A stretch of DNA of 43,921 nt, taken from assembly GCA_944358545.1 (NCBI GenBank), contig CALVRJ010000007.1:1-43921 (forward strand). The letters run 5' to 3'. Below the pieces are notes generated by a model. That model searched no databases, was not told where the DNA came from, and saw only the letters and a program-made list of their open reading frames with translations. Shown here one piece after another: positions 1 through 43,921 of this stretch. This DNA comes from an uncultured Bacilli bacterium (GTDB lineage Bacteria; Bacillota_I; Bacilli_A; RF39; UBA660). Each line of letters begins with the position of its first letter. The first letter of the stretch is position 1. The translations under genes and the position numbers were made by a program.

Positions 1-64
1 ATAATGGGTGTTTTTTTGTGACTTTTTCACATTTTAAAATTTGTCCCCCCTCTTAAGTTGACAT

Positions 65-103
65 TATTGCCCCCCCCAGAAAAATCAAGCTTTGAGGGGG
101 GCT
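65..103. repeat. C/G-tract hairpin element, copy 1
   Basis: A run of 8 C (70-77) is followed by AGAAAAATCAAGCTTT, then GA and a run of 6 G (96-101). The same core occurs at 27264-27298. The two tracts can pair as an imperfect hairpin. Read on the minus strand the core contains TTGATT followed by TTTCT and G8, which resembles a -35 box with a homopolymer in the promoter spacer. On the plus strand it is followed by CTGTTTTTT and could pass for a terminator, but no plus-strand gene is visible to its left. The function is unknown. Confidence 0.7.
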
Positions 104-410
104 GTTTTTTATTCCTTATTTCATGTATTTATTACATTATATTTTAAACAAATAAAATCATTAGACTTTTGCCTAATGATTTATATAAAGGGGGAAAATA
201 AAAATACAGGGTTAAAAAGATTTTAAAGCAATTATTAATTAAAAAACAGGGCATAAAAAATAAATGGAGGTCAATACACCTTAAACTAATCAAAAAAAAG
301 TTTATTTCTCAAAGTAAAGATAATGTTTGTTAAATTTCCCCCTTCATAGATATATATACGATATTTATTTCCAATTTCCTTTTTATTTTGTAAAAATTTT
401 TTAAAAATTT

Positions 411-437
411 ATAAAAAAACTATATTTTATTATAGTT
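411..437 (-). terminator. Terminator of the prepilin gene
   Basis: Perfect 7-bp inverted repeat AACTATA / TATAGTT directly after the prepilin stop codon, followed on the minus strand by a run of seven T. It fits a Rho-independent terminator with a weak, AT-rich stem. Confidence 0.6.
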
Positions 438-821
438 TTAGTTGGTGCAGGCATTAGAGTCACTATATTTATAGGCAAATTGGTTATGAGATTCAGTGAT
501 ATTAACACCAGTATTTAAGTTGAAATTTTCGCCGGTTAGGGGATTTTCAATATCACCATCAGGAAGAAGTCCTTCGTCTTGAAGTTCTGATAAAGTAACA
601 TTATATGTTCCCCCACTACTTGTAATTAAATCTTCCATTTTATATGCATTTTTATTGGCAAAACTACGAGCGGCTCTTTCAAAAGAGGCTACTTGGTCTT
701 CACATAGTTTTTGATTATTTTCAATTATAGTTCTTTGGACTAAGGGAACGGTAATCATTCCAATAATCCCTAATATAACAATAACCCCTAATAATTCAAC
801 TAAGGTAAATCCTTTTTTCAT
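438..821 (-). CDS. Type IV prepilin / pseudopilin-like protein
   Basis: This 127-aa protein opens with a class III (prepilin) signal: a short basic leader, KKG|FTLVELL, then a single hydrophobic helix. The Gly at the cleavage site and Glu at +5 are both present, as expected for processing by a prepilin peptidase and assembly into a pilus or ComGC-like pseudopilus. The remainder is a small globular domain with two Cys, one near the middle and one near the C-terminus. The start at 821 is preferred over a GTG at 830 because AGGTGAG sits just upstream of it. No pilus ATPase, peptidase or platform gene is in the window, so it is an orphan here. The family call is secure; the specific role (competence, adhesion, secretion) is not. 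Confidence 0.8.
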   Translation of the reverse strand: MKKGFTLVELLGVIVILGIIGMITVPLVQRTIIENNQKLCEDQVASFERAARSFANKNAYKMEDLITSSGGTYNVTLSELQDEGLLPDGDIENPLTGENFNLNTGVNITESHNQFAYKYSDSNACTN

Positions 822-850
822 ATTTCTCACCTACTTTAATTATATATTAT

Positions 851-879
851 TTGTTTTTAATAATCAAGGATGATATAAT
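851..879 (+). promoter_or_regulatory. Sigma-A-like promoter of the U32 gene
   Basis: TTGTTT (851-856), a 17-bp spacer and a perfect TATAAT (874-879) with an extended TG two bases upstream. The leader to the start codon at 904 is short and contains GGGAGAAG. Confidence 0.55.
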
Positions 880-903
880 ACTTCTGGAAAAGGGAGAAGT
901 ATT

Positions 904-3042
904 ATGAAAAAGGTAGAATTATTAAGTCCAGCGGGAAATATGGAAACACTACTTGCGGCAATTAAAGGGGGCTGCGATGCGGTTTATTTAGGTGGCAAGG
1001 CTTTTGGGGCCAGAGCTTTTGCAAAGAATTTTGACGACAACGAATTAAAAGAAGCAGTAAAGATTTGTCATTTATATGGGGTTAAGATATATGTTACAGC
1101 CAATATTTTAGTTTATGAAAATGAGATTAAAGAGTTTTTAAATTATTTGAATTTTTTATATGAAATCGGAGTTGATGCAGTTATCATGCAGGATCTTGGA
1201 ATGATGGCTTTAGCTCATAAACTTATTCCAAATCTTGAAATTCATGCATCGACGCAAATTAACTGTCATAATAAAGAAAGTATTGATTTTCTTAAGAAAA
1301 TTGGGGTTTCAAGAGTTGTTTTAGCTAGAGAATTATCATCAGAAGAGATTAAAGATTTAGGTAGTAAAATGGAAATTGAAGTTTTTGTTCATGGGGCATT
1401 ATGTGTTTCTTATAGTGGCAACTGTCTTTTTAGTAGTTTAAACGGTGGTCGAAGTGGCAACAGAGGGATGTGTGCAGGTTCGTGCCGGCTTCCTTATGAT
1501 TTGCTTAAGGATGGTAAAGAGGTTAAGGAAGATGGAAAGTATTTGCTTAGTACAAAAGATTTGTGCTTAGCTTCTAATTTAAAAGATGTTTTAGATTTAG
1601 GTGTTTCTAGTTTAAAAATCGAAGGAAGAATGAAAAGTCCGGAATATGTCGAGTATGTGACTCATGTTTATAGAAGACTTATCGATGAATATTATAAAAA
1701 TGGTAATCCACAAATAAAAAAAGAAGAAATTTTAAATTTGAAAAAGCTTTTTAATAGAACCTTTACATCCGGCTATATGTTTGACGATAACATTTACAAT
1801 ATAAAATCTCCTAATCACCTAGGAAGTTATTTAGGGGAAATTATAAAAATCGAGAAAGGAAAAATTTATATTAAACTTGACGATGATTTAAGACAGGAAG
1901 ATGGAATCAGATTTGTTTTGGAAAACAAAGGAATGATAGTTAATAAACTTTATGATGAAAAAGGGTTACTCAAAAATATGATTAAAAAAGGTAATGTGGC
2001 AGTAGTCGATAATAAGGTTAATTTAAAAAGTAAATCTATTGTTAATAAAACTATCGATACAGAACTTTTAAAGGAAATAGATGATATAAAGATGTCAAAG
2101 ATTAATATAAGTATGAATGTTTTGGCTTTGGAAGGTGGTCCATTAGAAGTTACAATTAGTGACGGAATTTATACAGTAAAGAAAAGTATTGGGGTTTTAG
2201 AGAAAGCATTAAAACAAAAAATGAGTATTGATGAGGTTCGAGAAAAACTTTGTTCAATGGGAAATTATCCATTTACAGTAAATGATTTTAAAATTAAAAT
2301 GGACAATGTATTTATTCCAGTTAAGTTTTTAAAGGAAATTAAAAGAGAATGTGCGGATGCCCTTATAAATAAAAGGTGTGAAGTTCATAATAAAGTTTCG
2401 TTTGATTATAAAAAGTCTTTGGTTAATGGACACGATGAAAATAAACTTTCTGTTTTAATAAGGTCTGAGGAACAACTTAAATGGATTTTGGATAAAGATG
2501 TTAGAATATATACAGAAGACTTTAACTTATATAAAAAGTATAAAAATTACGACATTTATTATAAACTTCCCCGAATTATGCATAATTTTCCCGACTTTAA
2601 AGGTGAGAGACTTTTGGTAAGCGAAATAGGAAGTGTTTATAAATACGCTCGTGATAATAAGGTTATTGGTGATTATCCGCTTAATGTGGTTAATAGTGAA
2701 ACGGCAAAACTTCTTCAAAAAATGGGATGCGAAATTGTAACGTTATCACCGGAAATTTTAAATATCGCCGAGGTTCAAAAATATGTTAGAAACACAGAGA
2801 CTATCGTTTATGGTAGATGCGATTTAATGATTTTAAAAGATTTCTATGACAAGGAAAATGGTCTTAGTTTAAGAAATAATGTAGGAAATATATTTCCAAT
2901 TATAAATGGCGATTATACGACAATTTTACATCATGAGAATATAGATAGAAATGCTTTAGGTAATGAGAGAATTTTACTTTATAACGAGAAGAAAGATGAG
3001 GTTTTAAATATTTTAGAAAAACACAAGATAAGTTTGGATTAG
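904..3042 (+). CDS. U32 family protein, RlhA-like RNA hydroxylase
   Basis: This 712-aa protein belongs to the former peptidase U32 family, now known to include the iron-sulfur RNA hydroxylation enzymes RlhA (23S rRNA) and TrhP (tRNA). The N-terminal barrel starts with ELLSPAGNMETL. The family's cysteine cluster is visible at C167, C174, C190 and C194, around HGALCVSYSGNC and GNRGMCAGSCR. The long C-terminal part, past residue 380, matches the architecture of the RlhA/DUF3656 type rather than the shorter TrhP type; this is inferred from length. The gene stands alone between a sigma-A-like promoter and a bidirectional terminator. The substrate RNA cannot be told from sequence. Confidence 0.8.
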   Translation: MKKVELLSPAGNMETLLAAIKGGCDAVYLGGKAFGARAFAKNFDDNELKEAVKICHLYGVKIYVTANILVYENEIKEFLNYLNFLYEIGVDAVIMQDLGMMALAHKLIPNLEIHASTQINCHNKESIDFLKKIGVSRVVLARELSSEEIKDLGSKMEIEVFVHGALCVSYSGNCLFSSLNGGRSGNRGMCAGSCRLPYDLLKDGKEVKEDGKYLLSTKDLCLASNLKDVLDLGVSSLKIEGRMKSPEYVEYVTHVYRRLIDEYYKNGNPQIKKEEILNLKKLFNRTFTSGYMFDDNIYNIKSPNHLGSYLGEIIKIEKGKIYIKLDDDLRQEDGIRFVLENKGMIVNKLYDEKGLLKNMIKKGNVAVVDNKVNLKSKSIVNKTIDTELLKEIDDIKMSKINISMNVLALEGGPLEVTISDGIYTVKKSIGVLEKALKQKMSIDEVREKLCSMGNYPFTVNDFKIKMDNVFIPVKFLKEIKRECADALINKRCEVHNKVSFDYKKSLVNGHDENKLSVLIRSEEQLKWILDKDVRIYTEDFNLYKKYKNYDIYYKLPRIMHNFPDFKGERLLVSEIGSVYKYARDNKVIGDYPLNVVNSETAKLLQKMGCEIVTLSPEILNIAEVQKYVRNTETIVYGRCDLMILKDFYDKENGLSLRNNVGNIFPIINGDYTTILHHENIDRNALGNERILLYNEKKDEVLNILEKHKISLD

Positions 3043-3048
3043 AAACGA

Positions 3049-3077
3049 AAAACGTCTGCAATATTTACAGACGTTTT
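3049..3077. terminator. Bidirectional terminator between U32 gene and Sel1 operon
   Basis: Arms AAACGTCTG and CAGACGTTT enclose a 9-nt loop, with A and T runs on both sides. It closes the plus-strand U32 gene and the minus-strand Sel1 operon. Confidence 0.8.
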
Positions 3078-4593
3078 AGTTATTTAATGCTTTTTCAATG
3101 ACAATCAATTTTACGGAAGATAACTTTTTAGTTAAGTTATCTTTTATTTTTAAATAGTATAAAGTTTTTGACAACTCAGTCAGGCAGGCTTTTATTTTGG
3201 TTAAATTTTCTTCAGGTTTTTTTAAATAAATATAAATTAGTTCTTCATAGGCGTTTGGTATGCCTTTTTGAGCAGCTAATTTAAAATATTCAATAACTTT
3301 GTTTTCATCGGGTTCAAGACCTAATTCATAGTTACCTTCAAGATAGTAATATTTAGCCAAATTAAATGGGGCCCATGGGGTTAAAAGTTCTAGAGGAACG
3401 TTAAGGGCAAGTTTATAATAATTATAGGCTTTTATTTCATCTTTTTCTGGGTAAAGACCAAGGCGATAATACTCCCCTACTTTATTGCAAGCCCAGCTTT
3501 CTTCTAAAGCGGCACTTTTTTGATAGTATTCAAAGGCAGTTTGATTATCACCTTTTTGTTCATAATATTTACCTAAGTTATTAAAGGCATAAACATAATT
3601 ATGTGCTGCGGCTTTATTAAAATATTCCAAAGCTTTTTGGTCATCTTTTTGATGATTTTCGGTTTGACCAGTTAAATAGCAAGTTCCCAAGGTATTAATG
3701 GCGGCAATGCTACCTAATTTTTCCGCTTTAACTAAATATTTTAGTCCTTCTTGAATACTTTTTTCTTTATCTGGAGTAAGTTTTCCTTCAAGAAACATTT
3801 TGGCAATTAACCATGTGGCTCGTGGATGGTTTTTTTCTTCGGCTACTTTGAGATATTTATAGCTTTCGACATAACGAGGGGTCCCAGTCATGAGTCCTTT
3901 ATATTCCATTTCACCGAGTTCAAAGGAAGCATAAGGGTTGCCTTCTCTTGCCAGTTTTTTGATGGAATATGTATAGTTTATACCGTCTTGCATTTGCAGG
4001 CGAAGCATTTTTTCGAGTTCTTTAACTGATATATTAGTATCGTTTAAGATGTTTTCAACAAGTTCGTATTTATTATCATCAATATAGATGGGCTGAGGTT
4101 TAACAAGAATGGCATATGTTAAGGCTTTTTCTAATACTTCATAATATTTTTTTTGGCTTATAAGTTTATAAAGGTCCGTTCCGAAGGCTCGTGGAACTGT
4201 GGCATCGTTTTTAGCTAAGTTATAAAGGTCACGGCATAAATGTGCCATATGGGTATTTGACTGAATATATGTTTTTACTTCGTTTTCTGTTTCAAATGTT
4301 TTAATATTTCCGTCTAAGATATTAGAAATATTTTGAACAATGACTTCAAACCCTTTATAGTCATTTTTTTCAAATGTTTGATAAATGTTTTTATAGTCTG
4401 GACCGATACTACGGTATCCAATGCAATAGTTATTTACGGTTGAATCACTGATATTATCAATGTTAAATAGTGCACAAAAGATATCAGTTTGACCGGTAAA
4501 GATTTTACTGGATGAATTATTTTTAATTAGCCGGCAAATGTTTCCAAGTGATAAATGATTATCATCACTATTTAATTTTAAATATTTGCGCAT
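3076..4593 (-). CDS. Sel1/TPR repeat protein
   Basis: About 505 aa. From roughly residue 205 to 470 the protein is a series of Sel1-like repeats of about 36 residues with the A-L-G-x-x-Y/A-x-x-G signature (for example INTLGTCYLTG and FNNLGKYYEQKG). Such solenoids mediate protein-protein contacts. The first 200 residues are not recognised. No signal peptide or membrane segment is seen, so it is probably cytoplasmic. It is the last gene of a three-gene operon. The start at 4593 lies 9 nt after AGGAG, while the alternative ATG at 4602 overlaps the Shine-Dalgarno and forms an ATGA overlap with the upstream gene. Partner and function are unknown. Confidence 0.75.
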   Translation of the reverse strand: MRKYLKLNSDDNHLSLGNICRLIKNNSSSKIFTGQTDIFCALFNIDNISDSTVNNYCIGYRSIGPDYKNIYQTFEKNDYKGFEVIVQNISNILDGNIKTFETENEVKTYIQSNTHMAHLCRDLYNLAKNDATVPRAFGTDLYKLISQKKYYEVLEKALTYAILVKPQPIYIDDNKYELVENILNDTNISVKELEKMLRLQMQDGINYTYSIKKLAREGNPYASFELGEMEYKGLMTGTPRYVESYKYLKVAEEKNHPRATWLIAKMFLEGKLTPDKEKSIQEGLKYLVKAEKLGSIAAINTLGTCYLTGQTENHQKDDQKALEYFNKAAAHNYVYAFNNLGKYYEQKGDNQTAFEYYQKSAALEESWACNKVGEYYRLGLYPEKDEIKAYNYYKLALNVPLELLTPWAPFNLAKYYYLEGNYELGLEPDENKVIEYFKLAAQKGIPNAYEELIYIYLKKPEENLTKIKACLTELSKTLYYLKIKDNLTKKLSSVKLIVIEKALNN

Positions 4594-4598
4594 AAATG

Positions 4599-5975
4599 TC
4601 ATCTCCTATGTCCTTGGATGTTTAATTCTTGTTCAAATTTTGGACTATAGTGTTTTTTATAGTCTTCCCCAATATATCCTATATAACCATTAAAATCTTT
4701 TAGCTTAGATTCTAGTCTTTTTTTGGATAATAGTTCGTCGGCAATATATAATTTTATGGTTTCATCAGTTATTTCAGCTAGATTATTTTCGGAAAGAATA
4801 AAGCTTCTTCTTATTTGATTGGCATTATTTTGGTTGACTATATCAAGGTAACAAAATTCCGCAACGTTTTTTTGATGGTTAAATTCTTTACTAATTAAAA
4901 AGGTGGAACCATCACTTCTTTGGTATAAATTATAATCAGGGGTTTTATTCTCCGGTTTTAGGCCAATGAAGCCATCGTTAGTTAGAGCTTTTTCGATGTT
5001 TTCAATGGTTAAGCCAGAATCTGGCATGATTTGGTCTTGAAGATAGACAACGACTAATTTGCCAAAAAGGTCAATATAGTATTTTGTATAGTCTTCTTCG
5101 ACAACATTGTAGTATTTAATGGTTTCACCTTTGATATTTTCAAATGTTTTTAAAGGAAATGTTTTAACTAATTCTTCACCAATATTTTTAAGATGAGATT
5201 TTAATTCTTCATCTTGAAAAGGGACTAAATTAAATTTTCTTTCTTCTGGTTCATTATCTAGGCAGTGATGTTTATTTTCATAAAATTTAGGGGTTCGTCC
5301 GAAGTAATTAAAGGTACATTTATTGTTTTTTTTATGATAACAGTCCCACGTTAAATCAATTCCCCGATATGCACCTTCTAATTTAACAACATTCCAAGCA
5401 TGGTGGTTTTGATAACTCTGGTAATAACATGGAATACCCAATCTATCCATTTCTTCTTTAAAAGCAAGGGCAAAACCGACACAAACTAAGCGGTCAAACA
5501 ATAGTCCAGATAACGATTTTATGACTTTATAATCATTTCCGTCTAGTGTTTCGTTTTCAGCTTCACCATCATATTGATAATGGCATTTTTCAACAAGGGT
5601 TTTATAGACGTAGAGGCATTTTTCAGTATCATTCCAAAATGGTCTTAATTTACTCTCTATTTGTTCAAAAAACTTAATAATTTCGGATAAAACTTTAGGA
5701 CTATTGATGGTTCTTTTAAGATAATGCGGATGGCGATATTTATTTTTTTGAAGATAATCTAGACCTCCTAAAACGCTAAATAAGGCTTTTTCTTTGGATA
5801 TTTTTCCGATTATTTGACTATCTTGATTAACTGTATTTTTTAAAATCAAAAGTTTTTTATTACTATCATTATTGATTGCGGCAACGTCATCTTTGGTTAT
5901 TTTTCCGGTAACAATATATGGAATATAACCATCAAAATCGTTTAAAGGATAATTGCAATATTTAAACTCGGCCAT
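4599..5975 (-). CDS. Transglutaminase-like (papain-fold) domain protein
   Basis: 458 aa. The central region carries the transglutaminase-like triad in order: C165 in RLVCVGFA, H191/H192 in NHHAWNVV, and D207 in GIDLTWD. This arrangement is typical of the bacterial transglutaminase core, whose members hydrolyse or transfer amide and peptide bonds. The flanking regions share a short motif, DFDGYIPYI near the N-terminus and DFNGYIGYIG near the C-terminus, suggesting a small duplicated module. There is no signal peptide or transmembrane segment. The start shares one base with the stop of the upstream LRR gene (TAATG), and the next gene begins at its end, so all three are probably translationally coupled. 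Substrate unknown; catalytic competence is inferred from the triad. Confidence 0.75.
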   Translation of the reverse strand: MAEFKYCNYPLNDFDGYIPYIVTGKITKDDVAAINNDSNKKLLILKNTVNQDSQIIGKISKEKALFSVLGGLDYLQKNKYRHPHYLKRTINSPKVLSEIIKFFEQIESKLRPFWNDTEKCLYVYKTLVEKCHYQYDGEAENETLDGNDYKVIKSLSGLLFDRLVCVGFALAFKEEMDRLGIPCYYQSYQNHHAWNVVKLEGAYRGIDLTWDCYHKKNNKCTFNYFGRTPKFYENKHHCLDNEPEERKFNLVPFQDEELKSHLKNIGEELVKTFPLKTFENIKGETIKYYNVVEEDYTKYYIDLFGKLVVVYLQDQIMPDSGLTIENIEKALTNDGFIGLKPENKTPDYNLYQRSDGSTFLISKEFNHQKNVAEFCYLDIVNQNNANQIRRSFILSENNLAEITDETIKLYIADELLSKKRLESKLKDFNGYIGYIGEDYKKHYSPKFEQELNIQGHRR

Positions 5976-6568
5976 TAGTTTACCTCCTTATAAACAAAAT
6001 TAGTGTTTTCTTCTAAGACAATTATTTTAGATGATAATAAGTTAAAAACATTTTCATTTTGGATATACATTTGGTAAGGTACTTTTATTGTGCTTGCTAT
6101 AATATTATTTAAAAAGTCAATGTTTTGATATGTTACATTTGCAATATCAAGATTTTCTGTGATGATTTTTATGTTTGGCATATCGATGCGAGCTAAAGTA
6201 ATATTTGAGGCTTTTAAAATTGGAAGGTTATTAAAATTTAAAACTGTATGGTCAATGACTAAGTTTTCTAAGTTTAAATTTGCAAGTAATTTTGAATTAT
6301 CATCTAAAATTTCGCAATTTATTAAATATAGTTTTTTTAATTTATTTAATTTGGTTAAAATGGACATAGCTAAAAAATCCAAGGTGCAATTTTCAAAATA
6401 TAAAGTTTCGAGATTTGGAAAGTTTAAAAGTTCTTCATAGTTTACTTTTAAAATCTCTCCACTAAGAGATATTTTATTTACTTTAAGTTTCTTTATTTTT
6501 TCTAATTCTTCTTTTGATTTAATTGGTAATTTGAATTGGGCTTTTAGAGTGCTGGTTTCAAAATTCAT
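5975..6568 (-). CDS. Small leucine-rich-repeat-like protein
   Basis: 197 aa, first gene of the minus-strand operon. The sequence is a run of short leucine/isoleucine/asparagine-rich repeats of about 20-23 residues (LNFPNLETLYFENCTLDF, NKLKKLYLINCEILDD, ANLNLENLVIDHTVL), as in LRR proteins. There is no signal peptide, so it is likely cytoplasmic, unlike the BspA-type LRR proteins elsewhere in this window. Its stop codon overlaps the start of the transglutaminase-like gene. It may supply a recognition surface for that enzyme; this is inference from the operon only. Confidence 0.6.
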   Translation of the reverse strand: MNFETSTLKAQFKLPIKSKEELEKIKKLKVNKISLSGEILKVNYEELLNFPNLETLYFENCTLDFLAMSILTKLNKLKKLYLINCEILDDNSKLLANLNLENLVIDHTVLNFNNLPILKASNITLARIDMPNIKIITENLDIANVTYQNIDFLNNIIASTIKVPYQMYIQNENVFNLLSSKIIVLEENTNFVYKEVN

Positions 6569-6673
6569 ATTTACACCTTCTTTAATTTAATTTTATCACA
6601 AGTAACTTGTTTAGTAAAATTGATAGCGAGTAATTTGTGGGAAATTGGATGTTTTTGTGAAGATTGCACAAGG

Positions 6674-6702
6674 TGGATATTTAATTAAGTAAAATCTATA
6701 AT
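6674..6702 (+). promoter_or_regulatory. Promoter of the DAACS transporter
   Basis: A perfect TATAAT at 6697-6702 with a weak -35 (TGGATA, 6674-6679) 17 bp upstream. A strong AGAAGGAGG follows before the start codon at 6722. Confidence 0.5.
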
Positions 6703-6721
6703 GAATTAGAAGGAGGAAATT

Positions 6722-7966
6722 ATGAAAAAGTTTTGGAAAAATTATAAACAGACAATTTTACTTGTTTTAGCAATGATTATAGGAGCAATTTGCGGGCTTA
6801 TATTTAAGGAAGATGCCTCAGCAGTTAAGCCACTTGGGGATTTGTTTTTGAATTTACTTTTTATTGTCATTGTACCACTTATTTTCTTTACGGTGACAAC
6901 AGCTGTAGCGAGAACTGGACAGCCTAAAAGATTTGGGAAAATTGTAGTTATGACGGTTATCGTGTTTGTAGCTACTTCACTTATTGCGGTAGCAGCAGGG
7001 TTTGTTGGAACTGGAATTACTGATTTAGTAAAACCTGGCGACAGTGCGGAAATTAGAGAAATGTTTGACTCAAAAGTAAAAGATGACACTGATTTAAATG
7101 TCTTAGAAAGTACTGTTCAACTTATTAGTGTAGATGATTTGTATAAGTTATTTTCTAAAGAAAATGTTGTTGCAGTATTACTAGCGTCTATTTTAACTGG
7201 TATAGCAATTAGAATGAGCAAAGAAAAAGGTGAAGCTTTGCTAAAGGTTTTAGAGAGTGGAAAAGATGTAACTTTTAACTTTATTAAATTAATTATGTAT
7301 TATGCCCCGATTGGTATTGGGTGCTACTTCGCATCATTTGTCGGAACTTTCGGTGGAAGTATTGCTTTAGGTTTTCTTAAAACATTTATTTTATATTTGA
7401 TAATTGCTTTAATTTTCTATTTTGGGGTTTACAGTTTATATGCATTTATTGCAGGTGGTAAAGAAGGATTTAAAAGATTTTGGAAGAATATTTTGCCTTC
7501 AACATTTACAGCTTTAGCCACTTGTTCTTCAGCTGCATGTATTCCGATTAATATCGACTCTGCTAAAAAGATGGGAGTTCCAGAAGACGTAACAGAAACT
7601 GTTATTCCACTGGCAACTAATTTACATCAAGATGGATCTTATATTGGAACTGTATTTAAAATTATGTTTTTAGTTTCTTTATTTGGAACTGATATTAGTG
7701 ATCCTGGAACTATTTTAGAAATGGTATTTGTTACTTTAATTGCAACACTTCTTATAAGCGGAGTGCCAATTGGTGGAGGTACAATTTCCGAAATGATGAT
7801 TATTACAATGCTTGGATATCCCGTTGCAGCACTTCCTGTCTTAACGATGGTGGCAACAGTAATAGATGCTCCAGCAACTATGCTTAATGCAGTTGGGGAT
7901 ACTAGTTGTTCACTTTTAGTCGCAAGAGGTGTCGATGGTAAAAAATGGCTTAAGAATAAAAATTAA
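6722..7966 (+). CDS. Dicarboxylate/amino acid:cation symporter (DAACS family)
   Basis: 414-aa integral membrane protein with the GltPh/SstT fold: about eight transmembrane segments and two re-entrant hairpins. The serine-rich hairpin 1 is visible as ATCSSAACIP, hairpin 2 as SGVPIGGGTISEMM, and the last helix carries NAVGDTSC. In transmembrane segment 7 the usual NMDGT motif reads HQDGS, so the cation/substrate site is altered relative to glutamate transporters. The family moves glutamate, aspartate, serine/threonine, cystine or C4-dicarboxylates with Na+ or H+; the substrate is not predictable here. It is a single gene with its own promoter, ending at a terminator shared with the convergent BspA-like gene. 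Confidence 0.85.
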   Translation: MKKFWKNYKQTILLVLAMIIGAICGLIFKEDASAVKPLGDLFLNLLFIVIVPLIFFTVTTAVARTGQPKRFGKIVVMTVIVFVATSLIAVAAGFVGTGITDLVKPGDSAEIREMFDSKVKDDTDLNVLESTVQLISVDDLYKLFSKENVVAVLLASILTGIAIRMSKEKGEALLKVLESGKDVTFNFIKLIMYYAPIGIGCYFASFVGTFGGSIALGFLKTFILYLIIALIFYFGVYSLYAFIAGGKEGFKRFWKNILPSTFTALATCSSAACIPINIDSAKKMGVPEDVTETVIPLATNLHQDGSYIGTVFKIMFLVSLFGTDISDPGTILEMVFVTLIATLLISGVPIGGGTISEMMIITMLGYPVAALPVLTMVATVIDAPATMLNAVGDTSCSLLVARGVDGKKWLKNKN

Positions 7967-7982
7967 GCCTTTTTTGTATGAA

Positions 7983-8008
7983 AAAATCTAGTCCTTTAAC
8001 TAGATTTT
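7983..8008. terminator. Bidirectional terminator, DAACS / BspA-like gene
   Basis: Perfect 10-bp arms AAAATCTAGT / ACTAGATTTT with a 6-nt loop lie between convergent genes. The stop codon of the BspA-like gene falls within the hairpin. Confidence 0.7.
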
Positions 8009-9624
8009 AAGGTTACATGGTCTGTACCGCAACTATAAAACATACCATCTTTTTTTGCATTATCGATGTTCCAATTTGGACCAACATAGATTGTCTTTAA
8101 ATTTGAATTACCACTAAATATTGAAAACATTTCATTAACATTGCTTGTATCAAAGCTGCTTAAATCTAATTCGGTTAAACTACTACAGCAGTTAAACATA
8201 TCACTCATATTTTTAACATCTGATGTGTCAAAATTCTTTATGTTTAATGCTTTTAAATTATTGCATCCCATAAACATAGCTCCCATGTCAGTTACATTTG
8301 AAGTATTAAAGTTTGTTAAATCTAAGGCGGTTAAACTAGTACAACCGTTAAACATGCGACTCATATTAGTTGTAGCGCTTCCAAAATTTTTAGAAAAAGT
8401 TATGTTTAACATATTTTTGCATCCATGGAACATCCACGACATTGTTTTTACTTTAGAAGTATTAAAATTTGTCAAATCAAGTTCAGTTAAACTTTCGCAT
8501 TGGTTAAACATCGTTCTCATATCGTTAACACTCGAGGTATCAAAGTTTTGTCCAAAATTAATATTTTTTAAACTTACATCACCACTAAACATTGCAGACA
8601 TATTTGTAACATTTGATGTGTTAAAACTGCTTAAATCTAATTCGGTTAAACTACTACAGCAGTTAAACATATCATGCATATTGGTAACATTTATAGTATT
8701 AAAATTATTTATATTCAGCTTATTCAGAGCTTCACAATAGAAAAACATAGCTTCCATATTGGTGACATTGCTTGTATCTAAATTGCTTAAATCGATTGTT
8801 TTTGTTTGTTTAAAACCGTAGAATAAATAACTTGAATTAGGATTAGCAACTACACCACCATCGCCACCAATATATAATTTATAGAATCCTGCATTTTCTG
8901 GGTCATTTACTATCCACGCCATGACACTTCCATTTTGTCTTTCTGATACATCCCAGCTTTCTACTGCATCTGATGGTACATTTTTATTATTCAAAACTTC
9001 AATTGATGTTATTTTTTCACGGTATTCATCACTATGGTAATCAGCTTGAGAATTACTGCTATAACTTCTCATTAAATTAGTTTCATTTGGTAACACTGTT
9101 CCTTCATCATTTGTTCCAGCTTGAACATAATTTAAAGTTATTTCTAAGTTACTTGTTAAATTACTTGGCTGAATTTGTACTTCTGAATTATATTCAACGT
9201 CTACTGTAAATGTTGTAGTTCCTTTAGATTTTAGAGTATCACCTTGTTCAATGCCATTAATTGTAAATATTATTGCTTCATTACTACTATCTGTTTTCTC
9301 TATTGTTTTTAGGACTGCATCAATACTTCCTCTATTTTCAACTGTTACGGTATACCTCATTTTATCACCTGGTGAATATAAGTTGGTTTTAAATGTTGCA
9401 GTTGTATCTGTATGACTTGGTTCTTCTTCATCTTCCGGGTTTCCATTTATTATTTGACTTTGAATATTAGTAATTAATACTTCCCACTCACTTGTGATAT
9501 TACTTGTTCCTTTAATATTAAGCTGCGTCCTAAAGGCTGCATAGCCAGCGGCCATTATTAATAATATACTACATAAGCCTAATATTATATAGTTTCTTTG
9601 TCTTGTGTTAAATCTGTTTCGCAT
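7996..9624 (-). CDS. BspA-family (DUF285) leucine-rich surface protein
   Basis: 542 aa. An N-terminal basic segment and hydrophobic helix (LLIMAAGYAAF) would anchor or export it. Residues about 75-165 form a beta-rich domain resembling the DUF11/adhesin type (PGDKMRYTVTVENRGS). From about 260 to 530 there are about nine copies of a 25-residue repeat of the form FNTSNVTNMxxMFxxCxSLTELDLSS, the BspA/DUF285 repeat found on adhesins of gut and oral bacteria. The C-terminus is short, with no LPXTG or other sorting signal. AGGAGTG precedes the start. It probably acts in attachment or interaction with host or neighbours (inference). Long exact DNA repeats inside it could recombine in frame. Confidence 0.85.
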   Translation of the reverse strand: MRNRFNTRQRNYIILGLCSILLIMAAGYAAFRTQLNIKGTSNITSEWEVLITNIQSQIINGNPEDEEEPSHTDTTATFKTNLYSPGDKMRYTVTVENRGSIDAVLKTIEKTDSSNEAIIFTINGIEQGDTLKSKGTTTFTVDVEYNSEVQIQPSNLTSNLEITLNYVQAGTNDEGTVLPNETNLMRSYSSNSQADYHSDEYREKITSIEVLNNKNVPSDAVESWDVSERQNGSVMAWIVNDPENAGFYKLYIGGDGGVVANPNSSYLFYGFKQTKTIDLSNLDTSNVTNMEAMFFYCEALNKLNINNFNTINVTNMHDMFNCCSSLTELDLSSFNTSNVTNMSAMFSGDVSLKNINFGQNFDTSSVNDMRTMFNQCESLTELDLTNFNTSKVKTMSWMFHGCKNMLNITFSKNFGSATTNMSRMFNGCTSLTALDLTNFNTSNVTDMGAMFMGCNNLKALNIKNFDTSDVKNMSDMFNCCSSLTELDLSSFDTSNVNEMFSIFSGNSNLKTIYVGPNWNIDNAKKDGMFYSCGTDHVTLKSS

Positions 9625-9683
9625 TTTTTCACTCCTATTCTACAATACCAATTTAACACACGTAAAATCAAATTACAATACTT

Positions 9684-9708
9684 TTACCGGACTTTTTAGT
9701 TACCGGAC
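9684..9708. promoter_or_regulatory. TTACCGGAC direct repeat upstream of XRE gene
   Basis: TTACCGGAC occurs twice, at 9684-9692 and 9700-9708, 16 bp apart start to start, in the gap between the BspA-like gene and the XRE gene. ACGTAAA also occurs twice nearby (about 9660 and 9715). GC-containing words like this stand out in such AT-rich DNA. They could be an operator for the adjacent regulator or the divergent gene. No experimental link is known. Confidence 0.35.
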
Positions 9709-9752
9709 ATTAAAAACGTAAAGTGGCACAATTATGCTAGAGGTGAAAATGC

Positions 9753-9998
9753 ATGGCAACTTTTAAAAGAGAGTTTAATTTTGATAAGAATATCAAAGAA
9801 ATTGTGTCAAACAATATTAGAAAATATCGAAAGGAAGCAGGGATTACACAGGAACAATTGGCTGTCGACATTGGGAAGTCATATGATTTTGTAAGAAGAC
9901 TTGAGTTTAAAAAAGGAGCAATTGGTTGTTCACTCGATACAATATATAAAATCTCTGTTGTTTTAGGACAACCTACTTCGAAATTTTTTGAGGATTAA
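9753..9998 (+). CDS. Small XRE-family HTH regulator
   Basis: 81 aa, almost entirely one helix-turn-helix of the Cro/CI (XRE) type: RKEAGITQEQLAVDIG is the first half and KSYDFVRRLEFKKG the recognition-helix region, with the usual pattern continuing to LGQPTSKFF. AGAGGTG precedes the ATG. It is probably a dimeric DNA-binding repressor. The ASCH gene follows after 39 bp and the DUF4143 gene lies further on, so it may control this accessory group. The direct repeats just upstream are candidate operators. Confidence 0.8.
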   Translation: MATFKREFNFDKNIKEIVSNNIRKYRKEAGITQEQLAVDIGKSYDFVRRLEFKKGAIGCSLDTIYKISVVLGQPTSKFFED

Positions 9999-10037
9999 TA
10001 TTCTTTTTTGTTATAATATATTTTAGAGGTGTTTAGA

Positions 10038-10427
10038 TTGAGAGTACTTAGTATAAAAGAACCTTATGCAAGCCTTCTTAAAAATAATATTAAACATATT
10101 GAAACAAGGAGCTGGAAGACAAATTACCGAGGTGAAATTTATATTCACGCAAGCATGAGAATAGATAATGATTATTTAAAAAAAGATGGATTAGATAAAT
10201 ATGTAAATAAAGATAATTTTAAATGTGGATATATTATCGCCAAAGCTAATTTGATAGACTGCATATATATGGATAATGATTTTTTAAAGAAAATTAAAAA
10301 GAATAAGTTAGAATATTTATGTGGCGATTACAGAATAGGAAGATATGCTTGGGTTTTAGATAATATTGAGCCTATCTTTCCTATTTTTGCTAAAGGACAT
10401 TTAGGTATTTGGAAGTATAATGAATAA
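10038..10427 (+). CDS. ASCH-domain protein
   Basis: 129 aa. The opening RVLSIKEPYASLL followed by KHIETRSWKTNYRGEIYIHAS is characteristic of the ASCH fold, a beta-barrel related to PUA that binds RNA or modified nucleosides. Some members hydrolyse N4-acetylcytidine, others are proposed coactivators. The protein ends with the typical KGHLGIWKY. A TTG start at 10038 is preferred, 7 nt after AGAGGTG, because it places the conserved R-V-L-S motif at the N-terminus; the GTG at 10029 lies inside the Shine-Dalgarno. It is likely cotranscribed with the XRE gene. Substrate not predictable. Confidence 0.75.
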   Translation: MRVLSIKEPYASLLKNNIKHIETRSWKTNYRGEIYIHASMRIDNDYLKKDGLDKYVNKDNFKCGYIIAKANLIDCIYMDNDFLKKIKKNKLEYLCGDYRIGRYAWVLDNIEPIFPIFAKGHLGIWKYNE

Positions 10428-10450
10428 TTTTCTCTAGATTATAAAATAAA

Positions 10451-10520
10451 TTTTTGTCCAAACCGTAAAATGTTTCTTGTCCAAAATGTAAAATAATTTT
10501 TGTCCAAAATGTAAAATAAA
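10451..10520 (+). repeat. Three 23-bp direct repeats (iteron-like) before DUF4143 gene
   Basis: Three tandem copies of TTTTTGTCCAAAATGTAAAA, with GTCC at 10456, 10479 and 10502, a regular 23-bp period or about two helical turns. The first copy differs at two bases (CC for AT). The array ends immediately before the -35 box of the DUF4143 ATPase gene. This geometry suits cooperative binding of a regulator upstream of or over the promoter. Three copies without unique spacers rule out a CRISPR array. Confidence 0.8.
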
Positions 10521-10522
10521 AG

Positions 10523-10551
10523 TTTACAAATTATAATAATTAGTATAAAAT
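10523..10551 (+). promoter_or_regulatory. Promoter of the DUF4143 ATPase gene
   Basis: TTTACA (10523-10528), a 17-bp spacer and TAAAAT (10546-10551). It lies directly downstream of the triple repeat. GCGAGGCGAT precedes the start codon at 10575. Confidence 0.55.
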
Positions 10552-10574
10552 ATTGATAAAGCGAGGCGATAGAA

Positions 10575-11825
10575 ATGAAAAAATATTTAAAAAGAATTGC
10601 GGATTTAGAACTTGAAAATAAGCTTTCTTATATGGGAGCTGTACTAATTGAAGGGTGCAAATGGTGCGGTAAATCAACAACGGCAAAACTGCATGCGAAA
10701 AGTATTATTGAATTTCAAAATCCTGATAATCAAAAAGATTATGAATTTATAAAAAACACAAAACCTTCTTTGTTTTTAGAAGGTGGAAAGCCAAGACTTT
10801 TTGATGAATGGCAAATGTACCCTATTGTTTGGGATTCAATACGATGTGATTTAGATAACACCGGTTTAAAGGGACAATATATTTTGACTGGTTCAGCAAA
10901 GCCTAGTGAAGGAAGTACAATGCATACAGGTACTGGGAGATTTGCAAGAATTTTGATGAGACCTATGTCTTTATATGAATCGCTTGATTCTGATGGAAAG
11001 GTTTCTCTTCAAGATATTATAGATGGAAAAGATATTGCGGCTGTAAATAAGATGAGTTTAGAAGATATTGCAAGTGTGATTGTTCGTGGTGGATGGCCAG
11101 CTTCTTTAGATATTCCAAATGATAATAAATATAATGTGGCAAAAGATTATGTAGATAGTTTAATTAGAGAAGATGTAAATACAATAAACCGAATAGAAAG
11201 AAACCCATCTAAAATGGGAGCTGTACTTAGGAGTTTAGCTAGAAATGTTTCGACACCAGTTTCTAATACAACAATTATTGAAGATGTAAAAAACGAATTT
11301 TCTGACGAAATTTCAAGACCAACACTTGATGATTATATTAATACTCTAGAAAAGTTATTTGTAATTGAAAAAGTTAATGCGACTAATTTAAATATTAGGT
11401 CTAAGGTTCCACTTAGGACAAAGGCAAAATTAGAGTTTGTTGATCCTTCAATCGCAACTGCAGTTCTGGGTCTTACAAAGGAAGATTTGATACATGATTT
11501 AAATTATTTTGGGTTTTTGTTTGAAAATTTATGTATTAGAGATTTAAAAATATATTCTGAGTTATTAGATGGTGAAATTACTTATTACCGGGATAAAAAC
11601 GATTTTGAAGTAGATGCGATTTTAAGAGTGCAAAATGGAAAATGGGGTGCTATAGAAATAAAGCTCGGATCTGGTTACATCGAAGAGGCTGCACAAAATT
11701 TATTAAAGCTTAAAGAAAAAGCTATAAATAAGCCGTCATTTTTAATAGTGTTAAGTGGTAGCAATTATTCTTATCGGCGTGATGATGGTGTTTATGTTGT
11801 TTCTATTGGAAGTTTAAAAAATTAA
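10575..11825 (+). CDS. AAA ATPase with DUF4143 domain
   Basis: 416 aa. The N-terminal ATPase half has a Walker A at GCKWCGKST and a Walker B-like LFDEWQ, followed by the ILTGSAKP sensor-like motif typical of this family. The C-terminal DUF4143 domain resembles a PD-(D/E)xK nuclease fold: FEVDAIL and AIEIKLG supply the D...ExK pattern, about 20 residues apart. These proteins are widespread, patchily distributed and of unproven function; defence or toxin-antitoxin-like roles have been suggested. The gene has its own promoter behind a triple repeat and ends at a strong terminator, so it is a self-contained unit that may have been acquired horizontally (inference). Confidence 0.85.
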   Translation: MKKYLKRIADLELENKLSYMGAVLIEGCKWCGKSTTAKLHAKSIIEFQNPDNQKDYEFIKNTKPSLFLEGGKPRLFDEWQMYPIVWDSIRCDLDNTGLKGQYILTGSAKPSEGSTMHTGTGRFARILMRPMSLYESLDSDGKVSLQDIIDGKDIAAVNKMSLEDIASVIVRGGWPASLDIPNDNKYNVAKDYVDSLIREDVNTINRIERNPSKMGAVLRSLARNVSTPVSNTTIIEDVKNEFSDEISRPTLDDYINTLEKLFVIEKVNATNLNIRSKVPLRTKAKLEFVDPSIATAVLGLTKEDLIHDLNYFGFLFENLCIRDLKIYSELLDGEITYYRDKNDFEVDAILRVQNGKWGAIEIKLGSGYIEEAAQNLLKLKEKAINKPSFLIVLSGSNYSYRRDDGVYVVSIGSLKN

Positions 11826-11877
11826 ATTTCTTTACACTAATCAATTTTTGAAAGGATTATAATTAATTACTTTTTAG

Positions 11878-11913
11878 AACTAATTTTTGGTATGAAAATT
11901 AGTTTTTATTTTT
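11878..11913 (+). terminator. Terminator after DUF4143 gene
   Basis: Perfect 10-bp arms AACTAATTTT / AAAATTAGTT with a 7-nt loop, followed by TTTATTTTT. Confidence 0.8.
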
Positions 11914-11942
11914 GAGAAAAAAGTGAAAGATTTTTCTTTTGG

Positions 11943-11970
11943 TAAAAATAATAAGTTTACATCATATATT
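11943..11970 (+). promoter_or_regulatory. Candidate SigE-type promoter of spoVD
   Basis: TAAAAAT (11943-11949), 13 bp, then CATATATT (11963-11970). The -10 resembles the mother-cell SigE consensus CATACAHT and is identical to the one proposed for spoVID in this window, with the same spacer. The -35 is imperfect. The leader would be only about 10 nt, placing the start of transcription at the ribosome binding site, which weakens the call. Confidence 0.35.
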
Positions 11971-11986
11971 TAAGTGGTGATATATA

Positions 11987-13891
11987 ATGTTTTTTAAAAA
12001 TATTCACAGTAGAATGAAAATAGCTTTACTGATAATTACTTTCGTCTTTATCGTAATTATTGCAAGAGTATTTTATATTCAAGTTATCGATTATAAGAAA
12101 TTAAATAATTATGCGAGTAATTTATGGAGTCGTAATTTGCCTATTAAAGCAGACCGAGGGTTAATATATGACCGAAATGGGATTATTTTAGCCGATAATA
12201 TTACAACTACTTCCCTAGTTTTGATTCCTAATCAGATTAAAGACAAAAAAGAAGTAGCTCAAAAACTTTCAGAGATACTAGGGGTTAGTTATGAAGATAT
12301 GTATAAACATGTAAATAAAAAAACTTCAATCGAGAGAGTTCATCCTGAGGGAAGACAACTTTCATATGAGGTTGCCGATAAAATTAAGAGTTTAAAATTA
12401 GATGGGGTTTATTTAGTAAAAGAGTCTAAAAGGTACTACCCTTTTGATATATATCTTGCTCATACTTTAGGTTTTGTTGGGGTTGATAATCAAGGGCTTA
12501 GCGGACTTGAACTTACTTATGACAAATATTTAACTGGTGAAGACGGGGCGATTAAATATTATAGTGATGCGAAAGGAAACAGGCTTAAATTAAACGAAGT
12601 TTACCAGCAACCACAAGATGGAATGAATATTACTTTAACGATTAATAATGAAATTCAAGCTTCGCTTGAAAGAGAGCTAAATAATGCAGTAACAAAATAC
12701 AACCCCGATAGAGCAATTGGAATTGTGATGGACCCAGATAATGGTGAGATTTTAGCAATGAGTGCACGGCCAAATTTTTCACCTAATAATTATCAAGATT
12801 ATAGTTTAGAAGAAATTAACCGTAATTTACCTATTTGGGCGACTTATGAACCGGGGTCTACTTTTAAAATTATAACTTTGGCAGCGGCTTTAGAGGAAGG
12901 AAAGGTCGATTTAGATAAGGATACTTACAATGACTCTGGGAGTATAAAGGTTGAAAATGCAACTTTACATTGTTGGAAACATGGTGGTCATGGACATGAG
13001 ACTTTTTTGCAAGTGGTTGAGAATTCTTGTAATCCCGGATTTGTCGTGTTAGGTCAAAGACTTGGAAAAAATACTTTATTTAACTATATAAATAAGTTTG
13101 GTTTTGGTAAGAAAACGGGAATTGATTTAAACGGTGAAGGTACAGGAATTATATTCGATTTAAATAAAGTCGGGCCGGTGGAACTGGCAACAACAGCTTT
13201 TGGTCAAGGGTTATCAGTTACCCCTATTCAACAAATTACAGCTGTTTCAGCAGCGATAAACGGAGGAAAATTATACAAGCCTTATATTGTAAAGAGTATT
13301 AATGAACCGGAAACTAATACGGTTATTAAGGAAAATAAAAAGACTTTAGTTAGAAGAGTCATAAGTGAGAAAACTAGTGCGGAAGTTAGACGAGCTTTAG
13401 AAAGTGTGGTGGCTAATGGTAGTGGTAGAACAGCTTATATTGATGGTTATAGAGTCGGTGGAAAAACAGGAACAGCACAGAAAGTTGAAAATGGAAGATA
13501 TTTAGAAAATAATTATATTTTATCTTTTATGGGATTTTTACCTGCCGATGATCCTGAGGTCGTCGTATATGTGGCAGTTGACAATCCTAAGGGCACTGTA
13601 CAATATGGTGGAACGACGGTTGGACCAATTGCCAAAGCGGTTTTAAAAGATTCAATTAAGGCACTTGATATTAAAAAAAGAGATGGCGGGATGGATAAGA
13701 AGTATAAATGGCCAGATCCTAAAACAAAGAAGGTTGCTGATGTTACGGGAATGAGTGTCGATGAGGCTAAGAAAGAACTTAAAGGTCTTAATGTAATTAT
13801 TGAAGGCGATGGAAACAAGGTTACTTATCAATCGCCTGAGGCAGGGACTAAACTTGATGAAGGTAAAACGGTAAGACTTTTTACGGAATAA
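11987..13891 (+). CDS. spoVD: Sporulation-specific transpeptidase SpoVD (class B PBP)
   Basis: 634 aa. One N-terminal membrane anchor (about residues 10-30) is followed by a dimerisation domain with the R-G-L-I-Y-D-R-N-G motif, then a transpeptidase domain and one C-terminal PASTA domain. Active-site motifs are S291-T-F-K, S-C-N and K-T-G-T. C329 and C348 flank the insert HCWKHGGHGHETF and are 19 residues apart, matching the redox-controlled pair of Bacillus subtilis SpoVD (C332/C351) that StoA reduces; this marks it as SpoVD rather than a vegetative PBP2b. It would cross-link spore cortex peptidoglycan in the outer forespore membrane. It is the first gene of spoVD-mraY-spoVE; mraY follows after 12 bp. 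Confidence 0.85.
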   Translation: MFFKNIHSRMKIALLIITFVFIVIIARVFYIQVIDYKKLNNYASNLWSRNLPIKADRGLIYDRNGIILADNITTTSLVLIPNQIKDKKEVAQKLSEILGVSYEDMYKHVNKKTSIERVHPEGRQLSYEVADKIKSLKLDGVYLVKESKRYYPFDIYLAHTLGFVGVDNQGLSGLELTYDKYLTGEDGAIKYYSDAKGNRLKLNEVYQQPQDGMNITLTINNEIQASLERELNNAVTKYNPDRAIGIVMDPDNGEILAMSARPNFSPNNYQDYSLEEINRNLPIWATYEPGSTFKIITLAAALEEGKVDLDKDTYNDSGSIKVENATLHCWKHGGHGHETFLQVVENSCNPGFVVLGQRLGKNTLFNYINKFGFGKKTGIDLNGEGTGIIFDLNKVGPVELATTAFGQGLSVTPIQQITAVSAAINGGKLYKPYIVKSINEPETNTVIKENKKTLVRRVISEKTSAEVRRALESVVANGSGRTAYIDGYRVGGKTGTAQKVENGRYLENNYILSFMGFLPADDPEVVVYVAVDNPKGTVQYGGTTVGPIAKAVLKDSIKALDIKKRDGGMDKKYKWPDPKTKKVADVTGMSVDEAKKELKGLNVIIEGDGNKVTYQSPEAGTKLDEGKTVRLFTE

Positions 13892-13903
13892 GGAGGAAGT
13901 TAT

Positions 13904-14905
13904 ATGGATGGAATGCTGATACTTACAAAATCGGTTATGGCAATGATGATAGGTTTTATTTTAGCGGTTTTACTTGGAATTATTATTATTCCAGTTTTAA
14001 AACGACTGCATGCTGGTCAAACGATTAGTAAGTGGCTAGCTAGGACTCATAAAAATAAGCAAGGAACGCCAACGATGGGCGGACTTATATTTATTATTCC
14101 TCCTGTTTTAGTAATGTTTATTTTAATTTTAATGGGCAAAGCTGAGTTCAACTATACTTTAGGAATTATTTTATTTACGTTTATAGGTTATTTTATAATT
14201 GGATTTATTGATGATTTTTTAATTATTAAAAGGCATAATAACAAAGGTCTTACGAAGACACAAAAGTTTTCAATGCAGGTGGTAGTGGCAATTATATTTT
14301 TCTATTTATTTATGAAAGGCGAAAATGAACCACTTCTTTGGGTTCACTGCTTACATTTTAAAATGAATATTGGTTGGCTTTACGGAGTATTTATCTTATT
14401 TGTTTTAGTAGCTAGTAGTAATGCGGTTAATTTAACTGATGGTCTCGATGGATTAGCCGGAGGTCTTTCGGTAATTGCTTTTCTAACTTTCGGAATTATT
14501 TCGTGGAATACAGACTGGCTTTTGGGATATAGTGAGATTTCATTATTTGCTTTTATTTTAGTCGGGTCTTTGATGGGCTTTTTAATCTTTAATACTAATA
14601 AGGCCAAGGTTTTTATGGGAGATACGGGTTCTCTTTGTCTTGGAGCAACACTTGGGGCTTATGCGATTATGACAAGACATGAGTTATTGCTTGTTTTAAT
14701 TGGAATTGTGTTCGTGATAGAAACACTTAGCTGTATGATTCAAATTGTTTTCTTTAAACTTACAGGTAAAAGAGTTTTTCCAATGACCCCTATTCATCAT
14801 ACGTTTGAAAAAATAGGAATGAAAGAAGCGGACATTGTAAAAATGTTTTGGACAGTTGGCCTTATAGCAGCGATGCTGGCACTAGTATACGGGGTGTGGT
14901 TATGA
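13904..14905 (+). CDS. mraY: Phospho-MurNAc-pentapeptide transferase MraY
   Basis: 333-aa polytopic membrane enzyme that transfers phospho-MurNAc-pentapeptide from UDP to undecaprenyl phosphate, forming lipid I. Conserved motifs are present: the substrate-binding GTPTMGG near residue 50, the aspartate pair in IDDFLIIK, NLTDGLDGLAGG, and VFMGDTGSL. The C-terminal HHTFEKIGM supplies the conserved histidines. A strong AGGAGG precedes the ATG. It sits between the PBP and SEDS glycosyltransferase genes, without murE or murD, and its TGA overlaps the next ATG. It may be the only mraY of the genome or a sporulation-linked copy; the window cannot tell. Confidence 0.95.
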   Translation: MDGMLILTKSVMAMMIGFILAVLLGIIIIPVLKRLHAGQTISKWLARTHKNKQGTPTMGGLIFIIPPVLVMFILILMGKAEFNYTLGIILFTFIGYFIIGFIDDFLIIKRHNNKGLTKTQKFSMQVVVAIIFFYLFMKGENEPLLWVHCLHFKMNIGWLYGVFILFVLVASSNAVNLTDGLDGLAGGLSVIAFLTFGIISWNTDWLLGYSEISLFAFILVGSLMGFLIFNTNKAKVFMGDTGSLCLGATLGAYAIMTRHELLLVLIGIVFVIETLSCMIQIVFFKLTGKRVFPMTPIHHTFEKIGMKEADIVKMFWTVGLIAAMLALVYGVWL

Positions 14906-15978
14906 AAAAACTAGATATATCTTTATTTATAGCGATTGTGGTTATTTCACTGTTTGGTGTTTTAATGGTCTACTCTTCTTCTTCTGTTTGGGCTGAATAT
15001 AAGTTCGATGATTCTTTTAAGTATTTAAAAAGTCAGGCTTTATTTTTGATTGTCGGTGTAATTATGATGTACTTCGTGAGTAAAATAGATTTCGAGATTT
15101 ATTATAAATATGCAAATAAGATATTTTTGATAGGTCTTATTTTACTTGTTTTGGTTTTATTTTTAGGAACGGAGAGAAATGGTAGTAAGAGCTGGTTTGG
15201 AATTGGGCCTTTTGGAATACAGCCTAGTGAGTTTATGAAACTAGCAATGGTTATTTTTACAAGTAAGTATTTATATAACAATAAAAAGGATATTAACAAT
15301 ATTAAAAAAGGAGTTATTCCCATTTTACTTACTACTTTGCTTATTTTCGGTTTAATTATGTTACAGCCAGACTTTGGAACAGGAGTTATTTTAGTGGTTG
15401 GGGTTATCGCTTTACTATTTGTAGGCGGGGTTAATTTAAGGTTTTTCTTAAAGGTTTTTATATTGGGAATTGCTGGAATTGTAGCTTTGATTATGGCAGC
15501 TCCATATAGGCTTAAACGAATTTTATCGTTTTTAAATCCATGGAGTGATCCACTAGGTAGTGGTTTTCAAATTATTCAATCACTTTATGCGATTGGGCCT
15601 GGTGGTCTATTTGGTTTTGGTTTGGGAGGGTCTAGACAAAAACATTTTTATTTACCTGAACCACAGACAGATTTTATTTTTTCAATTATAAGTGAAGAGT
15701 TTGGGTTTCTCGGTGTATTAATTGTTTCATCTTTGTTTTTAATTATTATTTACCGGTCTATTAGAATAGCTCTAAAGTGTCAAAATTTATTTGGAAAGTA
15801 TTTAGTTTTTGGAATTATATTTATGCTTGGGTTTCAAGCTTTACTTAATTTAAGTGTGGTTATCGGTTTAATTCCAGTTACAGGGGTCACTTTACCTTTC
15901 CTTAGTTATGGAGGTTCAAGTTTGCTTATTACTTTGCTTTCAATGGGAATTATTTTGAATGTTTCAAGACATATATAA
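14902..15978 (+). CDS. spoVE: SEDS-family peptidoglycan polymerase, SpoVE/FtsW type
   Basis: 358 aa with about ten transmembrane segments. SEDS signatures are visible: KSWFGIGPFGIQPSEFMK, a long loop with DPLGSGFQIIQSLYAIGPGG, EPQTDFIFSIISEEFGFLG, and the C-terminal LSYGGSSL. The start is set at the ATG of the ATGA overlap with mraY rather than further upstream inside mraY. SEDS proteins polymerise lipid II glycan strands together with a class B PBP. The partner encoded two genes upstream looks like SpoVD, so SpoVE is favoured over FtsW. No other SEDS gene lies near the division cluster here, so a shared role in vegetative division cannot be excluded. Confidence 0.85.
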   Translation: MKKLDISLFIAIVVISLFGVLMVYSSSSVWAEYKFDDSFKYLKSQALFLIVGVIMMYFVSKIDFEIYYKYANKIFLIGLILLVLVLFLGTERNGSKSWFGIGPFGIQPSEFMKLAMVIFTSKYLYNNKKDINNIKKGVIPILLTTLLIFGLIMLQPDFGTGVILVVGVIALLFVGGVNLRFFLKVFILGIAGIVALIMAAPYRLKRILSFLNPWSDPLGSGFQIIQSLYAIGPGGLFGFGLGGSRQKHFYLPEPQTDFIFSIISEEFGFLGVLIVSSLFLIIIYRSIRIALKCQNLFGKYLVFGIIFMLGFQALLNLSVVIGLIPVTGVTLPFLSYGGSSLLITLLSMGIILNVSRHI

Positions 15979-15980
15979 AA

Positions 15981-16007
15981 AGCCTATATTTTATAGGCAA
16001 TATTTTT
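15981..16007. terminator. Bidirectional terminator, spoVE / Nudix gene
   Basis: GCCTATA / TATAGGC arms with a 3-nt loop, flanked by A-rich and T-rich runs, between convergent genes. Confidence 0.7.
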
Positions 16008-16821
16008 CTTCGATTATTTGACGAACTACGGTATTTGGTTTTTCATTGTTTTCATCACCAGTTATCATTAATCCATCACCAGTATAAGCTTTTTCACCAT
16101 TTAAGAGAATGTCTAAGGCAAATTTATTTATTTTTAAATTTATAAAGTCATTTAGTTCATTTTTCTTAATCCATAAGACTTTTTGTTTATGTTTTTCTTC
16201 TTCGGTTATTTCATTTCTTTTATCTGTATTTAACCTGCCAAAGACAATATTTAAGTAAGAGAAACGATTTACGCCTTTATAGCCAGCATAAAAATGGTTA
16301 ATTATTTTGAAGTTACTAACTTTATCTATTTTAACATCAAGATAACCTGTTTCTTCTTTTATTTCTCTTAAGGCTGCTTCTTCTGGTGTTTCCTCTCCTT
16401 CAATTCCACCTTGGACAAAGCTTTGACAATCTCTTCCTTCGGCTTTCTCACATAAATATTCATCAGTTTGATTATTTTTAATAATGGCAATGATACTTTT
16501 TCTTCTTTGAAGTGGTTTATCTTCTCTTAACTTTTCTTCTCCTACTCCTTGAAAATAAGGGGCGATTACTTGTTTTAGGGATAAATTATGTTTTATGGCA
16601 TATTCATAATCTTTTTGAATATGCGATGGAATGAAAAATCTATTTTCTTTTTCATTTAGATTAATTATTTTCATTTCTTCTTTAGTTACTGGATTTATTC
16701 CTCTTAAACTTGTATCAATATCATTTGAAACAATGGCGGTAGCTCCATAAATAAGTTCTGGTTTTTCAATGTTTACATTTACATTACTTCCATTTGTAAG
16801 TTTTATTTTTATTCTTTTCAT
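15991..16821 (-). CDS. Nudix hydrolase with tRNA-synthetase-editing-like N-terminus
   Basis: 276 aa. A complete Nudix box lies at about residues 138-160 (GGIEGEE, then REIKEETGY), so it should cleave a nucleoside diphosphate linked to another group. Residues about 17-90 resemble the CP1 editing domain of class I leucyl/isoleucyl/valyl-tRNA synthetases: EKPELIYGATAIV matches the TTRPDTLFGATA region, INPVTKEE matches INPVTGEK, and IPSHIQKDYEYAIKHNL matches the VPAHDERDYEFAKKY motif. The threonine-rich catalytic strand and the first Asp of HDxRD are lost, while the second Asp is kept. The fragment probably binds rather than edits (inference). It is monocistronic, with AGGAGG before the ATG. Confidence 0.85.
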   Translation of the reverse strand: MKRIKIKLTNGSNVNVNIEKPELIYGATAIVSNDIDTSLRGINPVTKEEMKIINLNEKENRFFIPSHIQKDYEYAIKHNLSLKQVIAPYFQGVGEEKLREDKPLQRRKSIIAIIKNNQTDEYLCEKAEGRDCQSFVQGGIEGEETPEEAALREIKEETGYLDVKIDKVSNFKIINHFYAGYKGVNRFSYLNIVFGRLNTDKRNEITEEEKHKQKVLWIKKNELNDFINLKINKFALDILLNGEKAYTGDGLMITGDENNEKPNTVVRQIIEEKYCL

Positions 16822-16954
16822 ATGTCCTCCTTTATTTCATTTTATCACGTAATAAAAAAGATAAAACTTTTTTGTTATATTTTATATTAATCGTATACAA
16901 CTGCATTTTAACCTTTTATTTTAATATGATGAGAAAATGTAGTCGGTGATAACA

Positions 16955-17413
16955 ATGGGTTTACAATTATTAAAAGAAGCTAGAGAAGAAAAGTATACAC
17001 AAGCGGAAATTGCAGAAATACTTGGGGTTAAGAGAGGCACTTATGCCTCTTGGGAATGCGGAAGTGATATTATTCCGGCAAAGCAGATTTATACTTTGGG
17101 CAACATTTATAAGATGTCAACTGATTATTTACTTGGAATAAGTCCAGTTAACAGGAAAATAAAAGGTAATGAACTTAATTTGGATTTAATTGGTCAAAGG
17201 TTATTTTTAATTAGGAAAAATCTTAGAATGTCGCAACTAAAGATTGCCGAAAGCATTGGGATTAATCAGTCGACTTGGTGGGCGTATGAAAAAGGTAAAA
17301 ATTTAATTACGACTAGTACTTTGGTAGCTTTAGCTAAAAGATATGGCTACTCTACTGATTATATTTTAGGAAGATGTAAGGATAAGTTTATAAAAGAAAA
17401 AAGTAAGGTTTGA
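16955..17413 (+). CDS. Regulator with two tandem XRE HTH domains
   Basis: 152 aa made of two consecutive Cro/CI-type helix-turn-helix units of about 65 residues. The first is LLKEAREEKYTQAEIAEILG with STDYLLG at its end; the second is RLFLIRKNLRMSQLKIAESIG with STDYILG at its end. The shared endings suggest an internal duplication, giving a pseudo-dimeric DNA reader. The ATG at 16955, which follows GGTGAT closely, is preferred over the GTG at 16946. It is a single gene ending at a strong hairpin. Target unknown. Confidence 0.8.
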   Translation: MGLQLLKEAREEKYTQAEIAEILGVKRGTYASWECGSDIIPAKQIYTLGNIYKMSTDYLLGISPVNRKIKGNELNLDLIGQRLFLIRKNLRMSQLKIAESIGINQSTWWAYEKGKNLITTSTLVALAKRYGYSTDYILGRCKDKFIKEKSKV

Positions 17414-17443
17414 TTCTTACTTTATGTTATTACTTAAGAATTT

Positions 17444-17483
17444 ATGCAAATTGGGAATAGTATTCCTAATTTGCATATTTTTT
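17444..17483 (+). terminator. Terminator after the double-HTH gene
   Basis: Arms ATGCAAATT and AATTTGCAT with an inner GGGAATAGTATTCC palindrome, followed by ATTTTTT. It also abuts the end of the convergent capA-like gene. Confidence 0.8.
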
Positions 17484-18645
17484 AGGCACATGGATTTATA
17501 TTTATATCTGGGTTATACATTCTAACTACTCCACTATATTTTTCATATAACCGTTTATAATCCGGGTTATAGCTTTCATTCATTTGGCTAAATGGAATTA
17601 CTTTAAAGTCTGTCCAGCTACTACCTTTTTTATAATAATTATATAAAAGTTCATTATTTAGGTTTTCAAGTTTTATTTCACTTTGACCATTTTTAGTGGT
17701 TTTAACAACATCGACTGAGGTCATAAGTTCAACTATAGTATTATAGTCATTACTGGTAGTTTGTGCAGATATAAAGTTTCCGAGTGAATAAATAACTAAG
17801 GTATTACCAATATAAGTTATCGGTTCAATAACGTGAGGATGTGTGCCAATTATGATATCAACGCCTAAACTTGATAAATATTCGGCTTCTCTTTTTTGTT
17901 CGTCGGTTGGTTCTGAACGATATTCAGTTCCCCAGTGCATAGAAACTATTAATAGGTCGACTTTGTCTCTGACTTTTTCAATGTCGGCTTTGGCTTTTTC
18001 ATCACTATAAAGATTTACTAAATAAGGTTTATCTTGAGGAACAGATATACCATTGGTGCCATAAGTATAGGCAAGTAAGGCATATTTGATACCGTTTTTT
18101 TCTTTTACCTGGATGTTATCCGCATCTTCTCCAGAGCAGTAACTACCGGCTGTTAAAACATCTTTGGTTTTCCAGTAGTTGCAAGATGATTCAATAGCTT
18201 TAACTCCCTTATCCATTGTATGATTATTAGCCAGAGACACTAAATTAAATCCAGCATCAACCATGGCATCGCCAAATTCTTGTGGTGAATTAAAGGTTGG
18301 ATAACTAGATAGTCCTAGTGAGGTTCCACCTAAAATACTTTCTTGATTATAAAAAGCTAAGTCATAATTTTGAACAATGGGTTTGATTAGTTCAAGCTGT
18401 GGCGAAAAATTATAAGTGCCATTTTGATAAGCATCATTATATAATGAGGAATGTAACAGAGCATCCCCAACCATAACTAAGCTTAATTTTTCTTCTTTAA
18501 CTTTTTCTTTTTTTACTTCTTTGGTTTCTTTGATTTCTTTTGGATTTTCTTCTTTAAACAAATCATCTTTAACAATTAAATAACAAAGTACAGATAATAT
18601 AATTACAAGTATTAAGACTAAAATGTAAAACTTACTTCTTTTCAT
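17482..18645 (-). CDS. CapA-family poly-gamma-glutamate biosynthesis-like protein
   Basis: 387 aa. An N-terminal transmembrane segment and a Lys/Glu-rich linker lead into a CapA/PGA_cap domain of the calcineurin-like metallophosphatase fold. Visible motifs are LVMVGDALLH, FYNQESILGG, SLANNHTMDKG, SMHWGTEY and GTHPHVIEP, which supply the metal-binding Asp, Asn and His residues. CapA proteins act in polyglutamate capsule synthesis or export, but the family is broad and no capB/capC lies nearby, so the role here is open. It is the third gene of cls / lipoprotein / capA-like, 8 bp after the lipoprotein. No clear Shine-Dalgarno precedes the ATG, suggesting translational coupling. Confidence 0.8.
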   Translation of the reverse strand: MKRSKFYILVLILVIILSVLCYLIVKDDLFKEENPKEIKETKEVKKEKVKEEKLSLVMVGDALLHSSLYNDAYQNGTYNFSPQLELIKPIVQNYDLAFYNQESILGGTSLGLSSYPTFNSPQEFGDAMVDAGFNLVSLANNHTMDKGVKAIESSCNYWKTKDVLTAGSYCSGEDADNIQVKEKNGIKYALLAYTYGTNGISVPQDKPYLVNLYSDEKAKADIEKVRDKVDLLIVSMHWGTEYRSEPTDEQKREAEYLSSLGVDIIIGTHPHVIEPITYIGNTLVIYSLGNFISAQTTSNDYNTIVELMTSVDVVKTTKNGQSEIKLENLNNELLYNYYKKGSSWTDFKVIPFSQMNESYNPDYKRLYEKYSGVVRMYNPDININPCA

Positions 18646-18653
18646 TTTTTTAT

Positions 18654-18926
18654 TTAAAAGTTACATGTTCCATTTTGTGATTCTACGTAATTTTTTAGAG
18701 TAACTTTTCCTTCTTCATTATTAACTGAACTAGTAAAATATGTACCATTTAAATCGTCAACTGTACTTTGTGATTGTTTTTTTCCGGCTAAGGTATATGA
18801 GGAAATCATGCCGTCTTTTAATTCAAAAATAGCTTCCTTACCATCGATTTCACAAGTATATGTTTCCCCTTTTGTACAACCGGTTAATAATAGTATTCCA
18901 AATAGTGGTATCAATAATTTTTTCAT
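18654..18926 (-). CDS. Small lipoprotein of unknown function
   Basis: 90 aa. A signal peptide ends in the lipobox LLTG|C, so the mature protein of about 74 residues should be lipid-anchored outside the membrane. It has two further Cys that could form a disulfide and is rich in Thr/Ser/Asn. No family was recognised. It lies 13 bp after cls and 8 bp before the capA-like gene, in one operon concerned with the cell envelope. Confidence 0.75.
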   Translation of the reverse strand: MKKLLIPLFGILLLTGCTKGETYTCEIDGKEAIFELKDGMISSYTLAGKKQSQSTVDDLNGTYFTSSVNNEEGKVTLKNYVESQNGTCNF

Positions 18927-18939
18927 ATTTTTTTCCTTT

Positions 18940-20487
18940 CTACATTAATGGAGCAAAGGCTTTGAGAATTTGTCTTTTTAGATTTTTAAGGAAAGATAAT
19001 TTTTCGATGCCTTTTTTCTTAATTTTCCGAGATTCTTTTAAAGTTTTTTGAACGTCTTTTTTAATATTATGAATAGTACTTGAGGCATAGAGCCAAACGC
19101 CACATTCAAAGTGAAGATATAAACTTCTATAATCTAAGTTTACAGTTCCAACCGTTGCATATTCATCATCGACGACGAAGGTTTTTTCGTGAACAAAGCC
19201 TTTAGTAAATTCATAAATTTTAATACCGCCATCTATAAGCTGGTCATAGTAAGCTTTGGTTACTTCGTTGACAATTTTTTTATCAGGTATTCCTGGAGTG
19301 ATTATTCTGACATCGACTCCTCTTTTAGCAGCGGTTGTTAAGGCAGTTATCATTTCGTTATCGATAATAAGATATGGCGTGGTTATATAAATATAGCGAT
19401 TGGCTTTATTTATCAGGTTTAAATAAATAGTTTCACCAACTGCTTCGTGGTCCCAAGGATTATCTTCATATGGGATTATATAGCCATCGGACGGGGTTGT
19501 ATATATAAGCTCATGTGGGGGCTCATAATCTTTATAGTTTTCACTTGTTCCAGTGACAAAATCCCACATTTCTAAAAACATAGTCGTAAAATTCCAAGCA
19601 GCAGCACCTTCTAGCATAATGCCATTATCTTTCCAATAGCCAAATCTGACTTCTTTATTCATATATTCGTCAGCTAAGTTAATTCCACCTGTGAAACAGG
19701 TTAAACCATCAATAACAGCGATTTTACGGTGGTCACGATTATTAAAACGTGAACGAAGGCGTGGAATAAATTTGTTGAAAACAACAGTTTTAATTCCAAG
19801 TTTGTTTAATTTTTTTTCGTAGTGATTAGGTAATGTGACAATACAGCCGAGGTCATCATAGATAAGTCTAACATCAACGCCTTCTGCTACTTTTTCTTTT
19901 AATACTTCTAATATATTATTCCACATATAACCTTCTTTTATAATAAAGTATTCGAGAAAGATATATTTATGGGCTTTTTTTAAGGCAGTTATTAGTTTTT
20001 CAAAATAAATTGTGCCACTTTCTAGATAAGTAGTTTTGGTATGTTTACAAACAGTTGATGGCGAGTAATCACATATGTATTTAGCTTGATTATGAGCTGA
20101 AATACTTTCGTAGCGAAGTTCTTCCATAACAAGGTCTTTTGATTTTCTATTTTCAATGCCTTTATAGTATATAGCGCGTAATTTGTTTTTTTCACGGTTA
20201 CTTAGTTGATTCATTCCAAATATTAAATACAGGATAAGGCCAAATATTGGAAGTCCCATGATAGGTATTAACCAAGCTATTTTATATCCTGGGTTAGACC
20301 GACCATTAATTATATATATAGCCATAGCAAAGCTTAAAATCATACTTAAAATATAAAAATGAACGAAATATTTATTGTATTTTAAGATTATAAAAACGAT
20401 TAAAGCTATTTGGAGAATCATTAACAAGGGAATTAAAAATATACGATGGGTAATTAATTTTACGAATTTTTTGAATAGTTTTGTCAT
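18940..20487 (-). CDS. cls: Cardiolipin synthase (PLD family)
   Basis: 515 aa. Two N-terminal transmembrane segments and a PLDc_N-like region (GLILYLIFGMNQ) precede two phospholipase D domains with their HxK(x)4D motifs: HRKIAVIDG in the first half and HEKTFVVDD near the C-terminus. The length matches Bacillus ClsA. The enzyme condenses two phosphatidylglycerols into cardiolipin and glycerol at the membrane. It is the first gene of an operon with the small lipoprotein and the capA-like gene, divergent from the PF06541 gene. Confidence 0.92.
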   Translation of the reverse strand: MTKLFKKFVKLITHRIFLIPLLMILQIALIVFIILKYNKYFVHFYILSMILSFAMAIYIINGRSNPGYKIAWLIPIMGLPIFGLILYLIFGMNQLSNREKNKLRAIYYKGIENRKSKDLVMEELRYESISAHNQAKYICDYSPSTVCKHTKTTYLESGTIYFEKLITALKKAHKYIFLEYFIIKEGYMWNNILEVLKEKVAEGVDVRLIYDDLGCIVTLPNHYEKKLNKLGIKTVVFNKFIPRLRSRFNNRDHRKIAVIDGLTCFTGGINLADEYMNKEVRFGYWKDNGIMLEGAAAWNFTTMFLEMWDFVTGTSENYKDYEPPHELIYTTPSDGYIIPYEDNPWDHEAVGETIYLNLINKANRYIYITTPYLIIDNEMITALTTAAKRGVDVRIITPGIPDKKIVNEVTKAYYDQLIDGGIKIYEFTKGFVHEKTFVVDDEYATVGTVNLDYRSLYLHFECGVWLYASSTIHNIKKDVQKTLKESRKIKKKGIEKLSFLKNLKRQILKAFAPLM

Positions 20488-20567
20488 GTTATCTCCACCT
20501 TTATACTTAGATTATACCTTATTTTATTATGTTTTACAACGGTTAAGAAATCTTACATAAATGTAAT

Positions 20568-20596
20568 TTGAACTTTTAAGTTTTACTTGATATACT
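20568..20596 (+). promoter_or_regulatory. Sigma-A promoter of the PF06541 gene
   Basis: TTGAAC (20568-20573), an exact 17-bp spacer, and TATACT (20591-20596), 35 bp before the start codon. Confidence 0.65.
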
Positions 20597-20630
20597 AGTG
20601 TTATAAAATAATTTTTTGATGAGGTTTTGT

Positions 20631-21278
20631 ATGGAAAAGAAAGAAGTATTTGCCAAAGGTTTAGGTTTTAAAAAACTATTTTGGCTATTTATGTTCGGTT
20701 GTTTATTTGGATGTGTTTTCGAAATGGTTTATCACTTTATAAATCATGGAGATTGGGTTAGCCGACAAGGAGTTATTTATGGACCATTAAATCCAGTTTA
20801 TGGGTTTGGGGTAGTAATTATTACGGTATTTTTAGCAAAGATTAAAAATCCTTGGTTAATATTTATTGGAGGAATGCTACTTGGTGGTGGATGCGAATAT
20901 ATATGTTCTTTATTTCAGGAAACTTTTTTTGGAACTGTTTCTTGGAATTATTCGAACAAGTTTTTGAATTTTCATGGACGAACTAGTTTATTTTATATGC
21001 TGGTTTGGGGAATACTCGCTATCGCTTATATTAAATTAATTTATCCTTTATTAGTTAAATTAATCGAAAAGATTCCAGTTAGAATCGGAAATGTTTTAAC
21101 CGTTATTTTAGGAATTTTTATGGTTGTTAATTTATCTATTTCAATGACAGCTTGTCTGCGAAAAGAAGAGAGAAATCAAGGAATTCCTGCTAGTAATTCG
21201 TTTGAAGTTTTTTTAGATAAAAAATATCCAGATAAAAGACTAGATGAAATTTTTGAGAACTCAAAAAAAGTATCATAA
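20631..21278 (+). CDS. PF06541-type membrane protein (putative ABC-transporter type IV)
   Basis: 215 aa with about five transmembrane segments. The N-terminal block FWLFMFGCLFGCVFEM, then SRQGVIYGPLNPVYGFG and a central GRTSLFYMLVWG, are the hallmarks of this poorly characterised family, annotated as a putative ABC-transporter permease without experimental proof. The start at 20631 follows GATGAGG at normal distance; the upstream TTG and ATG codons lie in the ribosome binding site region. It is a single gene with a clear promoter and a strong terminator. No ABC ATPase is nearby, so a transport role is doubtful. Confidence 0.75.
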   Translation: MEKKEVFAKGLGFKKLFWLFMFGCLFGCVFEMVYHFINHGDWVSRQGVIYGPLNPVYGFGVVIITVFLAKIKNPWLIFIGGMLLGGGCEYICSLFQETFFGTVSWNYSNKFLNFHGRTSLFYMLVWGILAIAYIKLIYPLLVKLIEKIPVRIGNVLTVILGIFMVVNLSISMTACLRKEERNQGIPASNSFEVFLDKKYPDKRLDEIFENSKKVS

Positions 21279-21311
21279 AATGTTTTACATCATTTATGAT
21301 ACTTTTATTTT
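21266..21311. terminator. Bidirectional terminator
   Basis: 13-bp perfect arms AAAGTATCATAAA / TTTATGATACTTT with a 13-nt loop lie between convergent genes and overlap the stop codon of the PF06541 gene. Confidence 0.85.
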
Positions 21312-21898
21312 AAATTAACAAATGTTTTGCCTTTATAATCGTCTTCAGTGACGTTGGCTTTATCAACATCGTTACATTCAATAGTAAATATGGCGTCTTC
21401 TGGTACTACTCCCCTAAGCTTTAAATCCTGAATGATTTCTTGACATGTTTCTTCATCCATTTTACTTGCATTGAAAAGAACGTAGTTATTACCACCTTGC
21501 CATATCCAAAAGTAGTCAGCTGAAGGATTAATAGCTAAGAGGTATTCCTTTTTTTCTTCGGAAATATTTCCGGATGTTCCAGCACCATAATACTCTTCAT
21601 CCATTGGAATGGCGATGTATTCAAAGTATTCATCAGGTGTCATTTTTAAAATATCGGGTTCTGATGGTTTATTTAATGGTATTCCATCACTTTGAACTAC
21701 TGGTAATGGAACATTGTTTTTCTCTAAATATGGGAAAACTTGCTCATTAACATTTTGATTTTGCTGTTCACTTTCTGGATGAAGCAAATTATCAATATCA
21801 ACAACTAAAGCTAGACCTAAAGCAGTACTTATTCCAACGACAGCCAATGAATATTTAACATTTTTAGTCAGTTTATATATTTTTGAATTTTTTTCCAT
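21305..21898 (-). CDS. Membrane-anchored protein of unknown function
   Basis: 197 aa. A short basic N-terminus and one hydrophobic helix (about residues 15-32) are followed by an extracytoplasmic, acidic, Asn/Glu-rich domain (MTPDEYFEYIAIP, SADYFWIWQGGNNYVLF). No known domain was recognised. It lies 53 bp downstream of pbpB in the same direction with its own AGAGGAG, so it may be the last gene of the division cluster. A role in the envelope is inferred from position and topology only. Confidence 0.65.
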   Translation of the reverse strand: MEKNSKIYKLTKNVKYSLAVVGISTALGLALVVDIDNLLHPESEQQNQNVNEQVFPYLEKNNVPLPVVQSDGIPLNKPSEPDILKMTPDEYFEYIAIPMDEEYYGAGTSGNISEEKKEYLLAINPSADYFWIWQGGNNYVLFNASKMDEETCQEIIQDLKLRGVVPEDAIFTIECNDVDKANVTEDDYKGKTFVNLK

Positions 21899-21951
21899 AC
21901 AAATTTCTCCTCTGCTTTATGTATTATAGCAGATTTTTTGAAAATGTAAAA

Positions 21952-24114
21952 TTATTCACTTAGGGTTATTTGAACAGTGTTACCATTAACCATATCCCCG
22001 GCTTTTATACTTTGGTTTGTAACATGGCCATAGTCTGTTAGTTCATAGTTAATATTTAAAGCTTTCATCAAATATATTGCTTCTGATCTAGTATATCCTG
22101 TAAGGTCTGGCATAATGCCTTCTCCACCATTAGTGATTAGGAAAACTTTGTCATAGGATAATACTTTTTCACCAGCGTTTGGATACTGGCTAATTATTTT
22201 GTCTCCATTACCGATAATAACTGTTTGAATGTTACTTGTGGCTAAAGAGGCAGCAACGTCTTTAGTATATTTGTTAGTGTATGAATCTAAGGTTACAGAT
22301 GTTACTGAACTATTATTTTGAGTAACGCTTGTAAACATATTTTTGTATTTAGCTATGTTTTGCATAAGTCTTGTGATACTGCCGCTTAAAACTGATGAGG
22401 AACCAACGTTTGGTCTTCTAACTGCGGCATAGATGATAATTTGAGGGTCATCTTTGGGATACATTCCAGCAAATGAATAAATATAAGCGTTGTCACCAGT
22501 TAAATAACCACCTGTTTTTTCATTATAAATTTGGCTGGTTCCGGTTTTACCGATGACATCAAAACCATCTATTTTATATCTTTTTCCGGTTGCTTCAGGG
22601 TCATCAGAGTTGACAACGTTATACATTAAATCTTTTATTTTATCAACGGTTTCCTGTTTGATTAGACGGTTTGTCTTTTCGACTTTACGTTTGTATACTG
22701 TTTTTCCAGTGTTTGGATTGACTATTTTTTTAACGACGTGTGGAGTTACTTCTCTACCGTCGTTAGCAATCATTGAAAGGGCTTTTAAGTGTTGGACGGC
22801 AGTTGTATTGATACCTTGACCAAAGGCGGCATTGGCAATTTCAACTGGATATTTAAATCCGAGGTTGCCAGATGATTCTTTGGACATGTCAATTCCAGTT
22901 GGCTGGCCAAAGCCGTATTTTTTAAAGCAGGCTTTGAGGTCGTCACCATTTATAAATTCATTGACCATAGTACTTACACCAACGTTAGAAGAGTATTCAA
23001 ATCCTTTATCGAAAGTAATATCACCCCATCCGACATTATTCCAGTCTCTAATTGTTGCATCGGCTATTTGAATACTTCCGGATTTAAATGTATCTGCCCC
23101 GTTATATGTTCCTTTTTCTATGGCACACATATAAGTATAGATTTTCATAGTTGAACCTGGTTCAAAAACTTTAGTTACAAGCGGATTTTCATAACTTTTT
23201 ATATCTCTGATATTAGGGTTAAATGATGGTGAAGCAGATGAGGCTAAAATATCTCCTGTTTTAGCGTCCATAACTTCAATTAAGACCCATTCAGGTTCAT
23301 ATTCACTTTCTATGGCTTTTATTTCGGTTTCAACGAATCTTTGAATGCCAGAGTCTATGGTTAGATATATATTATTACCATCAATGGCGTCGATTTTTTC
23401 TTCTTTGGTATCAGGTATTTTGTAACCAAAACGATCTTGTTGATATCTTTGATAGCCATCTGTACCTTTTAATTCATCATTGAATTTAGACTCTATTCCA
23501 AGTTCGCCATCAATTGTTGTAACTAATTTACCAGTTTTATCAGTATATTCGTTTGATTTGGCATAACCAACTATATATGAGGCAAAATCACCATTTGGAT
23601 AATAGCGGCTATAGCTTTCTTCAAGGTCGATGCCTGGAAGGTTTAATTTTTTGATTTCAGCTTTTTTTAGTTCACTTAAGTTACGACCGACTGTTCCAAA
23701 TTCGACTTGATATTTTCCTTGGTCTTTTCCTTTTTGCATGATTTGTCTAAGGTTTTCGGCATCGGTTCCTAAAATTGGAGCAAGAGCTTCAGCAGTTTTA
23801 TCAATGTCTTTAACGTGATTTATTTGGGTTTTAGTACTCCTACTTTTATCTAGATAAGCAATCAAAGTATATGAAGTAACATTATTGGCTAAAATATTGC
23901 CCGAGTTATCATAAATTGTTCCTCTATTAGCTTTTAAAACTTTAGAAACAGTATTACGGTTAGAAGCGAATGTTTGAATGTTTCGGCCGTTGATACTCGG
24001 TGATAAAGCAATAAAACAATATCTAGAGAATATAATAATGATGATAACTAAAAAAACAAGAAAAACTTTTCTTGGATATTTCCAGTCGTTTACTTTATTT
24101 GCTTTCTTGTTCAT
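21952..24114 (-). CDS. pbpB: Class B PBP of the division cluster (PBP2b/FtsI type)
   Basis: 720 aa, close to the 716 aa of Bacillus PbpB. The order is: N-terminal anchor, dimerisation domain with N-R-G-T-I-Y-D, transpeptidase with S321-T-M-K (EPGSTMK), S-S-N and K-T-G-T, and two C-terminal PASTA domains. It lacks the cysteine pair of SpoVD. It cross-links septal peptidoglycan in the divisome with FtsL/DivIB and a SEDS polymerase. The gene is last of mraZ-rsmH-ftsL-pbpB, 12 bp after ftsL, with GAGGTGAT before its ATG. Confidence 0.9.
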   Translation of the reverse strand: MNKKANKVNDWKYPRKVFLVFLVIIIIIFSRYCFIALSPSINGRNIQTFASNRNTVSKVLKANRGTIYDNSGNILANNVTSYTLIAYLDKSRSTKTQINHVKDIDKTAEALAPILGTDAENLRQIMQKGKDQGKYQVEFGTVGRNLSELKKAEIKKLNLPGIDLEESYSRYYPNGDFASYIVGYAKSNEYTDKTGKLVTTIDGELGIESKFNDELKGTDGYQRYQQDRFGYKIPDTKEEKIDAIDGNNIYLTIDSGIQRFVETEIKAIESEYEPEWVLIEVMDAKTGDILASSASPSFNPNIRDIKSYENPLVTKVFEPGSTMKIYTYMCAIEKGTYNGADTFKSGSIQIADATIRDWNNVGWGDITFDKGFEYSSNVGVSTMVNEFINGDDLKACFKKYGFGQPTGIDMSKESSGNLGFKYPVEIANAAFGQGINTTAVQHLKALSMIANDGREVTPHVVKKIVNPNTGKTVYKRKVEKTNRLIKQETVDKIKDLMYNVVNSDDPEATGKRYKIDGFDVIGKTGTSQIYNEKTGGYLTGDNAYIYSFAGMYPKDDPQIIIYAAVRRPNVGSSSVLSGSITRLMQNIAKYKNMFTSVTQNNSSVTSVTLDSYTNKYTKDVAASLATSNIQTVIIGNGDKIISQYPNAGEKVLSYDKVFLITNGGEGIMPDLTGYTRSEAIYLMKALNINYELTDYGHVTNQSIKAGDMVNGNTVQITLSE

Positions 24115-24126
24115 AAGATCACCTCG

Positions 24127-24423
24127 TTATTTATCAATAACGACAATATTTTCGTTATTATAAGCAAGTCCCATTTCGTTTACTACTTCTTTGACGTTTT
24201 CAAATGATGTTAGTTCATTTACTTGCATTGTTAAACTTTCGTTAGTTTTTTCTTGGGTATCTATTTTATAGTTTTTTTCTTCAATACTCATCTTAAGTTC
24301 GCCAACCATTGCCCCACAGAATATTTTAACACCTAACATTACGACAAAGGCAAGGCAAGCGTAAAAATAGAGAAATTTTTCGCCTTTAGTTATTCTAGCT
24401 TTTTTCTTTTTGTTTCTAGCCAT
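24127..24423 (-). CDS. ftsL: FtsL-like divisome protein
   Basis: 98 aa: a basic cytoplasmic tail (ARNKKKKARI), one transmembrane helix and an extracytoplasmic coiled-coil-like region (MSIEEKNYKIDTQEKTNES). The sequence is poorly conserved, as usual for FtsL, so the call rests on topology plus position between rsmH and pbpB. The ATG at 24423 follows AAAGGAG at proper distance; an in-frame TTG at 24441 would overlap rsmH and is rejected. Confidence 0.8.
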   Translation of the reverse strand: MARNKKKKARITKGEKFLYFYACLAFVVMLGVKIFCGAMVGELKMSIEEKNYKIDTQEKTNESLTMQVNELTSFENVKEVVNEMGLAYNNENIVVIDK

Positions 24424-24427
24424 ACCC

Positions 24428-25330
24428 TTATCTCCTTTCAATAACGCGAAGCCTTGAGCTTCTTGAACGTTTGTTTTTATTTATTTCAGTATCTGTTGGA
24501 CTAATGTTTGCGATTAATTTGTATTTTGGTTCATATTCTTTGGGAATCATTGGTAATTTTTTTAATTCAGGGGGGATTTTAGTATATTTATTAAATATTT
24601 GTTTACATATTCTATCTTCTAGGGAATGGAATGTAATAACGCAAACTCGGCCACCTGGTTTAATTATTTCTAAGGCGTCTGTTAAAGCTTTTTCAAAAAC
24701 ATTTAATTCATCGTTGACTTCAATTCTGATAGCTTGAAATGTTTTTCTAGCGGGATGTGATTTATTGCGATATTTTTCAGGAACGCTTTCTTTAATTATT
24801 TCAGCAAGTTCAAGAGTTGTTTCGATTGGCCGATTATTTACTATTGCTTTGGCAATACTTCCGGCGTATTTTTCTTCACCATATTTTAATAAAATCTCTT
24901 TTAATCTTTCATATGGGTAATCATTAACTACCTCGTAGGCACTTAATTTTTGTTCCTGGTTCATACGCATATCCAATTTAGCGTCTTTATGATAGCTAAA
25001 TCCCCTTTCGGCTTCATCTAATTGAGGTGATGATACACCCAAATCAAAGAGGATGCCATCAGGATGAATGTTTCTCTTTTCCATTTCAGTTTTTAGGTTT
25101 ACAAAGTTAGTATGAATTATTTCGTAATTATTTGATATTTCACTTAAACGTTTGTTTGCTGATTCGATGGCTTCTTCATCTTGGTCGAAGGCATATAGGT
25201 ATCCTTTTTTTATTCTTTTAAGAATTTCACTACTATGACCACCATAACCTAAGGTACAGTCGACTATAATACTATTTTCGTTTAAGTTTAGATTATCAAT
25301 ACTTTCTTTCAATAAAACACTTTCATGCAT
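24428..25330 (-). CDS. rsmH: 16S rRNA (cytosine-N4) methyltransferase RsmH
   Basis: 300 aa. SAM-binding motif VDCTLGYGGHSSEIL, then FDLGVSSPQLDEAERGFSY, NDYPYERLKEI, RKTFQAIRIEVNDEL and the C-terminal RSRSSRLRVIER are all family signatures. It methylates N4 of C1402 in 16S rRNA. The ATG at 25330 (MHESVLL) lies 8-9 nt after AGGTG, whereas the GTG at 25339 abuts the Shine-Dalgarno. It follows mraZ directly and overlaps nothing. Confidence 0.95.
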   Translation of the reverse strand: MHESVLLKESIDNLNLNENSIIVDCTLGYGGHSSEILKRIKKGYLYAFDQDEEAIESANKRLSEISNNYEIIHTNFVNLKTEMEKRNIHPDGILFDLGVSSPQLDEAERGFSYHKDAKLDMRMNQEQKLSAYEVVNDYPYERLKEILLKYGEEKYAGSIAKAIVNNRPIETTLELAEIIKESVPEKYRNKSHPARKTFQAIRIEVNDELNVFEKALTDALEIIKPGGRVCVITFHSLEDRICKQIFNKYTKIPPELKKLPMIPKEYEPKYKLIANISPTDTEINKNKRSRSSRLRVIERR

Positions 25331-25341
25331 ATACTTCACAC

Positions 25342-25770
25342 CTAATCTGTTTCAGAAAAGAGACTGTCGGCAATTTCAGAAAAACTATCTTCATTTTCAG
25401 TTATAAATGAATCCCATTTTTCTGCACTCCAAACTTCGACTCTATTACCAACGCCTATGATAACACAATCTTTGTTAATGCCCGCATATTTAATAAGTGG
25501 GGATGGAATATTAACGCGTCCTTGTTTATCAAATTCGTTAGCTTCGGCACCAGAGAGGAAAAATCGCATGAAATTTCTAGCATTTTTAACATTTGGAAGA
25601 GTTTCATATTTTTTTATGATATTATTCCAGGTTTCTTTAGGGTAGATGAATAAACAACCATCTAAACCTCTGGTTATTATAAATTCTTCACCTAATTCAT
25701 ACCTTATTTTAGAAGGAATAGTTAACCTTCCTTTATCATCGATAGTATGATGGTATTCACCCATGAACAT
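25342..25770 (-). CDS. mraZ: MraZ, DNA-binding repressor of the division cluster
   Basis: 142 aa, the normal length, with two SpoVT/AbrB-like halves: MFMGEYHHTIDDKGRLTIPS at the N-terminus and EFDKQGRVNIPSPL in the second half. MraZ represses its own operon by binding repeats upstream. The ATG at 25770 follows GGTGAT. It is first gene of mraZ-rsmH-ftsL-pbpB. GTGGTG-like words between promoter and start could serve as binding sites, but the full triple repeat is not obvious. Confidence 0.95.
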   Translation of the reverse strand: MFMGEYHHTIDDKGRLTIPSKIRYELGEEFIITRGLDGCLFIYPKETWNNIIKKYETLPNVKNARNFMRFFLSGAEANEFDKQGRVNIPSPLIKYAGINKDCVIIGVGNRVEVWSAEKWDSFITENEDSFSEIADSLFSETD

Positions 25771-25812
25771 AATATCACCACTTTTCCCCACTCTGATACA
25801 TTTTATACCACT

Positions 25813-25841
25813 ATTTTACTATTCCTTGTAATTTTTGTAAA
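25813..25841 (-). promoter_or_regulatory. Sigma-A promoter of the mraZ operon
   Basis: On the minus strand TTTACA (25841-25836), 17-bp spacer, TAAAAT (25818-25813), about 43 bp before the mraZ start. Confidence 0.65.
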
Positions 25842-25892
25842 TAGTTTGGGCTTTTTTTTAAGAGTTTTTGCTTATATTTTACATTTTTAGAT

Positions 25893-25922
25893 AAGAAAAA
25901 ACTCTGAATTTTAATCAGAGTT
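25893..25922 (-). terminator. Terminator of the second BspA-like gene
   Basis: Arms AACTCTGA / TCAGAGTT with a 7-nt loop, followed on the minus strand by TTTTTC, 6 bp after the stop codon. Confidence 0.75.
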
Positions 25923-25928
25923 ATTCAA

Positions 25929-27224
25929 CTAACACTGTCCGGTGGTTACAGATGATACTCCACTTCCATCAAAAATTGCGTTTATGTTTGCCTGAGTTGT
26001 TATCCAATTTGGTCCGACATATATTTTTTGAAGTTTTGGAGAAGCACCAAACATCCAATTCATACTTGTTACTTTTCTTGTGTTAAACGAACATAAATTT
26101 AATTCGGTTAAATTCTTACTATAAGCAAACATATGATACATTGTTGTTACGTTATTTGTATCAAAATTTTCTAATCCTTTTATTTCAGGTACATTACTAC
26201 ATGAAAACATATTGTTCATATCTGTTACTTTGGACGTATTAAAATTACTGACATCTAATTCTTTTAAATTACTAATTAAACACTCACCATTTTCATTACC
26301 ATACCACATACTGAACATAGCAGCCATATTTGTAACATTACTTGTGTCAAAATTACTTAAATCTAATTCTGTCAAACTTGTACAACAATCAAACATTTGC
26401 TCCATGTCTGTTACTTTACTTGTATTAAAATTACTAACATCTAATGTTTCTAAACCTTTGCAGCCAGTAAACATATGATACATTGTTGTTACGTTAGATG
26501 TATTAAAGTCACTAACATCTAATTCTTTTAACTCACTAAGCCCCGCAAACATACTTCTCATATTTTGAACATTGTCAGTAATAAAATTATTCCCAAATTT
26601 AATATGTTCAAGTTTGTTTTCAGCAAAATTATCTTGTATAGAATCCCACATACTAAATAAATCACTCATGTCAGTTACATTACTCGTATCTAAAGAACTT
26701 AAATCAATTGACTTTAAATTAGTGCAGCACCTAAACATCCAAGCCATATTAGTCGCATTACTTGTATCATAATTATTATCGAAATTTATTTCTTTAACTC
26801 CTCTAAAATTATAAAATACTTTGCTACTGTCTTCATTAGCTATTACTTTCCCTTTGGCTCCAATATACAAATCATATTTTGATGAATCACTTGAATTTGG
26901 TACTACCCAAGCTTTTACGTTTCCTTTTTCTTTATCTTCGGATACATTCCAGCTTTCTACCACATTTTCCGGTACATTATTGTTATTTAAAAATGTTATG
27001 CTCACTATATTCTGTTTATAAAAGTCAGAATGAAAATCGGTTTGACTATTTTCATCCCACTCTTGAATTACTCTAGTTCCTTCTAAAATATTTCCTTTAA
27101 CATGTAAACTAATATTTGTCGAAAAAGCTGCATATCCGGCTGTTATAATAAATAATAAACAAAATGCGGATAAAATTATTATTTTATTTAGTTTCTTTCT
27201 TCTATGTCTTCCTATTCTTCTCAT
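25929..27224 (-). CDS. BspA-family (DUF285) leucine-rich surface protein
   Basis: 431 aa. A basic N-terminus and hydrophobic segment ending in ITAGYAAFSTNISLHVKG closely resemble the start of the other BspA-like protein (AAGYAAFRTQLNIKG), implying a shared export/anchor module. Residues about 140-425 hold about nine DUF285 repeats such as FNTSNVTTMYHMFTGCKGLETLDVSN. It lacks the DUF11-like domain of the larger paralogue and any C-terminal sorting signal. The ATG at 27224 follows AGGTGAT; the ORF extends 9 codons upstream without support. Upstream lie an inverted repeat and a 12-C homopolymer, suggesting phase-variable expression (inference). Confidence 0.85.
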   Translation of the reverse strand: MRRIGRHRRKKLNKIIILSAFCLLFIITAGYAAFSTNISLHVKGNILEGTRVIQEWDENSQTDFHSDFYKQNIVSITFLNNNNVPENVVESWNVSEDKEKGNVKAWVVPNSSDSSKYDLYIGAKGKVIANEDSSKVFYNFRGVKEINFDNNYDTSNATNMAWMFRCCTNLKSIDLSSLDTSNVTDMSDLFSMWDSIQDNFAENKLEHIKFGNNFITDNVQNMRSMFAGLSELKELDVSDFNTSNVTTMYHMFTGCKGLETLDVSNFNTSKVTDMEQMFDCCTSLTELDLSNFDTSNVTNMAAMFSMWYGNENGECLISNLKELDVSNFNTSKVTDMNNMFSCSNVPEIKGLENFDTNNVTTMYHMFAYSKNLTELNLCSFNTRKVTSMNWMFGASPKLQKIYVGPNWITTQANINAIFDGSGVSSVTTGQC

Positions 27225-27244
27225 ATATAAATCACCTATTTTTA

Positions 27245-27263
27245 TGTACAATTTTATTGTACA
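27245..27263. promoter_or_regulatory. Inverted repeat TGTACAAT-N3-ATTGTACA
   Basis: Perfect 8-bp arms with a 3-nt spacer, 20 bp upstream of the BspA-like start and directly abutting the homopolymer. It could be an operator; alternatively the TACAAT within it could be the -10 of the BspA promoter, with TTGATT as -35 across the G tract (19-bp spacer). Confidence 0.5.
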
Positions 27264-27298
27264 CCCCCCCCCCCCAGAAAAATCAAGCTTTCAGGGGG
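27264..27298. repeat. C/G-tract hairpin element, copy 2, with 12-C homopolymer
   Basis: Twelve C (27264-27275), then AGAAAAATCAAGCTTT, CA and five G. The core is the same as at 65-103, where the C tract is 8 long. It sits about 40 bp upstream of the BspA-like start. Read toward that gene, TTGATT is followed by TTTCT, G12, TG and TACAAT: a promoter-like arrangement with the tract inside the spacer. With 12 G the spacer is 19 bp; 10 G would give 17. The promoter reading is a hypothesis. Confidence 0.75.
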
Positions 27299-27413
27299 AC
27301 TAATTTTTATGTGAAAAATGCGTCATTTTATGAGGGGGAGGGTTATGTTTAGTGTAAATGAATTTATATTTTTTATTTAATTACTTTTTATAATATAGTT
27401 AGGTTAATAAATG

Positions 27414-27438
27414 CAAAAAAGAAGTCATTTGACTTCTT
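27414..27438 (-). terminator. Terminator of the YjcZ-type peptide genes
   Basis: Arms AAGAAGTCA / TGACTTCTT with a 2-nt loop, followed on the minus strand by a T run. It overlaps the stop codon of the 39-aa gene. Confidence 0.75.
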
Positions 27439-27556
27439 AGTAAATAAGATATGAACCTAATAAAATAGCTAATAAAATATAAAGAACTAAAATTATAAGA
27501 TAACTATTATTTGAACCAGTAGTTACAGGTCCATTACATGAATTATTACAAGCCAT
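27437..27556 (-). CDS. YjcZ-like tiny membrane protein, 39 aa
   Basis: MACNNSCNGPVTTG is followed by a single hydrophobic helix (YLIILVLYILLAILLGSYL). AAAGGGGAT precedes the ATG. The short Cys/Asn/Gly head and single helix resemble the tiny transmembrane proteins of the YjcZ sporulation family (PF09680), although the helix is less canonical than in the neighbouring gene. It is read in tandem with the 27-aa gene and ends at a terminator. Found by direct reading; too short for standard gene callers. Confidence 0.65.
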   Translation of the reverse strand: MACNNSCNGPVTTGSNNSYLIILVLYILLAILLGSYLIY

Positions 27557-27573
27557 GATTTATCCCCTTTCTA

Positions 27574-27593
27574 GGAGCTTAAATATATGCTCC
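27574..27593 (-). other. Hairpin between the two YjcZ-type genes
   Basis: GGAGC / GCTCC arms enclose the last codons of the 27-aa gene and the intergenic start. There is no T run, so it is more likely an mRNA processing or stabilising structure than a terminator. Confidence 0.35.
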
Positions 27594-27662
27594 AAGTATG
27601 ATTATTAATAATATAAATAAAACTAATACAATAGCAGCTGCACTTGTTCCTGTATTACACAT
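27579..27662 (-). CDS. YjcZ family sporulation-type peptide, 27 aa
   Basis: MCNTGTSAAAIVLVLFILLI plus a short IILGAYI tail: a single hydrophobic helix with the AIVLVLFILLIII pattern of the YjcZ family of tiny spore-associated membrane proteins. A strong AAGGAGGATG lies 8-9 nt before the ATG. A CATAAAATA box at 27694-27702 could be a mother-cell (SigE/SigK) -10. It is first of two tandem tiny genes. The family call is good for so short a sequence; the function is unknown even in Bacillus. Confidence 0.7.
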   Translation of the reverse strand: MCNTGTSAAAIVLVLFILLIIILGAYI

Positions 27663-27693
27663 ATAAATCATCCTCCTTTTTGTCTTTTCACAT

Positions 27694-27702
27694 TATTTTA
27701 TG
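27694..27702 (-). promoter_or_regulatory. Candidate mother-cell -10 box of the YjcZ-type genes
   Basis: CATAAAATA on the minus strand fits CATANNNTA (SigK) and is close to CATACAHT (SigE). CACC lies 15 bp upstream, one short of the usual SigK spacing. The -10 ends about 31 bp before the start codon. Confidence 0.35.
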
Positions 27703-27805
27703 GAAATTTTGAAAATAGGTGCCAGTTTTGGTTAAAAAAACGTGAAAAATGTTGTTTTTTCTTTAAAAATTTGTTAAGATTGTTAATGATGAAAGGAAGA
27801 TAAAT

Positions 27806-28831
27806 GTGAATAAAAAAATTTTTGTTATAGGTGCGCTGGCATTAACTTCTCTATTAGTTGGATGTGGTAATGAAGCCACTTTAAAAAATGGCGAAGAAGT
27901 TGTTGCAAAACTGGATGGTAAAACTATTACTGCCGAAGATTTTTATAATGAATTAAAAGAACAAGGTGGTTCTATTACTTTGACTAACATGGTCGATGAA
28001 TTCATTTTAAATAAGGAATACAAGACAGATGAAGATGCTGAAACTTATGCCGAGTCACAACTTGAATCATACAAATCATCATATGAAAGTTATGGAATGG
28101 ACTTTAATGAAGCTTTAAAACAAGCTAATTATGATGGAGAAGATGATTTTAAAAATTCATTAATTTTAGATTATAAAAAACAAACAGCAACTGAAGATTA
28201 TATTAAAGACAATTTAAAAGATAGTGAGATTAAAGATTACTACGATAAAAATATTTTTGGTGATATCGAAGTTAGACATATTTTAATTAGTCCAAATACT
28301 AATGATGATATGACTGATAAAGAAAAGGATGAAGCTGAAAAGAAAGCTAAAAAGGAAGCTGAAGATATTATTAAAAAATTAAATGATGGTGAAAAATTTA
28401 GTAAACTTGCCAAAGAGTATTCTGATGATGAAGGTACTGCTTCTAATGGTGGTAAACTTACAGCAACTTATGGTTCTGTTGTAGATGAGTTCTGGAATGC
28501 AGCTAATAAGCTTAAAGATAAAACTTATACGAAGGAACCTGTTAAAACGGAATATGGTTATCATATAATTTATAGAATTAAACAAGATGAAAAGCCATCA
28601 CTTGATAAAGTTCGTGATGACATTATTGATAAATTAGTTGAACAAAAGAAAAATGAAGATTCATCTTTACAAACAAAAGCTTTAGTAGCACTTAGAAAAA
28701 AATATAATTTAGATATTACAGATGATACTTTAAAGAAAGAATATAACGATTCTGTAGATACGGCTTTAGAAGCTGCACAATCTAATAATTCTAATAGTAA
28801 TTCTAATAGTAATTCTAGCAGTGCAAATTAA
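27806..28831 (+). CDS. prsA: PrsA-like foldase lipoprotein (parvulin PPIase)
   Basis: 341 aa. The signal peptide ends in lipobox LLVG|C. Residues about 155-260 are a parvulin rotamase domain: EVRHILISPN, FSKLAKEYSDDEGTASNGGKL and EYGYHIIYRI are typical. The flanking N- and C-terminal helices form the chaperone part. The C-terminus is a low-complexity Asn/Ser tail encoded by a short DNA repeat. PrsA folds exported proteins on the outer face of the membrane. The start is GTG; the ATG two bases earlier runs into a stop. GAAAGGAAG precedes it. It is a single gene with a terminator. Confidence 0.9.
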   Translation: MNKKIFVIGALALTSLLVGCGNEATLKNGEEVVAKLDGKTITAEDFYNELKEQGGSITLTNMVDEFILNKEYKTDEDAETYAESQLESYKSSYESYGMDFNEALKQANYDGEDDFKNSLILDYKKQTATEDYIKDNLKDSEIKDYYDKNIFGDIEVRHILISPNTNDDMTDKEKDEAEKKAKKEAEDIIKKLNDGEKFSKLAKEYSDDEGTASNGGKLTATYGSVVDEFWNAANKLKDKTYTKEPVKTEYGYHIIYRIKQDEKPSLDKVRDDIIDKLVEQKKNEDSSLQTKALVALRKKYNLDITDDTLKKEYNDSVDTALEAAQSNNSNSNSNSNSSSAN

Positions 28832-28860
28832 AAGGGACTAATTTTATAGTTCCTTTTTTT
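28831..28860. terminator. Bidirectional terminator, prsA / rbsK
   Basis: GGGACTA and TAGTTCC arms (one G-U pair), A run before and seven T after, between convergent genes. Confidence 0.75.
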
Positions 28861-29767
28861 GTCCTTCTTTTTCGAGAATAAAGTTATCTAATTCTGATGA
28901 GGTTGGCATTCCAGCTTGAGCTGATTTAACTCCTATTTTCATAGCTGAAGCATAGGTTGCTCTTTTTAGGGCATCATATAGATTTAAGCCTTTGGTAAGA
29001 TTAGCCGCTAAGTTCCCAGCTAAGGTGTCCCCTGCTCCAACTGTATCAACTACTTCTGTTTCAATGGCGGGCATTCTAACTATTTGCGTTCCATCATAAT
29101 AAATTAAGCCATCTTTCCCAAGGGTAACAATTAATTTTCTTGGATATTTTTTGACACAGGATTCAATATCATCTGTTTGAAATATTGTTTCACATTCTTT
29201 TTTATTACAAGTAATTATAGATATTTTATTTATTAGTTCAATATTTTCTGGATCTGTTATAGATAGTTTTGCCGGACGACATGGAGTTAACATTAACATT
29301 TTATGATTTTCATAGCAAAAATTAATTAATTTCTCAGTAACATCTTTATTTACTTTTAACTGGCAAACAATTATTTTAGAGTTTAGGAGTAAATCTTGGT
29401 ATGTATCTATCATATCCGGAGTAAAGTTTTTAATTGCCCCATTATGGCTTTCTATTTCATTATCTTTATCAATATTGCGGATTTTAATAATGGAATAATC
29501 ATTTTCGACGTTTTCATCCTCTTCAACACCTATAGTACTTACATCGTTATCTTCTAGATTTTGAATAATATTTCTGCCTATATCATCTTTGCTTACTCTT
29601 GATATCATTACCGTTTTTGCACCAGCTCGAGAAGCAGCTACTGCTTGATTTGAACCTTTACCACCTGGTACACATTCATTCGGAACGTTTTCATAAGTTC
29701 CATCTTCTTTTTGATAATATATTAAATCTAAAGAACAGCCTCCTAATACACATATATCAAATTTCAT
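28844..29767 (-). CDS. rbsK: Ribokinase (PfkB family)
   Basis: 307 aa. N-terminal GGCSLDLIYY and PGGKGSNQAVAASRAGA match PfkB signature 1. The C-terminal VVDTVGAGDTLAGNLA is signature 2 with the anion hole and the catalytic Asp. The overall pattern fits ribokinase, which phosphorylates D-ribose at O5, better than fructokinase. No ribose transporter or RbsD is nearby. It starts 11 bp after recX and is probably cotranscribed with it, an unusual pairing. Sugar specificity is inferred. Confidence 0.8.
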   Translation of the reverse strand: MKFDICVLGGCSLDLIYYQKEDGTYENVPNECVPGGKGSNQAVAASRAGAKTVMISRVSKDDIGRNIIQNLEDNDVSTIGVEEDENVENDYSIIKIRNIDKDNEIESHNGAIKNFTPDMIDTYQDLLLNSKIIVCQLKVNKDVTEKLINFCYENHKMLMLTPCRPAKLSITDPENIELINKISIITCNKKECETIFQTDDIESCVKKYPRKLIVTLGKDGLIYYDGTQIVRMPAIETEVVDTVGAGDTLAGNLAANLTKGLNLYDALKRATYASAMKIGVKSAQAGMPTSSELDNFILEKEGQKKEL

Positions 29768-29778
29768 TTTTTACTCCT

Positions 29779-30543
29779 TCATATACTTTTAGATTCGATA
29801 AATCTGTTTATTTCTTCTATAGTAAATCCTTTACTATAAAGTTTAGCTTTTAATTTTTGTTTAAAATTTTTATCTTTTTTCTTTATTTGCTTTTGATAGA
29901 TTTTTTCCATTTCATCTGTTAAATCTTTTTTGGGAAAAGAATAACTTTCAAGATTTAACATAGCTTGTTCTTTGGAATATCCTTGATTTACTAAATAATT
30001 TAATATTTTTTGTTTTAGCATAGTAATGGTATCTTTAGTGTTTGCCTTGGCCTTTTTAGTGATTATTTTATCAATATGGCTTTTGACTATTTCTTCATCA
30101 ATGTTAGAAATTGCTTCATTAATATAATCGTCTTGTATGTGCATATGTTTTAAATTTTTGACTATTTTTTCAGGCCCATCTAAGCTTAGATTTATTTTAT
30201 CGTTGGTATAAGCTTTGGCAAAATTTCGATCATTGATAAGCCCAATTTCTTTTAAATTTTCTAGCATTTTTTGTTTATCTTGAGCTGTTATTTCAGTTTT
30301 GGTTAAATATTCTTCTATTTCATATTCACTTCTAAGTCTAGTGCTTATAAGTTTTAAAACTTTATTATATATTTGATAGTAATTGTTATCACTATATATT
30401 TTTTCTAGTAGCTTTTTGTCAATTCTTTTTGAAAAGAGTAAGTTGTTATTTAAAATAACATCATCATAAGTTGTAATTATTTCACCACTGTCTAATACTA
30501 ATTTATATTTAGATCCAGTTTTTGATATTTTCGTTATTTTCAT
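29779..30543 (-). CDS. recX: RecX family regulator of RecA
   Basis: 254 aa, similar in length to Bacillus RecX. Three-helix repeats are visible (LKLISTRLRSEYEIEEYL, LKEIGLINDRNFAKAYTND, ILNYLVNQGYSKEQAMLNL). RecX binds RecA filaments and modulates recombination and SOS response. The N-terminal 60 residues, a beta-rich extension (KLVLDSGEIITTYDDVI), are usual for Firmicute RecX. AAAGGACC precedes the ATG. It is followed by rbsK after 11 bp. Confidence 0.88.
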   Translation of the reverse strand: MKITKISKTGSKYKLVLDSGEIITTYDDVILNNNLLFSKRIDKKLLEKIYSDNNYYQIYNKVLKLISTRLRSEYEIEEYLTKTEITAQDKQKMLENLKEIGLINDRNFAKAYTNDKINLSLDGPEKIVKNLKHMHIQDDYINEAISNIDEEIVKSHIDKIITKKAKANTKDTITMLKQKILNYLVNQGYSKEQAMLNLESYSFPKKDLTDEMEKIYQKQIKKKDKNFKQKLKAKLYSKGFTIEEINRFIESKSI

Positions 30544-30587
30544 AAATCGGTCCTTTCAAGTTTTATTCTAACATATTTTCTTTATAA

Positions 30588-30610
30588 TAAAAAGACCTTA
30601 GTGGCCTTTT
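30588..30610 (-). terminator. Terminator of lemA
   Basis: AAAGGCC / GGTCTTT arms (one G-U pair) with a short loop, then TTTTT on the minus strand, overlapping the lemA stop region. Confidence 0.55.
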
Positions 30611-31163
30611 AGAACTTAACTTGTGGTGTTTCTTTTTCAGCTTCTGTTGCTTCAAAGAATTCTTCAGGTTTGAAGTTAAAGATTGAAGCGACAATATTTG
30701 AAGGGAACATTTCTAATTTGTTCTTGTAAACTAAAACACTATCATTGTAAAATTGACGAGCATAAGCAATTTTATCTTCGGTTTCTTTTAGATTATTTTG
30801 TAAATCTAAGAAATTAGTATTAGCTTTTAAGTCAGGATAGTTTTCAGCTACTGCAAACAGATGATTTAAAGCATCTGTAAGCATATTAGCACTTTTGATT
30901 TCTTCTCCCGGTGTTTTAGCACTGACTGCACTATTACGAGCTGAGATAACGGCGTCTAAGGTTTCTTTTTCATGTGTTGCGTATCCCTTTACTGTCTCAA
31001 CTAAGTTAGGAATTAAATCGTTACGTCTTTTTAGTAAAACATCAATTTGAGACCATTGATCTTTGACTTTATTTCTTAAGTTTACAAGTGAGTTATATGA
31101 GCCAATAACGAATAATACTAAAAGAACGACAATAACACCAACAATAATTAAAGCTACTATCAT
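30609..31163 (-). CDS. lemA: LemA family protein
   Basis: 184 aa. An N-terminal transmembrane helix ([18 protein letters not shown]) is followed by the conserved [20 protein letters not shown] and [39 protein letters not shown] and FNDSV-like [18 protein letters not shown] blocks of LemA. The rest is helical and faces outside or inside depending on the member. The molecular function is not established; in many bacteria lemA sits next to an htpX-type protease gene, which is absent here. It is a single gene with good terminator and ribosome binding site. Confidence 0.92.
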
Positions 31164-31250
31164 TTTATTTCCTCCATTCTTCTTTAATTATACACTACTT
31201 TGTGAAAAAAATATAGTTCTATATTTTTTATTTGACATATAGTTATCAAT

Positions 31251-31868
31251 TTAACGATGTCTACCTCTAGAAATATTGTTTTCATTATGATACGGATAAT
31301 CAAAAGGCATATCTGGGATATCATCTTGATAGGCACTTGTTAGAACTGGTTTTTCATCACCAAGTGGCATATCTGGAATATCATCTTGATAGGCACTTGT
31401 TAGAACTGGTTTTTCATCACCAAGTGGCATATCTGGAATATCATCTTGATAGGCACTTGTTGGAACTGGTTTTTCATCACCAAGTGGCTTATCATCTTGA
31501 TAGGCACTTGTTGGAACTGGTTTTTCATCACCAAGTGGCATATCTGGTAATTCGGGAATACTTTTACCATTTAAATCTAAAGCATTTTGATTTAAGAATT
31601 CTTCACAACGTTTTATATTTTCTTTTAAAGTATCTTTTTGAATATTATATTGTTCTCTATTTTCCCCTACTTCTATTACTTTAGGGTTCATTAAAGCTGT
31701 AGCTAAATTATAATAATTTTCGATATCGTTAGAGTTTAAAATTTTTGATGATAAATCGTAATATTTATTCCAATTAGGATAATCTATAAAATGCCTTTGT
31801 AAATTATAAAGAGCTTCATTTAATAATTTTTTAAATATTTCTAATTGAGTTTCATTTAAATTTTCCAT
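31251..31868 (-). CDS. Tandem-repeat acidic protein of unknown function
   Basis: 205 aa. The first 115 residues are helical and hydrophilic (YNLQRHFIDYPNWNKYYDL) with no recognised domain. The C-terminal half is almost four copies of a 20-residue unit, LGDEKPVLTSAYQDDIPDMP, one of them shortened by three residues. The protein ends in a basic RGRHR. There is no signal peptide. The repeat is nearly identical at DNA level and so is probably unstable in copy number. AAAGGAAT precedes the ATG. Function unknown. Confidence 0.65.
   Translation of the reverse strand: MENLNETQLEIFKKLLNEALYNLQRHFIDYPNWNKYYDLSSKILNSNDIENYYNLATALMNPKVIEVGENREQYNIQKDTLKENIKRCEEFLNQNALDLNGKSIPELPDMPLGDEKPVPTSAYQDDKPLGDEKPVPTSAYQDDIPDMPLGDEKPVLTSAYQDDIPDMPLGDEKPVLTSAYQDDIPDMPFDYPYHNENNISRGRHR
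31305..31556. repeat. 60-bp minisatellite inside the acidic repeat protein
   Basis: 31321-31380 and 31381-31440 are identical; the next unit (from 31441) differs by one base and is shortened to 51 bp; a fourth starts at 31492. Both unit lengths are multiples of three, so copy-number change keeps the reading frame. Confidence 0.9.
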
Positions 31869-31925
31869 CTATTTATTCCTTTCTATATTTATTATATCAT
31901 TTTTTATTTATTTTTTTTGTTTTTA

Positions 31926-31955
31926 GAATAGTTTTTAACTTTATTTTACATAATA
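31926..31955 (+). promoter_or_regulatory. Forespore (SigG/SigF) promoter of sspI
   Basis: GAATA (31926-31930), exactly 18 bp, CATAATA (31949-31955): a full match to the forespore consensus GHATR-N18-CATWHTA. The leader would be short, about 13-14 nt. Confidence 0.7.
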
Positions 31956-31975
31956 AAATTGAAAGGACTGATTTA

Positions 31976-32179
31976 ATGATTAGACAACATGTACTAAGTA
32001 ATTTTAAGAATGCGGAAGCAAAAGATTTTAAAGATTCGATTTGTATGAGTATTAAAGATGGCGATGAAGAGGCACTTCCAGGACTTGGAGTTTTATTCGA
32101 ATGTTTATGGAAAAATTCTTCCGACAAAGATAAGGAAAATATTTTAAATATTCTTGTTTCGGCAACAAAAAAATTGTAA
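31976..32179 (+). CDS. sspI: Small acid-soluble spore protein SspI
   Basis: 67 aa, nearly the length of Bacillus SspI (71). The conserved core DGDEEALPGLGVLFECLWKN matches the SspI family motif (E-x-x-LPGLGVLFE-x-x-WKN), preceded by a helical segment and followed by KENILNILVSATKKL. SspI is made in the forespore and packed in the spore core. A perfect forespore promoter lies upstream and a strong hairpin downstream, so the gene stands alone. This is direct evidence that the organism forms endospores. Confidence 0.9.
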   Translation: MIRQHVLSNFKNAEAKDFKDSICMSIKDGDEEALPGLGVLFECLWKNSSDKDKENILNILVSATKKL

Positions 32180-32199
32180 GTTTTTTCTTACAATTTTTT
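32167..32199. terminator. Bidirectional terminator after sspI
   Basis: ATTGTAAG-type arms (ATTGTAAG / CTTACAAT) with a 6-T loop, flanked by A6 and T6 runs. It also serves the convergent gene ending at 32198. Confidence 0.8.
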
Positions 32200-32932
32200 A
32201 GTAACAAGCAACAGGGGATGTGGCTTCAGGTTTATTAAATTTCTCACCACTATAAGTTACTTGATAATTTGTTCCAGAAGCGGCAGCTCCATTGTTACAT
32301 GCATCAGATGTAGTGGCAAATGTAAATACACCATCGGCAAAATTAAAGCTTGCAGGGTTTAAATTAGTATTATTGATAGGTGTATTATTACCGTTTTGAG
32401 TAAAGGCATTATCTTTGATTTTAAGTTTTTCTAATTCATTTTTTAAATTATATATAGTATTTCCTTCACTATTAATAACAACGACATTAGCTTGATTATT
32501 ATTAGTATCTAAAACAAACAATTTATTGTCAAATACGCCAAATTTCAATAGTGTTACATTATCTATTTTTTGAATTACTCGGCGATTATTAACGATAAAT
32601 CCAGCTTTAGGTTGTCCTTTATCAGAGTAAATGACGCTTAAGGTTAATGGTGTACCATTTAAAACAACATCATTAATATCGTATCTTGTGTACCCACCTT
32701 CACATCCAGCATAGGTTAAAGCGTTATATTGTTCTAAGCTAACAGAAAAGATACATTGTGACGAAACGTTTGGATATGGATTGATATCCACTTTAGTTTC
32801 ATTATGCTCAGTAACTTCCTCAGTTTCTTTGGGAGTATTATTTATAACGACATATCCTAGTGCGATAATAAGAATTAGAACTACTACTAGCAAAATATAA
32901 ATCAAAATAATTTTACTTTTTTCCCCTTTCAT
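32198..32932 (-). CDS. Membrane-anchored extracytoplasmic protein, unknown
   Basis: 244 aa. One N-terminal transmembrane helix (IILIYILLVVVLILIIALGY) and a Thr/Glu-rich linker are followed by a beta-rich outer domain with four Cys (SQCIFSV, YAGCEGG, SDACNNG and the C-terminal ACY), which could form two disulfides. No family recognised. It lies 55 bp downstream of dnaE in the same direction with its own AGGTGA, so it may be cotranscribed or independent. Confidence 0.65.
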   Translation of the reverse strand: MKGEKSKIILIYILLVVVLILIIALGYVVINNTPKETEEVTEHNETKVDINPYPNVSSQCIFSVSLEQYNALTYAGCEGGYTRYDINDVVLNGTPLTLSVIYSDKGQPKAGFIVNNRRVIQKIDNVTLLKFGVFDNKLFVLDTNNNQANVVVINSEGNTIYNLKNELEKLKIKDNAFTQNGNNTPINNTNLNPASFNFADGVFTFATTSDACNNGAAASGTNYQVTYSGEKFNKPEATSPVACY

Positions 32933-32987
32933 TATTCTTCACCTCTATGTTTCATGATAGCATATTTTAGAAAAAAAATACAGATAT

Positions 32988-35870
32988 TTAATTTAACTTT
33001 TTAATGTTACTAGCAATTATCTGCATTTCATCATATCTTTTTTCAACTCTTCCTTTAACTTTAATAATATCGCCACGATTTAATTCTGGAGTGGCATTAT
33101 ATATTCTTGGAAAAACGACAATATCGATTTTAGAAAGTTCATCAGAGGCGGTTATAAACATCATTTTTTCATTCTTTTTCGTAGTTATTTCTTTAATTCG
33201 GTCAATGATGACAATTGTTTCAATTATTTTATCAAAATAGTCTTTGACATTTTTTAGCTCGATTAATTTTGTCTGTGATTTTAACTTATAAGCGGTTATC
33301 GGATGATTAGTGAAATAAAAGCCAAATGTTTCTAATTCATAGTTCATAAGTTCACTAGAAGTGTATTCGCTTTTTAGCTCTAATTCAGGTTTTAAGCTTT
33401 CATTTAAAAGACTACCGATTTCAGCATAATTTAAAATTATTTCAAGGCTTTCGATTAAGGTTCTTTTATTGATACCAAATGAGTTAAAAGAACCAGATAA
33501 AATTAATGATTCAATGGTTTTTTCGTTAACAGCATTTTTATAGCAACGGCAGACAAAGTCAAATATATCTTTAAACTTGCCTTTTTCTCTTTCTTCGATA
33601 ATTTGCCGAGCAGAGGCATTACCAACGTTTTTGATATTAGTTAAAGGGTAAATTATTTGGTTATCTACTATTTCATAATCTAAAGAGCTTTTATTAATAT
33701 CTGGTGGGGATACGAATATTTTTTTATTTTTACATTCATAAATATATTCTTTAGTTTTGGTTTCACTATTAATAGCTAATGATAAGAGGTTTTTCATAAA
33801 TATTTTAGGATAGTGGGCTTTTAAATAGGCCATTCTATAAGATATCATGGCATAAGCCACAGAGTGGGAACGATTAAATCCATAATCGGCAAATCTAAAA
33901 ATTAAATCATACACTTCGGTAGCTAGACTTTCACTATAGCCTTTTTTTAGACAACCACTGATAAAGTGGTCTTTTTCTTTTAAAAGAATATCTTCTTTTT
34001 TCTTACTCATCGCTCTTCTTAGAAGATCAGCTTCAGCAAATGAATATCCAGCCATAACGTTCGCTATTTGCATAATCTGTTCTTGGTAGATAATAATACC
34101 ATATGTCGGTTTTAAGATTTTTTCAAGGTCAGGATGGAGATAAGTTATTTTTTCCTTTCCATGTCTTCTTTTAACATAGGTATTTATGCTGTGCATAGGT
34201 CCGGGACGGAATAAGGCTAAAGCGGCAACAATGTCTTCAAAGTTTTGAGGTTTTAATTTTCTTAAAAATTGCACCATTCCTGGCGATTCAAATTGGAAAA
34301 TACCGACCGTGTCAACATTATAAAAAATATTTAAGGCTTCTTTGTCACCTTCTGGGATGGTATCGAATGATAGGTCTTTAATGCCATTTAAAATATTGGC
34401 AATTACCGTAAGATTTCGAAGACCAAGAAAATCCATTTTTAAAAGGCCGATATCTTCTAAATAATCTTTATCGTATTCAGTGGCATACATACCGTTTAAG
34501 GTTTTATCTAGAGGCACAAAGTTATCTAGTTTATCTTTAGACATAACAATTCCAGCAGCATGAAGTGATGTATGACGTTTTAATCCTTCAAATTTAGAGG
34601 CAATTTGATATATTTTTTTGAATTCGGGGTTAACATTTAAAAAGTTTTGAACTTTTGTATTTTTTAAATTTTCTTTTAGCGATAAGTTAGCATCCATATA
34701 TTTAGTTAAAATATCACTTTTTTTAGGGTCAATATTAAAGATTCGAGCAACGTCTTTAATAGCTTGTTTAGCTGCTAAAGTACCGAAGGTTACAATTAAA
34801 GCAACATTTTTACGGCCATATTTATTTACGCAATAGTTTATAACTTCTTCTCTTTTAGTATCTTCAAAGTCAACATCAATATCGGGCATGGTAACTCTTT
34901 CGGGATTTAAGAATCTTTCAAATAAAAGATTATATTTTAAGGGGTCTATAGTGGTAATTCCAAGGCAGTAAGCGACTAGAGAACCGGCCGCACTTCCCCT
35001 ACCTGGACCAACTAAGATATTATGGGTTTTGGCATAGTTAATGTAATCGGCTACGATAAGAAAGTAATTATTAAATCCCATTTTATTGATGACTTCTAGT
35101 TCATATTTTAATCTTATGGCGTATGCTTTGGGAGCATAGGCACCAAATATTTTTTTTAGGCCTTTAAGGCATTCTTTTTTTAGGTATGTATATGTATCTT
35201 CTTCAGTTTCATATATCGGAAGTAAGTCTTTATATTTTTGAATTTTTAAATTACAAAGATTTATTATTTTTTGATTATTTTCTTTATCTAATTCTTTTAT
35301 AGGAAGCAATGATTTATTTTGAGGGTCTTCTATTTCATCAATTGTTTTACCTTCTTTGATTGCTTTTAAATATTTTAAGTATTTTTCGTCTTCTTTAGTT
35401 AGACAGAGCGTTTCTGGAATGTAGACTGTATTTGATGAATTTATTTTTGATTTTTCTAATTCAGTTTGATAACCAATAAAGAAATTTTCATATAATTTAA
35501 CTAATTCATGATATCGTTTTCTTCCAGTATAAGGGAGAATGCATACTAGGTCAGATGAATATTTTGCTAAATCGGATGTTGTTAATTCTTGTTCTGATTT
35601 GATGGTTGTCAGTTTAATAAGGTTTTGATATCCTTGATAATTCTTGGCATACAAAAGTATTTTTTCAGGTATAGATACTTCGAGACCAATTATTGGTTTT
35701 ATTTGATTTTGAAGGCATAAATTATAAAATTCTAAAGCTCCATACATATTATTGTCGGTAATTGCTAAAGCTTTTAGATTATTGTCTTTAGCTATTTTGA
35801 TTAGGTCTTTAATTTTTATCATACTTGTAAGTAAATAGTTGGATGTTTTAACGTTTAATGGAGCGTACAT
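32988..35870 (-). CDS. dnaE: DNA polymerase III alpha subunit DnaE
   Basis: 960 aa, shorter than the usual 1050-1150. Order: degenerate PHP domain, polymerase core with GPGRGSAAGSLVAYCLGI and catalytic P-D330-I-D332-V-D-F, fingers with YQEQIMQIANVMAGYS and FNRSHSVAYAMISY, a helix-hairpin-helix region, and a C-terminal OB fold (RGDIIKVKGRVEKRY). The N-terminus MYAPLNVKTSNYLLT lacks the HxH of the metal-binding PHP motif, so PHP activity is probably lost. In Bacilli DnaE extends RNA primers before handing over to PolC. AAGGTGA precedes the ATG. Confidence 0.95.
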   Translation of the reverse strand: MYAPLNVKTSNYLLTSMIKIKDLIKIAKDNNLKALAITDNNMYGALEFYNLCLQNQIKPIIGLEVSIPEKILLYAKNYQGYQNLIKLTTIKSEQELTTSDLAKYSSDLVCILPYTGRKRYHELVKLYENFFIGYQTELEKSKINSSNTVYIPETLCLTKEDEKYLKYLKAIKEGKTIDEIEDPQNKSLLPIKELDKENNQKIINLCNLKIQKYKDLLPIYETEEDTYTYLKKECLKGLKKIFGAYAPKAYAIRLKYELEVINKMGFNNYFLIVADYINYAKTHNILVGPGRGSAAGSLVAYCLGITTIDPLKYNLLFERFLNPERVTMPDIDVDFEDTKREEVINYCVNKYGRKNVALIVTFGTLAAKQAIKDVARIFNIDPKKSDILTKYMDANLSLKENLKNTKVQNFLNVNPEFKKIYQIASKFEGLKRHTSLHAAGIVMSKDKLDNFVPLDKTLNGMYATEYDKDYLEDIGLLKMDFLGLRNLTVIANILNGIKDLSFDTIPEGDKEALNIFYNVDTVGIFQFESPGMVQFLRKLKPQNFEDIVAALALFRPGPMHSINTYVKRRHGKEKITYLHPDLEKILKPTYGIIIYQEQIMQIANVMAGYSFAEADLLRRAMSKKKEDILLKEKDHFISGCLKKGYSESLATEVYDLIFRFADYGFNRSHSVAYAMISYRMAYLKAHYPKIFMKNLLSLAINSETKTKEYIYECKNKKIFVSPPDINKSSLDYEIVDNQIIYPLTNIKNVGNASARQIIEEREKGKFKDIFDFVCRCYKNAVNEKTIESLILSGSFNSFGINKRTLIESLEIILNYAEIGSLLNESLKPELELKSEYTSSELMNYELETFGFYFTNHPITAYKLKSQTKLIELKNVKDYFDKIIETIVIIDRIKEITTKKNEKMMFITASDELSKIDIVVFPRIYNATPELNRGDIIKVKGRVEKRYDEMQIIASNIKKLN

Positions 35871-35987
35871 ATATTCACCTTCTTCTTTTTCTATTTTACT
35901 ATTAAATGTAATTTTTTTAAAGGAAAAAATAAGTTTTTAGATTTATTTTAGTTGTTTTATTTTTTTATTTGATGGTCTGCTGGAAGC

Positions 35988-36125
35988 TTATGGAACTTTA
36001 TTTGGTAAAATGATTTTACCTTCACTTTTTATATAGTTGAAATAAAATTTCATACCAACTTCGGTAATTTTATTATGTTTCTTAATAGCAATAAAATAGT
36101 TTTTTAACAAGGCAATAGTTGACAT
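35988..36125 (-). CDS. Doubtful 45-aa open frame
   Basis: An ATG-started frame encodes MSTIALLKNYFIAIKKHNKI followed by TEVGMKFYFNYIKSEGK and a short tail. The composition looks protein-like and not random AT-rich sequence, but no Shine-Dalgarno precedes it and its start overlaps the rpmB promoter. It may be a remnant of an older gene or a chance frame. Confidence 0.2.
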   Translation of the reverse strand: MSTIALLKNYFIAIKKHNKITEVGMKFYFNYIKSEGKIILPNKVP

Positions 36126-36147
36126 ATTTTAAATATTATGGTAAAGT
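36119..36147 (+). promoter_or_regulatory. Sigma-A promoter of rpmB
   Basis: Perfect TTGACA (36119-36124), 17-bp spacer, TAAAGT (36142-36147) with an extended TG. AAGGAGGGAT follows before the ATG at 36183. Confidence 0.65.
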
Positions 36148-36182
36148 TGTAATCGATGTTTGACTTTAAGGAGGGATAAGAT

Positions 36183-36353
36183 ATGGCAAAAAAAGCAACT
36201 AATACGAAACCATTATTTGGAAATCGTCGTTCACATGCTTTAAATGCGACTAGACATGCTTTTAAGGCAAATTTACAAACTGTAAATATTGGTGGAAGAC
36301 GTTATAGAGTATCAGCTAGAGAGCTTAGAACTCTTAAAAAAGTTTTAGGTTAA
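36183..36353 (+). CDS. rpmB: 50S ribosomal protein L28
   Basis: 56 aa. GNRRSHALNATRHAFKANLQ is the L28 core (Bacillus: NNRSHAMNASKRTWGANLQ), followed by RRYRVSARELRTLKKV, matching the VSARALKSGKV end. The N-terminus lacks the CxxC/zinc-type start seen in some L28 proteins. A strong AAGGAGGGAT and promoter precede it and a terminator follows, so it is monocistronic. It binds the large subunit near the E site. Too short for many gene finders. Confidence 0.92.
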   Translation: MAKKATNTKPLFGNRRSHALNATRHAFKANLQTVNIGGRRYRVSARELRTLKKVLG

Positions 36354-36360
36354 TTAGTTT

Positions 36361-36383
36361 CCAGTTTAAAGACTGGTTTTTTT
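36361..36383 (+). terminator. Terminator of rpmB
   Basis: CCAGT / ACTGG arms with a 6-nt loop followed by seven T. Confidence 0.8.
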
Positions 36384-36385
36384 AT

Positions 36386-36422
36386 ATTAAAAAGTCATGA
36401 ATGGGAGTAAATTCATGACTTT
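36386..36422 (-). terminator. Terminator of the cssRS operon
   Basis: AAAGTCATGAA / TTCATGACTTT arms (11 bp, perfect) with T run on the minus strand, right after the kinase stop. Confidence 0.8.
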
Positions 36423-37680
36423 ATTTTATTATGAAACTAATTCCAACTTTTTCGTTTTTAACGCTTACGTCATAATCTAATAAATGTAAGGTTTTTTTGA
36501 CAATAGATAGTCCTAGGCCAAATTGGCCATTAATACCTTTTTTATAGGGAGTAAACATATCATTTAAAATATTTTCATCGATATTCGGACCATCGTTATA
36601 AAATGTGATTCGATGGTTTTTGACGGTTATTTTGACTTCTTTATTCGCATAGCGTGTAAAGTTACTTAATATATTATCGATGATGGCTTCCCACATATCT
36701 TGCGATCCGCGGAAAGTTGTTTTGGTATCGAGAATATCTATTTGCCATTTAACGTCAGTTCTCGTTAGTTTAAATTTCGATACGGACTCTTCAAGCATAT
36801 CAACTATATTAATTGTTCCGCTTTTATAGTTTTCCATATCTTTAAAATATATCAATTTGTTTAAGTATAGTAAGGAGTGTACTTTTATTTCTAATTTATC
36901 TATTTCTTGTTTTATAATTTTTAAGCCTGTTTTTTCATCTTGAACGCCATCTTCGATTGCTTCTATATATGATTTTATAACGGTGAGAGGAGTTTTAAAA
37001 TCATGTGAAATATTTTGATACATTTGATTTTTATATTCTTCTTGTTTATGGAGAGTAAGTTTCATTTCGTCGATAGCATTATTCAAGACTTTTAATTCGT
37101 CGTCTAACTTATAATCATATTTATCTACATAATTATCATTATCTAAATTATCAACTTTGTCTTTGAGGTGCTTGATTCTTTGGGCTAAAAGCTGACTCCA
37201 CAAAGTTACTATGATAAGCATAAGTAACAAAGTAATAATGAGTACAGGAAATAAAGCTTCAAGAATATCGGCACGCATCGCACGAACGTAATCGTCGTTA
37301 GTAATGGAAACTTTATAACTTGTTCCATCTTTTTTACTACTGTAATAATAAGTCCTTTTGTTATATTCAAACTTACCATTATTAGATTTTATTTTTTTAA
37401 GTATTTGTTTAGCTGGAAGATCAATAACTTTATTTAGGTTATTAGATGAGGTCAAGTGATTATCTTGCTTATATATATAAGCTATATCCGTGTCGATTTT
37501 GCTTAGGTTTATATCATCCCGGACGACATCTAATGGAGTCTGTAAGTATAAATATATATTTTTTTCATAAAACGGTATTAGAATTTTTGGAAGAATTATT
37601 GCCATGCTTACGTAAATAAGGACAAACATAATACAGACAATAGTTAAGATTTGCCGGTAAAGGTTGTGTTTTAATTTCAT
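36421..37680 (-). CDS. cssS: CssS-like sensor histidine kinase
   Basis: 419 aa. Two transmembrane segments (about 10-30 and 140-165) flank an extracytoplasmic sensor of about 110 residues. Then come a HAMP-like linker, an H-box with H226 in NISHDFKTPLTVIKS, an N-box (DNILSNFTRYA) and G-box motifs (FTPYKKGINGQFGLGLSI). It autophosphorylates H226 and passes phosphate to the regulator encoded upstream. The CssS assignment (secretion stress sensing) rests on the strong CssR likeness of the partner; the sensor itself is not diagnostic. Its ATG overlaps the regulator's stop (ATGA). Confidence 0.75.
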   Translation of the reverse strand: MKLKHNLYRQILTIVCIMFVLIYVSMAIILPKILIPFYEKNIYLYLQTPLDVVRDDINLSKIDTDIAYIYKQDNHLTSSNNLNKVIDLPAKQILKKIKSNNGKFEYNKRTYYYSSKKDGTSYKVSITNDDYVRAMRADILEALFPVLIITLLLMLIIVTLWSQLLAQRIKHLKDKVDNLDNDNYVDKYDYKLDDELKVLNNAIDEMKLTLHKQEEYKNQMYQNISHDFKTPLTVIKSYIEAIEDGVQDEKTGLKIIKQEIDKLEIKVHSLLYLNKLIYFKDMENYKSGTINIVDMLEESVSKFKLTRTDVKWQIDILDTKTTFRGSQDMWEAIIDNILSNFTRYANKEVKITVKNHRITFYNDGPNIDENILNDMFTPYKKGINGQFGLGLSIVKKTLHLLDYDVSVKNEKVGISFIIK

Positions 37681-38330
37681 GACAGACGATATCCAAATCC
37701 ATAGATGGTTTTGAGTCTTAGTTTAGACATTTTCTTCCGAAGTCTGCGTACTAAGTCGTCTACTACTCTATCACTACCGAAATAATCATCTCCCCAAACG
37801 GTTTCTAATATATGATTACGACTGAACGATTTGTTTTTATTTTGAACAAACATGATAAGCAAGTCAAATTCGAGAGTTGTGAGAGAGAGTTCCTTATTTT
37901 TTTCTTTGACTATGCGTTTATCAACATCAATTTCGTAATCTTCATATTTTATTATTTCCGATTCATTACTATAGGCTCTTTTGATTAAGTTATTTACTCT
38001 AAGAACTAATTCTTTGGGAGAATATGGCTTAGTAACGTAATCATCACTTCCTAATTCTAAGCCAATGATTTTATCTAAATCTTGATCACGAGCAGAGGTA
38101 AATATAACGGGAACGTTGTCATTTTCGCGGATGGCTTTGATAATATCGTAGCCACTTATGTTATCACCAAGCATGATGTCTAAAATCCATAAATGAACTT
38201 TATCGGCAGCATGTTTGATAGCTTCCTCCCCGCTATAATATTGATATACTTCATATCCGGCTCTTTCAAGATAAGATTTAATCAAATTATTTAAGTTCTG
38301 TTCATCTTCGACTAAACAAATTTTATACAT
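37677..38330 (-). CDS. cssR: CssR-like OmpR-family response regulator
   Basis: 217 aa. The receiver domain has acidic residues at the N-terminus (LVEDE), phospho-acceptor D51 in HLWILDIML, and K in VTKPYSP. The winged-helix domain ends in GSDRVVDDLVRRLRKKM and TIYGFGYR. These stretches closely resemble Bacillus CssR (HLWILDIML, GTDRVVDDLVRRLR, TIYGFGYR), which responds to misfolded exported proteins by inducing HtrA-type proteases; no htrA is in this window. The promoter has a TATACT -10 with extended TG at about 38350-38358, and GAGGCGAT precedes the ATG. Confidence 0.8.
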   Translation of the reverse strand: MYKICLVEDEQNLNNLIKSYLERAGYEVYQYYSGEEAIKHAADKVHLWILDIMLGDNISGYDIIKAIRENDNVPVIFTSARDQDLDKIIGLELGSDDYVTKPYSPKELVLRVNNLIKRAYSNESEIIKYEDYEIDVDKRIVKEKNKELSLTTLEFDLLIMFVQNKNKSFSRNHILETVWGDDYFGSDRVVDDLVRRLRKKMSKLRLKTIYGFGYRLS

Positions 38331-38349
38331 TCTTATCGCCTCATTTATA

Positions 38350-38358
38350 AGTATACCA
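38350..38358 (-). promoter_or_regulatory. Extended -10 promoter of cssRS
   Basis: TGGTATACT on the minus strand; no good -35. It ends about 19 bp before the cssR start codon. Confidence 0.4.
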
Positions 38359-38478
38359 CTATTTGCTTATTTATTCATATACCACTTCCCTTCTTTGAAC
38401 CTTTATTTCTTGGTTCTGTAATAATCATACTAGATAATTGTGGATATATTTTGATAGAAATATGGGAAATTATGGTAA

Positions 38479-38506
38479 AGAAAAATTAACCTTATTTTGG
38501 TTAATT
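38479..38506 (-). terminator. Terminator of obg
   Basis: AATTAACC / GGTTAATT arms with a 7-nt loop and T run on the minus strand; it overlaps the obg stop codon. Confidence 0.75.
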
Positions 38507-39773
38507 ATTCTTTGAATTCAAATTCGAAGTCTAAGATTTTAACAGTGTCTCCTTCTTTAGCACCCATTTCCCTTAGTTCGTCATCAACTCCTAATTTTTT
38601 TAGTTTATTAGAAAATCTTAGGATGGCTTCATCAGTGTCTAACCTACTCATTTTAAAGAGTTTGATTATTTCATCACCAGTAATTACAAATGTATCATTT
38701 TCTTTAGTTATTTGATATGGTTTTTCTTCTTTGAATTTATATACTTTGTGAGATGAAAATTTCTTAGTGTCATAAAGGTTTGTTTTTGGAATGGTATCTA
38801 AAAGGTCAGCTAATTTATATATTACTTTATCTAGTCCTTCATTTTTAATAGCAGATATTTCAAATATTTCTTTATTTACTTTTTGCTTGAATTTTTCTAA
38901 ATTTTCTTTGGCTTTTTCAGTATCCATTTTATTGGCAATAATGATTTGTGGTTTTTTTAAGAGGTTTTCATCGAATTTGTTTAATTCTTCGTTGATAACG
39001 TTATAGTCTTCGTACGGGTCATTGGCATAACCACTCATGTCGATTACATGGGCAATTACTCTAGTTCTTTCAATGTGTTTTAAGAATTTATCACCAAGTC
39101 CGGTTCCTTCTGAGGCGCCTTTGATTAATCCTGGAAGATCTGCAACGACGAAGCTTCTTCCATCACCCACTCTAACAACTCCAAGGTTTGGCCTTAAGGT
39201 TGTAAATGGATAATCAGCTATTTTAGGTTTAGAAGCGGAAATTTTAGAGATTATTGTAGATTTTCCAACGCTTGGCTTACCAACTAAGCCAACATCAGCT
39301 AGAAGTTTTAATTCTAATTTTACTTTTAGTTCTTCCCCTGGTTCACCGTTTTCAGCATATTTTGGAGCAGGATTTGATTGAGTGGCAAAAGCCATATTAC
39401 CGCGGCCACCTCGGCCACCTTTGGCAGCAATTACTTCGTCACCATTATTTACAAGGTCAGCAATTATTTCTCCGGTATCTAAATTGGTAATAGTTGTCCC
39501 CATTGGAACTTTTAAGACGACGTCTTCAGCAGCTTTACCATGCATTCCTTTACCAAGGCCATTACCACCATGTTTTCCTTTGATAAGTTTATTATAGCGA
39601 AAATCAACTAAGGTGTTTAAGCCAGAATCAGCTTTAAAGATAATATTTGCACCTCGGCCACCGTTGCCACCATAAGGACCGCCCATAGCGATGTATTTTT
39701 CTCGTCTAAAGGCTAGACATCCGTCACCACCATCACCTGCTTTTAATTCAACTATTGCTTCATCAACAAACAT
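38505..39773 (-). CDS. obg: Obg GTPase (ribosome assembly, stress and sporulation)
   Basis: 422 aa with the three Obg domains: glycine-rich N-terminal fold (VDEAIVELKAGDGGDGCLAF), G domain with GLVGKPSVGKST, DLPGLIKGASEGTGLG and NKMD, and C-terminal OCT domain (FVITGDEIIKLFKMSRLDTD). Obg binds the 50S subunit and ppGpp and in Bacillus is needed for growth and entry into sporulation. The ATG at 39773 follows AGGTG; the GTG and ATG codons just upstream lie within the ribosome binding site. The usual neighbours rplU/rpmA are not present here. Confidence 0.95.
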   Translation of the reverse strand: MFVDEAIVELKAGDGGDGCLAFRREKYIAMGGPYGGNGGRGANIIFKADSGLNTLVDFRYNKLIKGKHGGNGLGKGMHGKAAEDVVLKVPMGTTITNLDTGEIIADLVNNGDEVIAAKGGRGGRGNMAFATQSNPAPKYAENGEPGEELKVKLELKLLADVGLVGKPSVGKSTIISKISASKPKIADYPFTTLRPNLGVVRVGDGRSFVVADLPGLIKGASEGTGLGDKFLKHIERTRVIAHVIDMSGYANDPYEDYNVINEELNKFDENLLKKPQIIIANKMDTEKAKENLEKFKQKVNKEIFEISAIKNEGLDKVIYKLADLLDTIPKTNLYDTKKFSSHKVYKFKEEKPYQITKENDTFVITGDEIIKLFKMSRLDTDEAILRFSNKLKKLGVDDELREMGAKEGDTVKILDFEFEFKE

Positions 39774-39830
39774 GTGCATCACCTAATGGTATTATACAAT
39801 ATAAGAGATTTTTGAGCAAGAAAAAAAGGA

Positions 39831-40307
39831 TTATTCATCCCATCTTATGGTTGAGTCAGTAGAACCCCAAATTCGACCGACGCTGACTTCTGTATTGTCA
39901 TATGGTATTTGACCATTTTCCATTTTCATAATAAATAGCATGCCATTATTACCATTAAAAGCTGTTTGGTCAATGGAGGTTATGTTGCTTTTGATAGTAA
40001 TGTTTTTCAAGTTTTGATTTTGAAAAGCACTTGGGCCGATAGCGGTAATGTTAACTCCATAAATTGTTTCGGGAACTAAAACAGTTTTTTCACAAGAAGT
40101 AGAATAACCGGTTATAGTGTTTCCAGATACCGTAAAACACGACGGATCGGTTGTGATGGTTTGAACGTCATCTAAAGCACTTCTTCTTATTTTGTCATCA
40201 GTGAGTTTACGATTAGTCATAATGGTTAAGGAACCAAGAATTAATAGTAAAAACAAAGATAATATTCCATATAGTAAAGCCGATGTAACAAAACCATTTT
40301 TCTTCAT
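39831..40307 (-). CDS. Prepilin-like protein with LRR_5-like segment
   Basis: 158 aa. The N-terminus MKKNGFVTSALLYGILSLFL followed by more Leu is built like a prepilin (short basic leader, G-F junction, long hydrophobic helix) but lacks the Glu at +5, so cleavage and pilus assembly are uncertain. The outer part contains VPETIYGVNITAIGPSAFQN and NITIKSNITSIDQTAF, a BspA/LRR_5-type repeat, plus two Cys. It may be a minor pilin-like or anchored surface protein. GAGGAGG precedes the ATG. It lies 49 bp upstream of obg with no clear terminator between. Confidence 0.6.
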   Translation of the reverse strand: MKKNGFVTSALLYGILSLFLLLILGSLTIMTNRKLTDDKIRRSALDDVQTITTDPSCFTVSGNTITGYSTSCEKTVLVPETIYGVNITAIGPSAFQNQNLKNITIKSNITSIDQTAFNGNNGMLFIMKMENGQIPYDNTEVSVGRIWGSTDSTIRWDE

Positions 40308-40427
40308 ATTAGGCCCCTCCTCTATTTTTAATTATACAATAGCTTTGGTTTAAAAACAAGTAGAATATAGAGTATTGGCCTAAACTTAAAATGGGTTGTA
40401 TCATAAGTTATATTAGGTGATGTTTTG

Positions 40428-40604
40428 ATGCGGGGAAATTGGTGGTTTGGGAGAGGAAAATGGTCAATTATTTTCTTTGGATGTTTGATTTTAATGTTTT
40501 ATCAATTAATTCTTACTTTGATTTTACTGACAAGATTTAATGTATTTTTACTTTTATTCTTTTTCTTTTTATTTTTGTGGTCAGGTTTTAGACTTTTCTT
40601 TTAA
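40428..40604 (+). CDS. 58-aa aromatic-rich membrane protein
   Basis: MRGNWWFGRGKWSIIFFG is followed by two very hydrophobic Leu/Phe-rich segments and a short WSGFRLFF end. AGGTGA lies 7 nt before the ATG. It converges with ysxE, overlapping its 3' end by 24 bp. A CATAAGTTA box at 40402-40410, with AC 16 bp upstream, resembles a SigK promoter but leaves almost no leader. The neighbourhood (spoVID-ysxE) would fit a small spore membrane protein; there is no recognised family. Found by direct reading. Confidence 0.5.
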   Translation: MRGNWWFGRGKWSIIFFGCLILMFYQLILTLILLTRFNVFLLLFFFFLFLWSGFRLFF

Positions 40605-41462
40605 AAGGTAGTCAGTTTTATAAATTTTATCTATAAGTTTACTTATTTGTTTACATTTTTCATATTCTATTCCATTTATGGGGATGATATCAGGAAGGCT
40701 TATTAAGATGTTTAGAAGTTCTTTTTCATCTGACATTAGAGGATAATGTTTTTCATATTCATGAAATATGGGTTCAAAATCAAAGTCTAGGGCATGATGG
40801 TTATATAAACGGTATAAGTCGATGACTGGACTATCTATTTTAGCTTTACGCCAACTTATCAAATAGGATGTTTCTTTCCTTAAAAAATGGTCTAGTGATA
40901 GATTTCCATGAATTATTACTTTTCTTATTTTCTTTTTTTCTTTTACTAGGGCGTGCCAATGTTCTAATCTTTCTTTGGTCTCGGAAATTGTTTCATATAT
41001 TTTAGAAATATTTCTAGCAAGCAAATTTTCACTAGGACTCATATATACTTTACTTTCGGCGATGGTGATTAAATCGGTATAATAATCATAGAGATATTTT
41101 AAGTTATTATCTAGGTCTTCATATAATTGTTCAATATCCCCCATATTTATTTCAGTATAATGAGTTGTTTTACTATGAAGTAAGGCAATTAAATGAATTA
41201 AATCGAGAATTTTTTGTTCTTTAGGTATATTTAAATCGCTTATATATTTATAAATTTCAAAGTTTTCATCTGGCGATGATACTATTTCTGGAAGATAATC
41301 AAAGTTACGCGATTTTAAGTAGGTTAATATTTCTTTTTTTATTTTATCTTTTTTATAGACAAAAGTGCCATCACTAGTTTTAATAATGGTGGCTTTTCCT
41401 TTGTTTTCATAACTTTTAGCGTTTATTTTATATTTTTTTAACTCTTCTCTAAGCTGGGACAA
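40581..41462 (-). CDS. ysxE: YsxE/CotS-like spore coat pseudokinase
   Basis: 293 aa with the aminoglycoside-phosphotransferase/CotS fold. The lysine strand is seen as TFVYKKDK. The catalytic motif HGDLSxDN of CotS-type kinases reads H185-G-N-L-S-L-D-H, and the metal-binding D of the following DW/DF motif is S203 (YLISWRKAK), so catalysis is unlikely. YsxE in Bacillus is a coat protein encoded directly after spoVID, the same arrangement as here. TTG start with AGGAGA 8 nt upstream; it overlaps spoVID by 14 bp. Confidence 0.75.
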   Translation of the reverse strand: MSQLREELKKYKINAKSYENKGKATIIKTSDGTFVYKKDKIKKEILTYLKSRNFDYLPEIVSSPDENFEIYKYISDLNIPKEQKILDLIHLIALLHSKTTHYTEINMGDIEQLYEDLDNNLKYLYDYYTDLITIAESKVYMSPSENLLARNISKIYETISETKERLEHWHALVKEKKKIRKVIIHGNLSLDHFLRKETSYLISWRKAKIDSPVIDLYRLYNHHALDFDFEPIFHEYEKHYPLMSDEKELLNILISLPDIIPINGIEYEKCKQISKLIDKIYKTDYLLKEKSKT

Positions 41463-42099
41463 TTAACTTGTCTCCTATTTTTAAATCGTTGAGGTTATTA
41501 TAAGTTTCCAATGATTCTTTGGTCGTATTATATTTTTCGATAATTGATTCAATAGTGTCGTTTTCAGTGACAATATGTACTTTATAGACGACATATCCTT
41601 CATTTTCATCCATATTATCAAATATGGATTTTACGGTTTCACTATTTGCGGATACGGCTTGAACTTCTTCAGACTTTTCAGACTCTTCTTTGGATGTAAG
41701 TTCCAACTGTTCGGTAACTGGGTCTTCTTTTTTTTCTATCTTTTTAGAATTTTTTTCATTCATTTCTCTTGCCTCCTTTTCTTCTAAATTATCAATTATT
41801 AAAGTGATACTTACAGACAATGTTTCATTATTTATAAGTTCGTAAAAGAAATCATTAATGTCAACTGTTGCTTTATCTAATTTATATCTGGAATCAATAC
41901 TGATATCAAACGGTACTTCGAATTTGAATGGGTCAACGTTAGTACTTGTATCAGTTAGCTTATAATTACCACTAATAATAAAAGTTCCAGAGATTAAATT
42001 ATTATTTATTTCATAAGTGTGTTCAAGAGAGATACTTCTAATTTCTGATACTTTAGTTTCAAACAAGATATCTCTTTTAAAAGGTACTATTTTTTCCAT
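41449..42099 (-). CDS. spoVID: SpoVID-like spore coat encasement protein with LysM
   Basis: 216 aa. The N-terminal domain (ETKVSEIRSISLEHTYEI, ISGNYKLT, FEVPFDISI, DINDFFYEL) matches the SpoVID N-terminal domain of Bacillus (EVSELLSISLDP, FPVDITIP, VFIDAFDYQL). A Lys/Glu-rich linker of about 40 residues leads to a C-terminal LysM domain (VHIVTENDTIESIIEKYNTT to GDKLIVP). SpoVID drives wrapping of the coat around the forespore. At 216 aa it is far shorter than the 575-aa Bacillus protein, mostly in the linker. AGGAGG precedes the ATG at 42099; the ORF extends upstream without support. ysxE follows by overlap. Confidence 0.75.
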   Translation of the reverse strand: MEKIVPFKRDILFETKVSEIRSISLEHTYEINNNLISGTFIISGNYKLTDTSTNVDPFKFEVPFDISIDSRYKLDKATVDINDFFYELINNETLSVSITLIIDNLEEKEAREMNEKNSKKIEKKEDPVTEQLELTSKEESEKSEEVQAVSANSETVKSIFDNMDENEGYVVYKVHIVTENDTIESIIEKYNTTKESLETYNNLNDLKIGDKLIVPA

Positions 42100-42119
42100 G
42101 TTTTCAATCCTCCTAGATA

Positions 42120-42147
42120 AATATATGTTTTGACTTTTGTTATATGA
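42120..42147 (-). promoter_or_regulatory. Candidate SigE promoter of spoVID-ysxE
   Basis: On the minus strand TCATATA (42147-42141), 13 bp, CATATATT (42127-42120). This fits the SigE pattern KMATATT / CATACAHT with one mismatch in each box. Bacillus spoVID is SigE-dependent. The leader would be about 13 nt, which is short. Confidence 0.45.
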
Positions 42148-42172
42148 TAAAAACACTTGAAAAATCAAGTGC
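42147..42172 (-). terminator. Terminator of the right-edge surface-protein gene
   Basis: CACTTGA / TCAAGTG arms with a 4-nt loop and five T on the minus strand, just after the stop at 42176. Confidence 0.75.
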
Positions 42173-42175
42173 CTT

Positions 42176-43921
42176 TTAATTTAAAATATATGGATCAGAC
42201 ATCGTTCCATTTCCTGAGAAGGTTATTTTACTTGGCTCAATATTGATTACTGGACGGATAGTATGCCAATTAGTAATCCAATCTCTAGATATTTGACCTG
42301 TTGAATCTACAGCTATGTTAGTTGTAATAAACCAACTATCAAAGTTAAATGGTGACATAGTCCAATATGTATTTCCACTATATAAATAATAAAGCATATT
42401 TGCGGAACCATTAACTCCACCTGCCATATTTACTTCATCCATTGTAATTAATCCTACTGGATATTTAAGCTTTCCATTTCCTTTAACATTACTTACACTA
42501 AAACTATCATTTGCTGGGCAACTTAATGTTGGTCCAAGTATACCTTGATTTGTATAATTCATAAACCTCTCTTGTCCGTATATTGTTGGATGCATTCCAT
42601 ACCCTTCATTTGTATATGTTCCACTTTGTTTATTTGAAATGTTTCTATTATTACAGAATATTGTATCTTTTGATAGTTTCTCAGAATAATTGTTTAAATT
42701 ATTTTGATACCAATTTTCCAAATAGTTTTTTACCTCACTATTAACATCATTACTTTGTGACTGCTCTTTTGAAGTAGTTCCATATCCTACTCCACTTACA
42801 TTCATAGACGTTGATGAATTATATTTTGTCGTATAGAAAAGTCTTTGACATGTTGCATCTTTATTTGTACTAAAACATGTATAATATCCTACTTTATCCG
42901 AAGTAATTGTTCCTTGTACTATATCTCCTGATAGTTTGTGTCCATGATTATTTTTATCTAATGTATAGCTCGTTCCAAAATAATATTTTGCAGTAGCCGA
43001 AAGCCCTGAATTATATGTAAACTGGGCACTACCACTATCTGTTGTTACAAAATTATCTGGATTTGCGTACATATATCCAACATATGTATTATCATTTGCA
43101 TATTTATTAAATATGCTCGTTCCAATTTGTCTATCACTGTTTGATTCACCATTCGCATGTGGATTTTTTCCATCATATATAAGTCTTACGGTTCCATCTC
43201 CGTTTACTCTTATTGCTCTCCAGTAGTATCCTCCAAACTTAACATAATTACTAGCTGTTGAGCCACGGTAATAATATGTTTTATTATTACCACTTTCATT
43301 ATCTTCAGCGTCATCAGCCGCATACATTCCAACAGTTGAAACATCATAACTTTTTGGTGTTTGCGTATAATCATAATATGTAATTATTGTCCTTACTTCC
43401 CCTGTTTCACTATTAGTAGTTGAATTTATATCAACAATTTTTGAAGTTGATAATTGTTTATTAGCATAATCAGATCTTCTAGTAGTATAATATGTGTTTC
43501 CATCATTTAAATCTATTTCAGAAGGTACTCTTAAACTTCCTCCTGTTATAGTATACATTCCAGTTTCTGGATTAAATTCATATCCCGTTCCTATATAAGC
43601 TAAAGTTGATGTGGTTGGCCATGTACTAGTCGTTGTCGCATGCTTCTCATCATATAAAATACTTGGACTTGTTTTAGTAAAATCTGGTGTTCCTTTGGCT
43701 TCTATTTTTTTCTTGGCTTCTTCAATATTTGGATTCTGAGCTTCAGTAGCTATTAAACAATCGCCAAAATCTTCTATTCCATTCTTCTTACAATATGAGG
43801 TATATCTGATTGCGGTTGACTGTGCTTTTATTTCACTTTCGTTTCCAGCTGTATCTTTCACATAAGCAGTTACTAAATAGTCTCCTTCATCTAAACTTGT
43901 AAATGTATAATTTGGATTATT
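42176..43921 (-). CDS. Large surface protein, 5' end beyond the window
   Basis: The frame is open to the last base, so at least 581 residues of a longer protein are seen and the start is missing. The first residues (PNYTFTSLDEGDYLVTAYVK then DTAGNESEI) are the end of an Ig-like domain as found in stacked bacterial adhesin repeats. The remainder is a Tyr/Asn/Ser/Gly-rich exported domain with YYWRAIRVNGDGTVRLIYDG in the middle and a C-terminal block YWTMSPFNF ... IRPVINI ... GTMSDPYIL. This C-terminal arrangement recurs in surface proteins of gut Bacilli, but its function is unknown. No C-terminal sorting motif is seen. Confidence 0.7.
   Translation of the reverse strand, partial: NNPNYTFTSLDEGDYLVTAYVKDTAGNESEIKAQSTAIRYTSYCKKNGIEDFGDCLIATEAQNPNIEEAKKKIEAKGTPDFTKTSPSILYDEKHATTTSTWPTTSTLAYIGTGYEFNPETGMYTITGGSLRVPSEIDLNDGNTYYTTRRSDYANKQLSTSKIVDINSTTNSETGEVRTIITYYDYTQTPKSYDVSTVGMYAADDAEDNESGNNKTYYYRGSTASNYVKFGGYYWRAIRVNGDGTVRLIYDGKNPHANGESNSDRQIGTSIFNKYANDNTYVGYMYANPDNFVTTDSGSAQFTYNSGLSATAKYYFGTSYTLDKNNHGHKLSGDIVQGTITSDKVGYYTCFSTNKDATCQRLFYTTKYNSSTSMNVSGVGYGTTSKEQSQSNDVNSEVKNYLENWYQNNLNNYSEKLSKDTIFCNNRNISNKQSGTYTNEGYGMHPTIYGQERFMNYTNQGILGPTLSCPANDSFSVSNVKGNGKLKYPVGLITMDEVNMAGGVNGSANMLYYLYSGNTYWTMSPFNFDSWFITTNIAVDSTGQISRDWITNWHTIRPVINIEPSKITFSGNGTMSDPYILN

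What the first reader, a model, noticed from the sequence alone, without database searches (positions are those of the whole stretch)
10451..10551. Three 23-bp iterons directly upstream of the DUF4143 ATPase promoter
A regular helical-phase direct repeat abutting a -35 box is a strong sign of a dedicated regulator, possibly autoregulation by the ATPase or by the XRE protein. The function of DUF4143 ATPases is unsettled, so a conserved operator would be informative.
Basis: partly seen in the sequence, partly recalled or inferred. Interest (0 to 1): 0.5.

Follow-up and report, generated by a model that had tools for sequence, protein, structure and literature searches.

The report
Self-reading repeat array of DUF4143 genes
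A short ladder of three repeats in front of a bacterial gene of unknown function looks like the private docking site of that gene's own protein, and most related genes examined carry their own differently spelled version, which gives a handle on a very common candidate phage-defence family.

Summary
The array is real: three units spaced exactly 23 bp, running into a -35/-10 promoter, ahead of an AAA_14-DUF4143 ATPase (PADLOC PDC-S01, an unvalidated single-gene defence candidate). It is not unique. Of 176 related genes, 170 have 23 bp as best upstream period, 160 of them at P<=0.005; the same test inside and downstream of the genes gives 6 of 176 and 6 of 172. Repeat sequence differs from gene to gene on a common skeleton, and co-varies with the protein: residues 248-249, at the start of the predicted winged-helix recognition helix, track bp 8-11; residue 341, in the predicted nuclease-like domain, tracks bp 23-1. 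Most of these exceed a phylogeny-aware null. The promoter keeps a fixed register to the array. Best reading: the protein binds its own array, one protomer per unit, and regulates (probably represses) its own promoter. Binding, sign and nuclease role are inferred. The XRE gene is an unlikely binder. 'Helical-phase' is wrong (23 bp is about 2.2 turns). Several alphaproteobacterial relatives use 22 bp, and another DUF4143 subfamily about 33 bp. Ten open-access searches showed me no description of such arrays.

The parts
10458..10480 (+). repeat unit 1 in the family register (position 1 = first C of CCAAA): CCAAACCGTAAAATGTTTCTTGT
   Evidence: register from the EM alignment of 166 arrays
10481..10503 (+). 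repeat unit 2: CCAAAATGTAAAATAATTTTTGT; variable core bp 8-11 = GTAA
10504..10526 (+). repeat unit 3; its last 4 bp overlap the -35 hexamer
10523..10551 (+). predicted sigma70-type promoter of the DUF4143 gene: -35 TTTACA (10523-10528), 17-bp spacer, -10 TAAAAT (10546-10551); offsets 19 and 42 from position 1 of unit 3, a common register of the family
   Evidence: consensus match, no transcription data
10575..11825 (+). AAA_14-DUF4143 ATPase, 416 aa, PADLOC PDC-S01 (PDLC04790 E=9e-60); proposed reader of the array
10653..10676 (+). Walker A GCKWCGKS (residues 27-34); Walker B DEWQ follows at residues 77-80
   Evidence: conserved in alignments of 72 and 40 proteins
11199..11444 (+). predicted winged-helix DNA-binding domain (about residues 209-290), similar to Fur-family DNA-binding domains
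   Evidence: AlphaFold2 model; VIA-align Z 7.6, rmsd 2.8 over 75-82 residues, a middling score
11313..11321 (+). codons 247-249 (Ser-Arg-Pro) at the start of the predicted recognition helix; co-vary with repeat bp 8-11
11595..11600 (+). codons 341-342 (Lys-Asn), loop of the predicted PD-(D/E)XK-like domain; co-vary with repeat bp 1, 22 and 23
11607..11663 (+). PD-(D/E)XK-like motif, residues 345-363: E345, D347, E361, K363 invariant in 40 proteins
9753..9998 (+).
10029..10427 (+). ASCH-domain protein upstream of the array; stays beside a two-copy array in G024, where DUF4143 is absent

Best explanation
The array is the cognate binding site (operator and probable assembly platform) of the DUF4143 protein encoded just downstream. 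Each 23-bp unit holds one protomer. The start of the winged-helix recognition helix (residues 247-249) reads the variable core, bp 8-11. About one helical turn away, a loop of the C-terminal PD-(D/E)XK-like domain (residues 341-342), helped by the wing (around 281-286), reads bp 22-23 and 1-2. Three or more protomers line up along the array, which brings their AAA+ ATPase domains side by side. Because the array sits at a fixed register to the -35/-10, occupancy controls the gene's own promoter, most likely as autorepression that keeps a potentially harmful ATPase-nuclease low until a trigger (ATP state, invader) releases it. Lineages and paralogues have their own spelling, so the regulators are largely orthogonal. 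Shown by computation: the array, its spread, its promoter register, and protein-repeat co-variation. Inferred: physical binding, sign of regulation, role of ATP, nuclease activity, a defence role.
For: (1) Upstream period exactly 23 bp in 160 of 176 genes at P<=0.005 (best period 23 in 170 of 176); controls 6 of 176 mid-gene (none of period 23) and 6 of 172 downstream (two of period 23). (2) L091: an array with the same consensus before a 67%-identical protein at an unrelated locus, after ORFs that read as ribosomal proteins (named by eye). (3) 166 repeat units share a skeleton (bp 1-4 [AC][AC]AA, bp 12 A, bp 14 T, bp 15-18 AAAA) with variable bp 5-11; registration score 997 against 531-547 in 8 within-unit shuffles. 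(4) Covariation with the repeat position evolved along the protein tree (120 simulations per position): R248-bp8 Z 9.0, P249-bp9 6.3, P249-bp10 8.9, P249-bp11 9.9, K341-bp1 5.8 and L286-bp22 7.3, each above the largest Z of any residue in any simulation of that position. (5) Chemically sensible preferences: Arg248 with G at bp 8 (21 of 24), Glu248 with C (27 of 41), Pro249 with A at bp 11 (22 of 23), Lys249 with G at bp 10 (18 of 19). (6) Among protein pairs under 42% identical, sharing residues 248-249 gives a core match of 0.57 (114 pairs) against a median 0.28 over 127 variable adjacent residue pairs; 247-248 is second at 0.44. (7) Natural switches: window and L091 K341 with CC, L180 and L182 (66-67% identical to the window protein) E341 with TT while SRP/GTAA stays; L108 and L228 (84% identical) SEP/CTTA against SKN/GTGC. 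(8) -35 start at register 18-20 of 23 in 112 of 155 genes.
Against: No binding, footprint or expression data. Geometry does not give the sign: in many genes the last unit is just upstream of the -35, a place also used by activators. The promoter search began at the last unit, and repeats can themselves hold -35-like words, so the register count is not fully independent of the array. Covariation: 23 positions were tested without correction across positions; K341-bp23 (Z 6.2) passes the 95% line (4.7) but not the largest simulated value (6.4); K285-bp2 only reaches the 95% line; residues with no obvious contact role also pass (D191 with bp 7 and I349 with bp 21 above all simulations; S136-bp7, K29-bp17 above 95%), and K29-bp17 and G333-bp4 rank second and third in the uncorrected APC list. 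Of the top 40 APC pairs 16 fall in the wHTH (80 of 413 columns), 15 in the nuclease part, 9 in the AAA part. Pairs 60-97% identical that differ at 248-249 still share the whole core in 36 of 381 cases, for example DND, DNG and DTD all with ACCG. Sixteen of 176 genes miss the P<=0.005, 23-bp mark; by eye most of these show two or three eroded copies, but L121 (an interrupted gene) and the Wolbachia and Thermus genes do not, nor do Aliarcobacter and Emticicia in a later sample. Unit boundaries rest on an EM alignment of genes chosen for having arrays. The AlphaFold2 model is of medium confidence (pLDDT 74.5, weak in the AAA part). HTH genes also lie upstream in 4 of the 22 plasmid loci.
Confidence: 0.78

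Rival explanations
1. The array is mainly a working site of the ATPase-nuclease (assembly platform, self tag, or a site that is nicked or protected) and its nearness to the promoter is secondary.
For: The predicted nuclease-like domain itself co-varies with the repeat (K341, N342) and keeps E345, D347, E361, K363; some arrays have at least 4 identical copies in a row (L123, L141, L165), more than simple repression should need (inference).
Against: Promoter and array keep a fixed register, which a pure nuclease site would not require.
Confidence: 0.12
2. A separate host regulator (the neighbouring XRE protein or another factor) binds the array.
For: XRE lies 0.5 kb upstream in the window; HTH genes precede the DUF4143 gene at L146, L147, L157 and L296.
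Against: L091 has the array without XRE or ASCH among its listed ORFs; G024 has lost DUF4143 and keeps only two copies; repeat bases track DUF4143 residues, which a foreign binder would not cause.
Confidence: 0.05
3. Gene plus array is a minimal mobile unit and the repeats are transposase-type end sites.
For: Patchy distribution: 19 of 99 relatives have a match at E<=1e-60; presence on plasmids and phage-collection contigs; exchange for another gene in sister G024.
Against: No matching array at the other end as a rule: downstream 6 of 172, two of period 23. In G024 the gene is gone but two units and the -35 remain. Promoter register is unexplained. Insertion boundaries were not mapped.
Confidence: 0.04
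4. Chance or low-complexity repeat in an AT-rich genome.
For: TRF lists many short AT-rich repeats in the window.
Against: Shuffles, mid-gene and downstream controls; exact 23-bp period across phyla.
Confidence: 0.01

Closest known systems
PDC-S01 (PADLOC phage-defence candidate, single gene)
   Same: The window protein matches PDLC04790 over residues 1-414. PMC12988326 (passages read) calls PDC-S01 the fourth most common defence system across prokaryotes, with experimental validation pending for most PDCs.
   Different: No cis element is mentioned in the passages read; the gene's own array, promoter register and recognition code are the addition here.
Archaeal AAA+ ATPase SSO1545 (2fna) and PABY2304 (2qen)
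   Same: SSO1545 is the best whole-model Foldseek match (E 1.6e-4) and PABY2304 is at 1e-3.
   Different: 13-14% identity and low TM-scores (0.24-0.29); no Pfam match beyond DUF4143 and AAA_14 at E<=0.001. The SSO1545 paper is not held; I know it from a reference list and recall.
Iteron-binding plasmid initiators (RepA type; recalled)
   Same: Tandem direct repeats of about 20 bp next to the gene of the protein that reads them, with autoregulation.
   Different: No Rep domain; found at chromosomal loci as well as on plasmids; sequence hypervariable between homologues; nuclease-like domain.
Autoregulated controllers of defence systems, such as restriction-modification C proteins (recalled)
   Same: A defence-linked gene that controls its own promoter.

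Membership tests
PDC-S01 (PADLOC) / Pfam DUF4143 + AAA_14 | full-length profile match | tested here: met
   PDLC04790 E 9.3e-60, residues 1-414; PF13635 113.3 bits, PF13173 44.1 bits, both over cut-off
PDC-S01 (PADLOC) / Pfam DUF4143 + AAA_14 | protects against phage | not testable with these tools
   candidate status only
PD-(D/E)XK nuclease superfamily | conserved acidic/lysine motif on an alpha-beta3-alpha-beta core | tested here: met
   E345, D347, E361, K363 invariant in 40; predicted topology H309-330 E334-339 E345-351 E357-363 H366-382 E389-394
PD-(D/E)XK nuclease superfamily | fold match to solved nucleases | tested here: inconclusive
   Card1 Z 7.6, Can2 7.3, McrBC chain M 7.3, a level the tool calls middling
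PD-(D/E)XK nuclease superfamily | nuclease activity | not testable with these tools
   -
SSO1545-type archaeal ATPases | significant sequence match (PF01637, accession recalled) | tested here: not met
   not among Pfam matches at E<=0.001; phmmer against the PDB gave only an unrelated chain at E 0.39
SSO1545-type archaeal ATPases | same overall fold | tested here: inconclusive
   best Foldseek rank but TM 0.24-0.27, medium-confidence model
Iteron plasmid initiators | tandem direct repeats of about 20 bp beside the gene | tested here: met
Iteron plasmid initiators | Rep initiator domain | tested here: not met
   no Rep family among Pfam matches at E<=0.001
Self-operator of the DUF4143 protein | repeat sequence co-evolves with predicted DNA-contact residues of the protein | tested here: met
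Self-operator of the DUF4143 protein | physical binding and effect on transcription | not testable with these tools

The most novel reading that the evidence does not exclude
DUF4143/PDC-S01 proteins are a very large family of single-gene ATPase-nucleases, each wired by a readable amino-acid-to-base code to a private, fast-diverging tandem tag beside its own gene. The tag is the 'self' address on which the ring or filament assembles, so that specificity, expression and nuclease licensing are set by one cis array: a self-addressed immunity or exclusion system in which elements of different spelling ignore one another.
Probability: 0.22. Interest if true: 0.95.

Novelty: new variant of a known kind. 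Interest (0 to 1): 0.83.

Why it matters
PDC-S01 is reported as one of the commonest candidate defence genes in prokaryotes (29,494 bacterial and 9,986 archaeal occurrences; PMC12988326, passages read), and I saw no mechanism for it in what I read. The array gives each protein a predicted DNA ligand, a predicted promoter effect and a predicted specificity code, so function can be tested with ordinary gel shifts and reporters. Tandem spacing of 23, 22 or about 33 bp by subfamily also hints at how the ATPases pack on DNA. The code could supply many orthogonal repressor-operator pairs.

Tried and rejected
Reading the repeats as a remnant of an IS21-type end was my first guess; no transposase family was among the 8 window proteins scanned around the array, and the promoter register and co-variation do not fit. 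The exact 18-mer in viral contigs gave 41 single hits and no array; many contexts look like coding sequence (CPKCK-like words, by eye). The dimer pattern in 395 class genomes gave G000 and G374; G374 is a coding coincidence. In 99 relatives a stricter dimer gave G000 and G024 only. Porphyromonas 21-bp arrays with a similar word stand before AraC-like genes, not DUF4143 (genes named by eye); by spacing they look like AraC-type sites (recalled), a convergence.

My early note that the window genome's other DUF4143 paralogues lack arrays held only for periods up to 30 bp: L012/L284 has three 33-bp copies. The genome has 6 DUF4143 genes: the window gene and C12 have 23-bp arrays, C4 a 33-bp array, C14 and C5 no direct array, and C49 has too little upstream DNA (80 bp) to test. 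Of 13 loci of other subfamilies re-scanned for 15-45 bp at 2 and 3 copies (L014, L279-L290), 6 had direct arrays at P<=0.005 (L283 37 bp; L284, L285, L289 33 bp; L286 34 bp; L290 32 bp; five of these are among the 7 loci L284-L290 found with the C4 protein) and 7 had none; this tested more combinations than the main scan. L279 and L280 show inverted repeats by eye, not tested.

phmmer against the PDB found nothing related. Single-protein search of viral contigs found none; a profile found 8. Rfam: nothing at E<=0.1. One search timed out and was redone, vectorised. Paper searches 'AAA_14' and 'DUF234' listed unrelated papers (15 of 570 and 15 of 60 shown). The one paper holding 'DUF4143' (PMC4406477) and the five holding '23-bp' repeat phrases were seen as listings only.

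Rows dropped: of 183 loci, 3 partial matches (L111, L168, L179) and 4 with duplicate upstream DNA (L178, L208, L245, L268) before the count of 176; 10 more before the co-variation set of 166, which required period 23, P<=0.02 and an ORF of at least 370 aa, so that set is selected for having arrays.

Full report
WHAT IS THERE. Between an ASCH gene (10029-10427) and an AAA_14-DUF4143 gene (10575-11825) lie three tandem units of exactly 23 bp. In the register found for the whole family they are 10458-10480, 10481-10503 and 10504-10526. The third unit overlaps the -35 of a TTTACA-17-TAAAAT promoter-like pair (10523-10551). 0 of 200 shuffles reach the signal. Downstream follow a PASTA-type penicillin-binding protein, an mraY-like and an ftsW/spoVE-like gene. 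No Rfam family lies here at E<=0.1. In the window's genome (1.38 Mb) no other place matches the 18-mer with two or fewer mismatches, so the array seems to serve this locus only. 23 bp is about 2.2 helical turns, so successive units are rotated, not in phase.

DOES IT BELONG TO DUF4143? In sister genome G024 the region is syntenic (77-92% DNA identity in the main blocks), XRE and ASCH are present, and two repeat units plus the -35 remain, but DUF4143 is replaced by a 573-aa gene without Pfam match on the other strand. At an unrelated locus (L091, JAUNFS010000011.1) three units with the same consensus stand directly before a 67%-identical DUF4143 protein, after ORFs that read as ribosomal proteins (named by eye). 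So the array travels with DUF4143, and G024 looks like a locus that lost the gene (inference).

A FAMILY-WIDE ELEMENT. Reading the DNA before 23 homologues, the window gene included, showed a 3-copy array before nearly every one, mostly with its own spelling. The counted set is 176 genes (183 loci less 3 partial and 4 duplicates): best upstream period 23 bp in 170; 161 at P<=0.005 (200 shuffles each), of which 160 have period 23 and one 20. The same test gave 6 of 176 inside the genes (periods 24, 24, 26, 27, 18, 15) and 6 of 172 downstream (23, 23, 19, 28, 22, 27). The 16 that miss the mark are L121, L149, L155, L156, L158, L181, L182, L183, L189, L202, L214, L234, L240, L251, L269 and L271; by eye most show two or three eroded copies, while L121 (interrupted gene), L156 and L158 do not. 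The set comes mostly from the window's class and was retrieved by similarity to the window protein; 97 of 395 class genomes have a match at E<=1e-60. It includes genes with 2 to 6 in-frame TGA, taken as mycoplasma-type code.

OTHER LINEAGES. I fetched 22 plasmid-borne relatives, chosen by hand from listings of 30 of 201 and 25 of 278 matching records. Fourteen have arrays at P<=0.005. Ten have period 23: Bacteroides ovatus, B. uniformis, two Collinsella aerofaciens, Prosthecochloris, Lentilactobacillus, Spartinivicinus, Rhizobium sp. B230/85, Sulfitobacter and Mycobacterium riyadhense. Four have period 22: Rhizobium gallicum, Agrobacterium tumefaciens pAt1, Pseudohalocynthiibacter and Novosphingobium. 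Two are weak (Actinomyces oris, period 23; Ensifer, period 22) and six show none in the 3-copy test (Wolbachia, three Thermus, Aliarcobacter, Emticicia); Wolbachia has a 2-copy, 28-bp signal at P=0.005 in the wider scan. Four phage-collection contigs fetched of 6 matching records all have period 23, and so do the 7 IMG/VR loci checked of 8 found, two of which share the same upstream DNA. A different DUF4143 subfamily, found with the C4 paralogue, has direct arrays of 32-34 bp in 5 of 7 loci (details in Tried and rejected).

THE UNIT. Registering 166 arrays by circular EM gave one alignment far above 8 within-unit shuffles (997 against 531-547): bp 1-4 [AC][AC]AA, bp 12 A, bp 14 T, bp 15-18 AAAA, with bp 5-11 variable and bp 19-23 loosely AT-rich. 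Eighty different core words (bp 8-11) occur in 166 genes. Core-based copy number: 2 in 5 genes, 3 in 92, 4 in 46, 5 in 20, 7 in 3.

THE PROTEIN READS IT. Mutual information between protein columns and 23 repeat positions puts K341-bp1 first; P249-bp11, P249-bp10, R248-bp8, P249-bp9 and S247-bp11 are among the top 12, but K29-bp17 and G333-bp4 rank second and third. Because relatives share both, I simulated each repeat position along the protein tree (120 runs per position). R248 (bp 8, Z 9.0) and P249 (bp 9, 6.3; bp 10, 8.9; bp 11, 9.9) beat the largest value of any residue in any run of that position; so do K341 (bp 1, 5.8), L286 (bp 22, 7.3), I349 (bp 21, 6.9) and D191 (bp 7, 5.7). K341-bp23 (6.2), N342-bp22 (5.2), S247-bp11 (5.2), K29-bp17 (5.4) and S136-bp7 (5.0) pass the 95% line only; G333-bp4 (4.1) does not. 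No correction across the 23 positions was made. A simpler test agrees: among pairs under 42% identical, sharing residues 248-249 gives a core match of 0.57, against a median of 0.28 for 127 variable adjacent residue pairs, and 247-248 is second at 0.44. The preferences are those of ordinary major-groove contacts (Arg/Lys with G, Glu with C). The window protein has SRP and core GTAA, as 7 of 8 SRP proteins do; its C12 paralogue has DTD and ACCG, as all 5 DTD proteins do. Among pairs 60-97% identical, those sharing 248-249 match 3.33 of 4 core bases (72 pairs) and those differing 1.96 (381 pairs, 36 with the same core all the same); single cases switch together, such as L108 and L228. In the model, 248 begins helix 248-260 of a winged-helix domain, and 341 lies between strands of the PD-(D/E)XK-like domain. 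Core bp 8-11 and bp 23-1 are about one turn apart, so one protomer could touch both from one side (inference).

THE PROMOTER. Of 155 genes (of 166) with a good sigma70-like promoter score, the -35 starts at register 18-20 of 23 in 112 (about 20 expected if uniform), and the -10 lies at +40 to +42 (71 genes) or +18 to +19 (32 genes) from the last unit. The search began at the last unit and repeats can hold -35-like words, so the count is not fully independent of the array; the two narrow -10 classes are the better evidence. In the second class the last unit sits between -35 and -10, where a bound protein should block RNA polymerase; the first is compatible with repression or activation. Hence autorepression is favoured, not shown.

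WHAT THE PROTEIN IS. Walker A and B are conserved, and E345, D347, E361, K363 are invariant in 40 proteins. Foldseek's best PDB match is SSO1545; VIA-align gives Fur-type DNA-binding domains for about residues 189-290 and Card1/Can2 for 270-416 (McrBC chain M for 161-416) at middling Z. It matches PADLOC PDC-S01, described as fourth most common among prokaryotic defence systems and not validated (PMC12988326, passages read) and as the most frequent individual locus in rumen genomes (PMC13356809, passages read). Ten searches of the open-access library, judged by listings and by passages of three papers, showed me no description of such arrays; several listings were capped, and closed-access papers and preprints were not searchable.

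VERDICT. Autoregulation by the DUF4143 protein is the best reading. What the ATPase and nuclease-like domains do on the array is open.

Noticed in passing
10029-10427 (ASCH gene): The ASCH gene and its flank are nearly identical to G024 (about 3 differences in 460 bp, counted by eye) while neighbouring blocks are about 77-89% identical, which suggests recent exchange.
   Followed up: partly
9677-9712: A TTACCGGAC-type word is doubled upstream of the XRE gene; G024 has one copy (16-bp difference), possibly an XRE operator.
   Followed up: no
L059:6881-8602: 573-aa gene without Pfam match replaces DUF4143 between ASCH and the penicillin-binding protein gene in G024; it carries an internal repeat seen by eye.
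   Followed up: partly
L090:76-160 and L092:3532-3600: Porphyromonas MAG: 21-bp tandem arrays of TGTCCAAAAAGTAAAAA upstream of two AraC-like paralogues (named by eye); same word as here but different spacing and gene.
   Followed up: partly
31306-31547: 60-bp tandem repeat (4.2 copies, 90% match) inside a minus-strand ORF.
   Followed up: no
7996-9624 and 25929-27251: A DUF285 repeat protein and a second ORF with related DNA; both align with the G024 gene next to XRE.
   Followed up: no
L171, downstream flank: A 23-bp periodic signal also downstream of the DUF4143 gene (P=0 of 200); two of 172 downstream flanks show period 23 at P<=0.005.
   Followed up: no
L279 and L280 upstream regions: Another DUF4143 subfamily (RQVGK type) shows inverted repeats such as GTGTAAATTTAAA...TTTAAATTTACAC before the gene instead of a tandem array (seen by eye).
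   Followed up: no
L123, L141, L165 upstream regions: Arrays with four or more perfectly identical 23-bp copies in a row, suggesting fast turnover or homogenisation.
   Followed up: no
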